Assembly (NCBI RefSeq): GCF_000003815.2
Contig: NW_023365820.1
Location: 522,776 to 586,775 of the forward strand
Length of the DNA stretch: 64,000 nt
Reading direction: 5' to 3'
From: Branchiostoma floridae
Lineage: Eukaryota > Chordata > Leptocardii > Amphioxiformes > Branchiostomatidae
The position numbers and the translations under genes are program-made. The notes below the pieces were generated by a model. It was not told the DNA's origin and made no database searches. It was given only the letters and a program-made list of their open reading frames with translations. Positions 1 to 64,000 of this stretch are shown here, piece after piece (within the stretch, counting starts at the first letter, position 1; each line of letters begins with the position of its first letter).

Positions 1-109
1 GGTAGGTTTGTTGTAACGAGTTTATGGTTATGAAAGCCCTTTGTATAGCAGTAGTTCAAATCATTAATAAATCTTTAGCGTACACAGATATGTTTGGTTT
101 TATTTACAG

Positions 110-3100
110 ATCTTATGCATTGAGGATGAGGATGTATTTAGCATAAAGGTGAGTCCAGGTCTTGTTTTCTAAATCTTCATTAGCATGATTATTAGACAAA
201 TGTATATTTATGTACTAATTCAGTTCTATTGAATCAGCAAGATTCCATTACAATATGAGACTAGATGGTGAATTTTTAGTATGTTTGCATCTTTGAACTT
301 TGTAGTCATTTAGCTACTTTGAAAAAGTGTATCATAATAACTTAACGATAAGATAGCATGTTGGTAACTCTTGTTCTTGGTCACCGTATTTATCACAAAG
401 AGGACAACAGTGGTCGTTGAAAATTTTATCTGACGTGTGTAACCTTTGATTTGTGTTTGAAGAAAGTTTAGCATTGTAATTATGTATCTTTGACGATGAA
501 AAATGTAATTTTGGGATGATTGCATCATTTCAGCTCTATAGAAGATATACTTAGTCTAGTAACCACATTCAAACCCAACTGATGATTTTACTTCATAGTT
601 TGTAGCCTACGACCAGGCTGCTGAGGCTACCCCACCCATAGGTGCCCTGGACTATCACTGTAAACTCAGGCTAGGGAGGCTGCAGCTAGTCTATCTGCCC
701 AAGTTTGTCACAAATGTCACGGTAAGTGGAACAAAGGCACTCCTTTGAATAATCTAGATTTAGATCTTTTTTTTATTTCTATTTTGTCAGGGCAGCTTCA
801 TTCTGTATGGAAGAGATCTGCAAATCAGTAACAGTATCAAAGAGCTCTGTTTCAAAAACAGCACTTGAAAGTAAGAGTGGACATTTGATAATTTAGATTG
901 ATATATGAGGTGCATTTGGTCAGTTGATTTACAATAATTATTATTATAGCAAAATTTAACTGCCATTGCATATAGTGACAGAACCAGTTAAGAGCAGTTT
1001 CAACTAAATAAGATACTTATACAACTTACAAGACAGACGTTTAGAAATTGAATCACAAAGTGAAAGTCTTGATAAATTTTACAGTATGTTGCCTAATTTT
1101 TGCAGGATTTCTTCAGTCCCTTCAGTGCACCAGCTGTTGCCACCCAGGCTGTCGACACGGCTCAAACACTCCTTCAGCAACAGGTAGGAGTGTGTTATCA
1201 TCTCATCTGCAATATATAATTATCAATATCTTAAAGAGTTCCCAAAGAAAATCTTAACTCTGGACTCTTTGTTCTTCGACTAATATGTATAATTATGTCA
1301 ACAGCTATTTATATCCTCAGGTAGAGTATTTGCTTTTTACTGGTGAACAACACCCAAATACATTTTTTGGTTAGCAATTGGTTCAAATTCTCCTCTCTAA
1401 CATACCAGAGACAAATAGGCACAAAAATGTTAGACACATGTGCAGTCATTCTGTTCCACTAGTTATCCTGTTCCAATAATCACTTTTCCTGCTGTTACGT
1501 CTCATAGTAGCATATTTCACATTGTAGTGCCACATGTTTTCCATAGCTTTTTTACAGGTTTGTTAGTCAATTAATTTGGACTAACCATTGTTACTGAGCT
1601 GTCAAAGCTTGCTGACTGTACTGTTTTTTTGTCAGGCTCAATAATCTGCTGTATTTTGCAGAAAGGGATAGAGGTCATGAACTCAAAGAAATTCAGTGTT
1701 TGAAACTAATCATTAAAGTTCATCCATTGCCTACCTTGTTAAAATGGGAGCAAAGAAGATTGCTGGCTTCCATTTTGCTAGTGTCTGCCATACGTCATGC
1801 TGATAGTGTTTCATGCTTGCCTCCCATTCATGCCTTCTGTGATATCTGTGTGTACATTTCTGTACGACCTTGTGACGACCTCAGGCCGAGGAGATGGGCA
1901 CGACCTTGGGGGTTGTCACACCCTCCGTCGACGACACCGTAAGACAAACAGAACACTTTTCACAGATTTGGGTGATGGTTTGCTGGTGATCGGTCCTGAA
2001 TTCTGAATCTTTTTTCATCACTTTTGCGCAAAATTGCACAAACGTTTTTTTTTTTTTTTTAATTAGTAGTAAGCATTTTCAAAACTACTTGAATACATAA
2101 AAATGATTTCTAAAGCTCAATTTGAATGTTAAAGGAAAATGATTTTTAGAGCTTAATATGAATGCTAAAGGATGTGGTAAATGCAAACAAGTATCAATGC
2201 ATGAACAATGAAATCATTGGCTTGACAAAGGGTTCCGTGAAAATTCAAAGTTGATACTGTTGCCCAAATCCCCTCAGCAGACTCCACTTGCAATGCTTTG
2301 TGGTGCAATTTATCACAAATCACATTTTACCAATATTATATGCAGTGATTCAAAATTCATGCATGAGTGTTTCCAAATTGAATGTGACAATTAAACATAC
2401 CAGATGAAACATTTTCCTTGATTTTCAAACGTATCAACTTTCACAGGACTTATCTTTTTCCAGAACGGAAAATAATCGTAATGATGCTTGATATGAATTG
2501 ATACGAAATTTGCTTCAAGAATTCGAATTCTAGTCAGAGCCTTTGCCACTAAAAATGAGTTAAGTGAAAGACCTAACTGAAAATTTTATGTTCTCAAAAC
2601 CATACACAATTAATTTGTCCCTAAAGGTCAAAGATGTTGAGGATAGGGGTCATCGCGTGGGTCTCCACATTGACATCCAGGCTCCCGTGGTCATCCTACC
2701 GGAAACGTCCACCTCTCCGGATGCCTTGCTGGCCCGGCTGGGTGACCTCAGCATCAGGAACAGCTTTGTTCTGGAAGAGAAAGTGCCTGTGGACAAAATC
2801 ATCGTCAACCTGAGCTCCATGCAGGTGTCAAGGTAGGTACATATAGCTCTGTCCTTGGTGCTGAAAACATGACCAATACAGAATTGAGTAACCCAACGGT
2901 TATCTTGTCTTTAGAAATCAAAGAATAGGTAATTGGGTCTTCGAACATTCGAATCTGTACTGCATCAAAGACGTCATAACGAGCTCCATGCAGGTTTCAA
3001 GGTAGGTAGTCCTGACCTTGGTGCTGAAAACATAAGAGTTAGGTTCATTGGATATAAACCAATCTTTTCTTTGTGTTACAGGCCTATAAACACACGTAAT

Positions 3101-4797
3101 GTTGTTTCAGGGAGTCAAGAACACTACCAAAAATGATTTGTTCTTATTTTGCTTACCCCATGGACAATTCTTATATGAAGAAAAAATATTCTTGCAGGAA
3201 GAAAATTGAGAATAAAATTCAAGCAAAACGAGAAACCAAAATTTTCTTTAAAGACATTTAAGCAAAATCTTCTTATTTTTTCTTATAATGCAAGAAAAAA
3301 ATTCTACAAATTCTTGTTTTTTTCTAACCAGATTCAACTCTTGAGAAATACAAGAATTTGTTTTCTTCCTGGAAGATAAATTTTCTGTGAGGGAGCAAAA
3401 CAAGATAAACAAGAAAAAGCATTTTAAGAAATACAAGAAAACAAATCTCAAATTTTCTCAAAAACTTGACAAGCAAAAATTTGCTTGCCCCATGGACAAG
3501 CACATTTTTCTAAGATTTCTTGGGGACAGAATAATTTTCTTCCTAGAAGAAAAATTTTCTGTGAAGAAGCAAAGCAAGATAAGCAAGAAAAAGCATTTTT
3601 GGTAGTGAAGTTACTCAACCTTCTCCCTTTTGCCTTATTCTGTAACCAATAGAAAATTTAGTGAGCAAAAGGTTATCTTGTCTTTGGAAATAATAAAAAA
3701 CTTAAAGTTTTGCAATATATCAAGCTATACTATACATTCAGTCAATGACAGACTCAATACAAACATTATTGAAGCTATTGTAACAGTCTGAGATTAAGTT
3801 TTGTAAACAATCAGATATTTCAACCATGCAGTATCTGCTGTATATAATGAGTTACCACATCAAAGACTGAGACTGCCTGAAACATCTGACCATTGAAACT
3901 TCTTATACCCTATTGGTAAGGTTTTGCTCTTGGGAAAGGCACGTAACACTTTTTTTACTTCACTCATGTGTAAATGAGTACTACCTCATGAGTGGATCAA
4001 AACTTACAGTCTGGTCTCTGGGTTGACATCTTGAAAAGGTGATAGTCACCTTTTGTCCAACCTTCCAGAAATGTTGTGAAACTATATAGATGAACAAATT
4101 TTTGGACTATCAATTCCCTCATAAACTTGATGTCAAAATCTTTTATTGGCATTCTGTTGTTTAACTTTTAGAGCCAAATTTGGAGACCAGCAGGCTCTGA
4201 GTGCTCAGCGACTACTACTGGAGCCAGTTGGTCTCCATGTGGAGGTCTGCAGACTACTACGGGTGGGGAACAATGGTCTGCCTCAGATCAGCATTTCAGG
4301 AAAACTGGAGAACTTCAAGGTACTGAATACAGCATGCTTGGTCATTATAAGTCACTAACATTGCATACTCCACAATCACATTCAAAAGGCTTCTTTCTGT
4401 ATCAATCATTGTACTTTCCAAGTATAGTTATCCCAGCCTGTCTAGCATATCTATTATTAGAGTGATATAGTACTTGGAAGATGGAATAACTAATTTTGTA
4501 AGAACGTGGCAATTTTATTTATTGTGCAGCATAAAATATTGAGTCTCTTTGTAGATCACCTTTATTTGGTGATATGGTAATCAATCATAATCTTTCTTTA
4601 GGCCATTTGTTGGTGCGCTTTAAAATGTTGTGGTTTGGTAATCAATGACATTGCTTTTTGAGGACTTCTATCAGTCACCTTTACAAGTTAATAACTTGGT
4701 TGTCATTAACATTGTTTCCTTATGTCACAGATACACCTTGGTCAACCTGATCTGAAAACAATCTTTGCTATATTGTCAGGAGAGGAAGACAATGAAG
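110..4797 (+). CDS. VPS13: VPS13 exons 1-7: repeating beta-groove segment
   Basis: Seven short exons encode part of the lipid-conducting groove. Readable landmarks are [10 protein letters not shown] (exon 2), [20 protein letters not shown] (exon 3) and [15 protein letters not shown] followed by [10 protein letters not shown] (exon 5). They align in order with the matching VPS13A/C stretch as I recall it, where a beta-strand repeat is followed by a short helix and then APVIVIP-like strands. Exon 5 ends in phase 2 (AG|gtaggt) and exon 6 restores frame with its first A. Exon 4 (54 nt) is the least certain: it is in frame and has good splice sites, but little family sequence supports it. Introns here contain a copied exon 5 edge (2975-3030) and an AAGAAAA-rich tract at 3160-3605. 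Confidence 0.85.
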
Positions 4798-7700
4798 GTA
4801 GCAACCCTATTTAAATAACAGACTGAGCTATGCCATGACTTTTCTATGACATTGAAACTAACTGTTTAGCACATATCATACCAGAGCATTGTTGTTCTGT
4901 ATCTAGTCAGTATAACTGCCCTTTGGTGTAACACACCATCTTTGCAGGCATGTGGTGTGGAATCAGCTGGTTCTATTACATTAAACAACCTGTCACATCT
5001 AACCTTTGCACATTTGTCTGCATTTTATCTGCAAGTATTGGTGGTGTATCAGGTACAATTGTATCCTGCAGTCTTTAAAGGGTCCATTTGAACATCAATT
5101 GATTTTCAAAAACTTTTAGATTGAACATTTTCCAATAACTTCCTCCGACTACCTGTTCTACACCACATGTTGTAAAATCTGACACATTCTGTCATGAAAT
5201 CTTTAAAAAATCTATTTCAAATATATGAAAGAAAACTCTTAGACTAGATGTTTACTATGTTTTACTGAATGGCATTGTATATTCTTTACAGGCATTGTTG
5301 AAGTGGATACTACTGAGCAGCAGTCGGAAGAAGGGGACAATGAAGGTAACAATGATAACCCACAGCAGTCAGGCACTCAAGACGTTCCACAAGAGACAGC
5401 CCAAAGTCCCATCATCAGGACCAAGCTGACCTTGAACTTTGACATGGATGGTATGGACCTCATTCTGTACAAGCCCAGCAACACGGAATCCATCTTCTAC
5501 TCTTTGGACCAAGACGGCTTCTCGCATTTCCAACTCCACGGGATTTCAGCGGACGTCGAGACTAGGGACGACAACACGATAGAAGCGAGTTTCTTCCTCC
5601 AGATGGTCATGCTTGACGACATCAGACCTAAGTCACCTCTTGCTGTTAGAAAGATGATCTACCATTACAACAAGCAAGGCACGTCCAACGACACCATTGA
5701 GGAAACGCAGTCGGGAAATGACAACACGGAAGATAAGGAAAATGGGAACGTACCGCCAGTCGTGCTGACAACGTTGGATGTTGTGGACGCTGCGTCAGCT
5801 CTGAAGTTGCACAAACCGCTCGTAAAGATGACATACAAACAGGATAAAGATAGACAGGATGTTGATATTACTTTGGAGGGACTCCGAATCAACTTGTGCA
5901 TACCCTACCTGCTTGCTGTGGCAGAGTTCTTTGCAGCGGGAAACACCAGTCAAGACGACAGCAAAGAAAGGTAAACATCTTAGAATGATATGAACATTGA
6001 TAACACACCCACTTGAGACAGAATAGACTTTCTTTGTTTCATATTAAGATTTTTTGCAAGAAATCATTCTGTTTCAATTATTTGCTGCTTTTCAGCTAAC
6101 TTGTCACATCATTTGTAAATAGTTGCCACGTCATTCTGTTACTACATTATCATTATGGATTTTTCTCTTTAATGTGGCCATGCAATTTACATCCATTTTC
6201 AAAAGCTTGTTGCAAAATAAAAGACTGATGTAACATAATCATTCTGTGATAAAGAAATGTCAATATATAGATTCGTCATGTAGTAGCAAAGATATTGTAA
6301 TACCCTACATCCAGAATTTAAAACTTATTCAGTACACTACCTTGTTTTGTGCCAATTTTACAGAAGCAACCCAGAAGAAGGTAGAAGTGAACCGTCCCCT
6401 CCTTCAGCTTCTCCCCCTCCCACCCCCACAACCCAGAATGCAGAACCAGGGAGAACATTCAAGGCGGTCGGACGGCTCTCCAAACCAGAGATCGTCCTTT
6501 TTGCCTACCCATCCAGCAAGGAGAGCCGAATCCTTGTACTCAGAACTGAGATTGACTTCAGCTACGAGAGGAACTCTCTTACGGACAGCTTCAGCGCAGA
6601 AGTAAACCACCTCGAGGTCTTTTCCTCTCTGTACTCCACTGTCATTCTTCCTGAAGGGAGCTGTAGCGTACTCAGGCCTTGCAACATCAAGTTCGAACGG
6701 ACGGTTACCTCGCCCGATAAAGCAGAGAGGCTGTCCGCGGAAGTCGGGGACATCAACGTACACATCTCGCCAACGGTACTCCACATCGTCATGGCGGTAC
6801 TACGCTCGTGGAACGCCGGTCAAGTCTTGGCCGAGTCAGATGAACCAATGAAGAAAGAACCGCTGACTGATCTATGGAGCCCCAAGGCCGTTTTGCCAAG
6901 CAAGTTCAGGAAAAAGAGGAAAACAGAAATTGGACATGGCGGCACTACAGTGATGAACAAGACACCTCCCCAGAAGTTTGTGATTGACATGGACAGTATT
7001 TTGTTTGTGTTGGAGTTGGAGGTCGGCGAAACGTACATGCCGTCGCTGTGCGTAAAGAGTGGGGTTGAAGCTGTGATGTGCGACTGGTCTTCACAGGTGG
7101 GTGCTGAAAATGATTTGATTTACTCGCAATAATGTTGTGAGTATATATATATGCACTTCAGTTCTTTAAACACTAAATAATAATGCTTGCTTTTCACTAC
7201 TCTGCTGATCATACCAGATGAATTGATTCTAACATAAGTAAATAGTTTTTTTTACATGGAGACAATGGGTTCTAGTTCTAATTATGGTTTTATAGCAGGG
7301 TTCGAGCCAGCGTCCGTCCTCTGACAGAATTTTGATGCCGGGGATGGATTTTGCTCTTGTCAGCATGTAAAGATATTAATTGAACCAAGCTGATTCTACC
7401 AGTAAAATTTGGCCCTCCTTGGGGTAACCTATATTTGTTGTTTTTAAAAACAGTATTTAGTTACGAAGTCCACAGGTGGCGGATTAAAACTGCCTGTAAG
7501 TACCATCCGTTGCCTTAATACCCCAAAATACCCGATTTTTGAAAATGACAAATTTATAGGTTATCCCGCAGATAAAGCCAAATTAGTGTTAGATACTAAT
7601 ACAGAATTTGGCTTCCTATAAGTAACGGTATGTTCCCCTCGTCAGATGCGGATGAAGGCAGATGTCCACCTGGAGGCAACATTCCACAACGAGAAGCTTG

Positions 7701-10700
7701 GCGTGTGGGAACCACTGATAGAGCCTGTCATGGAGAAAAATGGGGCATACAGGCCGTGGGATATCTGTTTCAAGGTCTGGGAAAGCTTTATTTGTCTTCT
7801 TGTTTGGAAACCAAATCACCTATAACAACAATTTGAAAGTATTGTTTTGCGCTTGACTTTTTTATGTTAAAATGAGGTAAATACATTTAGTTTGTAGCTG
7901 TCAGTTGTTGAAAATGGTACATACAGGCCATGGAATATCTGTTTCAAGGTCTGGGAATGCATTTTTTTATTCTTCCTTTACAAATGTATCTTCATCATAT
8001 GGCAAATACAAGTTTAGCAAAAACTGAATTTGCATGATTTTGTATGCGAGTAAAAAGCCTGAGTCAGCTTACAGATGTGCCCTGTGTGGCAGAGACTGTC
8101 ATTGTTGTATAGGACTGTTTAGCTATATAGTCAAAGCTATAGTGCTAATATCAATAAGAATTTTACGATGGCCAATATTGACCAAAGGAGGCCACATGAA
8201 ACTTTCATTGAATGAATGAAGACCTATATTGCACATTTTTGCCCCACTGGGCTAAGTACAGGTCACACGGTAAGAATCACATATATGTAACAATGGAAAC
8301 AACCATACACATCTATATTTTTTTATGCAGATGTGCGTCTAATCTATTCTATGACATTCGACTTCCTCTCGCTTCTTGGTAATTGCATAAATGTAGCTAG
8401 CTGTATGGTTGGTTAGAGTTGGTTTATCAAAAGCTGTCAGGAATATAATTTCTTCAAGTAGATGCGATCTTTATTCTGTTTTCTAGATGTTGAATGCCCC
8501 AAGTAGGCATCTGTGCCCGACAATGTACGACTGTGAAGACTTTGGAAACATGAAGCCTGTTGACACGGTCGTGAGGACGGCCATGTACAGAGACGACAGT
8601 GACGAGTCTGAGACGAGTCCTGATGACACTGACAGCTTTGGAGACCGTGCAAGTTTGCTGGCAAGACGGCAGGGAAGTTTTCACAGAGGTGAGGTAGACT
8701 GTTTCATAATGTAACTTTGGAGAGGATGCAAGCCTAGGACAGATAACCTAAATTCTAAGGCTTTCAACAAGGATTGCAAGATCATTATGATAAATTAAAA
8801 AAAAAATCAAATCTGTTTTAAGCAGCTCCACCTTCTTTCCCCCAACAACAACAACAGTCTACATGTACATGTGTATGTCATTGAATGTTAGATGATATTA
8901 TTCAGGTAACAAGAAATGTTAAAGTTTCTCAAACAACTGGATACTCTTTGTAACAATCACAAATTTTACACAGCATTCACTATCCTTCAAGTCGGTGACT
9001 ATCATTTGTTAGTGGCAAATAATAGCAGATGCTTTCTGAAACATGATGGTTAAACACGATGGTTACGTAACAGTTACTCTTACATCACTGACGATGTTAA
9101 GCCATGGTCCACTTTTGATTGCACATGAAAAGAGCAATGATCCTGTTAAAAACTGAATGTATCATCTGTCTTCCCTGACATGACCATTGGAAGAATCTTC
9201 AATGAACTAAAACTTGATGGAAATTAATTTTTTCTCTCTTTCTTTTTCCCCTTATGATTTTGTTCCGGTTGTTAAACGAATCACTCCACAGATCAAGTTG
9301 ACAGCGGGAGGGGAGTGGCCAAACCTGTCAAACACGTTACCATGGAGACTGGCCCCGCCCACAAGCCAGATGCAGACAGAGGGGAAGACGATGAAGAGGA
9401 GGGATTCTGGGATACGATAGAAAACGCGCTGCTGTTCTCCAGCAGCTCCGAGTCTGAGGGCGAAGAGGATGATGGGAAGGCACTTTTACCAAAGTGAGCT
9501 TTTGGGTATTAATAGTCTAAGTTGCATTCTTAAAATGTTGTTTGTTAATTAATCAAATCACCAATACATTTAAAATAATACATGCTTTTGAGTTGCATAT
9601 TGCTGTTCCTTAATTAATCAAGTCAATAGATTTACCAGGACGTCTTCACTCTCTACATTGTAAGCCAATGTGCTTGGAGAAGAGAAGCCCAATGTACACT
9701 GTGTGTATTTTGTTGCATAATCTAAAAGTTTTGGATATCATCAAGTTTTGTTTCAGTTTTCTTTAGTCCATACCATAAATGTTGAGATTTCACAATGGTT
9801 TGATATTCTAAGTTGTGAACTTAAAAAATATCATTCATATTTAATAACTCTCTATGATAAGACAAATTCTTGTTCAAATTGACTCATTCATCGTTTTGTT
9901 GACTGTACGTATGATTTCAGATTTGCCCCGCCAGTTTCTGACTCTGACTCTGGAGAGGAGGCAGACAATGAGTCAGTAACGAGCAAATCCATTGACGAAG
10001 GTAAGATCACATACAATGTACATCTGTACCTAGAATTTTCTACCAGTATTTGTACCTGTACCTGATGACAGAGGTTTACAGTTAAGTTACACATCCCTAC
10101 TACTGTGAACCCATACATTTTATGACCCACCCCCACAGTTGATGCCCCCATACGAGATGAGGAAGAGGAAAAGATGGCGACGTACCTCGTGCTGGACTCT
10201 GCTGACCTCCTGCAGATCACACTCACTCCTGAAGCTATTGGTGCCATCAAGGACATTGCAGAGGTACATGGAACTCAGGAGTGTGTGAGACCTGTCCAGT
10301 ATTTTACATTCGTGAGAGATCTACATGCTATATTGAGGTCCTCATATTTTTGTTACCTACAAAAGGTAAAGAAAATTATGACCTTCTACACGTATGACAG
10401 ATCTTAGACTTTATAATAGATCCTCCAGCGCTATAGTGTATTGGTCAGCAAATAGTATTCCCACAGAGTTTTTGTACCTGAACAAGATGAGCCAAAAAGC
10501 AGTAACTCAAGCTACTAAATATGATTTTGGAAATGGAAAGACATTTCAACAACATCCGTTGTTTTTTGTCTTTGACGCTGGAGAAATCTTGTTGGAGAGA
10601 GCTTATATATATATAATCCTATCTGTGAATTGATATGCAAAAGAGGTGTGTTGTAGGTGATGGAAAATGGTGGATTAGGATCGGAGCTGTTAGCACTGAG

Positions 10701-13700
10701 TTTGAATTTTTTTTGTATCTTTCTTTGTTCCGTTCTTTGTATATGACAATTATTTTTCCCTGACAGGCCTTCTCAGCTGGACCGTCCAAGCCGTTCAAAA
10801 CTGGGAAACCAGAGTTCCCCTCTGTGGAGATAGAGAACAAGCTTGGGTTCCACCTGACTGTTCATGTCCACCCTGATCTGCAGGTATACATGGATGTTGC
10901 AAATCTTAGTTTGCCACATAAAACATGTTTTGACCTGGATAGAAGATCTGCTATTGAAACAATCATTGACAATGTGCACTTTTAGAGATTGGTCAATGTT
11001 AGCTGGTCCAAAAGCCCTGTCCAATATGATTCTTTGCAAGTAAAAATATGCAAAGAGTCTTTGGCGACTTTTGAATCCAGCGATTAACAAATGCCTGGTG
11101 AGTATGGCAATAATATTGTGTGAACCTGGGACTTCAAAAAAAGGAAATGCAGACATAAGAAAAGAGAAATCTATCTTGTTGTTGGTATGTTGTTGTTTTT
11201 TCATGATATCTGGCACCTTAGTTTCCATCACAGGAATAATTATTCATTGATTATCAAAATACATCCTAAATTTTGTACCAGTGACACTGTTATTGGATTG
11301 GCATATTGAATATAGCTTACTTCAAGTGCTGTAAAATTTAATCTTCTTTGAAAAATGATTTTTTTACAAGATGGGAAGCTCGATTATAAGTTTTAAGTTT
11401 GTTGTTGTATTTTATTACCAGATAGAGGAGGTGAAAAGTGAGACCATTACCATCCTTCATGAGGAGAGAACAATAGAGGAAGGAGAAGAGGAGGGAGACA
11501 CTGTAGACTGCTTTAAGAACCCATTTAAGTCTAGGTGAGTGAAAACATAAACCCTGAACATTCTTCCAGACACTCCTTTAAGTCTATATGGAATATGAAG
11601 GAAAACTCAAACAATATTTGCATAATGTATTCAGTACTATGTTTAAAGACATTTACATGTACATGTACGCCTTTCGACTAGAGGCATTGACCAATGAAAA
11701 AGCATTTGACAGATTGCGCTAATGAATTTGAAATACAAACTAAGAAGTTCAACAAATTTCTTTAAGTTTTGTTTGTCTATTTTGATATTTCAAGATGTTA
11801 GAGTATGATGATCATACTTTAACATCTTGAAATATATTTCTACTGATGAACCCAAGGCGTATCAGTAAACTAATCTTGATGGTTGCTCTGGTGGAATATT
11901 TGAATGCAAAGGAGACTGAAATAAGAACTGATCATGATATGTCTAATACATTTCACAGTTCACATGTATACACATTGTATACACGTGCCGGTATACTACA
12001 ATTTTAGGTACATGGTAGAGTACATGTAATGTCAGGCAGTATGCCTTGCATCATCAGATTTGTGCTAATTTTCATATTGTTAGGATTTTGTACGATCATG
12101 TAGTGATATAGTCTTTGGGATAAATTTTGCTTTAGGCCACACCAATTTAATTTCTTGGTTCACGGATTTTTTCATAAAAAATATGGAGCGAGAGGGCGAA
12201 ATAAAAATAAAAATAAAAATTGTAAAATGGTTGGGGTAAAGGTAACGGCTAATCCAAAACATAAAGAAAAAAGTTTTCAACTTGAAAATTCAAGTACAAA
12301 AACACTATTATTGTACAGTAACAGCACCTGTACCCATTCTTTAAGGAGCTTATATATAAAGGCCAATTTGCTACACCAGAAAGTTGCTGAATGGTTTCAT
12401 TAATGGTGAAAATTTGCTGAGTGGTAATTTTTATTTCAATTTTTTTTTCCAAAAAATAGGAGCGAGCGAATCCGTGAACCAAGAAATTAAATTGGTGTGG
12501 CCTTATCATAGTTTACACAACAGTCACATACCTGATACGTATAGTTGCCCATTTCATACAAGTTGATCCATACAATCCATAGGTTGTTGTAGTTAAAGTG
12601 AAAACAAGATATAAAGTGTATTGTGAGATACATGTATTTCTGCTGCACAAATCAAGTCTTTTATTCCACAATTATGTTTTCATTATTATTTTGTATTACT
12701 CAGCATTGTGCCTTAGTTTTGAAAAAACAGTTAGCTGTTTGTTTGTTTTATTTGTTTTGCTGATTGCATGTTTCATAACGTTCCTTGTTACCAGCGACCC
12801 CCCACAAGCCATGCCTCCTGATCCCACTATGGAAGCCCTAGGTTTTCCAGCAACCCCTGGTGATAGTCAGCTGCTGCCATTTGGCCCTCCCCAACCACAT
12901 GTATTGTAAGCATGGAATGTAGTTCTTCAGGACTTGTACAACCAGGAAAATTTTTATAATAATAATAATTTTATTCAGAATTGCCTTGCTTTCTGTTAGT
13001 ACATTTGAGGAATTTTAAGAAAATTTATTGAAATTTGATTTGTTTTGGTTACTTGGTAAACAAGAATTTCATTCAGCACACAAAAAGTCACACCTCTTTG
13101 AAAACTTAGTACTACATCATTGGATTAGTCCAATAATGATTTCTACCAACACAGATAAACTTCCAAGTTAGTACTACGGTGTGGCTTTTCTCCGAGGTTG
13201 ACATTGGAGCTCTTTAAGCAGTCATGTTAAAATACCTTTACTTACGGAAGCAAACTTTCAAATTTGACAAAAATATACCAAAAAGCCTTTGAATTTCTCT
13301 GTTCAGGTCTAAATTCAAAGAAACCGGTTGTACAAGCCCTGGAATTTGTGTGGAAACAGTGCCGTGGTGGTTTGGTTTGAACGCTTTCACTTCCCCTCAA
13401 TGTTCATCCACTTCAGCTCCTCTCCATAGTTTTAGACATGCCTACTAACATTGCAAGCCATAGTGAAGCCACAGTGCACTAGAGAATTGAATTATGCTTT
13501 ACCCCCATTTTACCACTATCATGCCATATGCCTACCGGGGTATAAAAACTATGGTAGCACACAGTTTCCTTGGTGCACTGTTCATCAACTCTCTCAGCAC
13601 TTTGCCAACTTGCTGTTTTGTACTGGTTGTTGTATATAATTTCTACATGTGTAGCACTATTATATATAATTACTGTAGTTTTTGCATTTTCTTATCATAT

Positions 13701-16700
13701 CTAATATCTGGTGTAAGGCATTACCATGAAACAAATATTTGTAACCATTACTTTAATGATAACCATGTACAATTGGCATGTTCATTATGGTCACAGCATA
13801 AAAATATACCTCAGAAGTTTTTAATTCTACCGCTGCATCATTCCCATTCTGTTTTTAGATCATATACTTGTATTTAAAATGCATTTATCAATATGTAATG
13901 GGAAAAACAGTGTGCGGATTCACAATTTTTCACTTCGAAATATAGTATTTGTGAAAAAAATTTACATTCATTTTGAGAGAATCATGATTATCATTTTTTT
14001 TTTTTGCAATTCCTTACTAGCTGGGTTCATAGACAAAAACAATTTGAGTCGTGTACAATCTGATTCTCATAACTAAAGGAAAGCCTTGTGAGGCCTTTGT
14101 CAATGCAGTTAAACTAGTACATATACCTACTAATAGTATAACTGAAAAGAAAACAGCTTCCAAAAGGAACTTCACCTAACAGAATGCATGTTCTAACTTG
14201 TATACTTTTTTTACAGAAAACCAAGCCACAGTAGCAGCAAACTAGCCTCAGCCTTTGCCAATGTTGGAAACTTGGCCCTCCTGTCGGGTGCCTTTGTCTA
14301 CAATGTGGGTCTTCAGAAGAACCAGCCGGTGAAGACTAAGGACCACATCAAACTTGAGGTTAGTCTTTCAACCATACCTGTTCAATCTTCTTCTTCTTGT
14401 TGAAGGAGTAACGGATCCGGTAACCAACTCGGCACTCTTTCCTCAAACATATCTGATAAAGCCAGTTCATTGCACGATCATGTGCATGATATCAGTAAGA
14501 CCTTTTATATTTACGAGGGGCGTGCAATAAGTAATGGTCCTGACCCACTTCCAGTTGTCTGATCTAAATGAAATTTTGTATGTGTAATAATTCATATCTC
14601 TATGGGTTATGTTGCAAAAGACAGCTCTGAACTAATTGTGGTTTCTGATTTACTGGTGTTTGAACTTAGTCAGGTGCAAAATGGACCAGGTGTGAAATGG
14701 AACCAGTTGAGTGTCGCGCAGTGATCCGGTTTTTGTATTTGAAAGGACGCACACCAAAGAAGACTTTTGATGAAATAAATGAAACTTTTTTTTTTGATTT
14801 TATTTTATTTTGCACTTTAAAAACAATCATAAATACAGCAAATTAAAGAAAACAACAGAACGTGCAAGGGGAGAGAAAAAGCCGTGTGGCTTATACAACC
14901 TCTACCCCCTTCAAACTTTACAAATCATAATGCTATTAAATGAATATGAAGACCATACATCAAACCATAATAAATCAAATAAATCAAATGAAACCCAGTG
15001 ATCATCATGACGCAACAAATGATCTAGCTAAAAAAACTGAAGCAGACAAAACTGAACATGATCTACAGATCATAAAGAAATAAGTCAAAATCATTAACTT
15101 ATGGTGATGATGCCCCATCATATGACCTTGTAAAACGCTGGCATCCTGAATTCAAACGTGGCTGGAAGTCTGTGGAAACAGCTCCCAGACCTGGTCGTCC
15201 CTCTTGTGCCATTGATGAGGCATCAGTTGGAGGACCAACCTGGGGTGTCCTACAAAATCGGTGTCCAGAGCTGCATCAAACGATGGGAGAAATGCATAAC
15301 TCTGGGTGATTCCTATGAAGAGAAAGACTAATAACTGTGCCAAGTTTCATTAATCTCCTGCTATGGGAAATGGGTCAGGACCATTACTAATTGCACGCCC
15401 CTCGTATTGCATATTTTCATATTTCTCTGAAATGAAAGCCATTTGAATCCATTTTTATTCTGTTGGCTATTGTGCAAAGAAGTCAAACCTTTACTCACAA
15501 TCATAGTTTCATTTAGCTTCTTGGCAGTAAGAGGGGAAAAGGAGGTTTTTGAGGTTGCTTCAAGTTGTTGGTGGAAACAATTCGAGTACAGTTATTCATT
15601 CAAAGGAAACACATTTGTGACATCAATAATTAACACAAGCAAAAGTTTTCAGACTTTACAGTACCTGGATGACCCATTCCATTTTTTGTTTGCTGTAGGT
15701 TCCAGGTTTCGACCCTCTGCAGATTTCCTGTAGACGAGCAGGATCCTTCATTCACCAGCTGACTCCCAGCAAGGTAGGACTGACAAACAAATAAACAAAC
15801 AAATAAAAAAGACAAACAACTCGGGATCTGGGGGTGTATTTATATTTAATCTTAAAATGTACTTTAAATTCTTTCATCTTTGGCTTTTATTATCTGAAAA
15901 ACCCTCTACTAGTTAAAGGGAATGGCATTGTTTTTCATGAAATCTCATCGATCTGTGTTGGTAGTAATCATAGTACAATGCTAAACTTTCTTCAAACAAA
16001 GGTATAACGTTACACAGATCAAATGTTCAACTACTGTTATATTCTTCAGGATCAATACTAGTAACCAATTACTTCAAAACGTAAACTGGCGAGGATTACA
16101 GACAAATGATCTTGCAAATACTTTCACGTCAGCAATTAGTCAGACTGGCAAGGAAGTTAACAATGCCTCTGTTTAGTGATTGCAGTAGTGCCCTAGCTGA
16201 TGTTGTTTTGTTATGATTTTTGCTTAGGAGAATCCTATTTGTTAATGCTAGCCTTTAGGTAAAGTACAATGTACTAGGTACATGCCCAATGTTTACACTG
16301 TTTATCCCATACATGTACAGAAGAAGGCCTACAGTGTTGTCTGTGATGTGGAGATCAACCATGGAAGGAGGAGAATCACTCTCAGGTCACCACTACAGGT
16401 ATGGTTTAAACCCCATCACTACTAACCACTGCTGTAACCAATTAGAATTCAGGGCTCGAAATTCGTTTGGGGGATTAGGTGCACTGGTGCACCCAGCTTA
16501 AAAAATTGGGTGCACCAAAAAAATTTTGGGTTCACCACTTAAATTTAAGTAATAACCTAATAATAAAACTCAGTTACAAGCTATCAAATTCTTAAACAAG
16601 TACCAAGACAGATATTTTTATCATTTTTCTAAAACTCAGATCTCAAGAATCCAATACTTTTATACTTTGATATCTTTACATTACATAAACCTAAGAAAAT

Positions 16701-19700
16701 ATTTGGGTGCACCCTGTGCATCCACAGAAAATAATTGGGTGCATAGCTCCACTTTTGGGTGCACCTGGGTGCACATGCACCCAGTATTTCAAGCCCTGGA
16801 ATTTGTCATAAATGTATGTAAGTCCTTAGCAGAGAAAAGTTTATTAAGCATTCTGACTAGTTATGTTCAGTCTGCCTTTTTATTATATTTATCTTCACAG
16901 AAGGAAAGCAATTATTAATCTTCTAAAATTCTTCCGCATTGTCTTTACTATTCTCCAAATAAGTAAGGTTAATAACCTGGACTAGACAGCTACCGCTATG
17001 TTATCTGGAGATGTAGCAGACGCTCTGTGGTTTTTCATTACATAGTCTAGCAAGTGGTAGGACAGAGCTAGAAGGGCAGGTCACAAAATATGACAAGATT
17101 AGTCTGTATAAGAATAAACAGAGGAGTGTGTTACGTGAGAGACCATGAGAGAGTAAACAGTGTGTTTTTCAAATGTTACCTTCCTTGTTTTGTTAAGGTT
17201 GCTAAATGTCATACTTTCCTTTTCCGTTTCTTGACATGTCTTTCTTCTTGTCTATTCTAGGTCAGCAACCAGCTTCCGGTATCCATGGTGATGACCTGTG
17301 ACCTGTCCCTCCTCCCTGATGCAGAGGATGGTTGCTATGAGACTGATGACAACAAACGAGCCCTGCTTGGTTCTGTTACACCTGGCCAGACTTGTCCGGT
17401 ACCCCTGTTTGCTGCTTACCAAGCTGCACTGGAAATCAGTCCCGAAGGAACAGAGTAAGGCAGCATATTGTTTTTGATTGATTGTTTGTTTTGCATGACC
17501 AATAAATCATCTATCTATATAAGACACCAGTTTTGTATGGTAAGACAAGACAAGCTGTATAAGACCAGTTACTGCAGAAAGGACCCTTTTCCTCCATATG
17601 ATCTTTAAGGCACCTCCGGCTTAATGTCCGAATGAAAGTCATCAATTTCAACATAAGTCAAATGAGAGAATAGGTGTTAAGTGCATTGCTGTGGCCTGTT
17701 AGAAATTATTTGAACCCCAAACCATTAGGTTCTAAGCCCCAGCAAACCTAACTAGAGGATGACATTGCTATTATTGTATTTACAGTAGGTAATGCAAGTG
17801 GAAACCAATTTTCACCTCATGCTCGTCAGGCAATTCATAACTAGGAAACGAAAAGGAAGAACCTAATACATGATCACTATGATGAAGAGTAATTTTTAGA
17901 TTAAAAGAGGTTTTTGTTTCCTTTTTGTTATTATTCATACAACCATCTCTTTCCTTGGTGCTGAAAATGAAAGAGTTCTGTCTAAAGAATCTTATCCAAA
18001 TAACCAGCTATAAACATTGGATTTGAGATTGATATCCTCATCACACGCTCACAAAATATTGTCTAGCACATGCAAATATTCACACTTACAATTGCTAGTG
18101 TTGAATATTTGAATCTACCTACAGCATAAGTTGATATTGACCATAGTCACTTTTCATGGTGCTGAAAAAGCAGTGCTTGTTAGCTGGTGATATAGCTAGT
18201 TTCTAACTTTACCAAAGCACTTTAAGCCTCATACTTTTTTTTTAATCTCCAAGATAAAAGGAGGCTGTTTTGGTCTGTTTGTCTTGGTGTGTGTTCAGAA
18301 TTGTTATTGCTGGCCTGGCTCCAAATTTTTTCCCAGGCTGAGTTGTGTTTGGAGACTGGAAGGATTCTTAAAATTTGTTTGACTGATAGGACATGAAGAG
18401 TGGCCCATGGCCAGAAAGTCAGGAGCCCAATCATGTATAGCCTGGAGTCCAGCCTTGTTTGCTTTGTCCTGCTCCCAAAGTACTTGAGTAGCGACCTTCG
18501 GGAGCGGAACAAAGTGAACCAGGCTGAACTCCAGGCTTATCATGTGCCCTGGGGTGTATGGGATGTACATGGTTGTTTTATATTTTGTAGAGAAATTTAC
18601 AAAAACTGACATCTTTGATTTCTTGTTTTCTAGGCATGTTGCTGCTGAGGAGTCTTTGAATTGGCAGGATGTAGCCAGTAAGAAGGCAGTACAGACTATC
18701 GCATGTCAACCAGAGGAGTCGGGGGCAGCCATGTTTTTCTACAATGTAACATGGGAAGCCTCTCCCATAAGAAGGGTGGCTCAGAGGAACATGAGCAGTT
18801 CTCCATATGGTACCCTGTGTCTCTATTCACCAGTGGTGCTTCACAACTATCTTCCATATGAGGCAAGTATTATTTGTAAAATTGAAGGGGCTGTTTGGTT
18901 GAGGGGGCTGTTAACTGTGTAATATTTTGGTGCTATATTTTTGTGGTTCAGAGCCTTTTTCATTTTTCTTCTCCTGTAGTAGTGTGTTCCTTGAAATCCC
19001 CTCATTCATTTAATGCTGAAAATCAATTTTGGACATACCATTTTGGGTTTAGACAAATCTGGCATAATAATGATCCAGATAAAGACGATGACACAATGAC
19101 AATGATGATGATGATGGTAATGGCAATTATGATAATGATGGTGTTGATACTGATGACCAAAATGATGATGATTATGCCAACAATGATGATGACAACAACG
19201 ATGATGACCATGATAATGATGGCAATGATGATAATTGTTGTAATGATGATGATGATGATGATGATGACAATGATGACCATGTAGAATGTCTAAAAAATTT
19301 GTGTATCCCCACAGGTTAATTACACAATAGGGGACCGTCCAGAAGTGACCCTGTCTGCCGGGGTCAGTGTCCCCTCCTGTAGTCTGGACATGGAGAAGAA
19401 CCACAAAGTGGATGTCCACCTGAGGGGCTACCAGGGGCTGGACTGGTCAGGGACCTTCTACATCTCTCTGGACATGGACGAATATGAGATGGTAAGAAAC
19501 TGCAATGGATGAATTGATGCATGATCAGAGTGGGTGACTGAGCAACTGGCCAAACAATTATTTAGTGAGTGAATCAGGGCTCTAGCCAGCGTCCGTTTTT
19601 CCGTCAATCTTCGTGTGACGGAACAATTTTAAAACTAATCCGTCAACTTTGACGAACAAAAATCTGATAATAGCTTCTTGGTGGATGCTACAGGCTGCTT

Positions 19701-22700
19701 GGGGACGATGTCCACGGTCGTAAAAGCCACACACTGTTTGTTTTGCTATTGTTATGATTGTTGACAATGTGTGTCGGTGCCCTTTTGCGTACAATAATCT
19801 CATTAAAACCCGTTTTTAAAGATCTCAGTTCAGTCTCTCTAACTCCTTGAATAGTGTTTTCGCGACAATGGGAATTGGCTGACGGAAAAAAAATGTCGAG
19901 CTGGCTAGAGCCCTGGAATGAATAAATCTAAATAAGGACTAGAAATGGACCAAAAGCAGTTCTGTAAATTTTTAAAGCTGTGTCCTCACAAAAATTCTGA
20001 CATGAATGAACTTTATTGCTCAACATTTGCACAAGGTACAATGTATGGCAATTAATAACAACTACTAGCTGATAACATTCACTTGTTCCTTTGGCTCATG
20101 TTTCTTTTGTAACAGTTAATTACATCAAATAATAGTATAGACTATTTGGTTTCAAAATTCTTCTTGCACCAGATGGGTCATAGGATTCTCTGTTTTGATA
20201 GCCCTAAGCTTGGACCACACAACTTTGCAATCTCTACAGTAGGTGGGCTAGTCCACCGGAAGTACATGTACATGTAACGCTAGTTCACCTTTATCCGCGG
20301 GGTAACCTATATCCGTTGCTTTCAAAATCAGGGTATTTAGGGCTATCATGTTGACGAAATGTGAGTTCAAACTGCTATACTTTGAAAATATTACAATTTG
20401 AAACAACCATCCGTCGACTTGATATTCCTTAATGCGCTGTTTTGAAAAACAACGGATATAGGTTACCCCACGGATAAAGGTGAACTAACGTTATGTTCAA
20501 CTACCATTCTACCAGTCTCATGAGAAAAATATTGCACAATGCTAACTTGAGCTCTGTACTCCTTTGAAAATTTTGTTCCAGGTTGTCATGGAAACCACAG
20601 ATGTGAAGGGAGAGAAGAAACAGATGGCGCTGGGAGTGCACACCACTGTTGGGGGCAGCCGGGATGTCTTCCTGTATGCACCGTACTGGCTGGTCAACAA
20701 AACAGCTCTGCCTGTGGAGTTCAGGGTAAGGAGGTCAAAGTTCATGTGTTAAAAAACTATAGGGTCATACAATGTAGGTCAGAGGTCAGCAAAACAGCTC
20801 TACCTGTGGAGTTCAGGGTGAGGAGGTCATAGGTCATGTGTAAAAAACTATAGGGTCATACAATGTAGTTCAGAGTTCAGCAAAACAGCTCTACCTGTGG
20901 AGTTCAGAGTGAGGAGGTCATAGGTCATGTGTAAAAAACTATAGGGTCATACAATGTAGTTCAGTGTTCAGCAAAACAGCTCTACCTGTGGAGTTCAGGG
21001 TGAGGAGGTCATAGTTTTAAAAAAATGTGTAAAAAGACTAAAGAGTTGTACAATGTAGTTCAGAGTTCAGCAGTACAGTGCTCTGTGTGGACTTCATGAT
21101 CAGAAGGTCATAGTTCATGTCTAAAAAGACTTTAAGGTCATATGATGTAGTTCAGAGTTCAGCAGTACAGTGCTCTGTGTGGACTTCAGGATCATCAGAA
21201 GGTCATAGTTCATGTCGAAGAAAACTTTAAGGTCATATGATGTAGTTCAGAGTTCAGCAGTACCTTGTTCACTGTGGAGTTCAGAGTAAGGTCATTGTTC
21301 ATCGGGAGGAAAGTCCTAGGTCATAGTTCAAAAGAACATTAGTCCAAGGGTCACAGTTTAGGGGTAGGATTAATTCCTAGGGTTATAGTTCAGTGCAAGA
21401 AAAGTCTCAGATCATAGTTCAAAGGTAGAATAGTCCTATTGTTATAGTGCAGAGGTAAAGCCTTTCAGCCAAATTTCAGAGGTTTTAACATGACTTGCGT
21501 ACTTCTGACTTTTAAAGTCTTTGGATATCTCGGTAGACGTGAAGAAATCTGATCAGAATTCCTCCTTGTATACTATATCATGTTATATTATCATTAGTAC
21601 AAATTCTGAAGTTTCCCATGGGCAACTAGCTGTCTCAGACTGATACTAATCACTTGTTGTCTTACTTACAGGGTGCAGGGAGCAGCACTGTTTATCAGGG
21701 CAACACCACCAACGATCCTGCTCTATTCAGTTTCCACAGGCACAGGAGAAAGAAGGTGAGCACAGGATTTGAAAACACCAGATTCATTTTAGCAGGCAGA
21801 AAATTCATGAGAAAATCATGCATATTCATATTGGTTGAACCTGTCTAAAGCAATTCTTAGAATAAATCAAGTGAAACAATACCAAAGTCAGTGAAGCCTT
21901 ACTTTCAATTACTATTTTCTTGAAGCATTAGACTTTATGGCAGTTATTTTGCTTCCTTGAACAATTATCTATGAGCTTCATATTGATTTAAGTGGCAAAG
22001 GGAAAAGTATTTCATTCTCTTCAGAATATATTTAAGATTTGTTTCCAATAGGTTTGTTATAGGTTCATCCAAAAACTTTGTAACAATTGTGTAACTGCAG
22101 TATGCCAATACAAGTTTGACAACAACAACAAAATTCTAAATTTCATATTTTTTTAAAACTTAACCAACTCTTATAGACGAAAAACATTTGCTTGACAAAA
22201 ACAAAAGAGAAACTACATTTAAAGAGTTTTTGAAATAAATCTTAGTGTTACAGTTAGAATCTTGCTCTCTTTATTAGTTTAAATCAATTGTGTTTCCCTT
22301 TTGTCCCCCTAGTCATGGACAATGCTTCTCTGCCACTCGGCCAGAAAGAGAGAAACCATAACGTGGTAGAACATCCCAGAGACTTTCACTATACACTATA
22401 ACTACTGTCTCTCTCTGAGTTGTTACTTGTTTGATGTCTTGTGTGATGTTTCAGTTTTGACTGGTTTGATTGTCATAACACATTTATCAATGTGCTGTTA
22501 TGTTAAGTGAATTTTTGCTTTTTTGATATCTTGTATGTCTCTAAGGTTTGACTTGTTTGATGCGCTAGCACTATAACATGATCCGGTCTTACTCCTTTGT
22601 GTTCTTGCTTGTTTGATACCTCATCTGCCTCTCAGTTTTTACATGTTTGATGCAATAACTCTTTAATATCTCAAGTGTCTTTCTCTGAGTTTTCCCTTGT

Positions 22701-25700
22701 TTGATACGGTGTGTTTCCCTTAGTTTTTACTTGTTTGATGCGGTATAACAGTAATGCTCTGTCTTGCTATATGTTTTTGTTTGATACCTCGTGTGCGTTC
22801 ACAGTTTTGATTTGTTGGACCAGCTGCTTTAGGACAATAATGTTCTTTCTCTGAGCTATTCTGTGTTACCTTGTTTGTGTGCCTTGTGTATTTGTCTATC
22901 AGCTTTGGCTTTTTTATCCTCTGTGTGTATTTATGTTTGTGTGTGTGTGAGTGTGTGCGTGTGTGTGTGTGTGCGGGCATGTACGTTCGTGTGTTTTTGT
23001 GTGTGTGTGGGGGGGGGGGTTGTGTTTCACATGGCTCTGGGTTCCAAAAACCTTCAAATTTATTCAAGGACCTGTTAAAACTGCTCCACCATAATTCCAT
23101 GTTGTGACACACATAATCGATTTAATATTAAAATGCAAAACTTTCAACCCTTGATAAACTGCTTCTCACCACCCTTATCTTGCCTTCACCCTCCAAACCT
23201 CCTATCAAAAGATGGGAAGTTTAGCATGTGCCTGTGTAGAGAAGGCAGAAAAGAGAATACGTCCGGTAAGAATAGTCACAGTAAAAGCTTTAATAATGCT
23301 GCATGTAAGAATAACACCATTTATGTGGCAATGCTGGAGCTTTGCTGTATAATTATTATGGTGCAAGGTGATTGGAAACAAGGTCATTCTCACTGGTATT
23401 CTTTCTTTTTTAATTTCCATAGTCAACATCTTTTGATAGATGCAAATCTAAGGCTGGGAAAAGGTTTCTTCCAGATGGTGGCAGTAGTTTGGAAGAGCAA
23501 GCCTAAAAGAACATGCCTAAAATGCAGTAATCAACAGTTCATCAACATGATAGCTACTAATATTCAATATTTATTGAATACTAGCTAGGGTGGCCTCGGC
23601 CATTAAAAGGTTTCCTTATCTTCACATTATTTTAAATTTTTATAAAATTTGTGCCCTCTTTTTTAGGTGATGGTGTCTTTTCATTTTTGGCAATTTTGGA
23701 CTAAAGCACAATATTTCAATGCTTCTTAAATTTTTTCCCTTTTTTTAAACTTCATTTAATTTTTTAAGATGCGGGAAAATTGGGCAAAAATGTATCATTT
23801 TGAGAATCTTTTAAAAAGAACAATATATTGAATGACGTATTTGTGAAAGTTATTAAATTGAGTCACAAATATATTTTTACCTAGAAGTCATGGTGAAAAG
23901 TAAGGAAAAATGTTTTACTTAAACACATTGATAGCCTTGTCTATTGGGTTGTAGGCAAAGATGCGAATGTTCCGGTCAAAGTGGTCATCTGCCATACCAC
24001 TGGACACAGTCGGACATGCAGGAGTGGTCACCTGTCGGGACAAGGACAGTGGGAAAGTCTACCAGGTAAATAGAGATCACCCTGTATATAAGCACACAAC
24101 ATCAAACATCATTTGTGTTTGGGATTGATAATGTAACATATGGACATAGTGTTCTTAGACATATTGATTTTTCCTAGTGCAGTCTAAACTACATGACATA
24201 TTTGTACTTGTCGCAGATTGACATTTCTTCACATAACCACAATTCCCTGTCCTAACAACCCCGATGTACTTTGGGGGTCAAATGCCAGCCCTGTGAGTAA
24301 CAGGCTAGAAATGTGCCTCACAGTGTGTAACAGGCTAGCGGATGTGCCACACTGTGAGTAACAGGCTAAGATGTGCCACACAGGGATGTCGATCTCGGAG
24401 ATTCGAGAACAAACCTTGAAAAGAAAAGGGGGAGTAGTGTAACAGCGGTGTTTAAGTACCGCCTACCGTCCTTGCCCAACAGCTTTGAGCTTTTGTGGCG
24501 ACAGCGATAGCGGTCATGATTTGTAATCTGCCGCCATTGTAATCATGTCGGCATGTTTGTATCTTTCTGTTCTTACTCGCCCCTCTCAATTTCTACAATG
24601 CCATTCGGACGTGCGAGCGATAGGCTAAATGAATTACATTCCTGGCATTCCTGGATAGGCGTTGTGTCTTTGAAAAAGTCACTTTCAATGACTTTCCTCA
24701 CTCCACTAATGTTTGAAAACTAGTACGTGACTTCTGTTGGCAACTGGTGAAATGCAGTGGAAAAAATGAGAGGGATGGGCTCCACCTTCCAATACCATGC
24801 TCTTAGACACAGTGGATAACCCAGTGCGCTACATGTATGGCAAAGAAAAAGCAGACAGCCTTTTACCTTTGGGGGGAAAATGCCATGTACACTGAGACTC
24901 TTACATAACCATTATTGTTTTATCGACACCAACGTTTCAGCGTCTGTCACCTTCTTCAGGGAAATTCTCACTGGTTCACATTGTACTGCAGAACAGGTGT
25001 TGCTGCTCACAGTTCAAATACAGTCACAAACATAAAAGCATAATGTACAGACTGCTTTATGTGAATATGTCATTGAATAAAACAATAGTTATGGTTACAG
25101 TACCAATCTGATGAAACTTTTCAGGGATGCTCTGCGCCAATATCTATATCTATTTTGGCACAAATGCAGGTGTGGTTGGAGATCCACCTGTCCAAGCTGA
25201 AGCTGACCAAGATGGTGACCCTGCTGCCCTTCTTCATGGTGGTCAACAAGACCACTGCAGAGGTCACCTTCACTGAGGAAGGTCAGGAGGATGAGTACTG
25301 GACTGTCATCCAGCCAGAAGAGGTAACTGATGATTAACAGAAGAACAAATGAATGAATTAACAAATGAATTAGTGCAATAATCAATGAATGTATAGGGAG
25401 GGAGGGAGAAAGGAAAGAAATTATTGACTGTTAGTGAAGATGGTGTCATAGTTTTTTTTTTAGTTTTGCACCAAAAATTGACACAGAAAAATGACAAAAT
25501 GAGAAATGATAAAGAGACTACTGACACTGTCACTGACGAAAGATATATATACATATTGGATGTTATCTTAAACGTGTGCCCATTTCGAAAATCATATCCA
25601 GTTGCTTGACACAATTTGTAATTGCTATTTGGCATGTCTTATTACCTGGATGTCTAACCTTCATCAATGACAAGGAGATTAGAAGTGTTGCAGGCACTGT

Positions 25701-28700
25701 TTTGTGGTTATGGTTTCTGATCTAAGTGAATAAAAGCCTTTGCGTACATTTTTCTTCAGGTTTTACCATTGTGGCCTCACTCCGGAGTTCTGAACCTCGT
25801 GGTGAGACAGCCAGGGGTGGAGAACAAGGGTGCAGAGATCCCGGTCCTGTCACAGTACTTCCCCATCCACAAGTCTCACACCACAGTTCTCAGGATGTGG
25901 AACGGCACGGCGCTCACCGTGAACGTGGCTGGAGGGATGGAGAGCCCCACAACGATAACGTTCACCCCGTTCCAGCCGGGGGATGCGCCAGTCCGAGTTG
26001 TGAACTGTTGTCACAATGCCTTTATCAGGTTCCACCAAAAGTGAGTAGTACAGTTTTGAATAGTTTCCATGGCATAGATTTAGACACAAGTACCTGAATA
26101 AAGTAATTGAATAGGATGACTTGACTGTCCAATCCCTTTACTTTTGAAGCTACATTATATCAAATTACCGTTAGAAAACAGTCAACAACGGCTTACCCAT
26201 ATCAGTAAAATCAAATTATAAACTTCCACTACTACTTTACTTCTTCTGCTACTACTACTTCTACTGCTTCTACCTATATTACTACTGTCTACTACTTCTA
26301 CTACACTTTTACTACAAGTACCTACAGTAACTAAACCTGGGTACCATTTCTCAGTTGTAACTGCTGGCTAAATCTTTTTGCTTGCTAGTGAAAAGATCCA
26401 GTCATGCAGTGGTTACTACAGAGGATGGTACCCAGGCTACAACTCTTTACTTGTATGATTTTTATTTATTCATTTATTGATCTTGTGGGGTAGGCAAGAA
26501 GAGCGTTTAAGGTTTCAATGTCGATGTCAATGTAGCTTGGTGTACCTAATGCAACTCATGTGTCAAGTTGTGACAGTAAGTGGAGCATTTCATCTTTTTC
26601 TGAACAGTTAAAATGATTCACACATTCAAGCATCAACTGATATTTTGATGTGTAATTTGTGGCATGCCCATAGGGGTATGAGTCAAGTCATATATTGTCC
26701 TGACACCGAACCGGTCAGTGCTGTACACATGGGATGATCATAGAATGATTGAACAGGGCATCATCTGATGTTGTAATGTGTTATCTGTGAGTTTCTTACA
26801 GGGGTATGAGTCAAGTCATATATTGTCCTGACACCAAACCAGTCAGTGCTGTACACATGGGATGATCATAGAATGATTGAACAGGGCATCATCTGATGTT
26901 GTAATGTGTTAGTTATGACTTTCTTTACAGGGGTATGAGTCAAGTCATTGTCCTGACACCCAACCAGTCTGTACTGTGCACATGGGATGATCATAATTAA
27001 AAATGATTGAACAGGGCATCATCTGATGTTGTAATGTGTTAGTTATGACTTTCTTTACAGGGGTATGAGTCAAGTCATTGTCCTGACACCGAACCAGTCA
27101 GTGCTGTACACCTGGGATAATCATATTAAAATGATTGAACAGGGCATCATCTGATGTTGTAATGTGTTATTTGTGACTTTCTTTACAGGGGTATGAGTCA
27201 AGTCATTGTCCTGACACCGAACCAGTCAGTGCTATACACCTGGGATGATCATAAAATGATTGAACAGGGCATCATCTGATGTTGTAATGTGTTATTTGTG
27301 ACTTTCTTTACAGGGGTATGAGTCAAGTCATTGTCCTGACACCTAACCAATCTGTGTTGTTCACCTGGGATGATCATAAAATGATTGAACAGAGCATCAT
27401 CGGATGTTGTTATGTGTTATTTGTGACTTTCTTTACAGGGGTATGAGTCAAGTCATTGTCCTGACACCGAACCAGTCTGTGTTGTTCACCTGGGATGATC
27501 ATAAAATGATTGAACAGGGCATCATCTGATGTTGTAATGTGTTATTTGTGACTTTCTTTACAGGGGTATGAGTCAAGTCATTGTCCTGACACCGAACCAG
27601 TCAGTGCTGTATACCTGAGATGATCATAAAATGATTGAACAGGGCATCATCTGATGTTGTAATGTGTTATTTGTGACTTTCTTTACAGGGGTATGAGTCA
27701 AGTCATTGTCCTGACACCGAACCAGTCAGTGCTGTATACCTGAGATGATCATAAAATGATTGAACAGGGCATCATCGGATGTTGTTATGTGTTATTTGTG
27801 ACTTTCTTTACAGGGGTATGAGTCAAGTCATTGTCCTGACACCCAACCAGTCTGTACTGTACACATGGGATGATCATAAAATGATTGAACAGGGCATCAT
27901 CTGATGTTGTAATGTGTTATTTGTGACTTTCTTTACAGGGGTATGAGTCAAGTTATTGTCCTGACACCGAACCAGTCAGTGTTGTACACATGGGATGATC
28001 ATAAAGTGATTGAACAGAGCATCATCTGATGTTGTTATGTGTTATTTGTGACTTTCTTTACAGGGGTATGAGTCAAGTCATTGTCCTGACACCGAACCAG
28101 TCAGTGTTGTACACATGGGATGATCATAAAGTGATTGAACAGAGCATCATCTGATGTTGTTATGTGTTATTTGTGACTTTCTTTACAGGGGTATGAGTCA
28201 AGTCATTGTCCTGACACCCAACCAGTCAGTGTTATACACCTGGGATGATCCTACTGAGGAGAGGACTCTATGGTGGAACCTCTACAAGAGAGACAAACCT
28301 TCATTTCCAGCCAGAATAAACCAGGTATCACAATATATGTTTGAATGTTAAAATCTAATCTAGACTAATGTACAGTTTCCTTTCGCACATTGCAATCTTT
28401 TAAACAACTTAGCTGTCAAACTCGATGTTATTTGTTGCATGTCATTTTGTATAAACTTTCCTTCGTCAGTGACACTGAAGTGATCTGCAAGAAACAGGTC
28501 TTTTATACTCTAACTATGAATGAAGACAATTTCAGATGTCCAATAGGAAAGGTTGTAAGACAATTCAGACTGAAGACAATTTGGATTCCAAAGAAAACAA
28601 AGCTAAGCCAAAGTCAAGCTGAAGACAATTTGGATTTCAAAGGATATCAAGGCTAAGACACAGTTAATGCAAATGAGTCAATTAGCTCCTGTTGTTTTAG

Positions 28701-31700
28701 TTACAGGAGCTAAAAGTTTTGTTGGCGGGGGTGGGGGGGTGGTTCTGAATTGTCTTACAACCTTTCCTATTGGACATCTGAAATTGTCTTCATTCATAGT
28801 TAGAGTATAAAACACCTGTTTCTTGCAGATCACTTCAGTGTCACTGACGAAGGAAAGTGGATTCTTTCCGAAACGTCTGACCGTTTCAAAACCATATCCA
28901 GTTGCTTGAGTAACTATTTTTGGCGTATCTTATTACCTGGATGTCTAACCTACATCGACGTAAGCTAGTGTTAAAAGTAATTCCTTATATAGGAGAGGAT
29001 ATGTGCAAAACTGTTTTAACTTTAATTGCATATTCATCTTAAAGCACAATGTTTAGTTTTAGTCCAAGAAGCTCACTTCTTCAGTTTTAAATATCTTCTG
29101 TCCCTGTCATTGTTTGAGAGCCCATGTTGTTAATTTTTGTTGTAGAATCTGTAATTTTATTTAGCTTAACAAAATACAATTTCATTATCTTCAATTTTTT
29201 TTGGTCAGCTGGGATGAAACTTTTGTCTACTCCAATAAGATAATTTCCATCTCAAGAGGGAGGGGGGCGAGTCCTGGAGTCAACCCTAATAGGCACTGAG
29301 ATAAAGTTGTCAATCCTATAGATAGGCTCTGATACCATCCCTTTAAGTATGTTTTAACATCTTGTTTGATGTTAATTCATTCCAGGACAATGCTGGTATA
29401 GAGACGGTCATCTTGCCCGGTACAGAAACTGCCCATGGCAGTAAGAAGAACGGGCCTGGCCGAAGTAAACAGAAGAGAACCAACATCCACTGGGTGTCAT
29501 ACCTGGACGGGCTACAGAGGGTGCTGTTCTTCACAGGTGCATTTTGGAATAGCTGTGTATCGGTGGGGTTCAAGCGCCAACAAACTGACCATGCTATCGG
29601 TTCTGCCTCTTTTGGCATAGTGGTTAGCGGTGTTGGGCGTGTGAGCTGGTGGCCCTCTTAGTCATCATCATATCGTTCCGTGCCAGTACTGCAGCCAGGC
29701 CACGGCCTTCTCGTTAGCTTCTAGTAGGTCCTGGTTGGAGATGTTGGGGCCTAATACACAGTCCTGTGTTGGGGCCTAATACACACTCAGTCTCTTAGTG
29801 CTACATATAGAATATAGAATCAATGGTGTTTTCCGTATCACCCAAGGTACAGTTTGTTTGTGTGTACATGTACAAGACCAATAGCAGGGTTTGGCCATGT
29901 TGTATTTTATATATATATTGTCATACCCACCTGAGAAAATACATTTCAATTGAAAATGCACCTGAAAATTGGGAGTCCTCAAGCAAATAATTGTAACAGC
30001 AGACATTCCAACGTCAGAGTCAGGTATTTGTATTTTTGACCGTGTTACACTCTGTGCGCATGGTGTATGTTCAAATTAGTTGATGGAAGCCCCCTGTGAT
30101 AACAGTTTGAAGCTCGTGTGATACAGAAAGTTACTATCAGGTCAGGAACTCCCATATTGAACGTTATCACTGCCCAGGTATAACATAAATATCAATATCA
30201 TTTAAGTCTTCAAGCACCTCTTGTATACCTGTGAGGTATGATACCTGCAATATTGGCATTTATATGCAAGCAAGGCAAACAAAGAGTGAGTTAGTGATCA
30301 AGAATTTTAACTAAATGGATTGATAAGTGAGTGAGTGTAGTAGAGAAATAGGAAAATGAATCACAGCTGTGTTGCCTTTATTGTTAACAGAGGATGCAAG
30401 CCTTGCCCAGGACGTACGGGAGGCCTCTGGAGAAAAGACATCGCTGGAAGCCTTCCTGTCACTAGAGGGGCTGGGGGTGTCACTTGTAAGCAGCCTCTAC
30501 ACAGAGATTGCTTACTTGAGGTAAAGTTTTCTCCTTATGTGATCTTGTAGAGAATTTACGCCTCTCTTTCTGTACACAGAATGATGCACTTGCGAAGATT
30601 GCCATCAGTTCTAAAGTTTGAGGTGACCTCAGGTTTAAGACACTTGACCCAAGAGTGACCTCAGCAACAGGTCAGAGGTGCAAGGTAGATGGTATCAGCC
30701 CCCGTCTCGGTTGAGGGATAGTAGATGTTTTGTAATGACTATGGCTACTCAGAAAGTCATCCTGCTTGTTGTGTTATATTCTTATTTTATGTAAAAGCAT
30801 GGAATCGTAGTCCAGTATTATGTCAAGTATTCCAAATTTATTATACAAAGTCATGGGATGCTCTTATGATTTGTCCAGACGATTACAAATGTATTGAATA
30901 CACTATAAGAGTAAGAGAGTAACAGTAGCAATAGAGTAACAGTAACAAGTTGTCAGAATAAGAAAGTGCTGTCCCTGGTGCTGAAAGTTGCACTGCTGTG
31001 TAATTCCTTGGTTCGGAAATTATTTTATTGTATAACAGCTAATACTGAATACACAATGCACACTACAAATTAATATGATATGTGCATGTTACAACTATGC
31101 AAAGGTTTATGAAGGGGTCCAGTTTCTTTGAAATACTATCAATATTTAGATGCCTATACATGTACTCTTTTAACTAGATCCCATCCAAATGGGGTTATGT
31201 GATATAATTGATGCAATGACAATAAGTACCTGACTTAAGTTAAGGACATCCTTTCTGATAGAATATAAAACCAGAGGCCCTGTGTTTTAGGAGAGCAATA
31301 CCTCTATACACACTAAAGCTCTCACCATATCTAAAAAAACTGCATGGTTCCATTGCAAAGAGATTGGTTCAAACCTAACAGTCTGGTCTTATTATATATG
31401 CAGCTTATACCTGTTGTACGAAACCAGTAAAACCATGGTAAACAAAGAACAAACAAATAAATCATGACATTGACATATATTTTGTTTTCTAACTCCACAG
31501 TATTACCAGCACCCCACCACTCTGGGAAGTCAACTCCAAAGGCGACAGTTGGAAGATGTTGAAACTTGAGGTCGCCACGTTCTTGGAAGACCAGTTTCGG
31601 CACGGGCATCACGAGGCGGTCATGTCGGACAAAGTCAAAGCTGACTTCAAGACCATGCGGATGGTCAGACCTACTGCCGGAGACCTGCGTAGAACGTATC

Positions 31701-34700
31701 AGCCAGGACTGTGGTTTCAGTATCGCAGCTCTGACCACCATACAGGCAAGATGGCAGCAACTTCTTATTTTTCGTTGACAATTTGAATTAACCGTCATTT
31801 TACATTTGATTATACTAAATTACTCACAGTACTGAAAATGTTTCTTTGATGAGTATGAAGTGAATTTATGTTTTATCATATGAGACTGATTAATATGCAA
31901 TATGATATAAGGAATGTGCTAACAAAATCATATGAATTCAGAAAGATATCAGTTAAATCTTCGCGGGAATTCTAAGTGTACCTTTTTTAGGCTATTCAAA
32001 GCCTGATCTATACTCTTAACTATAGATCATATATCCTGGACCAACAACTCTTTCCTTCTCTAATACTGTAAATCACAAAATATTTGCAGTGCTTTTGTTT
32101 TTTTAGGAGCCTCTTCACTGCAAGTTCATTACAAAGCAGATAGGGCTACCTTGTATGACTACTATACTATCAAAATTATTTTACCTGCTACTGGGTAATT
32201 CAAAACACTACAAAAATATTCTTTTCCTCCAAGCACAAAGTGAAACCACTGTGAAAATTAAGAAGTTTACAGTTACTGTAGTTAACGTACACAACTCCTT
32301 TTCTGTGGACCAGTGCAATGACCAAGTGGGTAGAGTGTTTGTCTTGCATTTCTTTGGTACCTTGTGAGTTCAATCCCCGGCTGTGTCAATACCAAAGAAA
32401 GGTACATGCAGCATTCTCTGCTAAGCACTCAGCATTTGGGAAAAGAGTATAATGGTAGTTGAACACACACAACACCATATGTGGACAAGGCCCTTGCTGT
32501 AGAGATTACACAAACGTTGTGTGGCCCAGGGCTACATCTATGCAATATCTGGTGCAGGAAGGACTTTAACTAACTCCTTTTGATTTTGTGACCTCCCAGA
32601 AAGAGAGAGTTCCCTAACCGCTATAGCACTGTGGTTCTAATGATGTTGGGATCATTCCTCTCACCGACAGGTCATATCTCTCCTTATGTAAGTGATAGAA
32701 TCAAACAGTCTGATTCATGGCTCTAGCCAGCTCGAAATTTTTTTCCGTCAGCCAATTCCCATTGTCGCGAAAACACTATTCCAGGAGTTAGAGAGACTGA
32801 ACTGAGACCTTGAAAAATGGGCTTTAATGAGATTATTGTATGCGAAAGGGCACCGACACACATTGTCAGCAATCATAACAATAGCAAAACAAATAGTGTG
32901 TGGCTTTTACGGCCGTGGACGGCGTCCCCAAGCCACATGTAGCTTCCACCAAGGATTTTTGTCCGTCAAGGTTGACGGATTGGTTCTAAAATTTTTCCGT
33001 CACACACAGCAAATTTCCGTCAATTGACGGAAAAATGGACGCTGCCTAGAGCCCTGGTCTGATTATTGTTTTTATAGGAATGCATGCCAAACTGCAGAGG
33101 CTCCAGTTGGATAACCAGCTGCAGAAAGCAGTGTTCCCCACAGTGTTGTACCCGGCCCCCCTCCCTAGGAAGGTTCTGAAGAAGATGGGACCACGCCCCT
33201 TCATCGAACTGGCACTAATGAGAAGACAGGTGTGTGGTGGTGTTGTGTCACTTCTTTTGATGTTAAACCTCTTTTTTCCTTGTGCTTACAGTAATAGATA
33301 TAAATTTGGTAGGCTGGAGTCCAATCTTGTTAGCTTCAGTCTGCTTTTAAAATTAACAGTTGCTACCCCACCGAAAACAGCTTTGAATTTCATGAAAATA
33401 AGTACTAAAAGACCATAATTTGGTTCAGCTGTATCTCTCATGGACATTAAGTTATCATTTCATGGCCCCAGGCACGGCGGATAACGAGCCACTGCCCTTA
33501 TGACGTAAAAATCTGCTTTATGATTTTACGCTAAATTATCTGCAATTGTTGTTAAGTTGTTTTTCATTTCATGTATTTCATCTTTATCTTATTATGTATG
33601 TATGACTCCAGGAAGATTAGTGTCATGATAATGTACACTAATGGAGATCGCAATAAAACAAAGAAACAAAAATAGCTTTCAGACTACTTTTAGTTTACTT
33701 TAACCATCACAGCTTTATGCAAAAGAGCAATTTTGTTACACGTTTAGCATTTTAGAGAACAGTTAGTTACCTAAAAACACCATTTTGTGCTAAAAGTCTG
33801 GGACAAAGATTGACCTAAAAACAAAGCATCACAAAGAACATAGCCTTAATACAATGCATTTTATCTTATATTGTTTTGATCAGGTCCCAGAGCAACACTC
33901 GGACACCATCAAGTACTGTAAGCTGTTACTGCAACAGTTCTCCGTCCGAGTGGACAAGGGTTTCCTTCTGACCGTTGCCGATTTCTTCACCACCCACATG
34001 GAAGACGAAGAAGAGAGCGCAAAACTCCAGTCCGACTACGGTAAGATCAACCTGACGCTCCGAGACACGGTCGCCGCGCTCGCAACATCCGGTACGGACA
34101 AGATCTATCTGGAGTATTTCCACTTCTCGCCGGTGAAGATTTTCATCAGTTTTAGTCTGAGCGGGGAACCCCATCTCACGCACGAACAGAAGGACACGAT
34201 TACGAAGGACGTAGTGGACTTCTTTCTGGGTACGGTCGGAACGACCTTGACGAGTTTGAAGGACGTGGAGATGAAGCTGGCGTACTTTGAGAGACGAGGA
34301 GTGATGCTGACACAGACACAGCTGATACAAGACTTGCAGAGTCACTACACAGCACAGGTAACAGCAAAAAGCTAAACATGGTCAAGATTTGTCAAAAGAT
34401 AACATACCAATTAGTTCTCACTGAACACTTGAAATATCTTATGCAGTATTCATCAGGTGAAAATGACCATGACCTGTCAGACATTGATTACTCAAGAGTG
34501 TCATCAGACAACGCTATCCAAAACAAGATTTTAGACAGTAATACAATAATATGCTACTGTTGCTGTTGCTGTTGTAGGTCTCACCATACAATTTTGAGTG
34601 AAATATTTAAAAAAAAAGGGGCTGTTTCAGAATCATTGAAATATATTCTCAATGTCAGGACAAAGCAACTTTCCTGTCCAAAGATAAAAACTGTTCTCAA

Positions 34701-37700
34701 CTTGTTGTTTATTGTTGGTAACGTTACCTGTAGGCTATCCAGCAGTCTTATGTGCTCTTACTTGGTCTGGACGTGATTGGAAATCCGTATGGACTCGTCA
34801 CCAAGATTGGGAAAGGCCTTGGAGATCTTTTCTACGAACCATATCAGGTTTGTCACTTCCTTGCTGCTTGTAAGAATGATAATGTGTTGCATGTCAACAC
34901 TGCTGAACATCCATGTGCAAATGTTGTCAGTTACAATGGTGCTGCCCCTACTTAAACATTCTATTCTTGTGCAGAATGCTGTCTATAGTAACTGTTTGCT
35001 GTTCATAGTACTTAGCGTGCTGTTGTAATTCAATCCTCAAAGGCAAAGGTGCTGTCTCTAGTACTGTGCATGCACTTGTTATGCAAAGGATGGCATCACC
35101 AGTGCCAAAGGTGCTGTCCCTATAGCTGAACATTCTATCCCCTTTGCCAAAAGTGCTGTCCTTAGTAATAAACATGCTACTGTTATGCAAAGTTTGGATC
35201 TGCTGTTTCTGGTGCCAAACATGCTATTCTCGTGCAAAGGCTACGGTCTACAGTGCCTCTCCAGTGCCATTGGTGCTGTCCCAAGTGCTGAACATGTTAT
35301 TCTTATGCAGATAATGCTATCCCTATTGTCAAAGGTGCTGTCCCTAGTGCTGAAAATGTTATTGTCATGCAAAGGATACTGTCTACAGTGCCATTGGTTC
35401 TGTCCCTGATGTTATTCTTACGCAAACGATCTGTCCCTATTGCCAAAGGTGCTGTCCCTAGTACTGAAATTGCAAAGGATATTGTCTACAGTGCTATAGG
35501 GTGCTGAACACACTATCTGCATGTTAAGGATGCTATGCCAAGTGTGCTTTGATTTCTATGTGGTGTCAATTCTTAACAGCTGAAGCAATCTTTGATTTTT
35601 CTCCTCCAGGGTGCTATTGAGGGACCAGAGCAATTTGCAGAGGGTGTGGCCAGAGGGGTGCAAAGCCTGCTGGGACATGCTGTCGGGGGTACAGCAGGAG
35701 CGCTGGCCGGTATCACAGGTGAAAGGACAGCTTTATGAGAACCATTGCATATGCCTATCAAAAATCATGTTGTCAGTAGAATTTTTGTTTGTAGACTTTG
35801 TGCTGGCCAGATTTCGATTTCTGCTCAACCTCAAAGATGCATGATGTTCTTGTGATATTTAAGTCTAGGGTTCAATATTTGCCATGCCCTGCAAATTTTC
35901 CCCTTGGGAAAGGCACCTTACAAGACGTTCCCTAACAGTGGAGTGTCAATGATGTGCGAAAAACACACATGGATTTTGTGTGCCAATGTCCACGTGTATG
36001 TGTGAACATTTGCCACAAATCATTTTTTCATAAGTAATATTGTAATGGAATGTTCCTTGACACTTAGGGAGTGTAGGGAAGGCATTTTCCCTACTGTCCA
36101 TGGATGAAGACTACAGCACTAGGAGAAGACAGCGCATGCAGCAGCAGCCTACTGACATGCCATCAAGTCTGTTACTGGCAGGGCAGAGCTTCATCATGGG
36201 CATCGTGATGGGCATATCAGGTTAGCAATCCAAAAAGCATGTTTTTGGTTTCCAATTTTTACAGTGGAATTAGATGCCAGACAGTATATTGTCAGAGAGT
36301 TATTAGTTTGAGGATGACATGTGAATGTGTGATTTTATTTGCTATTTACCACTTTTTCCACACACGTGCACACACATAGTCTGCTGCACTACCAAGGTCG
36401 GCCACCAGGAAGCCCAACATTAAGGAGGACCGTTTGGTCAACAACACCTACCCATGTACTGAATGTGATTGCATTCCATCAATATGTTCTTAAGATATTC
36501 TACCATATCCCTTCTAAAGGCCCTGCCAAATACCTTTGTTACATAACCTAGTCAGGATGGCCATGCAGTCTAAGGTGTTGCATTCAGGTCACAGACTGCT
36601 TCTGCAGGTGTGGTTTTGCATCCCACTTTAAAAAAAAGTGTTTTTACTTTCTTCAACAAATTTCGTGTAATGTATTTTGATAGACCAGTTCAGGACTTGA
36701 ATGTTTATAATAATAATAACTGCTCTCTTTTCATGTGGTTAAATTGTTTCACATTAGGCTTTTTCTCATAAATTCTTAGCGGGCAGCTTTGTTTTCCAAG
36801 CTTTCTTATACTGTATGATTGTATTATGGAACTGCTAAACTTTCTTTCCAACACGAATTAATATAGGGACTTACCCTAAATTTTCGGTCAATTCCGTCGA
36901 CCTTGTTCACAGAATGACCCTATCTCCAGCTGTGACGTCAGGAACACGCCACTTTTGCAGGAGGGGGTCATAAGTATCAGAGAGTCTGTGCCGCCCCCCG
37001 TCTCTGTTGAGTGTGGGCCGGTGGGCTCTAATGTACACTGCCTCCTTCACTCCTCGCGCGAAGAAATCCTGTTCAGAGTCTACGATTTGGACTTTGTCCA
37101 ACGAAATGGAATTAGAGCCCACCGGCCCACACTCAACAGAGACGGGGGGCAGCACAGACTCTCTGATACTTATGACCCCCTCCTGCAAAAGTGGCGTGTT
37201 CCTGACGTCACAGCTGGAGATAGGGTCATTCTGTGAACAAGGTCGACGGAGTTGACCGAAAATTTAGGGTAAGTCCCTATATTAATTCGTGTTGGAAAGG
37301 AAGTTTAGCAGTTCCATAATGTATTCTACCAAACACAGATGAACTTTCATGCTGTATGATTGTAATGTACCTGTTTTATTCCATTTTTTCAGGTGTGGTG
37401 CTGCAGCCAGTGAAGGGTGCCCAACAGGAAGGGGTGGAGGGGTTCTTCAAGGGGATCGGGAAGGGACTCCTGGGGCTCTTCTCTCGCCCTGTAGCCGGGG
37501 TGTTTGACATGGTCAGCTGGTTTTGTTTGTTTGAACCTTTATTCATTCATGAAAAGCTCAAATCAGCCAGCAAGCTGCTTTTCATTGAGGTCATGATAGG
37601 GGTAAGGGTCAGATAAAAAAACAACAGATATACAGGTTTCATCAGTGAAATTAACTTTAAGTTAATTTTCATACAATCATTTTTGCAAAATGTACTGATG

Positions 37701-40312
37701 GCAATTCTTGGGCTTTTCATGAAAACCTAAGTCTGTGTTGTACTAATACCCTAAATATATTATATTAGGTATCATGCTAGGACATTTTGACAAAAAGGCT
37801 TTTAGTGATGGTCAGCATACTTCACCCCCTTCACAGATCTAAACGAAGCACACAGACACAGGAAAAAGCAATATTGGCAGGCATTAGCATCATTAACTCA
37901 CTTGTTTCACGGATGTAGACAGAAACCGTCACCAATCCTAATTGGTCTTTTTCAAGTAAGCCCACTTTGATTTGATCAGATGGATGCAAGGACAACTAGA
38001 CAAAATTTGATTCTGGATTATTTAAATGTACATGTACATGGAATATACATGTATCATATGCACTATGTAGAATCACAGCGATGTGTGTTGTTTCCAGGTC
38101 AGCATGTCGTTTGACGCAGTGCGGCGGTCAGCGGAGGTGGGAAATATCGTGGTACACAGACAGCGAGTTCCGAGGTTCATCAACCCCGAGACTGGACTCA
38201 CTCCGTACTCTGCCTACCAAGCCGTGGGGAACACACTCCTACTTGTGGGTACCATTTAGTTTTGTATATGATTATTCACTCACATTGCTAGCAAGAAGTA
38301 TACAAATTGAATGTAGAATAAGGAATAAACATCTAGCACAATTCTGGAAAACACGACTGTTAACAAAAGATTTAATTGGTGCATGAGCATTTTGCCATGT
38401 TAAAATTTTATGATATTTTCTCTACAGAGACCCTACATGAAAATTATCATGAAGTAAGATTTTGCATCATGATATTCATTCACGAAGTGTACAATTTTGT
38501 ACACTATGATAGAAAATATAAAATCAAGATAGACATAAAGAAAAGTTACAGAATGATGGAATTTAACTTCAATTGTGGGATTTTGAGCAACCATTTGAAA
38601 ATACAACAGTTCATTCAAATGATACCTTATAATTCGATGACGTATTGACCTATCTTGTTGTCTTGTTTACAATTTTTACCATACATTGCCACTGTCAACT
38701 ATAGTTATATTTTGCGCTATTCGATGCCTTTGTATAGAACATTGAGAGGGGGAAGTATGCAGAGACTGACATGTACGTAGCGCACGCTGCCGTGAACACA
38801 GAACAGGACGAACAGATGTTACTAATTACAGACCAACGGATCCTGCTCGTAGACAAGTAAGTGATGACGTTTCACGTTTGATGACATTGATTTTACATGA
38901 TTGCTAGGGTGATGAAATTATGTATTATGATTTTTATTATCAGTGCAGGTGAAATTGGAGCTGTGCAAGTATTTCTGCACTTAACCTGCACTGGTCCATG
39001 TACTGGATTTTGAACATAAATGTCCTATGATGTAGATGTATGTGGATTGTTATTAGCTGAACTGACTGTTACCAGCTACAAAGAAAAAATACCAATGGTT
39101 CCTAAACAGTTTTAGTATGATCCATACTTCCTAAATTAAGAGTGGTGCAGGTAAAATTTGTCTGGTGCAGGTAATTTGCAAGGGTACCTGCACCAGTACA
39201 GGTATGCAGCAAAAAAGTATTTCAAGCCCTGTGTCTGTAATGCGTGTTTGTCATCATCATTGGCCTCCGTCCGTCTTTTCACACTTTTCATGCGTGTTTG
39301 TACATACATGTACATGTATATTGACTTTTTTTTTGCCTGTACACTATTAGGTGCTACTGGTTCTCTGGCTGGGACATAGAATGGGTCGTTCCACTTGAAC
39401 ACATAGTAGGGGTGCCGACCAGTGCTGATGGCAAACTATCCTTCCAACACAAGGTGAGATAGACTTGTACAAACCACTCTTTCCAGGAAGTACTGAAGGG
39501 AAACTCATAAACGTAAAAATGCACCAGACAAACCTCCAATTGGAATACATATATCTGTTCTTATTATATTTCTACAACAGTATTTTTTTAATGAGAAATT
39601 GAGTTCATATTAGTTTATTTTGCGTCTATCAAATTGAATGTTTTGTTATGACCTTCACTTAGCTCATTGTGGCAGAATGTACGGTTAAGTTCTAAATGCA
39701 TGTATCAAAAGTGTGATAACAATGTCTGTTTACTCCTCCACCCCCACCCCTCCCCAAGGAGGAAGAAGAAACACCAAACCTCTTCACAGCTATAGACAAG
39801 GAGGTGGCAGTGAAGGATGAGCAAGTGTTAAAGGTATTTATAAAATGTTCCTTGTCCTACTAGACTTTCCCTATTACTTCATATTCAGAAAACGTTGAAA
39901 TACAAATAGAATAAAATTTTAAGGGTCCAACTTCAGGGACATCATATTGCATGGTAGAAGCCTTAAATTTGAAAGTTATTTTTAACAGTTGCATGTGATT
40001 TGGAAGAAAATGATTTCTGTGTCAGTCTATATACTGATACTTAATTACCTTTCACAGTACTTAATGTCTTTTCACCTAGAAATTGCAACAGGAAAATATA
40101 ACCATTGCCTATGGTTTGATTAATGATTTGAGTTGTCTATTATTATATATTTGCAATTATGCATACATGTACATGTATGTTTATTACAAAAAGTATATTC
40201 ATTATTTTGTCTATTGCGGTTTGTCACCTTTTGAAATATTGCCTTCTTCTGTTACTTGCAGTGGCTCTACTCCCATCTAGAGCAGGTTTTGGATGATGTC
40301 AGAGGAACCTGA
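110..40312 (+). CDS. VPS13: VPS13-family bridge-like lipid transfer protein, A/C type, 5'-partial, 43 exons
   Basis: VPS13 proteins are rod-like conduits that move phospholipids between organelles at membrane contact sites. Exons (all junctions keep frame): 110-148, 599-721, 1106-1183, 1885-1938, 2627-2832, 4172-4319, 4731-4797, 5292-5970, 6364-7096, 7646-7774, 8487-8688, 9292-9493, 9921-10000, 10139-10263, 10767-10883, 11422-11534, 12795-12905, 14217-14358, 15699-15773, 16321-16398, 17261-17454, 18634-18862, 19315-19491, 20582-20725, 21672-21755, 23955-24065, 25170-25322, 25760-26040, 28189-28324, 29386-29536, 30391-30520, 31501-31745, 33078-33229, 33884-34357, 34734-34847, 35610-35718, 36068-36220, 37393-37511, 38098-38244, 38738-38856, 39351-39453, 39759-39833, 40262-40312. 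They sum to 7,152 nt, divisible by three: 2,383 aa plus TGA. Family signatures are WEPLIEP (exon 10), [11 protein letters not shown] (exon 35) and [12 protein letters not shown] (exon 38). The chorein N-terminus lies outside the window. The order matches VPS13A/C, but the last about 150 residues diverge, so the exact paralogue is open. Confidence 0.92.
2975..3030 (+). repeat. Copy of exon 5 3' edge and donor
   Basis: The segment gagctccatgcaggtttcaa plus ggtaggta and ccttggtgctgaaaacat copies 2811-2870, including the exon end, donor and first intron bases. It is 165 bp downstream of the original. Confidence 0.88.
3160..3605. repeat. AAGAAAA-rich tract with internal duplication
   Basis: A segment with ttttctgtgagggagcaaaa and caagataaacaagaaaaagc (about 3360-3430) recurs at about 3530-3600. 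A ccccatggaca block is present at 3158 and 3489. No coding potential is claimed. Confidence 0.7.
5292..7774 (+). CDS. VPS13: VPS13 exons 8-10: long central exons ending in WEPLIEP
   Basis: Exons 8 (679 nt) and 9 (733 nt) are the longest in the gene. Exon 8 opens with an acidic, Gln/Asn-rich stretch, then strands around [19 protein letters not shown] and LLDD-like text ([10 protein letters not shown]) typical of the VPS13 middle region. Exon 9 has a Pro/Thr-rich low-complexity start, then beta-strand repeats ([36 protein letters not shown]). Exon 10 holds the near-invariant [15 protein letters not shown] long acceptor-side extension at exon 9 is ruled out, because frame is restored by the first base after the AG at 6362-6363. 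Exon 10 has a weak donor (caag|gtctgg), and its last about 40 nt plus donor are copied at 7912-7960. Confidence 0.92.
7409..7588. mobile_element. Degenerate MITE, same family as 20281-20487
   Basis: It shares ggggtaacctata and accatccgt and the closing ataggttatcccgcagataaag with the element at 20281. Ends are less well preserved. Confidence 0.6.
7912..7962 (+). repeat. Copy of exon 10 3' edge and donor
   Basis: The sequence aatggtacatacaggccatgg, then atatctgtttcaaggtctggga, repeats 7738-7780, including the exon end CAAG and donor gtctgg. It is 177 bp downstream of the original. Confidence 0.88.
8206..8275 (-). mobile_element. LINE 3'-end relic (minus strand)
   Basis: A (GAAT)n start, then gacctatattgcac and gggctaagtacagg, read on the minus strand as a CR1/L2-like 3' UTR end with a tetramer tail. 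Only the terminus is present. Confidence 0.45.
8487..12905 (+). CDS. VPS13: VPS13 exons 11-17: acidic linker leading into the first VAB repeat
   Basis: Exons 11-14 encode a strongly acidic Ser-rich linker ([42 protein letters not shown]) followed by a helix ([17 protein letters not shown]). This is much more acidic than the same interval of vertebrate VPS13A as I remember it. Exon 15 has [15 protein letters not shown], the Asn-centred pattern that opens VAB repeat 1. Exon 16 continues with a second acidic patch. Exon 17 (12795-12905, 111 nt, phase 2 in and phase 2 out) is Pro-rich and may be a cassette. Acid clusters near adaptor-binding domains could be phosphorylated, but no specific kinase site is claimed. 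Confidence 0.82.
10474..10582 (-). repeat. Structured repeat family, copy A (minus strand)
   Basis: The reverse complement contains GCGTCAAAGACA, GGATGTTGTT, CCAAAATCATATTTAGTAGC and TTTTTGGC. It aligns with copies at 25531 and 28841 but is the most degenerate. Confidence 0.55.
11784..11836. repeat. Near-perfect palindrome (24-bp arms)
   Basis: The left arm atatttcaagatgttagagt... pairs with the right arm ...actttaacatcttgaaatat with a single G.U-type difference and a 3-nt centre. It lies in intron 16 and has no visible flanking TIR element. Confidence 0.85.
12135..12502. mobile_element. MITE with 34-bp terminal inverted repeats
   Basis: The ends ggccacaccaatttaatttc and the reverse complement gaaattaaattggtgtggcc are identical over about 34 bp. 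The interior is AT-rich with no transposase. It lies in intron 16. The target duplication is not clear. Confidence 0.85.
12795..12905 (+). CDS. VPS13: Candidate cassette exon of VPS13 (exon 17, Pro-rich, 37 codons)
   Basis: The exon has a good polypyrimidine-acceptor (ttccttgttaccag) and a donor tt|gtaagc. It is symmetric in phase, so skipping it joins exon 16 (ending AG) to exon 18 (starting A) without a frameshift. The encoded peptide is rich in Pro ([17 protein letters not shown]) and has no family homologue I recognise. It could be an alternatively spliced insert in VAB repeat 1, or a false exon. Frame and splice sites support it, conservation is untested. Confidence 0.6.
12906..14216 (+). 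other. VPS13 intron 17, no recognised content
   Basis: AT-rich intron sequence. I see no TIR, LINE motif or tandem array apart from a short aat run near 12955. Confidence 0.6.
14217..28324 (+). CDS. VPS13: VPS13 exons 18-29: VAB (adaptor-binding) domain repeats
   Basis: The VAB domain of VPS13 has six beta-sandwich repeats that bind Pro-x-Pro adaptor motifs and set organelle targeting. Each repeat has a conserved Asn near its end. These can be read as ENKLG (exon 15, repeat 1), VSNQLPVSM (exons 20-21), VLHNYLPYE (exon 22), [12 protein letters not shown] (exon 24), [13 protein letters not shown] (exon 27) and [13 protein letters not shown] (exon 28). Exon 29 has the following signature [17 protein letters not shown]. 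All junctions keep frame. Exon 22 is followed by a GC donor (gag|gcaagt at 18863). Intron 24 and intron 28 hold the two exon-edge arrays described separately. All six Asn are present, so adaptor binding is probably retained. Confidence 0.88.
14514..15404 (+). mobile_element. Deleted mariner-type transposon with TA target duplication
   Basis: 34-bp TIRs (cgaggggcgtgcaataagta at the start) differ by one base and are flanked by TA at 14512-14513 and 15405-15406. Inside, the remains of a mariner N-terminal DNA-binding region are readable: [20 protein letters not shown] (about 14710-14770) and [20 protein letters not shown] followed by RPGRP (about 15115-15205). No catalytic DDD/DDE part remains, so it is non-autonomous. 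A 200-bp insertion splits the HTH region. Confidence 0.9.
14786..14985 (-). mobile_element. Nested poly(A) retro-insertion in the mariner copy
   Basis: The insert is bounded by aaatgaaac at 14777-14785 and 14986-14994 (9-bp target duplication). On the minus strand it ends in AAAATAAAATAAAATC and ten A, that is polyadenylation signals and a tail. The source RNA is not recognised. Confidence 0.75.
16450..16798. mobile_element. hAT-like MITE with GGGTGCACC repeats
   Basis: The ends cagggctcgaaat and atttcaagccctg form a 13-bp TIR with one mismatch. The interior repeats ttgggtgcacc and its complement. No convincing 8-bp target duplication was found. Confidence 0.65.
18440..18536. mobile_element. 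Short inverted-repeat element (97 bp)
   Basis: gcctggagtccagcc at the left and ggctgaactccaggc at the right, with further pairing (gctttgtcctgctccc against gggagcggaacaaag), make a fold of about 40-bp arms. A related start occurs at about 33310. Confidence 0.65.
18863..19314 (+). other. GC-AG intron 22 of VPS13
   Basis: The only donor that joins the exon 22 VAB repeat (ends LHNYLPYE) to exon 23 (starts VNYTIGDRP) in frame is GAG|gcaagt at 18863. The acceptor is tatccccacag|gt at 19314. The donor fits the strict GC-donor consensus AG|GCAAGT. The intron also holds a (GAT)n microsatellite at about 19083-19284. Confidence 0.8.
19083..19284. repeat. (GAT)n microsatellite
   Basis: An imperfect GAT/ATG trinucleotide run in intron 22. 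The Met-, His- or Ile-rich open frames over it are artefacts of the repeat. Confidence 0.95.
19575..19915. mobile_element. hAT-type MITE, copy 1 (341 bp)
   Basis: 16-bp TIRs (cagggctctagccagc / gctggctagagccctg) and flanks gagtgaat and gaatgaat, 7 of 8 identical, indicate an 8-bp target duplication. Copy 2 in the opposite orientation is at 32716-33056, with the same length. Confidence 0.9.
20002..20050 (-). mobile_element. 3' terminus relic of the 53-60 kb LINE family
   Basis: The reverse complement of gaactttattgctcaacatt and of acaaggtacaatgtatggca matches the LINE end at 60196-60240 (gccatacattgtaccc ... gtgcaataaactttg). The tail is (TTCA)n-like. Confidence 0.65.
20281..20487. mobile_element. 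MITE with about 38-bp TIRs
   Basis: tagttcacctttatccgcgg and the reverse complement of ccacggataaaggtgaacta close a 207-bp element. The pairing continues through ggggtaacctatatccgttg. A decayed relative lies at 7409-7588. Confidence 0.85.
20695..21345 (+). repeat. Tandem array of exon 24 3' edge with its 5' splice site (about 7 units, about 91 bp)
   Basis: The exon end GCTCTGCCTGTGGAGTTCAG plus donor recurs at about 20705 (true exon), 20797, 20888, 20979, then more degenerate at 21080, 21173 and 21256. Copies 2 and 4 keep a GTGAGG donor right after TTCAGG. The intron part of each unit (aggaggtcataggtcatg ... gggtcatacaatgtag) is repeated too. Confidence 0.93.
20732..21330. promoter_or_regulatory. 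Seven DR1-type nuclear receptor half-site pairs in the exon 24 array
   Basis: The pattern AGGTCA-N-AG(G/T)TCA occurs at 20732-20744, 20776-20788, 20824-20836, 20915-20927, 21105-21117, 21200-21212 and 21318-21330. DR1 is the consensus for RXR/HNF4/COUP-TF-type receptors. Function is not shown, and repeat spread alone could explain the clustering. Confidence 0.55.
21756..23954 (+). other. VPS13 intron 25 with degenerate repeats
   Basis: About 22420-22760 contains a loose repeat of cttgtttgatgt with tctctgagtt. A (GT)n tract follows at about 22920-23016, ending in a G run. The 151-codon open frame at 23133-23588 has no recognisable motif. The rest is AT-rich with no element recognised. Confidence 0.7.
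24290..24385. repeat. Short tandem repeat, three units
   Basis: gtgagtaacaggctagaaat and gtgccacac recur about every 33 bp, three times, in intron 26. Confidence 0.8.
24905..24962 (-). repeat. CTGAAGAAGG...GAAACG motif (minus strand)
   Basis: The reverse complement reads CTGAAGAAGGTGACAGACGC, then TGAAACGTTGGTGTCGATAA. CTGAnGA and GAAAC are the conserved boxes of hammerhead ribozymes, but pairing of the intervening segment is weak here, so this is a resemblance only. Confidence 0.4.
25531..25665 (+). repeat. Structured repeat family, copy B
   Basis: cactgacgaaagata, a loop with ttggatgt, then tatctt aaacg, tcatatccagttgcttgac and attacctggatgtctaacct. The AAGATA/TATCTT stem replaces the stem of copy C while the flanks are conserved. 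Confidence 0.7.
26224..26320. repeat. (CTA/CTT)n microsatellite
   Basis: Imperfect ctactactt trinucleotide run in intron 28. Confidence 0.9.
26335..26438. mobile_element. Short MITE-like inverted repeat
   Basis: acctgggtaccat at the left and atggtacccaggct at the right, with extended imperfect pairing inside, give a 104-bp element upstream of the exon 29 array. Confidence 0.6.
26673..28324 (+). repeat. Tandem array of exon 29 5' edge with its 3' splice site (13 units, about 125 bp)
   Basis: Copies of ggggtatgagtcaagtca begin at 26673, 26801, 26930, 27060, 27188, 27313, 27438, 27563, 27688, 27813, 27938, 28063 and 28188. The last is the true exon 29. Spacing is 128-130 bp for the first four intervals' worth of older copies, then exactly 125 bp. 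Units from the third on carry ttctttacag and about 55 bp of coding sequence, then diverge from the exon after TGGGATGAT and meet an in-frame TGA. Each unit also has GATGAT and ATCATC as short inverted arms. Confidence 0.95.
28455..28857. repeat. Foldback with 115-bp arms in intron 29
   Basis: Left arm 28455-28569 and right arm 28744-28857 are near-perfect inverted copies (ctttccttcgtcagtgacac / gtgtcactgacgaaggaaag). The spacer includes a 10-bp perfect hairpin (ttagctcctg ... caggagctaa) and a repeated ctgaagacaatttggattt. The right arm runs into copy C of the structured repeat. Confidence 0.9.
28841..28960 (+). repeat. Structured repeat family, copy C
   Basis: cactgacgaa, stem ggaaag/ctttcc around loop tggatt, gaaacgtctgacc, ccatatccagttgcttgag and attacctggatgtctaacct. 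The core CTGACGA ... GAAAC resembles the catalytic boxes of hammerhead ribozymes, with one extra A before the stem. Confidence 0.7.
29386..34357 (+). CDS. VPS13: VPS13 exons 30-34: APT1-like region and last groove segments
   Basis: Exon 30 contains [17 protein letters not shown] and exon 31 [20 protein letters not shown], the classic VPS13 strand pair after VAB. Exon 32 runs through [10 protein letters not shown]. Exon 33 contains [20 protein letters not shown], matching the IQNQL...VFPxVxYP motif of the family. Exon 34 (474 nt) has [20 protein letters not shown] and [19 protein letters not shown]. Exon 32 ends ACAG|gcaaga, a GC donor, and frame is restored by exon 33 (G+GA). Exon 34 is noticeably GC-richer than its introns, as expected of real coding sequence. 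Confidence 0.9.
32319..32420 (+). mobile_element. tRNA-derived SINE fragment
   Basis: A-box-like tgaccaagtgggtagagtg (32319-32337) and B-box-like gagttcaatcccc (32366-32378) are spaced as in tRNA genes. Stems are not intact, and it is followed by non-tRNA sequence, so it is a SINE head rather than a tRNA gene. Confidence 0.6.
32716..33056. mobile_element. hAT-type MITE, copy 2 (341 bp, inverted)
   Basis: It is flanked by a perfect 8-bp duplication, gtctgatt at 32708-32715 and 33057-33064. It has the same length and sequence family as 19575-19915 in reverse orientation, ending gcctagagccctg. It is immediately upstream of exon 33. Confidence 0.93.
33600..33675 (+). mobile_element. LINE-like 3' end with AATAAA and AAACA-type tail
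   Basis: gactccaggaagattagtgt, ctaatggagatcgcaataaa and acaaagaaacaaaa have the form of a LINE 3' UTR. No coding part remains. Confidence 0.5.
34734..40312 (+). CDS. VPS13: VPS13 exons 35-43: ATG2_C/DHL-like region and divergent PH-like C-terminus
   Basis: Exons 35-38 encode the conserved helical region that binds lipid droplets or organelle membranes in VPS13A/C ([73 protein letters not shown]). From exon 39 on, the usual RPPRFFxEDGxIRPY block becomes [15 protein letters not shown]. The final PH-like strands ([14 protein letters not shown], then [14 protein letters not shown]) remain recognisable. The protein ends [10 protein letters not shown] with TGA at 40310-40312. No AATAAA was seen in the next few hundred bases, so the 3' end of the mRNA is undefined. 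Confidence 0.9.
34925..35500. repeat. Degenerate minisatellite in intron 35
   Basis: Recurring gtgctgtccctagtgctgaa and atgctattcttatgcaaagg words at roughly 50-60 bp spacing, about ten times. Related ccttggtgctgaaaa words occur singly at 2852, 3018, 17957 and 30968. Confidence 0.8.
36551..36632 (+). mobile_element. tRNA-Leu-like SINE or pseudo-tRNA
   Basis: gatggccatgcagtctaagg resembles a class II tRNA D-arm and ggttttgcatccca a T-arm, 82 bp overall, followed by an A run. The B box is altered (ggttttgcatcc), so a working tRNA is unlikely. Confidence 0.5.
36823..37320. mobile_element. Foldback element, two 210-bp inverted arms
   Basis: Arms 36823-37032 and 37111-37320 are near-identical reverse complements, with a 78-bp spacer. 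Mirror open frames of 93 codons on the two strands are a consequence of the palindrome. It lies in intron 37. A 13-bp direct repeat, ctgtatgattgta, is found at 36811-36823 and 37352-37364. Confidence 0.93.
37530..37600 (-). mobile_element. LINE 3'-end relic (minus strand)
   Basis: gaacctttattcattcatga followed by a stem-like agctcaaatcagccagcaagct: the minus strand has the AATAAAGG and (TGAA)n look of an L2/CR1 end. Confidence 0.4.
38940..39231. mobile_element. Decayed element with GTGCAGGT inverted repeats
   Basis: cagtgcaggt pairs with acctgcactg (38941-38993), and ggtgcaggta with tacctgcacc (39143-39194). It ends tatttcaagccctg, as does the element at 16450-16798. Confidence 0.45.
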
Positions 40313-42261
40313 GCACAGATTACGTGATGTCATCACTTTGGGAGCAAACGAATCAAAGAACAATGGAAGACTGCAACAACAAAGACTGTGATCCAAAATT
40401 ACTTGATTAGTATATCAGAAGTACCTCAATAGGTTTTGATGTAAGTAAAAGGAAAACAACTATAAAAGATACTCAAGGAAAAGGGATAATATATATTGTG
40501 TGGAGTATAATGAACATATCGTCATATAATGCCTATTTATTGTGAATACATAGTAAGGACTCAAGCCAAGAGAACAGAATTCGCTACTTAGTGTTGAAGC
40601 TATGCAGGTGAATTGGCACTTTTCTTGTCCTTATAATTGCTACTGTTGACTTGTCACATAGACGTAAAGAACAGGCAGAGGCTTGCTCTAAAATGCACCT
40701 AGTTAGCCAAGGAAACAGAGGTGTACCACAAGGTAGCATTTTGGGCCCATCTTAGCAATTTCAGTTGGCTCACACATTTTAACAGTTCTGACCAATACAA
40801 AATCATATGTAAGGAAATAATGCCCATTACAGATGATAGATACATTTCTTTACTAGAACTTTGATTTTATCAACTTCATAATTTAAGGGTACATACTTGA
40901 AGGTATAGTGACTTATGTTACCTGTTTGAGGGATTCCGTGTGTTATCAATTTGCATTCCAAGCTGGAAACAATGCTCACTCTTATTGTACTTCAAAGATC
41001 ACTTGATGCAATCAACTCAATGTCTTTGCCAAGGGTGTTTAAGAAGTCATGATTCATAATTTTCATAATGGGCTATGGTTCTCTAAAGTCGGAAGCCTGT
41101 GCAGAAAGTCTTGCAGCATTCAAGAATTAGAACTTTTGCCTATGTTGAAGAAATAGAAACCAGCGATGCTACAAGTCTGCAAAGGAGGCAGGCCGCTATA
41201 ATTTTTGTTGTGTATGTAAAAGTATATGTAAATCAGCAGCAGAGGAAGTCTTGTAAAAATGTGGGTTTTTTTTTTTTGGAAACATGTTCCCATTATCATC
41301 ATTATCAGGGCTTGAAATATTGTTATCTTCTGTCAGGCACCATATGGTATGTAGTTATAAACTGCAATTTTTCTGAAAACTCTTCCAATATACAAATATG
41401 CGATCTTGCCCTACTCCATTCCGTTAAGCGCATAGTAATTATACGTTCCGTTGCAAGAAACAATATTTTGCCCTGTGGGATTATCTTTATTTTTCTTTGC
41501 AATTTAGGAATTATTTTTGCAAATTGTACAAATTGTAGATTACAAGCGAGTATTTTGAGCCCGGATTATTCATATACACGGTTTGTTTACGCTTCCTTGG
41601 ATGTATTTGGGTTTAGCCTGGTAACGATTTCAAAAGGGCCAGCTTACAGCCTATTTTTCCGACCGTCCTCTCTATAATCACTGCCACTGCAAAAATAACC
41701 CCGTAACATTTCTCCGGCGTTTGCTAACGAACTCGGCGGGATGGCAGTACACTCTGCACCGCAGAGGCACGGTGAAGCTCCCGGTGGTATGGTTACCAGG
41801 CTAAGGATTGCTTCCTTGTATCGAGGCTTTATGTATGAAACAAAACAAAAGTAGAATACGGGTCAGGAACAACTTGGTCAGCCGTTTTGCTGCTACTGTA
41901 CTTACACTTCTCAGTGTTGCAAACTTCAATACACGTCTCTGCAAAAAATATCTTTCATTGAAATGCTAACAGGGTATACATTGCGCAAGGTAACAGTCAA
42001 GTAACTGGATAAAATTTTCAAACAGTAAAGAAGGCTTACGCGTCAAACTTTCGTCACACTTCCGACCTTGCCTTTAAATTCAATACCGCGAAAGAACATT
42101 ATCTCCTGTAATCAAATGCAATTAGCTAATTGACGTATTAGCTTTCATAGTTTCTTGACTTCGTCTTGCATTGAACCCTCTTAGAATGGTCTTCAAATTA
42201 TCAACATATTTCATTTTCAGATGATTGGTTCAAAAGTCGGTAAATCCAGATGTTCGTCCTA

Positions 42262-42332
42262 TTACTGGTGAAAGACATTGGATGCTGTCTGGAACGTATG
42301 ACTGTTTCCAAATTCTATCCAGTTCCTTGATA
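42262..42332 (+). repeat. Structured repeat family, copy D
   Basis: attactggtgaaagaca, loop ttggatgc, tgtctggaacgtatgac and aattctatccagttccttga. The stem is AGACA/TGTCT, different from copies B and C but still paired. A further fragment, cgtatttcatcaccgggatg, is at about 42690. Confidence 0.65.
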
Positions 42333-43242
42333 AAGCCATGTTGATTTGATGATACGGATGACATCCTCTCAGACCCCCAAAACTGATGCAAATGAAAAAC
42401 ATAAAAAAAATTGCCTTTATTTTAAAATCTAAGTGGTTGGGAAGGAGTATGGTATACTGGACAATAGATTCCCATTTTAATTTGTTCGTTCACATTTTTT
42501 TTACCTTGGCATTGTATTACATTAGTGTACGTTTTTTCTCTCCATATTTTTGCGATCTATAGCATATTTTATAGCTGCTTTGTGCCATATACAGTATGTT
42601 GAAAACTTTTTCTTTTCTTTTTGGAAACGGTCGATGAACGCTCGGATGTCATCCATATAATCAAATCAACAAGCCATAATAGTTACCTTGCGTATTTCAT
42701 CACCGGGATGTCTACTAGTATTATAACCTTTGTCAGCATAGGGTATACATTGTATCATGCGTGTAGTATAAAATCATTCTGGTGACTGTGTGGTTAAGTT
42801 CTTCAATTTCTGGAGAATAATATCTAGATTACTTCAAAAGACGCTTGAACACGTGTTTCAGATGTTGTCCGTATTCAATGATTGCGTGATACAGTATGTG
42901 GTCACCATTATATGTTGTGTATTCATGCTGCTGAGATTATGTGATGCAACAAGATGATCAGGAATTCTATTTGATCTCCTTCTTTGTCATTTTTGTTTCG
43001 CTGACAATTTTCATGCAAGATAAATAGAATAGATAGAAGGATATTGTCATAATCTTCTTAACTAGAATGAAATATGTCCGTGACCATGCATGGATTTTTT
43101 CAAACTTGTTTCAAGGCAGACAATGGCAATGTGGCACTACACTCAAGTTAGTAACTTATTCTCACTGAGCCACATACAAAGGGAAGTTAGAAGCTAAAGT
43201 TAGCTCCATGGCCATTTGAGGCTGTAAATGCAGTTGGTTAAG

Positions 43243-43714
43243 CCCCCTTCACACGAGAGCACGAATGAACCGGAATGCCGTTGGAATGAAAATTATTTTC
43301 TATTCGTGGCAATTCTTGGCAATTCTTACTGTATTCTAAACATTCTTACTGCATTCCAGATATTCGTCGCCGTTCTTCTGGCTGGCTCGAAAGTTTTTGA
43401 CATGTCAAAAACTGTCGAGGTACATTCGAAGTGGAGAAATATCGAATGGCATTCATAGTGGATTCTAAGTGTATTCTAACTATTCTAACTGCAGTCTGAC
43501 CGCATTCTGCGGCATTCCAACATTATTCAAAACATTCTTATCTCATTCGATGGAGAACCGAAACGGCAAGCCATCTCGAATCCTGCCAGAATGCGGCCGA
43601 AAGAATATCTCGAATGCTGTGAGAATGTATAGAATACATTACGAATTCACAGGAATAGAAAGGGATTTTCATTCTGACGGCATTCTGGCTCATTCCTTCT
43701 CGTGTGAAGGGTAT
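43243..43714. mobile_element. MITE with CCTTCACACGAG ends, GAATG/CATTC-rich
   Basis: The ends cccccttcacacgag and ctcgtgtgaagggt continue as imperfect inverted repeats for about 35 bp. The interior is unusually rich in ATTC/GAAT words. A further gtgtgaaggccc at 43823 suggests a second, overlapping end. Confidence 0.75.
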
Positions 43715-44977
43715 TTAAGGCCCATTTGGAATACCCACTCGGAATGGCCCCGAATGTGGCACGAATTTTGCAAATGCTTCATTCCGGCTGGTTCTGCTTG
43801 ATTCCTGCTGATTCGATTTCAGTGTGAAGGCCCTATTAACGTTGCTATCCATCGTGTCTACATGTATGTCACGGCATCGAAAGATGGCTATCCGGCTTTC
43901 CTTCCACCACCTGTTACCTCCCCAATCTCGGTCAGGTGACCATTTCTTACACCTGGGTGGAGTGAGGAAAGTAGTGTAAGTACTGACTAAGTATCCTGCA
44001 GTTTCGCCACATGCGCAATGCAATATTTATAGCACGACTTAATGCTCACTAAATTTTATAGCTGATGCGTGCGTCGATTTCGACAGTCTTAAAAAAAGTT
44101 ATTATGCTTTTCCGTAGAGAAAAACATTTTTTTTTTGCTGGTGTGTTCTTTTTCTTTCCTTTTATGTCAGTAGCCAGTCAAGGGTTAGGTTAGATATTAG
44201 CTGTTTAGCAAATATTGGCAATTTATTTACTTGTCCACAATGCGGTATCGCGAGCTTAATAATTATGTAAATGACCCGATCTAAAATTAAGCAGATGTAG
44301 GTGCTTATTTCCTACGAATACTCATACACTAGGACATGCCTAATTTTATTGTCTTGTATACGAGTAGCTTAACAAAGAGCTACGGGGAAAACATTCTGCA
44401 TTTTCTTTTTAGTGTCTTTTTTTTCTAATCTGTCACAACATCGTAGACCTGGATAATATTACTAGTATCTAAAGGAACAACGAGATTCCTACGACCCCAT
44501 ACTTTCGCCAAATGATTTTAACATAGTATATTTTCGAACCTTCTTACTAACTTGCATGATTGTTTTTCTGTAATCTTTATGTAGTATTTCCATGACTCTC
44601 ATTGCTGACAACTCATGTGTACGAGAGCGTTGCAAAAAACATCCGTGATATGTGTACAATTCTCCTAGGTGTCATGTATCTGGGTCTGGCCGGACCTTCA
44701 AAGAGAGAAAAATATTTTTCCCACACTTTTGATCTAACCGGTTTAATTTCCGTGTCTATGTAATCATTTTGACCACGCCACATAAAAATAAAGAAATATT
44801 TACATCCAAAAGCTACAAGAGCGTGACCAAGTCAAATGTGTCAAAAATGTGCAAGCAACAAAGTACATGTATCACAGTACACTCTCTAACCCCAAAGTAC
44901 ACTCTCTAACCCCAAATGATGCCTATTCATTCGTGCTTGTCAGAAAACACAATCAACTACTCGAAAAAAAAAACTAA

Positions 44978-47567
<2,590 letters not shown>

Positions 47568-50500
47568 ATCTTTTTCGTATTTGAACATTTAAACAATAAC
47601 ACAATATGACAAAGAGGTAGCGTACCCAAGTACGAGACTTATTTTGACGTTACCCCTTACATAAAACAAAGCATACATTTTTACAAAAAGAAATCAAGTA
47701 TAAACGGAAAGCAAAGGAAAAGCACGTCAGACAGAAATAATACATTGAACATAATATAACAAGAAAAGATAAACGCAAGTGCAGTTTCCCGCCCACTAAT
47801 GAAATAATTGGACACATTACAAAACACTTAGTTGCAGTGATGAAATTTTGGGTTGTTGACAGGATATTGGAGTTAACAACAGATGAATACAGAGGACTAC
47901 CACGGAGTAAAAGGGAAACTTTAGCGTTGTCCGATAGTGATGAGAGGTCAAGGGTGTGTCCTAAAAGCCTGGAGAGTTTGCCGAGGAGGGTTGAGAGTTG
48001 GGCATTGTAGATTTTTGTACAACATTAGTAGCGATTACCTGCAAACCGTCTACTACATTTAGTAGTTTTACTTTCAACTTCTGGTTCTAGGTGGCGCTTT
48101 AGTGGGGACAATCATCCCAAACAAAGCTTGTAAAATGTGCATGTTTATCTTTGCTTTTATAAATAGTTCATCTTGAGACATATAGAAAGTGGATAGATCT
48201 AGAACATATAGTGGCACATAGGCCAGCAAGTTTCCTTGCCGTTTCTGTACGTAGGAGAGTGTATTCTACAGGGAGGGGTTGCTAGCCCTCTCCTTTAACA
48301 TGCTTGATGCACCTCCTTGAACACGGACATTCTAAGTTTCTCCCAAAAGACGGGTGCAGTCCCAACCGAGATGCCCTTCCCTGGACTTGAATCAGGGTCA
48401 AATTCCCTCAACATTGATGATCCTTATAATGTATAGATTTTCTCGTACAACTCAGGTCAGTATCAATTTCTCTCGGTTAAACATGAGTTATAGGGAGTCG
48501 GGACATATTTTCTTCACCATCAATTGGTGTTAAGAATGGGGAAGCAGATCTAGCGTTATTTATGTCAGTTATTTTCCGTCAAGCACAAATGTTGAGGTGT
48601 ATTATGCAAAAGGGAGTTATCATGAGCGATGAATAAGGACAGAAACATGTTTCTTAGTCATGACTTTGGTTTATCAAAAAGCAATGAAATCCGTCAGCAT
48701 CAATTTACACAACAGAATAAATCATAATAAGCGTGGCAATAAAAACTATTGCCATGGCGACGGTTTTATTGTTTATAAGTATTAATGATTGTTGTTGTAA
48801 GTGTGTTGTATTTGTGTTCTATTATTTCGCCTGGCTGTATGTATAAAGATTGTTTTATGGATGTTTCTAGAGCATTGCTGTTAACAAGAAAGGTGATCTC
48901 TTGTGACGAGTGACCTATCATAAATGTTTTTCATTGATTATACAACTGGGTTCAATTCCAGCTCTGAGTGCTTTGGCCAGAATGCATCAATTCTGTGGTA
49001 TAAATGGAGGATGGGGAGTAACAAGCAGTATCCACTACAGGAACTCGCAGTTCTTTTAAACAAAACGTACTCAACATAAGACAAAAGTTGATCCCCTGGA
49101 ATGTCGTATAAGGCAATGAATAATTTTACCAACACTTTAAGAAAAGCTAATATAAACCAGGGGGCCCAAAATTGACCTTGACCTTCGTCTTCCCAACATC
49201 TACCCACATACCAAATATCATCTTAATCCATCCAGAGCTTCTTGAGTTATGCTCACTACAAAGATCCGGACACACAGACAGACACACAGACAGACACACA
49301 CACAGACACACCCAAAACTATATTTCTATTTTCATGGAGATAAATACTTACCAAGTCTACCAGAATGTACTGGAAATGTTAAGATTGAAGGGAAGGGGTA
49401 CAATTATGAATTGCCTTTTCACATGGGGTTAAGGATCTGGGGAAAATGAGACCATCCATTAACAAGGGGTTAAGGGTCTGGTAAGGGAGGGACCAGCCAT
49501 TTGATATGCATGGGGTATACGAGACGTTAAAGATCTATGAACGGGGACCGTCCATTTCACAAGGGATTGAGGATCTGGAATGAGGGCCATCCATTTCACG
49601 TGGGGTTAAAGTTTCTTGGAAATGGTATGGGGAAGGAGGGACCAACCATTTCACGTGGGGTTAAGGGTCTGGGGAAAGGAACCCAACCTTTTCATATTGG
49701 GAGGTAGGACTATCCATTTTACGTCTAGTTGAGGGTGTTGGGAGGGTAAAACAATCCATTCCTTTCAATTCTAGTGTAGACTAAACACTACACATTTGAT
49801 TTCAAACTGTTTATTTGATAGCAATTTTTATTGACAAAATAGATATATGCAAACAAATGTGTGCAAATCTAAAAAACACACAATGAATTGAGAAAAATAC
49901 ACAAGCACTATATAAAACTTTAAAAAGTGAACTGAAATCTTAACATCTTCCATACATAGATTAACAATTACCCTTACTCTAGGACACGGTGGCCAACAGA
50001 GCCAAAATCAGATTCAGTAAATGTAACATTGTCATTACATGGTATAGAGGTAGCTTGGCGCCTTTGTACTTGACGAAGAATAGAAAGTTATTTTGTTGTC
50101 TAAGGCTTAGGCAGAGCTGATTATTAGTGTTCGACAAAAAGATGTTGCATCAGTATGTTATTGTGTGTTTGGAAGGGTTAGTTTGTTAGTGTGTGTGCGT
50201 GTCTGTGTCTTTGTCTTAGTATCAGCGTCAGCCTAAGCCTTAGGTAGGGATTTTTCCAAATGACTGATTTAAAAGGCTACAAACAACCTATACTCATCAA
50301 TAAACGGGCAATATTAATCGATCTACTGAATTACAATAATACAATTGAAATACATTTGTAACACAAAGGCTAAGTGACAACAAAAGACAGCCACCCTGTA
50401 CTGGAATGGCATGATATGATATATTCAAAACAAAGACTACTTACAAAAGACGCATGTCTACACAGCTCAGTATCTCAAAACCTCTTTGCAATACGAGACC

Positions 50501-50590
50501 AACATGAAGCTTGACTCAAAAATATGGGAATAGGCAAGCTTAACTACATGAATCTAACATCTTGATATACATAATGTACACTTTGCATTC
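47568..50590. other. Intergenic region downstream of the LRR gene
   Basis: No gene is recognised. A hairpin of caataaaaac...gttttattg lies at about 48740-48775. A (CAGA)n microsatellite is at 49266-49312 and a minisatellite at 49420-49765. Confidence 0.65.
49420..49765. repeat. Minisatellite with CCATTTCACGTGGGGTTAAG unit
   Basis: About seven imperfect units of 45-60 bp share ccatttcacgtggggttaag and gtctggggaa. Confidence 0.85.
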
Positions 50591-50980
50591 TGTCTGCAAT
50601 GATTCGGTTTCTGTGACTGTGTCGACACAAAAAGGTATAGTGTGTCTAAAGGACTAAACTACTAATATCAAATAGGCTCTTCAACCACCTGTCTTCATTT
50701 CTGGCCTGTGTCGTTCTCTTGGTTCGGGACCCAAGATAACGACACGAGGCAGATTATGTAATGGTCTAGGTCCCCGACAACCACTGACCACGACATAAAA
50801 CAGATATAACACCAGATGTTGAACCAGGAAAGTTCCTGTTTCTAAAAAACAGAATTTAGAGTAACGCTAAAAACAATGCCGACCATCGACACAGCCACAG
50901 AAACCAAACCAGTCACACATTGGGCCTGTATAACACAGAAACGGGCTGAAGACCTGAGTGCAAAAGGAGCCTTGGAGAGA
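50590..50980. repeat. Duplication copy 1 with conserved hairpin
   Basis: Matches 52728-53105. The best conserved stretch is tgtcgttctcttgg, loop ttcgggac, ccaagataacgaca (about 50709-50744), a 14-bp stem with one mismatch. Confidence 0.85.
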
Positions 50981-50994
50981 CTGAATGACTCCTT

Positions 50995-51094
50995 GGCTTG
51001 GTGATGAACTGGATGTTGCCACGAAGCACCGTCAGTGATGGTAGCACCTGAAGCCTCCATTCCCAGCTCCTTCGCCCTTAGCAAGTCCAGGCAT
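50995..51094 (-). pseudogene. Histone H4 5' coding fragment, copy 1 (decayed)
   Basis: On the minus strand an ATG at 51092-51094 starts atgcctggact, and further on gtgcttcgtggcaacatcca and tcatcaccaagcc match the H4 coding region (…VLRDNIQ.ITKP). Indels and substitutions break the H4 frame. A splice-acceptor-like ctaccgatttggcag precedes it. Confidence 0.7.
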
Positions 51095-51299
51095 TTCTGC
51101 CAAATCGGTAGAACAAACATATATGCATCAGCAACCTCACACAAACTGTTCAACCAGTCATAATTTTGATTATAGAAATAAAACTCTCCAAAGCACTGTT
51201 CGGGTCCAGACATTGAAACTGTAAGCTTAAATTTACCAGCACAAAGGAAAAAGACTGCTGTCCTACAATTAAGAAAAGCTACTTTCACAAAACACAGTA

Positions 51300-51356
51300 C
51301 AGTGGAAGCCAGTTAATTGCACGTCGGATAAACGTACACTTCTGTCAATTGCACGG
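51300..51356 (+). mobile_element. Pogo/Tigger-like terminal fragment
   Basis: cagtggaagccagttaattg, with internal repeated caattgcacgg-type words and preceding TA, resembles a pogo-type TIR. The other end was not found. Confidence 0.35.
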
Positions 51357-51831
51357 AGACTGACAATACTGCCCAAACAAAATACAATGCTACAAACATG
51401 CCTAGCTATAGGCCGATTGCCTAATTTTACACAACACACAGTGCCATACCTTGTCATATGTCCGTGAAAGACTGATGTCCATCAGGTCTTGTAGAGATGA
51501 TTGACATACGGACTGTCCTCTAAACATCCAGTTATGAAATGTCTTCTCAAGAAGCTGATGAAGACGACTTTCAACGAATCCAACTATGGGAAGTGGCACC
51601 AAGACGGCTTCCGCCAGGACCACTGTCTCCTCGGATGCCTGGCATCTCCTTTGCCCACATTTTCCCGGCAGGCCTTGCTGTGAAATCGGCAAAAGAAACA
51701 GACATGCATGAACTGCCTCACTACCGCTGCAACAAACACAAATGGTTCAACGCCGGCTGTCCATTGGCGAGTAGGAACTGGACACACAATGCAGTACAAT
51801 ACCTTGTCTATGTCTCGGAAAGACTCGTGCC

Positions 51832-51931
51832 TTGGTGATGCACCGGACGTTGTCACGAATCACTTTCAGTAACGGTGACGCTTTACACGTCCATTATCCA
51901 ACTCTGTTCCTTGATTTCCACGTTCAGTCAT
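51832..51931 (-). pseudogene. Histone H4 5' coding fragment, copy 2 (decayed)
   Basis: The minus-strand ATG at 51929-51931 is followed by gaacgtggaaat and the near-perfect H4 words aagcgtcaccgt, aagtgattcgtgacaac and gcatcaccaag. The frame has stops after KRHR. The fragment ends in gacatagacaag|gtattg, a donor-like junction. Confidence 0.78.
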
Positions 51932-52347
51932 TTCTAACAAATCGGTAGAAGAAACAGGCACATGCATCAGCTGCCGTACCACCGCTGCCACAAACACAAA
52001 AGGATTAAGGCCTGTCCAGTGGCAAGTACCTAGAAACTGGACACCCCAAACCTCTATGCAGACTATCTGATATTCAGATGAAGAATGCGTATGCCAAAAT
52101 TTTCCATGATCCACCTGACAAACATTCCAACCATAATACAAATGTATTCATATGCGTCATTCAAGCATTAATTTAAGTACTTAGCATTAATTGTTCGGGT
52201 ACAAACATTGAAAATGAAACTATAAACTTAAACTTGCCAACACAAATGAATTGTTATTCATTGGCAAATAACGTTGTCCTAGCTATAATCAAAAACTGCT
52301 TTCACACAATACGATACGATACCTTGTCATATGTCTGGGAAGACTGC

Positions 52348-52409
52348 GAATCGTTCACGTTCGGCACCTTCCTTCGCCAGCCCTACCCACCTTTTCCGCG
52401 TCCAGACAT
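52348..52409 (-). pseudogene. Histone H4 5' coding fragment, copy 3 (decayed)
   Basis: The minus strand starts atgtctggacgcggaaaagg, the exact MSGRGKG start of H4, then a TAG and degenerate ggtgccgaacgtgaacg. It runs into gacatatgacaag|gtatcg. It lies about 415-480 bp from copy 2. Confidence 0.78.
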
Positions 52410-52727
52410 TTCTTCTTACGGTACGATGATATAAAAGACGAGACAAAAATGAAACTTCACCAAGAAATATGGTAAAGACTATACCTAATACTTAAAGTAA
52501 GCTTAGCTATGTGAATGAGGCATGACAGGAAGTGAACATGATTTGTGATTGTAATTTCAGTTCTTGGTTTAACATAGAAATAGCGGGAATAATCATGATC
52601 TCTTGAATGATGGAAAGCGCAAGAGTGCGCTTTGCTGAAATTCCAAGTAATGCTGCCGTTTGTTTTGGTTACAATTTTGAGAGTAATGGCTTCAGTCTGT
52701 TTCTGCCTTATACAAGCCCATTGAATA

Positions 52728-53105
52728 GCTGATTCGGTTTCTGTAACTGTGTCGACGCCGAGAAGTCTAGTGCTTCTAAATGAAGCAAATTTTACTATTG
52801 ATATTAAATAGGCTCTTCAGCCACCTGTTTTCCTTTCTGGCCTGTGTCGTTCTCTTGGTTCGGGACCCAAGATAACGACACAAGGCAGATTATGTAATGG
52901 TCTAGGTTCCCGACAACCACTGACCACGACATAAAACAGAAATGACAACAGATGGTGAATCAGGGAAGTCCCTGTTTTAAAAAAAAACAACAGAATTTAC
53001 AGTAACTGGCCATCGACACAGTCACAGAAACCAAATCAGCCACACACCAGGCCTGTACAACACAGAAACGGGCTGAAGACCTGAGTGCAAAAGGAACTTC
53101 CATTT
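52728..53105. repeat. Duplication copy 2 with conserved hairpin
   Basis: Second copy of the block at 50590-50980, same order and strand, about 2.13 kb away. The hairpin core (about 52846-52881) is identical, while parts of the flanks have diverged more. Confidence 0.85.
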
Positions 53106-53221
53106 ACAAAATGTCCTGATATAAACCCCTACCTGCATCATCACTCGAGATGTCAACAAAACACACTCAAGCGCCTTACCATCAACCAAGAGATTTTTTA
53201 AAGTTAAAGTATCCTCACAAA

Positions 53222-53321
53222 TTATTTACTTCCTATCATGCCGATGACAAGTTAGTCCCAGCCCATCTCTGCAATATGTTTCCATTTCACACCCCATAAG
53301 ACAAATAACAACTTAACTTAG
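53222..53321. repeat. Duplicated flank, copy 1 (left of LINE)
   Basis: The block from cacaaatta to aacttaacttag matches 60985-61085 nearly base for base (cttcctatcatgccga, cacaccccataagaca). The LINE interrupts copy 1 exactly at acttag. Copy 1 resumes at 60258-60372. Confidence 0.85.
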
Positions 53322-53329
53322 ATAGGACA

Positions 53330-53342
53330 AGCAAGATGGCGG
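53330..53342 (+). promoter_or_regulatory. YY1-like site in LINE 5' UTR
   Basis: The sequence caagatggcggcc lies close to the 5' end of the element. YY1 binds AAnATGGCGGC, and a YY1 site near +1 directs correct initiation of human L1. Two further caagatggcgg matches are in ORF1 at about 53967 and 54064. Functional relevance is inferred. Confidence 0.45.
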
Positions 53343-53496
53343 CCATGACCAGACGCGCATCGTATGAGCTCCGCCTGTAAATAACTCTCAGAGCGGTTGC
53401 TTGTGTCGCAGAGTTTTCTATACAGTTTATTTCGACTTCTGTTCATAGTTCCTTTATACTTTAAACTTTTAAGACATCCAGCAGTGCTCTACCACC

Positions 53497-55950
53497 ATGG
53501 TTCGAGAGAAAAACGCAGATTTCGAGTCGCCGGAGAAGACAAAGAGATATCGCACTAGATCGGGCAAGACCAAGCCGTGGAATACACCGGCGAAGGAAAT
53601 CCAGGACTTTGAGCAGGTTACAGAAGATCACACAGACTCAAGCAAGACAAAGGTATGTAACCTCAAAATCCGTACAACCCCAGACCGCGTTTCGTTGTGG
53701 ATTGATGCTAGCAGAGTTTGCTTCGATCGTTCGCTCGCGGAAGACACAGGATACAAGTTCACTTGGAAGAAGGGTAACGTTAACCATCCCCAGCTTTCGG
53801 TTACTGATCCCGCTTGGTCAGGAGAGAACGCCAAAGTCGTCACCATTCACTACTACCATACGGGTACAATTCTAATCCATGGGAAAGGTACACCTTGGTT
53901 CGCTAAAGACGTCTTTCCGCAAATCAAGAAAGAAGTCGATAGTATTGCCGACGTCGCTTTGGGGCAAGATGGCGGACTTGAGAATGAAGGACTTGAAGGC
54001 GGGAAAGTTGAGACAAAAGACGACGACACTAGGACAATAGAGTCTACCTCTGAGTGTGGCGCACAAGATGGCGGACTTATGCATAAGGAACTTGAGGCTG
54101 ACGTAGATAAAACAAAAGACGACGACGCTAAGACAATGGAGACTACCTCCGAGTGTGAAGCGTCCGCCATGACAGCGCCTGACAGTGACTTAGAACAGAC
54201 AACAAACTTGGAGCCTGTAACTGTTGATTTGACCAAGGATCTGGCCGTAGAGAAAGACATCCTAGCAGAAAACACAACTCCAAAATCGCTCAGGTCTCCT
54301 TCCATCCGCAAAGTACTGGGAGGTCTTGAGAACATTTTCCTTACTCCATTCACAAAAGTACGGGAGTCTGCAGGTAAAAACAAGATGGGGAGTAACCCAC
54401 AACTCTCAAACCCACGATCGCGCCAAGCTCTAAAGATGGACCTCCCAAAAGAGCCAGAAACAAGTGCAAAGCTCCCCAGTACTGACTACGAAAATATGTA
54501 CACAACGCTGGTGGACGATATAAACGAGCTGAAGACCCTGGTTTTCAGCAACAAGGTAACTATGGACAAACAAGGAAAACTAATCGCTAGTCTACAAGCC
54601 AACCTGCAGAACAGGAAAGTCGTGATTGACAAGCAATCTCGACAAATTGAGAACCTTGGCTCTGAACTTCAACGTCAACGTGAAATCACGAAGAACCTGA
54701 CTGACACACTAGCTTCTCAGAAAGCCGACCATGACGCTTTGCAAGCTCAAGTTCTCATCCTGACGAACCGTGCTCAAACATCCAACACTCAGACAAGACC
54801 AGTAGATAACAAAGCTCAGAAGGATGACTCCAGAATGACGAACAAAGCTCAACCATCCGACATCCAAACAACACTAGTAGAGAACAAAGCTCAGAAGGAT
54901 GAGTCCAGAATAAATCGTTTGTACTCTGAAATCGTTACTGGAGGCCGAGCACAAAACCCAATCACCGATGCAGCCCCGAACACCAAGTCATCGGCTCCCG
55001 CCCCCGGGCCCGCCCCCGCTCAAACTGACGGAAACACAACAGCGTCAACTCCAACCGAAAACGATCAAGGTGTAACGACACAAGTAAGAATCTTTGCGGA
55101 TTCCCTGTGGAATAATGTCGATCCCGAGAAAATATACAAACACAAAAGAGCAAGCATCTCCAAAACCACTACCCTACCAAGAGCCGCCGAAAGGATTATC
55201 GCGTCCCCAGATCCCAACACCGAGCTTGTCATCATCCATGTCGCATCTAATGATTTGGACAATACTAAAAACAGACCAGACAGCGTTGCCACCTGTGTAG
55301 AGCAAACACACAAAGTTATCGAGTCTACTAGAGAGTGTTTTCCTAACGCAAAGATTGGGATGTCGCAGGTCCTACCGCGAGGAACGAATATGAACTCCAA
55401 GCTCAATAGGAACATAGCTTCATACAATGACGCCATTGAAAGGTCCTGTCTGACGGATAACGACCTCATATATATCCGACATAGACTCTTGTCAGAAGAT
55501 CGATCGCTATACAAGCCTGACGGGATCCATATCAAACCCGACACAGGCGTCAGGCTTTTGGTAGCGGACGTCAAACGTACACTTCGGCACCAACGGGAAG
55601 CTCATGCTGTAAATCGGACAGACAGACAGGACAGAAACCCGACATCACAACACAGGAACCCAGGGAGAAACGGTGCATCAGTGTCGTACCGCACACAATC
55701 CGACCGACACCAGCCATTGGGACCCCGGCAGGAACCTCCAAGAAAGCCCGTGCAGCCTGACAGACGACCTTCGCCAGGGCCCCTGCGGATGCCTCAGAGG
55801 AACCCGCCACTGCTGTTTCCCTGGAACCAGGTACCCCCACCACCTCCACAGTGGAACCACAAGACTGGACCGTCGTTTGCTGAGACTGGGGACAAGCGTC
55901 AAACTGTGGAGACACTTATGAACATGTTGGCAGACTTCCTGAGACACTAA
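53497..55950 (+). CDS. LINE ORF1 protein with coiled coil and SGNH-esterase-like domain (817 aa)
   Basis: ORF1 proteins of CR1/L2-type LINEs bind element RNA, and an esterase domain is known in several of them. A basic N-terminus leads to a compact domain (about residues 50-150, LKIRTTPDRVSLWIDASRV). Then comes an acidic tandem duplication with two copies of about 35 residues (KDDDTRTIESTSEC and KDDDAKTMETTSEC), and a coiled coil at about 335-425. The SGNH-like domain spans about 529-700, with block I ADS (534-536), block III SND (584-586) and block V DGIH (675-678), so Ser536, Asn585, Asp675 and His678 are candidate active residues. The Gly normal in GDS and GxND is replaced. The last 100 residues are Pro/Arg/Gln rich. 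There is no internal stop, so it is intact. Confidence 0.9.
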   Translation: MVREKNADFESPEKTKRYRTRSGKTKPWNTPAKEIQDFEQVTEDHTDSSKTKVCNLKIRTTPDRVSLWIDASRVCFDRSLAEDTGYKFTWKKGNVNHPQLSVTDPAWSGENAKVVTIHYYHTGTILIHGKGTPWFAKDVFPQIKKEVDSIADVALGQDGGLENEGLEGGKVETKDDDTRTIESTSECGAQDGGLMHKELEADVDKTKDDDAKTMETTSECEASAMTAPDSDLEQTTNLEPVTVDLTKDLAVEKDILAENTTPKSLRSPSIRKVLGGLENIFLTPFTKVRESAGKNKMGSNPQLSNPRSRQALKMDLPKEPETSAKLPSTDYENMYTTLVDDINELKTLVFSNKVTMDKQGKLIASLQANLQNRKVVIDKQSRQIENLGSELQRQREITKNLTDTLASQKADHDALQAQVLILTNRAQTSNTQTRPVDNKAQKDDSRMTNKAQPSDIQTTLVENKAQKDESRINRLYSEIVTGGRAQNPITDAAPNTKSSAPAPGPAPAQTDGNTTASTPTENDQGVTTQVRIFADSLWNNVDPEKIYKHKRASISKTTTLPRAAERIIASPDPNTELVIIHVASNDLDNTKNRPDSVATCVEQTHKVIESTRECFPNAKIGMSQVLPRGTNMNSKLNRNIASYNDAIERSCLTDNDLIYIRHRLLSEDRSLYKPDGIHIKPDTGVRLLVADVKRTLRHQREAHAVNRTDRQDRNPTSQHRNPGRNGASVSYRTQSDRHQPLGPRQEPPRKPVQPDRRPSPGPLRMPQRNPPLLFPWNQVPPPPPQWNHKTGPSFAETGDKRQTVETLMNMLADFLRH

Positions 55951-56208
55951 ACTGAAGACATGCCGGTTCGCTAGAAGGATAACGACCAGTTTTATCCAAG
56001 TGACCACCCAGGTGACAAAATTACCTTATAATTACACATACAAATACTTCTGTACAATCTACCATGAAAGGGGAAACCCGCATGTATTATGTAATGTAAG
56101 TTTTAAGTACATATTTACGTTAACTTGTATTGATTAACTCTGCGCACAAAGTAGCTAAGCTCTCATTGTTAGAATATTTGTTATTATCGTCCAATTGTCA
56201 AACTCAAT

Positions 56209-59200
56209 ATGTCAGCGCAAAAGGTAGCCCTGAAGTTTTGTTCATGGAATATTCAGGGTGGGCTTAAGCGGAAAAGCCAGGACGACGATTTTGTTAGCTG
56301 TTTAGAAGATTATGATTTCGTGTGTATGCAAGAAACTTGGCTTAAGCCCAAGGAAAACTTTAGATTAGATTCTTTCAGTTATTTTAGGAGCGATAGGAAT
56401 GTAGTGAAAAGGAGCTCAGGCGGGGTAATGATAATGTTCCGAAACCATCTTGCAAAAGGCCTGACAAAACTTCCAACAAAACATCCTGATATCTTATGGT
56501 GTAGATTAGATAAAACCTTTTTTGGTCTAGAACGGGATCTGTTTGTAGGATGCCTATACTTTTCCCCCGAAAATTCATCACCTATTTCTACAAGCAGTAA
56601 CTTGCCCTTTGAAACGATACAAGATGATATTTCCAAATTCTCTAATCAAGGGAACATAATGTTATTAGGTGACCTTAACGCAAGAACAGCATCTCTACAG
56701 GAGACTACAATTCAAGATGACTGCCTAAATCACGATTTTATAGATTTCAAAGATGACCTACGGTATAGATCAAGCTCCGACAAAGGTGTAAACAAATACG
56801 GCAAGCACTTAATTGAGCTCTGTTCATCTGCTGATCTAACCATTTTAAACGGTAGAGTCGCAGGAGACCTGTCCGGAAAGCTTACCTGCCATAAATATAA
56901 CGGTTCTAGTTTAGTGGACTATTGTGTTGTTAGCTCGAAATTCTTTCCAAAAGTTAGATACTTCAAAGTTGACGATCCCTCCGTATTCTCTGACCACTGT
57001 TTAATAACATGCTCAATCTCTACGAATTATTCACCCTATATAAAACAAACCAAACCTTTTTCGCATCCTTTACCGACTAAATATGTTTGGGACGACAATT
57101 CTAAAGACAAATTTACAGAGGCATTACAAGCTCCCTCAACTGTAAGAGATTTACAGAAATTCATGGATAAATCCTTCCCTACTGTAGAAGGCGCCGTGAA
57201 AGAATTCGAAGACATTATCATACATGTTGCCGACAAGTCCTTACGGAAGATTGTCTACAAAAAGAAAAAGAAAAGGAAAAACAAAAACAAACCATGGTTC
57301 AACCAGTCATGTGCTGCTCTCAAACGGAAAGTCAATCGTTTAGCTACAGAATTTTCTAAATGTCCCTGGAAACTTGATCTTCGCCATGCTTATTTTAACA
57401 ACCTTAAAATTTACAAGAAAAAGATTAAAGCAGAAAGACGGCTCTTCAAAGAAAGGCAATGGAACAATCTTTATAAACTCAGTAAATCAGACCCACAAAA
57501 ATTCTGGAGAGAAATGAAAATTCAAAACCAGGATGGAAATGATAAACAAGATGAAAATAATAACATAAGCCCTGAAGAGTGGAAAACTCACTTCAAAAAT
57601 CTGAACGATCTTGTAAAAATTAATGAAGCCGACACAGATTTCCATCAACATATCGGTCAGAAAGAAACAGACCTGCTTCAGACAACGGGAAGTGATAACG
57701 AAGTTGACATAGGAAATAAGGAGCATACCAAAACTATTATCAATACCCTTGCAAATAAAACGGGAAATCCCTTGGACTATGACATTTTAGAAGACGAAAT
57801 CATAGCCGGACTACATAAACTAAAGGGCCGTAAAGCATGTGGCACAGACTCCATCACTAATGAAATGCTAAAATGTGGCACAAACCAACTTGTCATACCA
57901 CTGAAGAAACTGTTCAATCTCGCCATCCAGTCCGGTACATTTCCCAATCAATGGAGTCAAAACATTCTCGTCCCCATACACAAAAGCGGCAATACATCCA
58001 ACCCGTCAAACTATAGAGGGATCGCAATTTCTAGCTGCGTTGGGAAACTGTTCACTCTCATATTAAGTAACCGTCTGCAGCACTTTCTGGAAGATAACAA
58101 TATATTGACTCCTTCTCAATCCGGATTTAGACAAAACTTCCGGACAAGTGACAACATCTTCGTGCTTAAAACTATCATCGATAAACAGTTGTCTGAACCT
58201 GGTGGAAAGTTATACGCATGTTTTGTTGATTTCAAGAAAGCATTCGACTCTGTTTGGAGAGATGGCTTGTACTACAAACTGTTATCATCAGGCATAGGTG
58301 GACAATTCTTCAAAATCATACAATCCATGTATTCCAACATAAAATACTGTGTTAAAACTCCTGGTGGCCTGTCAGACTACTTTAAATCAACGTGCGGCGT
58401 ACGCCAAGGGTGTAATCTAAGCCCCCTTTTATTTAACCTTTTTATAAATGACATCCCTAGCGAGTTGTCTTCATCATTATGTGATCCTGTCACTCTCGAT
58501 AATACTCCAATTAACAGTCTCCTATGGGCAGATGACCTAGTCCTCTTCTCAAAGTCAGAAAGTGGTCTCCAAGAGTGCCTAAAGAGACTAGACAGATTCT
58601 GCTCACTCTGGAAGCTAGCAATCAATAGAGACAAAACTAAAGTTATGATATTTTCAAAAACTGGACGAACAGGTTACAACAAAAACTCAAATTTCCAATC
58701 ACAAGGACAGTCCTTAAACATTACAAACTTTTATACATATCTGGGGGTAGATATAACACCCTCCGGATCATTTCAGCGTGCAACAAAACAACTGAGAATA
58801 AAAGCCCTCCGGGCTTCTTTCAAACTCAGATCCCTCCTTCTGTCAAACTACAACCCATCCATTCCACTAGCACTTGATTTATTTAATAGTTGAGTCAAAC
58901 CAATTCTACTTTATTGCAGCGAGATACTGGGAACAACAGTTCAATCACGGGATCTCATCCTTAATGGAATAGCGGAATGTCCAAATGAAAACATAAGACA
59001 AATATTATCCAACATTATATCTCCGATACTAGGATCGGATGTTAATATCCGTAAAGCTACTCGTGTCGGAAAAAAAATCTGACCCACCATCTAACCGTCC
59101 GGTTTTAATTCGACTCAGCAAGTACAATGATAAGTTACAGATGATATATCATTCCAATACATTAGCTAAACAAAACATTACGGTAACTCAACCTCCAATT

Positions 59201-60001
59201 TCTTACGAGGTTTCCGACCTAGAATATGTTCTTCTAAACTTCTGCAAAATACTTCTCCGCGTCCCCAAAAGTTCAGTTAACGCTGCAGTAAGGGGAGAAT
59301 TGGGCATGTTTCCGCTATACATAGATACACAGACTCAGCTGGTTAAATATTGGATAAGATTGAACAGCCTTTCGAATGACAGAATCGTAAAAAAAGCATA
59401 TAATGACGCTGTAAGACTAGAACAAGACTGGGTTATACATGTACGAGATACACTCTGTAGACACGGGTTCCAAAATATTTGGCTGAACCCCAACGTAAGC
59501 GCCAACTACTTTGGAAACATGTTCAAGGAGCGCCTTAAAGACGAGTTTCTATCCAGCTGGCGACAAAAAATCAAAAGTTTCAGTAAACTCGAAACATATT
59601 CAAAAATAAAATCTGAATTTCATATTGAGAAATACTTGCTTTCGGTCCAAAACAAATCTTTCGTAGCCAATACAACAAAACTCAGAATTGCTGCACATCG
59701 GTTAGAAATTGAAAAGGGCCGACACAATAATGTCCCAGCGAGCCAGAGACTGTGTCCAACATGCAAAGAAGGCGTAGAAGATGAATACCACTTCATGATA
59801 GAATGTCCAACTTACATAGAAGAAAGAGCTAAATTAATGCAGACGATAAAGAACAAATCATTACCTAAGACAAACAGAGTTATTTCATGTACTTATGTCA
59901 TGTCCCGACACTGTTTCCGTTTACGTAGGTCAATACATATACACATCCATGCAGAAAAGGAACCTCATGATTTCAACTTAATTTTGTTTACATTGTCATA
60001 G
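56209..60001 (+). pseudogene. LINE ORF2 (endonuclease plus reverse transcriptase), two inactivating lesions
   Basis: The APE-type endonuclease occupies about residues 5-270: FCSWNIQGG near the start, MQETWL, GDLNAR (154-159), and SDHCL with catalytic-type Asp262/His263. The RT follows, with YRGIAISS, motif A FVDFKKAFDSV (Asp674), GVRQGCNLSPLLFNLFINDI, and motif C LLWADDLVLF (Asp775/776). The first open frame stops at a TGA at 58891-58893, inside the conserved block that continues as VKPILLYCSEILG in the same frame. A second lesion lies in a run of eight A at about 59070-59077, where the frame shifts. The downstream part (59039-60001 frame) holds AAVRGELGMFPLYI and a CxxC...H...C cluster (CPTCKEGVEDEYHFMIECP). 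Total length would be about 1,260 aa. All RT catalytic residues are present, so inactivation looks recent. Confidence 0.92.
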
Positions 60002-60257
60002 TAATGTATATACTAGATAATAAGATCCTCGCTATGTCTCCTCTCAGTCATATTGTTTGTATAAAATACTGCCTGAATGTAGTATGTTTTCATGTTATTA
60101 GCAATAGAACATTGCATAACCTATTGTTACTTTGTTAGGTTAATTCTACTACTAGCATATTGCTAGTTGTCTGTACAATATAACGTTACCTAAGTTTGCC
60201 ATACATTGTACCCGTTTTACAAATGTTGTGCAATAAACTTTGACTTGACTTGACTTG
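60002..60257 (+). other. LINE 3' UTR and pentamer tail
   Basis: AT-rich sequence ends with a conserved block (tgccatacattgtaccc ... tgtgcaataaacttt), a polyadenylation signal at 60231 and a tail of GACTT repeats. The same terminal block, degenerate and on the minus strand, is found at 20002-20050. Confidence 0.85.
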
Positions 60258-60373
60258 ACTTAGTTTCAGGTCCTCTGGTTGATCCGGGCTCGATGGTACC
60301 AATAAGATCCTGGAAGCAACAAAGCGAAATTATTAAGATTAGGTCGAGACAGCCTTCTTGTTTTGTTGTAATT

Positions 60374-60970
60374 CATCATCATCATCATCATCATCATAGG
60401 TACCCCCAGATGACCCCGCGTGGGGGCAAAGTAGGGGGGGGGGGTTGAGGTCCCGGGTAAGGGCGGGCAGCCCTCATGCCTGGCACGGAAGCACTCAACG
60501 GTGGGAGCACTAACTACCGTGCCAGGCAGGGAATGCCACTCTGGAATTGTTCAGGGAAAGTATGAGAATTTGTAGGTGTCAGTGCGGGCGAAAATTGGTG
60601 AAAAATGTTCCACCGTCAAAGACAACCCTCTGGGTTCTCTCCGCAAGGAAGGCCCTAAGCCAAGACTGAAGAAGGCCAGAAATGCCATAGTGCTCGAGTT
60701 TGCTCAGCAGACGTTCGTGAGGCACGGTATCGTGTGCGTTGCTAAAGTCAACCACCGCGGCATCGACCTGTTTGTTCTGGTCCATATTTTTGGCCAGGTC
60801 TTGGAGGGTAAGCACCAGCTGGTTCTCGCAGGACAGACCCTTTCTGAAGCCATGTTGCGTTAGGGACAGAATGCCATGAGTGTCTAGATGTTTCATCATG
60901 TGGCTGTGCACGATGTGTTCGAGCACTTTACCACAGACCGATGTCAGAGACACCGGCCTATAGTTTAATA
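60374..60970 (-). mobile_element. 5'-truncated LINE relic of a second family, minus strand
   Basis: On the minus strand, about 60965 to 60590 encodes RT text: NYRPVSLTSVCGKVLEHIV, LTQHGFRKGLSCENQL, then DFSNAHDTVPHERLL where motif A should have KAFD. The Asp is kept, the flanks are altered. Below it lies a 3' UTR with tggcacgg and a ccc-rich run, and a (ATG)n tail at 60374-60398 on this strand. It differs from the element at 53322-60257 in both RT wording and tail repeat. It sits between two copies of the duplicated flank. Confidence 0.8.
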
Positions 60971-60984
60971 CATAAGAGACCGCA

Positions 60985-61310
60985 CAAATTGTTTTCTTCC
61001 TATCATGCCGACAAGTTAGTCCCAGACCATCTCTACAATATGTTTCCGTTTCACACCCCATAAGACACACAAGAACTTAACTTAGTTTCGGGTCCTCCGA
61101 CAGGGCTTTCACACGAGCACCGATCTCCTGGACGTCACCGTACAGCTAGCCGTGGAGATGGCATCGGATCGGACAACCTCTCACCGGGATAAGTCCAAAC
61201 ATGAACATTGCAGCTGCAGTTGATCCGTCTTGATGGCGCCAATAAGATCCTGGAAGCAACAAAGCGAAATTATTGCAATTAGGTCGAGACAGTCTTCTTG
61301 CTTTGTTGGA
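60985..61310. repeat. Duplicated flank, copy 2 with empty LINE site
   Basis: This block corresponds to 53222-53321 joined to 60258-60372, without the LINE. It also carries about 120 bp (61095-61215) that copy 1 lacks. On the minus strand both copies share a splice-acceptor-like gctttgttgcttccag followed by GATCTTATTGG, so they may include an exon of an unidentified gene. No continuous protein could be built. Confidence 0.8.
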
Positions 61311-62880
61311 ATACGAGCGATCGCGATGATGTCACGCTCACGGTGACGCAGTGGTAGGCAAAAAGCAGGTGTTTTGAAAAAGATTGATTTACATATTAAC
61401 CAATAATTTGATCTGCTAATTCAAATATGAATTTTTAATCCAATCTACTGCCATTCTGGTAGGTGCCAGCCGTCGAATACCCCGGATGTAAACAACAAGA
61501 GCGATCGGTCGTATTGATATAGCACAGTGAGGCCTTACATGTAAGCGCCGGTAGGTCCGCGTTTTTATGTCCTCCAACGTTCACAAAAGAATTCAACGTT
61601 AACGTTGCCGATTATTGGCATTACATTGGACTGTTGATAACTTGCCTAAAACATATAAATGCACTATGTGAAAAACGACCCTACTAACCTGTTGTCTTGG
61701 GTTAGACACGGCTTGAAGTACAAAGGATTCACAGCGGTCGTGCTGCCCTTTTGTAATGGGAGTTGCGGGGTATGTCTGTAACATCAGACGGCTGGCAGAC
61801 GAACGACGCGACACTTTGGGGTTTCAGACAGGTAACCACAGGGGCTAGTCTATACACGATTGGTCTAGTCTAGAAAATCCGCCGGTGTTATTGGTCAAAG
61901 GAATGCTCTTGTACGATTGATTATCTGAGATAATGAAATTGATTGCAGCACACGACCAGAGGTAGCAGTTCATTACGGCACTGCAGCTGGAAATGAGCCT
62001 AGGACTCTGTTTCTATGCCTAGGATAGGCACCATCTTCTGTAGTTGCCGCTGACTCATTCTTTTTGTTTGCTCAAGACGGATAGCAAGCGAAAGGAATGA
62101 GTGAGTCAGTGGTTCTTACGGAGGGCTAGAAAAAGGCAAGTCGAAGTTCATTGCACAACGCTTGTAAATAGATACAATGCAAGGCAATCACTGGCTTATT
62201 TAACCAATCGCAGGCCATTCGCCAATGATGCATGCGGATGGTCGGCGCCACATGACATGAACGGCCCTTTGTCACATCACCTAAAGTTATGTAAATTGAA
62301 TGGATAATCTGCGTTGTGTAAATCCACTTGTTTGATGTAACACCCTAACGTTTTAGGTCATACCCTACCTATACTTAATACTGTGGAATTCTACAAAAAT
62401 AAGCAGAAGAAAGGGAAGTCAAAATCTCATTTCTATGACTAAACGTCCATGGCAAGACAACCTAATAAGGACGAGAAAGTGCTCAGATTGCATGGCTATG
62501 GCGGTCCCAGTCTTTCAGTCCAGAGAAAGTAAAATACTGTACATGTACATGATACAAATAACTCAGTTTCCGGGCGTTTTCTGCGTTTTCCTGACTCGAG
62601 TTTGTGGTTGGTGGCTTTTTTGTCGGATTCGGGTTGCGGGCATTGTCCTCGCCCAACTGATTGAGTTTGGGTAGGTCAGATGAAACGCAGGTGGTGATTG
62701 TTATGATTGGAGTCTACGATAAAATGAATAGAACGAACCATTCCTTTTATAGGGATTTTAAACTTGAAGTTACCAATGCAAGAGAGGCTTTTTCGACATT
62801 GAAAAACTGTACAACATGATATGTACTATTATGATTACAACATGTAGTGAAAAATAGGTTCTATTATAGCAATTAGATTA
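61311..62880. other. Unassigned region
   Basis: No gene, element or array is recognised. It contains an acatgtacatg palindrome at 62541. Confidence 0.5.
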
Positions 62881-64000
62881 TTGCTATAGCTTAATTATAG
62901 TTCGTAAATCAGCCTCATTACGAAACACATTGGGTACCTACTGGCTGCAAATGCACCAGATAATAATTCAAAGAATAACAATGTGTTCAAAGCATGAAAG
63001 TCTTAGCAAAGAAAGCTATTGTAGCATTTTCTCATAAATTATGTAAATGAGACCCTAATTTACATGAATTACGTATGCATGTTCAACTTAACGTACATGT
63101 TGCTGCCAAATGTCGCAAGTGTGGAATTTTCGTCATTTAGCACTATAATAACAATTTCTCATTAATTATGCAAATTAGGTAACAGTTTGCATAATTGATG
63201 TCTATCGATATTTCTCTCTTTTCTAGTTACATTTGTCGTGTTTAAGTGATCTAGTATTATGAAATACTGTGGCTTCGGAAGAATGGAATTTTCGTCATTT
63301 AACATTGTAATAACAATTTCTCATTAATTATGTAAATTAGGTAACAATTTGCATAATTGATATCTATCGATATTTTTCTCTTTTCTAGTTACATTTGTCA
63401 TGTTTAAATGTTCTAGTATTATGAAATACTGTGGCTTAATAAACTGTGCTCATTAGTTATATTAATCATGCAAATTAGCCCCTGGTTTGCATTGATAGCC
63501 CTTATTCATGGAAGACATCTCCGAATTTATCTACATATCAAAAATCACAATGATCCGTCAACCCCTTCCCGAGTTATTCCCTTCCAAAAGGATGGTGCAA
63601 TTGCGCACGCAGGGACGAATTGCTGTGGAATTTCGGGAATATTTGCCAATCGGATATATGCCTAACAGTAAGCTTAATATTTCTCTCTTTTTGAGTTACA
63701 TATGGCATATTTTTGAGTAGTCTAACATGAAATGCAGTGTATTTGTAAACTGTCCTCATGAATTATGCAAATTAGCCCCTGATGTGCATGATTAGCATTT
63801 GATTATGTAAGGCAGCTCTGAAGCTATCTACATTCCAAATATCATGAAGATCCGTCAACCTATTCCCGAGTTATTCCCCTCTGAAGGGGTGATGCAACTA
63901 GGCGTGGAAAAATTCCTGACCTGCCTGCGGAATTTTGTGAATTCTTGTCAAACGGACGCACACTATACTAGTAGGCTAGCCCCTGAGGCGTCGCCAAAAA
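62880..64000 (+). repeat. AT-rich satellite-like tract with ATGCAAAT words
   Basis: 63122-63275 and 63285-63437 are tandem copies of about 163 bp. A second type, with gatccgtcaaccccttcccg and attatgcaaattagcccctg, occurs at about 63440-63660 and 63745-63960. The word cattaattatgcaaattag recurs at 63162, 63325, 63465 and 63758 with small changes. Confidence 0.85.

Follow-up and report, generated by a model that had tools for sequence, protein, structure and literature searches.

We analysed a 64,000-nt stretch of Branchiostoma floridae DNA (the window; GC 40% overall) and found, in a VPS13A/C-like gene, a minisatellite that crosses an intron/exon boundary and places twelve truncated copies of an exon start, with their acceptors, ahead of the true exon. 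The array looks like the same kind of structure as the mirages of amphioxus genes, and the tandem repeat matches them in several respects: it crosses the boundary and repeats the splice signal, and its unit comes from the gene's own boundary, with an exon part that codes for the same VPS13 segment as the true exon does and an intron tail that matches the left flank. The reading that we consider probable is a mirage expanded by unequal exchange whose decoys are passively skipped, probably through exon definition; the splicing outcome and the exchange mechanism are what we infer. The features of this region are given below; the exon numbers 28 and 29 are those of the initial annotation and serve as labels only.

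25760–26040, + strand: exon 28, upstream of the array, likely start after TTTTTCTTCAG, ending in TTCCACCAAAA before the GTGAGT donor
26041–28188, + strand: array-bearing intron, 2148 nt, donor at 26041, AG of the true acceptor ending at 28188
26608–28250, + strand: minisatellite array, 12.9 units of 125–130 bp, delimited by TRF and by aligning the unit tail to the left flank
26674–28063, + strand: decoy exon starts 1–11 and the acceptors between them, from comparison of the copies
28064–28188, + strand: decoy 12 and the true acceptor, with −45 to −1 the same in decoy 12 and the true copy
28189–28324, + strand: exon 29, the true exon, 136 nt, placed by VPS13 alignment, donor GTATCA at 28325
29386–29530, + strand: following exon, start set by AG and reading frame, end guessed, preceding intron about 1061 nt

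Exons 28 and 29 joined together (exon 28 from 25787) align across their junction to VPS13C (E 3.1e-7) and VPS13A (E 3.8e-7) in a comparison with chains of solved structures; Pfam returned nothing for these two exons alone. Exons at 18.6–20.7 kb matched VPS13_VAB over the Pfam cut-off (E 1.4e-15), a VPS13_M match (E 1.4e-8) fell under it, and the C-terminal pieces at 33.9–38.2 kb aligned to VPS13C (E 2.8e-77, 263.5 bits) and VPS13A (E 7.1e-74, 252.3 bits), with no Pfam match for the C-terminal string when joined with X spacers. The VPS13 sequence domains thus found are in order. The gene is likely VPS13A/C-like, judged by comparison with VPS13A and VPS13C. Its near-equal closeness to VPS13C and VPS13A in bits fits an unduplicated A/C gene and proves nothing.

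Several other features were observed in the window. The intron after exon 29 holds a 115-bp inverted repeat (28455–28858; arms 28455–28569 and 28744–28858, 99% identical), perhaps a foldback or MITE-type insertion. Downstream of the VPS13 gene there is a leucine-rich-repeat gene at 46404–47567 (LRR_8, E 2e-18), in which a membrane span seems likely by eye, followed by a likely non-LTR retrotransposon at 53473–58893 with two long open frames of 825 aa and 906 aa, the latter carrying endonuclease and reverse transcriptase domains, and then by a 322-aa frame that runs to 60001. A reverse transcriptase-like frame was recognised by eye on the − strand at 60579–61076, and a two-unit repeat of about 162 bp (92–93% identical) lies near the window end at 63113–63437. 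A search of the whole window against Rfam at gathering thresholds gave 0 structured-RNA matches.

TRF, run over the whole window, reported the array at 26630–28250 (period 125, 12.9 copies, 93% matches) with a score of 2629, the top of its 29 rows; our start of about 26608 is the point from which the unit's intron tail becomes recognisable in the left flank. Self-identity at a lag of 125 in the best 500 nt was 0.964 within the array vs at most 0.334 elsewhere in the window, indicating that the array is not due to chance. There are 13 copies of the exon start, GGGTATGAGTC, with their first exonic bases at 26674, 26802, 26931, 27061, 27189, 27314, 27439, 27564, 27689, 27814, 27939, 28064 and 28189, that is, at spacings of 128, 129, 130 and 128 nt and then eight times 125 nt. 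The array lies where the initial annotation had placed it, with 12 cut-short copies ahead of the true exon, and the period is, as claimed there, exact in the last nine copies. Each unit reads, 5' to 3', intron tail, acceptor and the initial 62 nt of exon; past GGATGATC every decoy unit returns to the intron tail, and the exon body and donor (28325) stand only behind the copy at 28189. The leftmost copy adjoins unique intron and the rightmost unique exon, the arrangement expected from a tandem duplication that crosses a boundary. Units 1 and 2 carry a 4-nt insertion, units 8 and 9 are identical across 125 nt, and the leftmost unit is the most diverged of the decoys. A mobile-element origin of the unit was considered and rejected, since no 16-mer of the unit at 27939 recurs in the rest of the window, both strands considered, and the exon part is VPS13 coding sequence.

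Most copies had been said to retain an intact acceptor, and this was borne out: TTCTTTACAG is kept in 10 of the 12 decoys, the exceptions being unit 2, where it reads TTTCTTACAG, and unit 1, where the corresponding region is ATGCCCATAG and has no pyrimidine tract. Eight of the 12 decoys (units 5–12) match the true site at every base between −27 and +15. On a simple weight matrix the score of the true acceptor was 5.7, that of decoys 2–12 between 4.4 and 5.7, and that of decoy 1 −0.2; the true acceptor's score is reached by 24 of the 3881 AGs in the window, nine of them inside the array. A yUnAy branch-point candidate stands at −34/−35 in 11 of the 13 units and is absent from units 7 and 10. 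In the same simple scoring the donor GTGAGT at 26041 reached 4.94, and the exon-29 donor GTATCA was weak (0.4, a score reached by 368 of 3869 GTs in the window) and was outscored by GTs within the array: one of 1.28 in all 13 copies, two nt past the acceptor in the context AG/GGGTATGA, one of 1.42 in units 11 and 12, and one of 2.31 in unit 1. The longest stretch without variation among units 3–13 spans 30 nt across the acceptor (permutation P 0.051); conservation of the acceptor block is borderline, and we claim no selection on the decoy acceptors.

The upstream exon ends in AA and the units start with G, and the phase was thus correctly described in the initial annotation, which had also predicted that a wrong choice would add about 28 codons and then TGA. 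A stop does lie behind all 12 decoys; the length was less uniform, the frame from AA plus copy staying open for 18–44 residues (21, 21, 23, 31, 30, 44, 30, 18, 18, 30, 30 and 30 in decoy order), and the third decoy ends in TAA. In units 8 and 9 the stop falls within the conserved part. Pseudo-exons of 67 nt are possible in units 11 and 12, as is a 40-nt cassette in unit 1, and each would bring a frameshift that ends in a stop.

Over the 62-nt exon part of units 3–13 we counted 14 variants, ten synonymous and four nonsynonymous (Y to F, Y to C, W to stop and D to N), leaving out units 1 and 2 with their insertion; when these two were added and the insertion omitted, the count was 11:5. With an expected synonymous share of 23–29%, P was 0.0002–0.001 depending on the transition weight, a binomial value that assumes independent variants and is a guide only. 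In the other two reading frames these variants gave 3:11 and 1:13, and third codon positions made up 9 of the 12 variable sites (P 0.004). Variants found beyond one unit or adjacent pair were all synonymous (6:0), and those confined to one unit or adjacent pair were 4:4, a contrast based on 14 variants that became 5:0 vs 5:4 without the true exon. All four combinations occurred at 18 of 55 informative site pairs, a pattern that can also arise by recurrent mutation. At all 12 variable sites the true exon's base is shared by one or more of the ten decoys 3–12, and none of these decoys equals the true exon, from which they differ at 2–6 positions over 62 nt.

That the array has recently grown or been homogenised, as the initial annotation proposed, is supported by the exact 125-nt spacing of units 5–13 and their identity from −27 to +15, which speak for concerted evolution and unit turnover. 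Since the differences are mostly synonymous and all six scattered variants are silent, the decoys seem to have been re-copied from, or to exchange with, the working exon. We propose that the array began as a tandem duplication of ~128 bp, comprising the intron end and the next exon's first 62 nt, and later expanded through unequal exchange. With unequal crossing-over or exchange, the terminal, selected exon would repeatedly template new decoys, and such re-copying would keep the decoy acceptors intact and the older, scattered differences silent; the dead copies would then gather local, unselected changes. Exchange may also run from the decoys back into the working exon. In its stronger form, which we regard as possible but doubtful, the intron would store exon starts that trade sequence with the working exon in both directions, by unequal crossing-over or conversion, with the decoys also rewriting the exon's first 62 nt; if so, an intronic minisatellite would set the pace of silent, and potentially of amino-acid, change in a conserved protein.

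How splicing would cope with thirteen acceptors may follow from position. Where the flanking introns exceed about 200–250 nt, the sites nearest across the exon pair (an exon-centric proximity rule), and under intron definition pairing involves the sites nearest across the intron (PMC9225289, from the part of that article available). The introns here, 2148 and about 1061 nt, exceed 200–250 nt, and the exon-centric rule would therefore pick the acceptor before 28189. The exon-29 donor would pair with this nearest acceptor, 136 nt away, in preference to the penultimate one at 261 nt and the other decoys at 386–1651 nt; the upstream copies, which have neither exon body nor donor, would remain intronic, and the decoys, 261–1651 nt from that donor, would leave with the intron. 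On this analysis the exon-centric rule would by itself, with no regulation, give the last acceptor the advantage over extended exons. Two points speak against passive skipping. Eight decoys have an acceptor equal to the true one, and use of the penultimate acceptor would still yield an acceptable exon of 261 nt. The exon-29 donor is outscored, on the simple matrix, by GTs inside the array, whose scores make a 67-nt pseudo-exon possible in unit 11 or 12. In addition, an argument that leads from mirages and the VPS13A/C position to an amphioxus source is partly circular, and the window's GC does not discriminate.

The alternative offered in the initial annotation, regulated non-productive splicing, makes the decoys poison acceptors that send some transcripts into nonsense-mediated decay and set the VPS13 level, with unit number as the dial. 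Plausible acceptors in 11 of the 12 decoys, the stop behind each of the 12, the possible 67-nt pseudo-exons of units 11 and 12 with a GT above the exon-29 donor and a stop reached, and the position of the longest invariant stretch over the acceptor (P 0.051) would all suit it. Poison sites, however, require no synonymous bias, yet one is present; the sites are not all kept (decoys 7 and 10 have no yUnAy candidate and unit 1 no pyrimidine tract); and amphioxus mirages are reported not to disturb the mRNA (PMC3087553, PMC3902484, in the portions available). Because published mirages are reported to leave splicing undisturbed and the exon-centric rule needs no regulation, we do not prefer this reading and judge it unlikely. 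A GT close behind the acceptor in all 13 copies (AG/GGGTATGA) might instead recall recursive, or ratchet, splicing that removes the intron stepwise. A ratchet site requires AG/GT; here, however, the junction is AG/GG in 13 of 13 copies and the intron is just 2.1 kb, and such a role is hardly credible.

The synonymous excess in the exon part would also be expected if the decoys were present or former protein-coding alternatives, themselves under selection. This we hold to be very improbable: units 8 and 9 have a stop in the conserved part, units 1 and 2 have the 4-nt insertion, a stop follows all 12 decoys, the 67-nt cassettes of units 11 and 12 and the 40-nt cassette of unit 1 shift the frame into a stop, and a selected terminal exon as source accounts for the same bias. 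It could further be argued that the assembly has inflated the copy number or merged two haplotypes, given that all 125 nt agree between units 8 and 9 and that two assemblies of one lancelet gene disagree on repeat number (PMC3902484, in the part available), but the other units are mutually different and the first four spacings are unlike the rest. We therefore regard the array as very likely real, with its exact number in doubt, and an artefact as quite improbable. Passive skipping of a mirage is the reading that we carry forward.

A second array of opposite polarity lies further upstream in the same gene:

20583–20725, + strand: exon with its end amplified downstream, presumed true donor AGG/GTAAGG at 20726
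20694–21291, + strand: second boundary array of exon end and donor, true copy and six more, spacing 91–99 nt

Taken alone, this exon gave weak matches (VPS13A, E 0.013; VPS13C, E 0.18); together with its two upstream exons it falls in the VPS13_VAB match (E 1.4e-15). The donor GT is present in copies 1–4 and 7 and gone from 5 and 6, the matrix scores being, true copy first, 5.04, 4.54, 1.39, 4.54, GT lost, GT lost and 1.89. Use of the donors at 20818, 20909, 21000 or 21286 would include a stop. This donor-side array is more diverged than the acceptor array, and in the two clear cases it is the presumed true site that adjoins the exon body. A further, older case may exist:

7737–7974, + strand: candidate for a third boundary duplication, exon end with GT at 7775 and a single copy with GT at 7949

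Its two parts, 7737–7801 and 7911–7974, are 86% identical over 65 bp, its donor is weak (0.24 on the simple matrix), and VPS13A similarity reaches the last exonic residue in a query that stopped just one residue beyond and so carries no information on the boundary; the assignment is tentative. The intronic repeats at 22413–22880, 24283–24381 and 34928–35495 showed no exon boundary by eye.

Thirteen in-phase acceptors and a donor-side array in one gene amount to a natural experiment on splice-site choice: under an intron-centric rule splicing should use the first good acceptor and, on the donor side, the last good donor, and under an exon-centric rule the sites that touch the exon. The synonymous bias suggests that boundary arrays keep a record of the adjoining coding sequence and may in turn influence it. 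Such arrays also endanger gene prediction.

A literature search for the VPS13 locus, covering titles and abstract starts and few subscription papers, gave no description of it among the matches listed. In the parts of the papers available, a lancelet gene-prediction study names a fragmented VPS13D and leaves boundary repeats unmentioned (PMC4967905), a huntingtin paper mentions only assembly repeats (PMC2206037), and a paper on amphioxus VCBP genes mentions introns that contain partial exons carrying splice sites, perhaps a related case (PMC2632668).

The comparisons that follow draw on the available portions of the cited papers. The closest known system is the mirage of the globin gene BflGb6, whose tandem units of 150–160 bp comprise an intron 3' end and the 5' part of the next exon, occur as 6 and 3 units in two haplotypes and undergo concerted evolution, and for which RT-PCR suggested that splicing is not interfered with (PMC3087553); mirages were there proposed as a source of new introns, with Adh3 and other loci cited. 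The VPS13 array is alike in its composition, its many intact splice signals and its concerted evolution, and its unit of 125–130 bp is of the same order. It differs in its host gene and in having 12 decoys vs 6 and 3 repeat units, and BflGb6 has polymorphism and RT-PCR data whereas the VPS13 array is known here from one haplotype's sequence. Lancelet PGBD5 resembles the VPS13 gene in having two arrays at splice sites, with repeats of 60 and 108 bp, but it is a different gene with fewer units, which number 2 or 7 (60 bp) and 3 or 6 (108 bp) depending on the assembly; Adh and TnC boundary repeats are cited beside it (PMC3902484). The Adh3 mirage likewise crosses an intron/exon boundary, gives no aberrant mRNA and shows somatic length instability (Canestro 2002, as cited in PMC3087553 and PMC3902484), but its units are short (10–72 bp as cited) compared with those of VPS13. 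The VPS13 array has more units than the mirage cases with stated numbers in PMC3087553 and PMC3902484, and what is new here is the mostly synonymous difference among decoys and its codon-position signature, which go unmentioned in the available parts of those two papers. In studies of competing sites (PMC9225289; Reed and Maniatis as cited there), sites of similar strength are chosen by exon or intron distance, as we propose for VPS13; those studies used pairs (PMC9225289), whereas the VPS13 gene offers 13 natural copies in a row.
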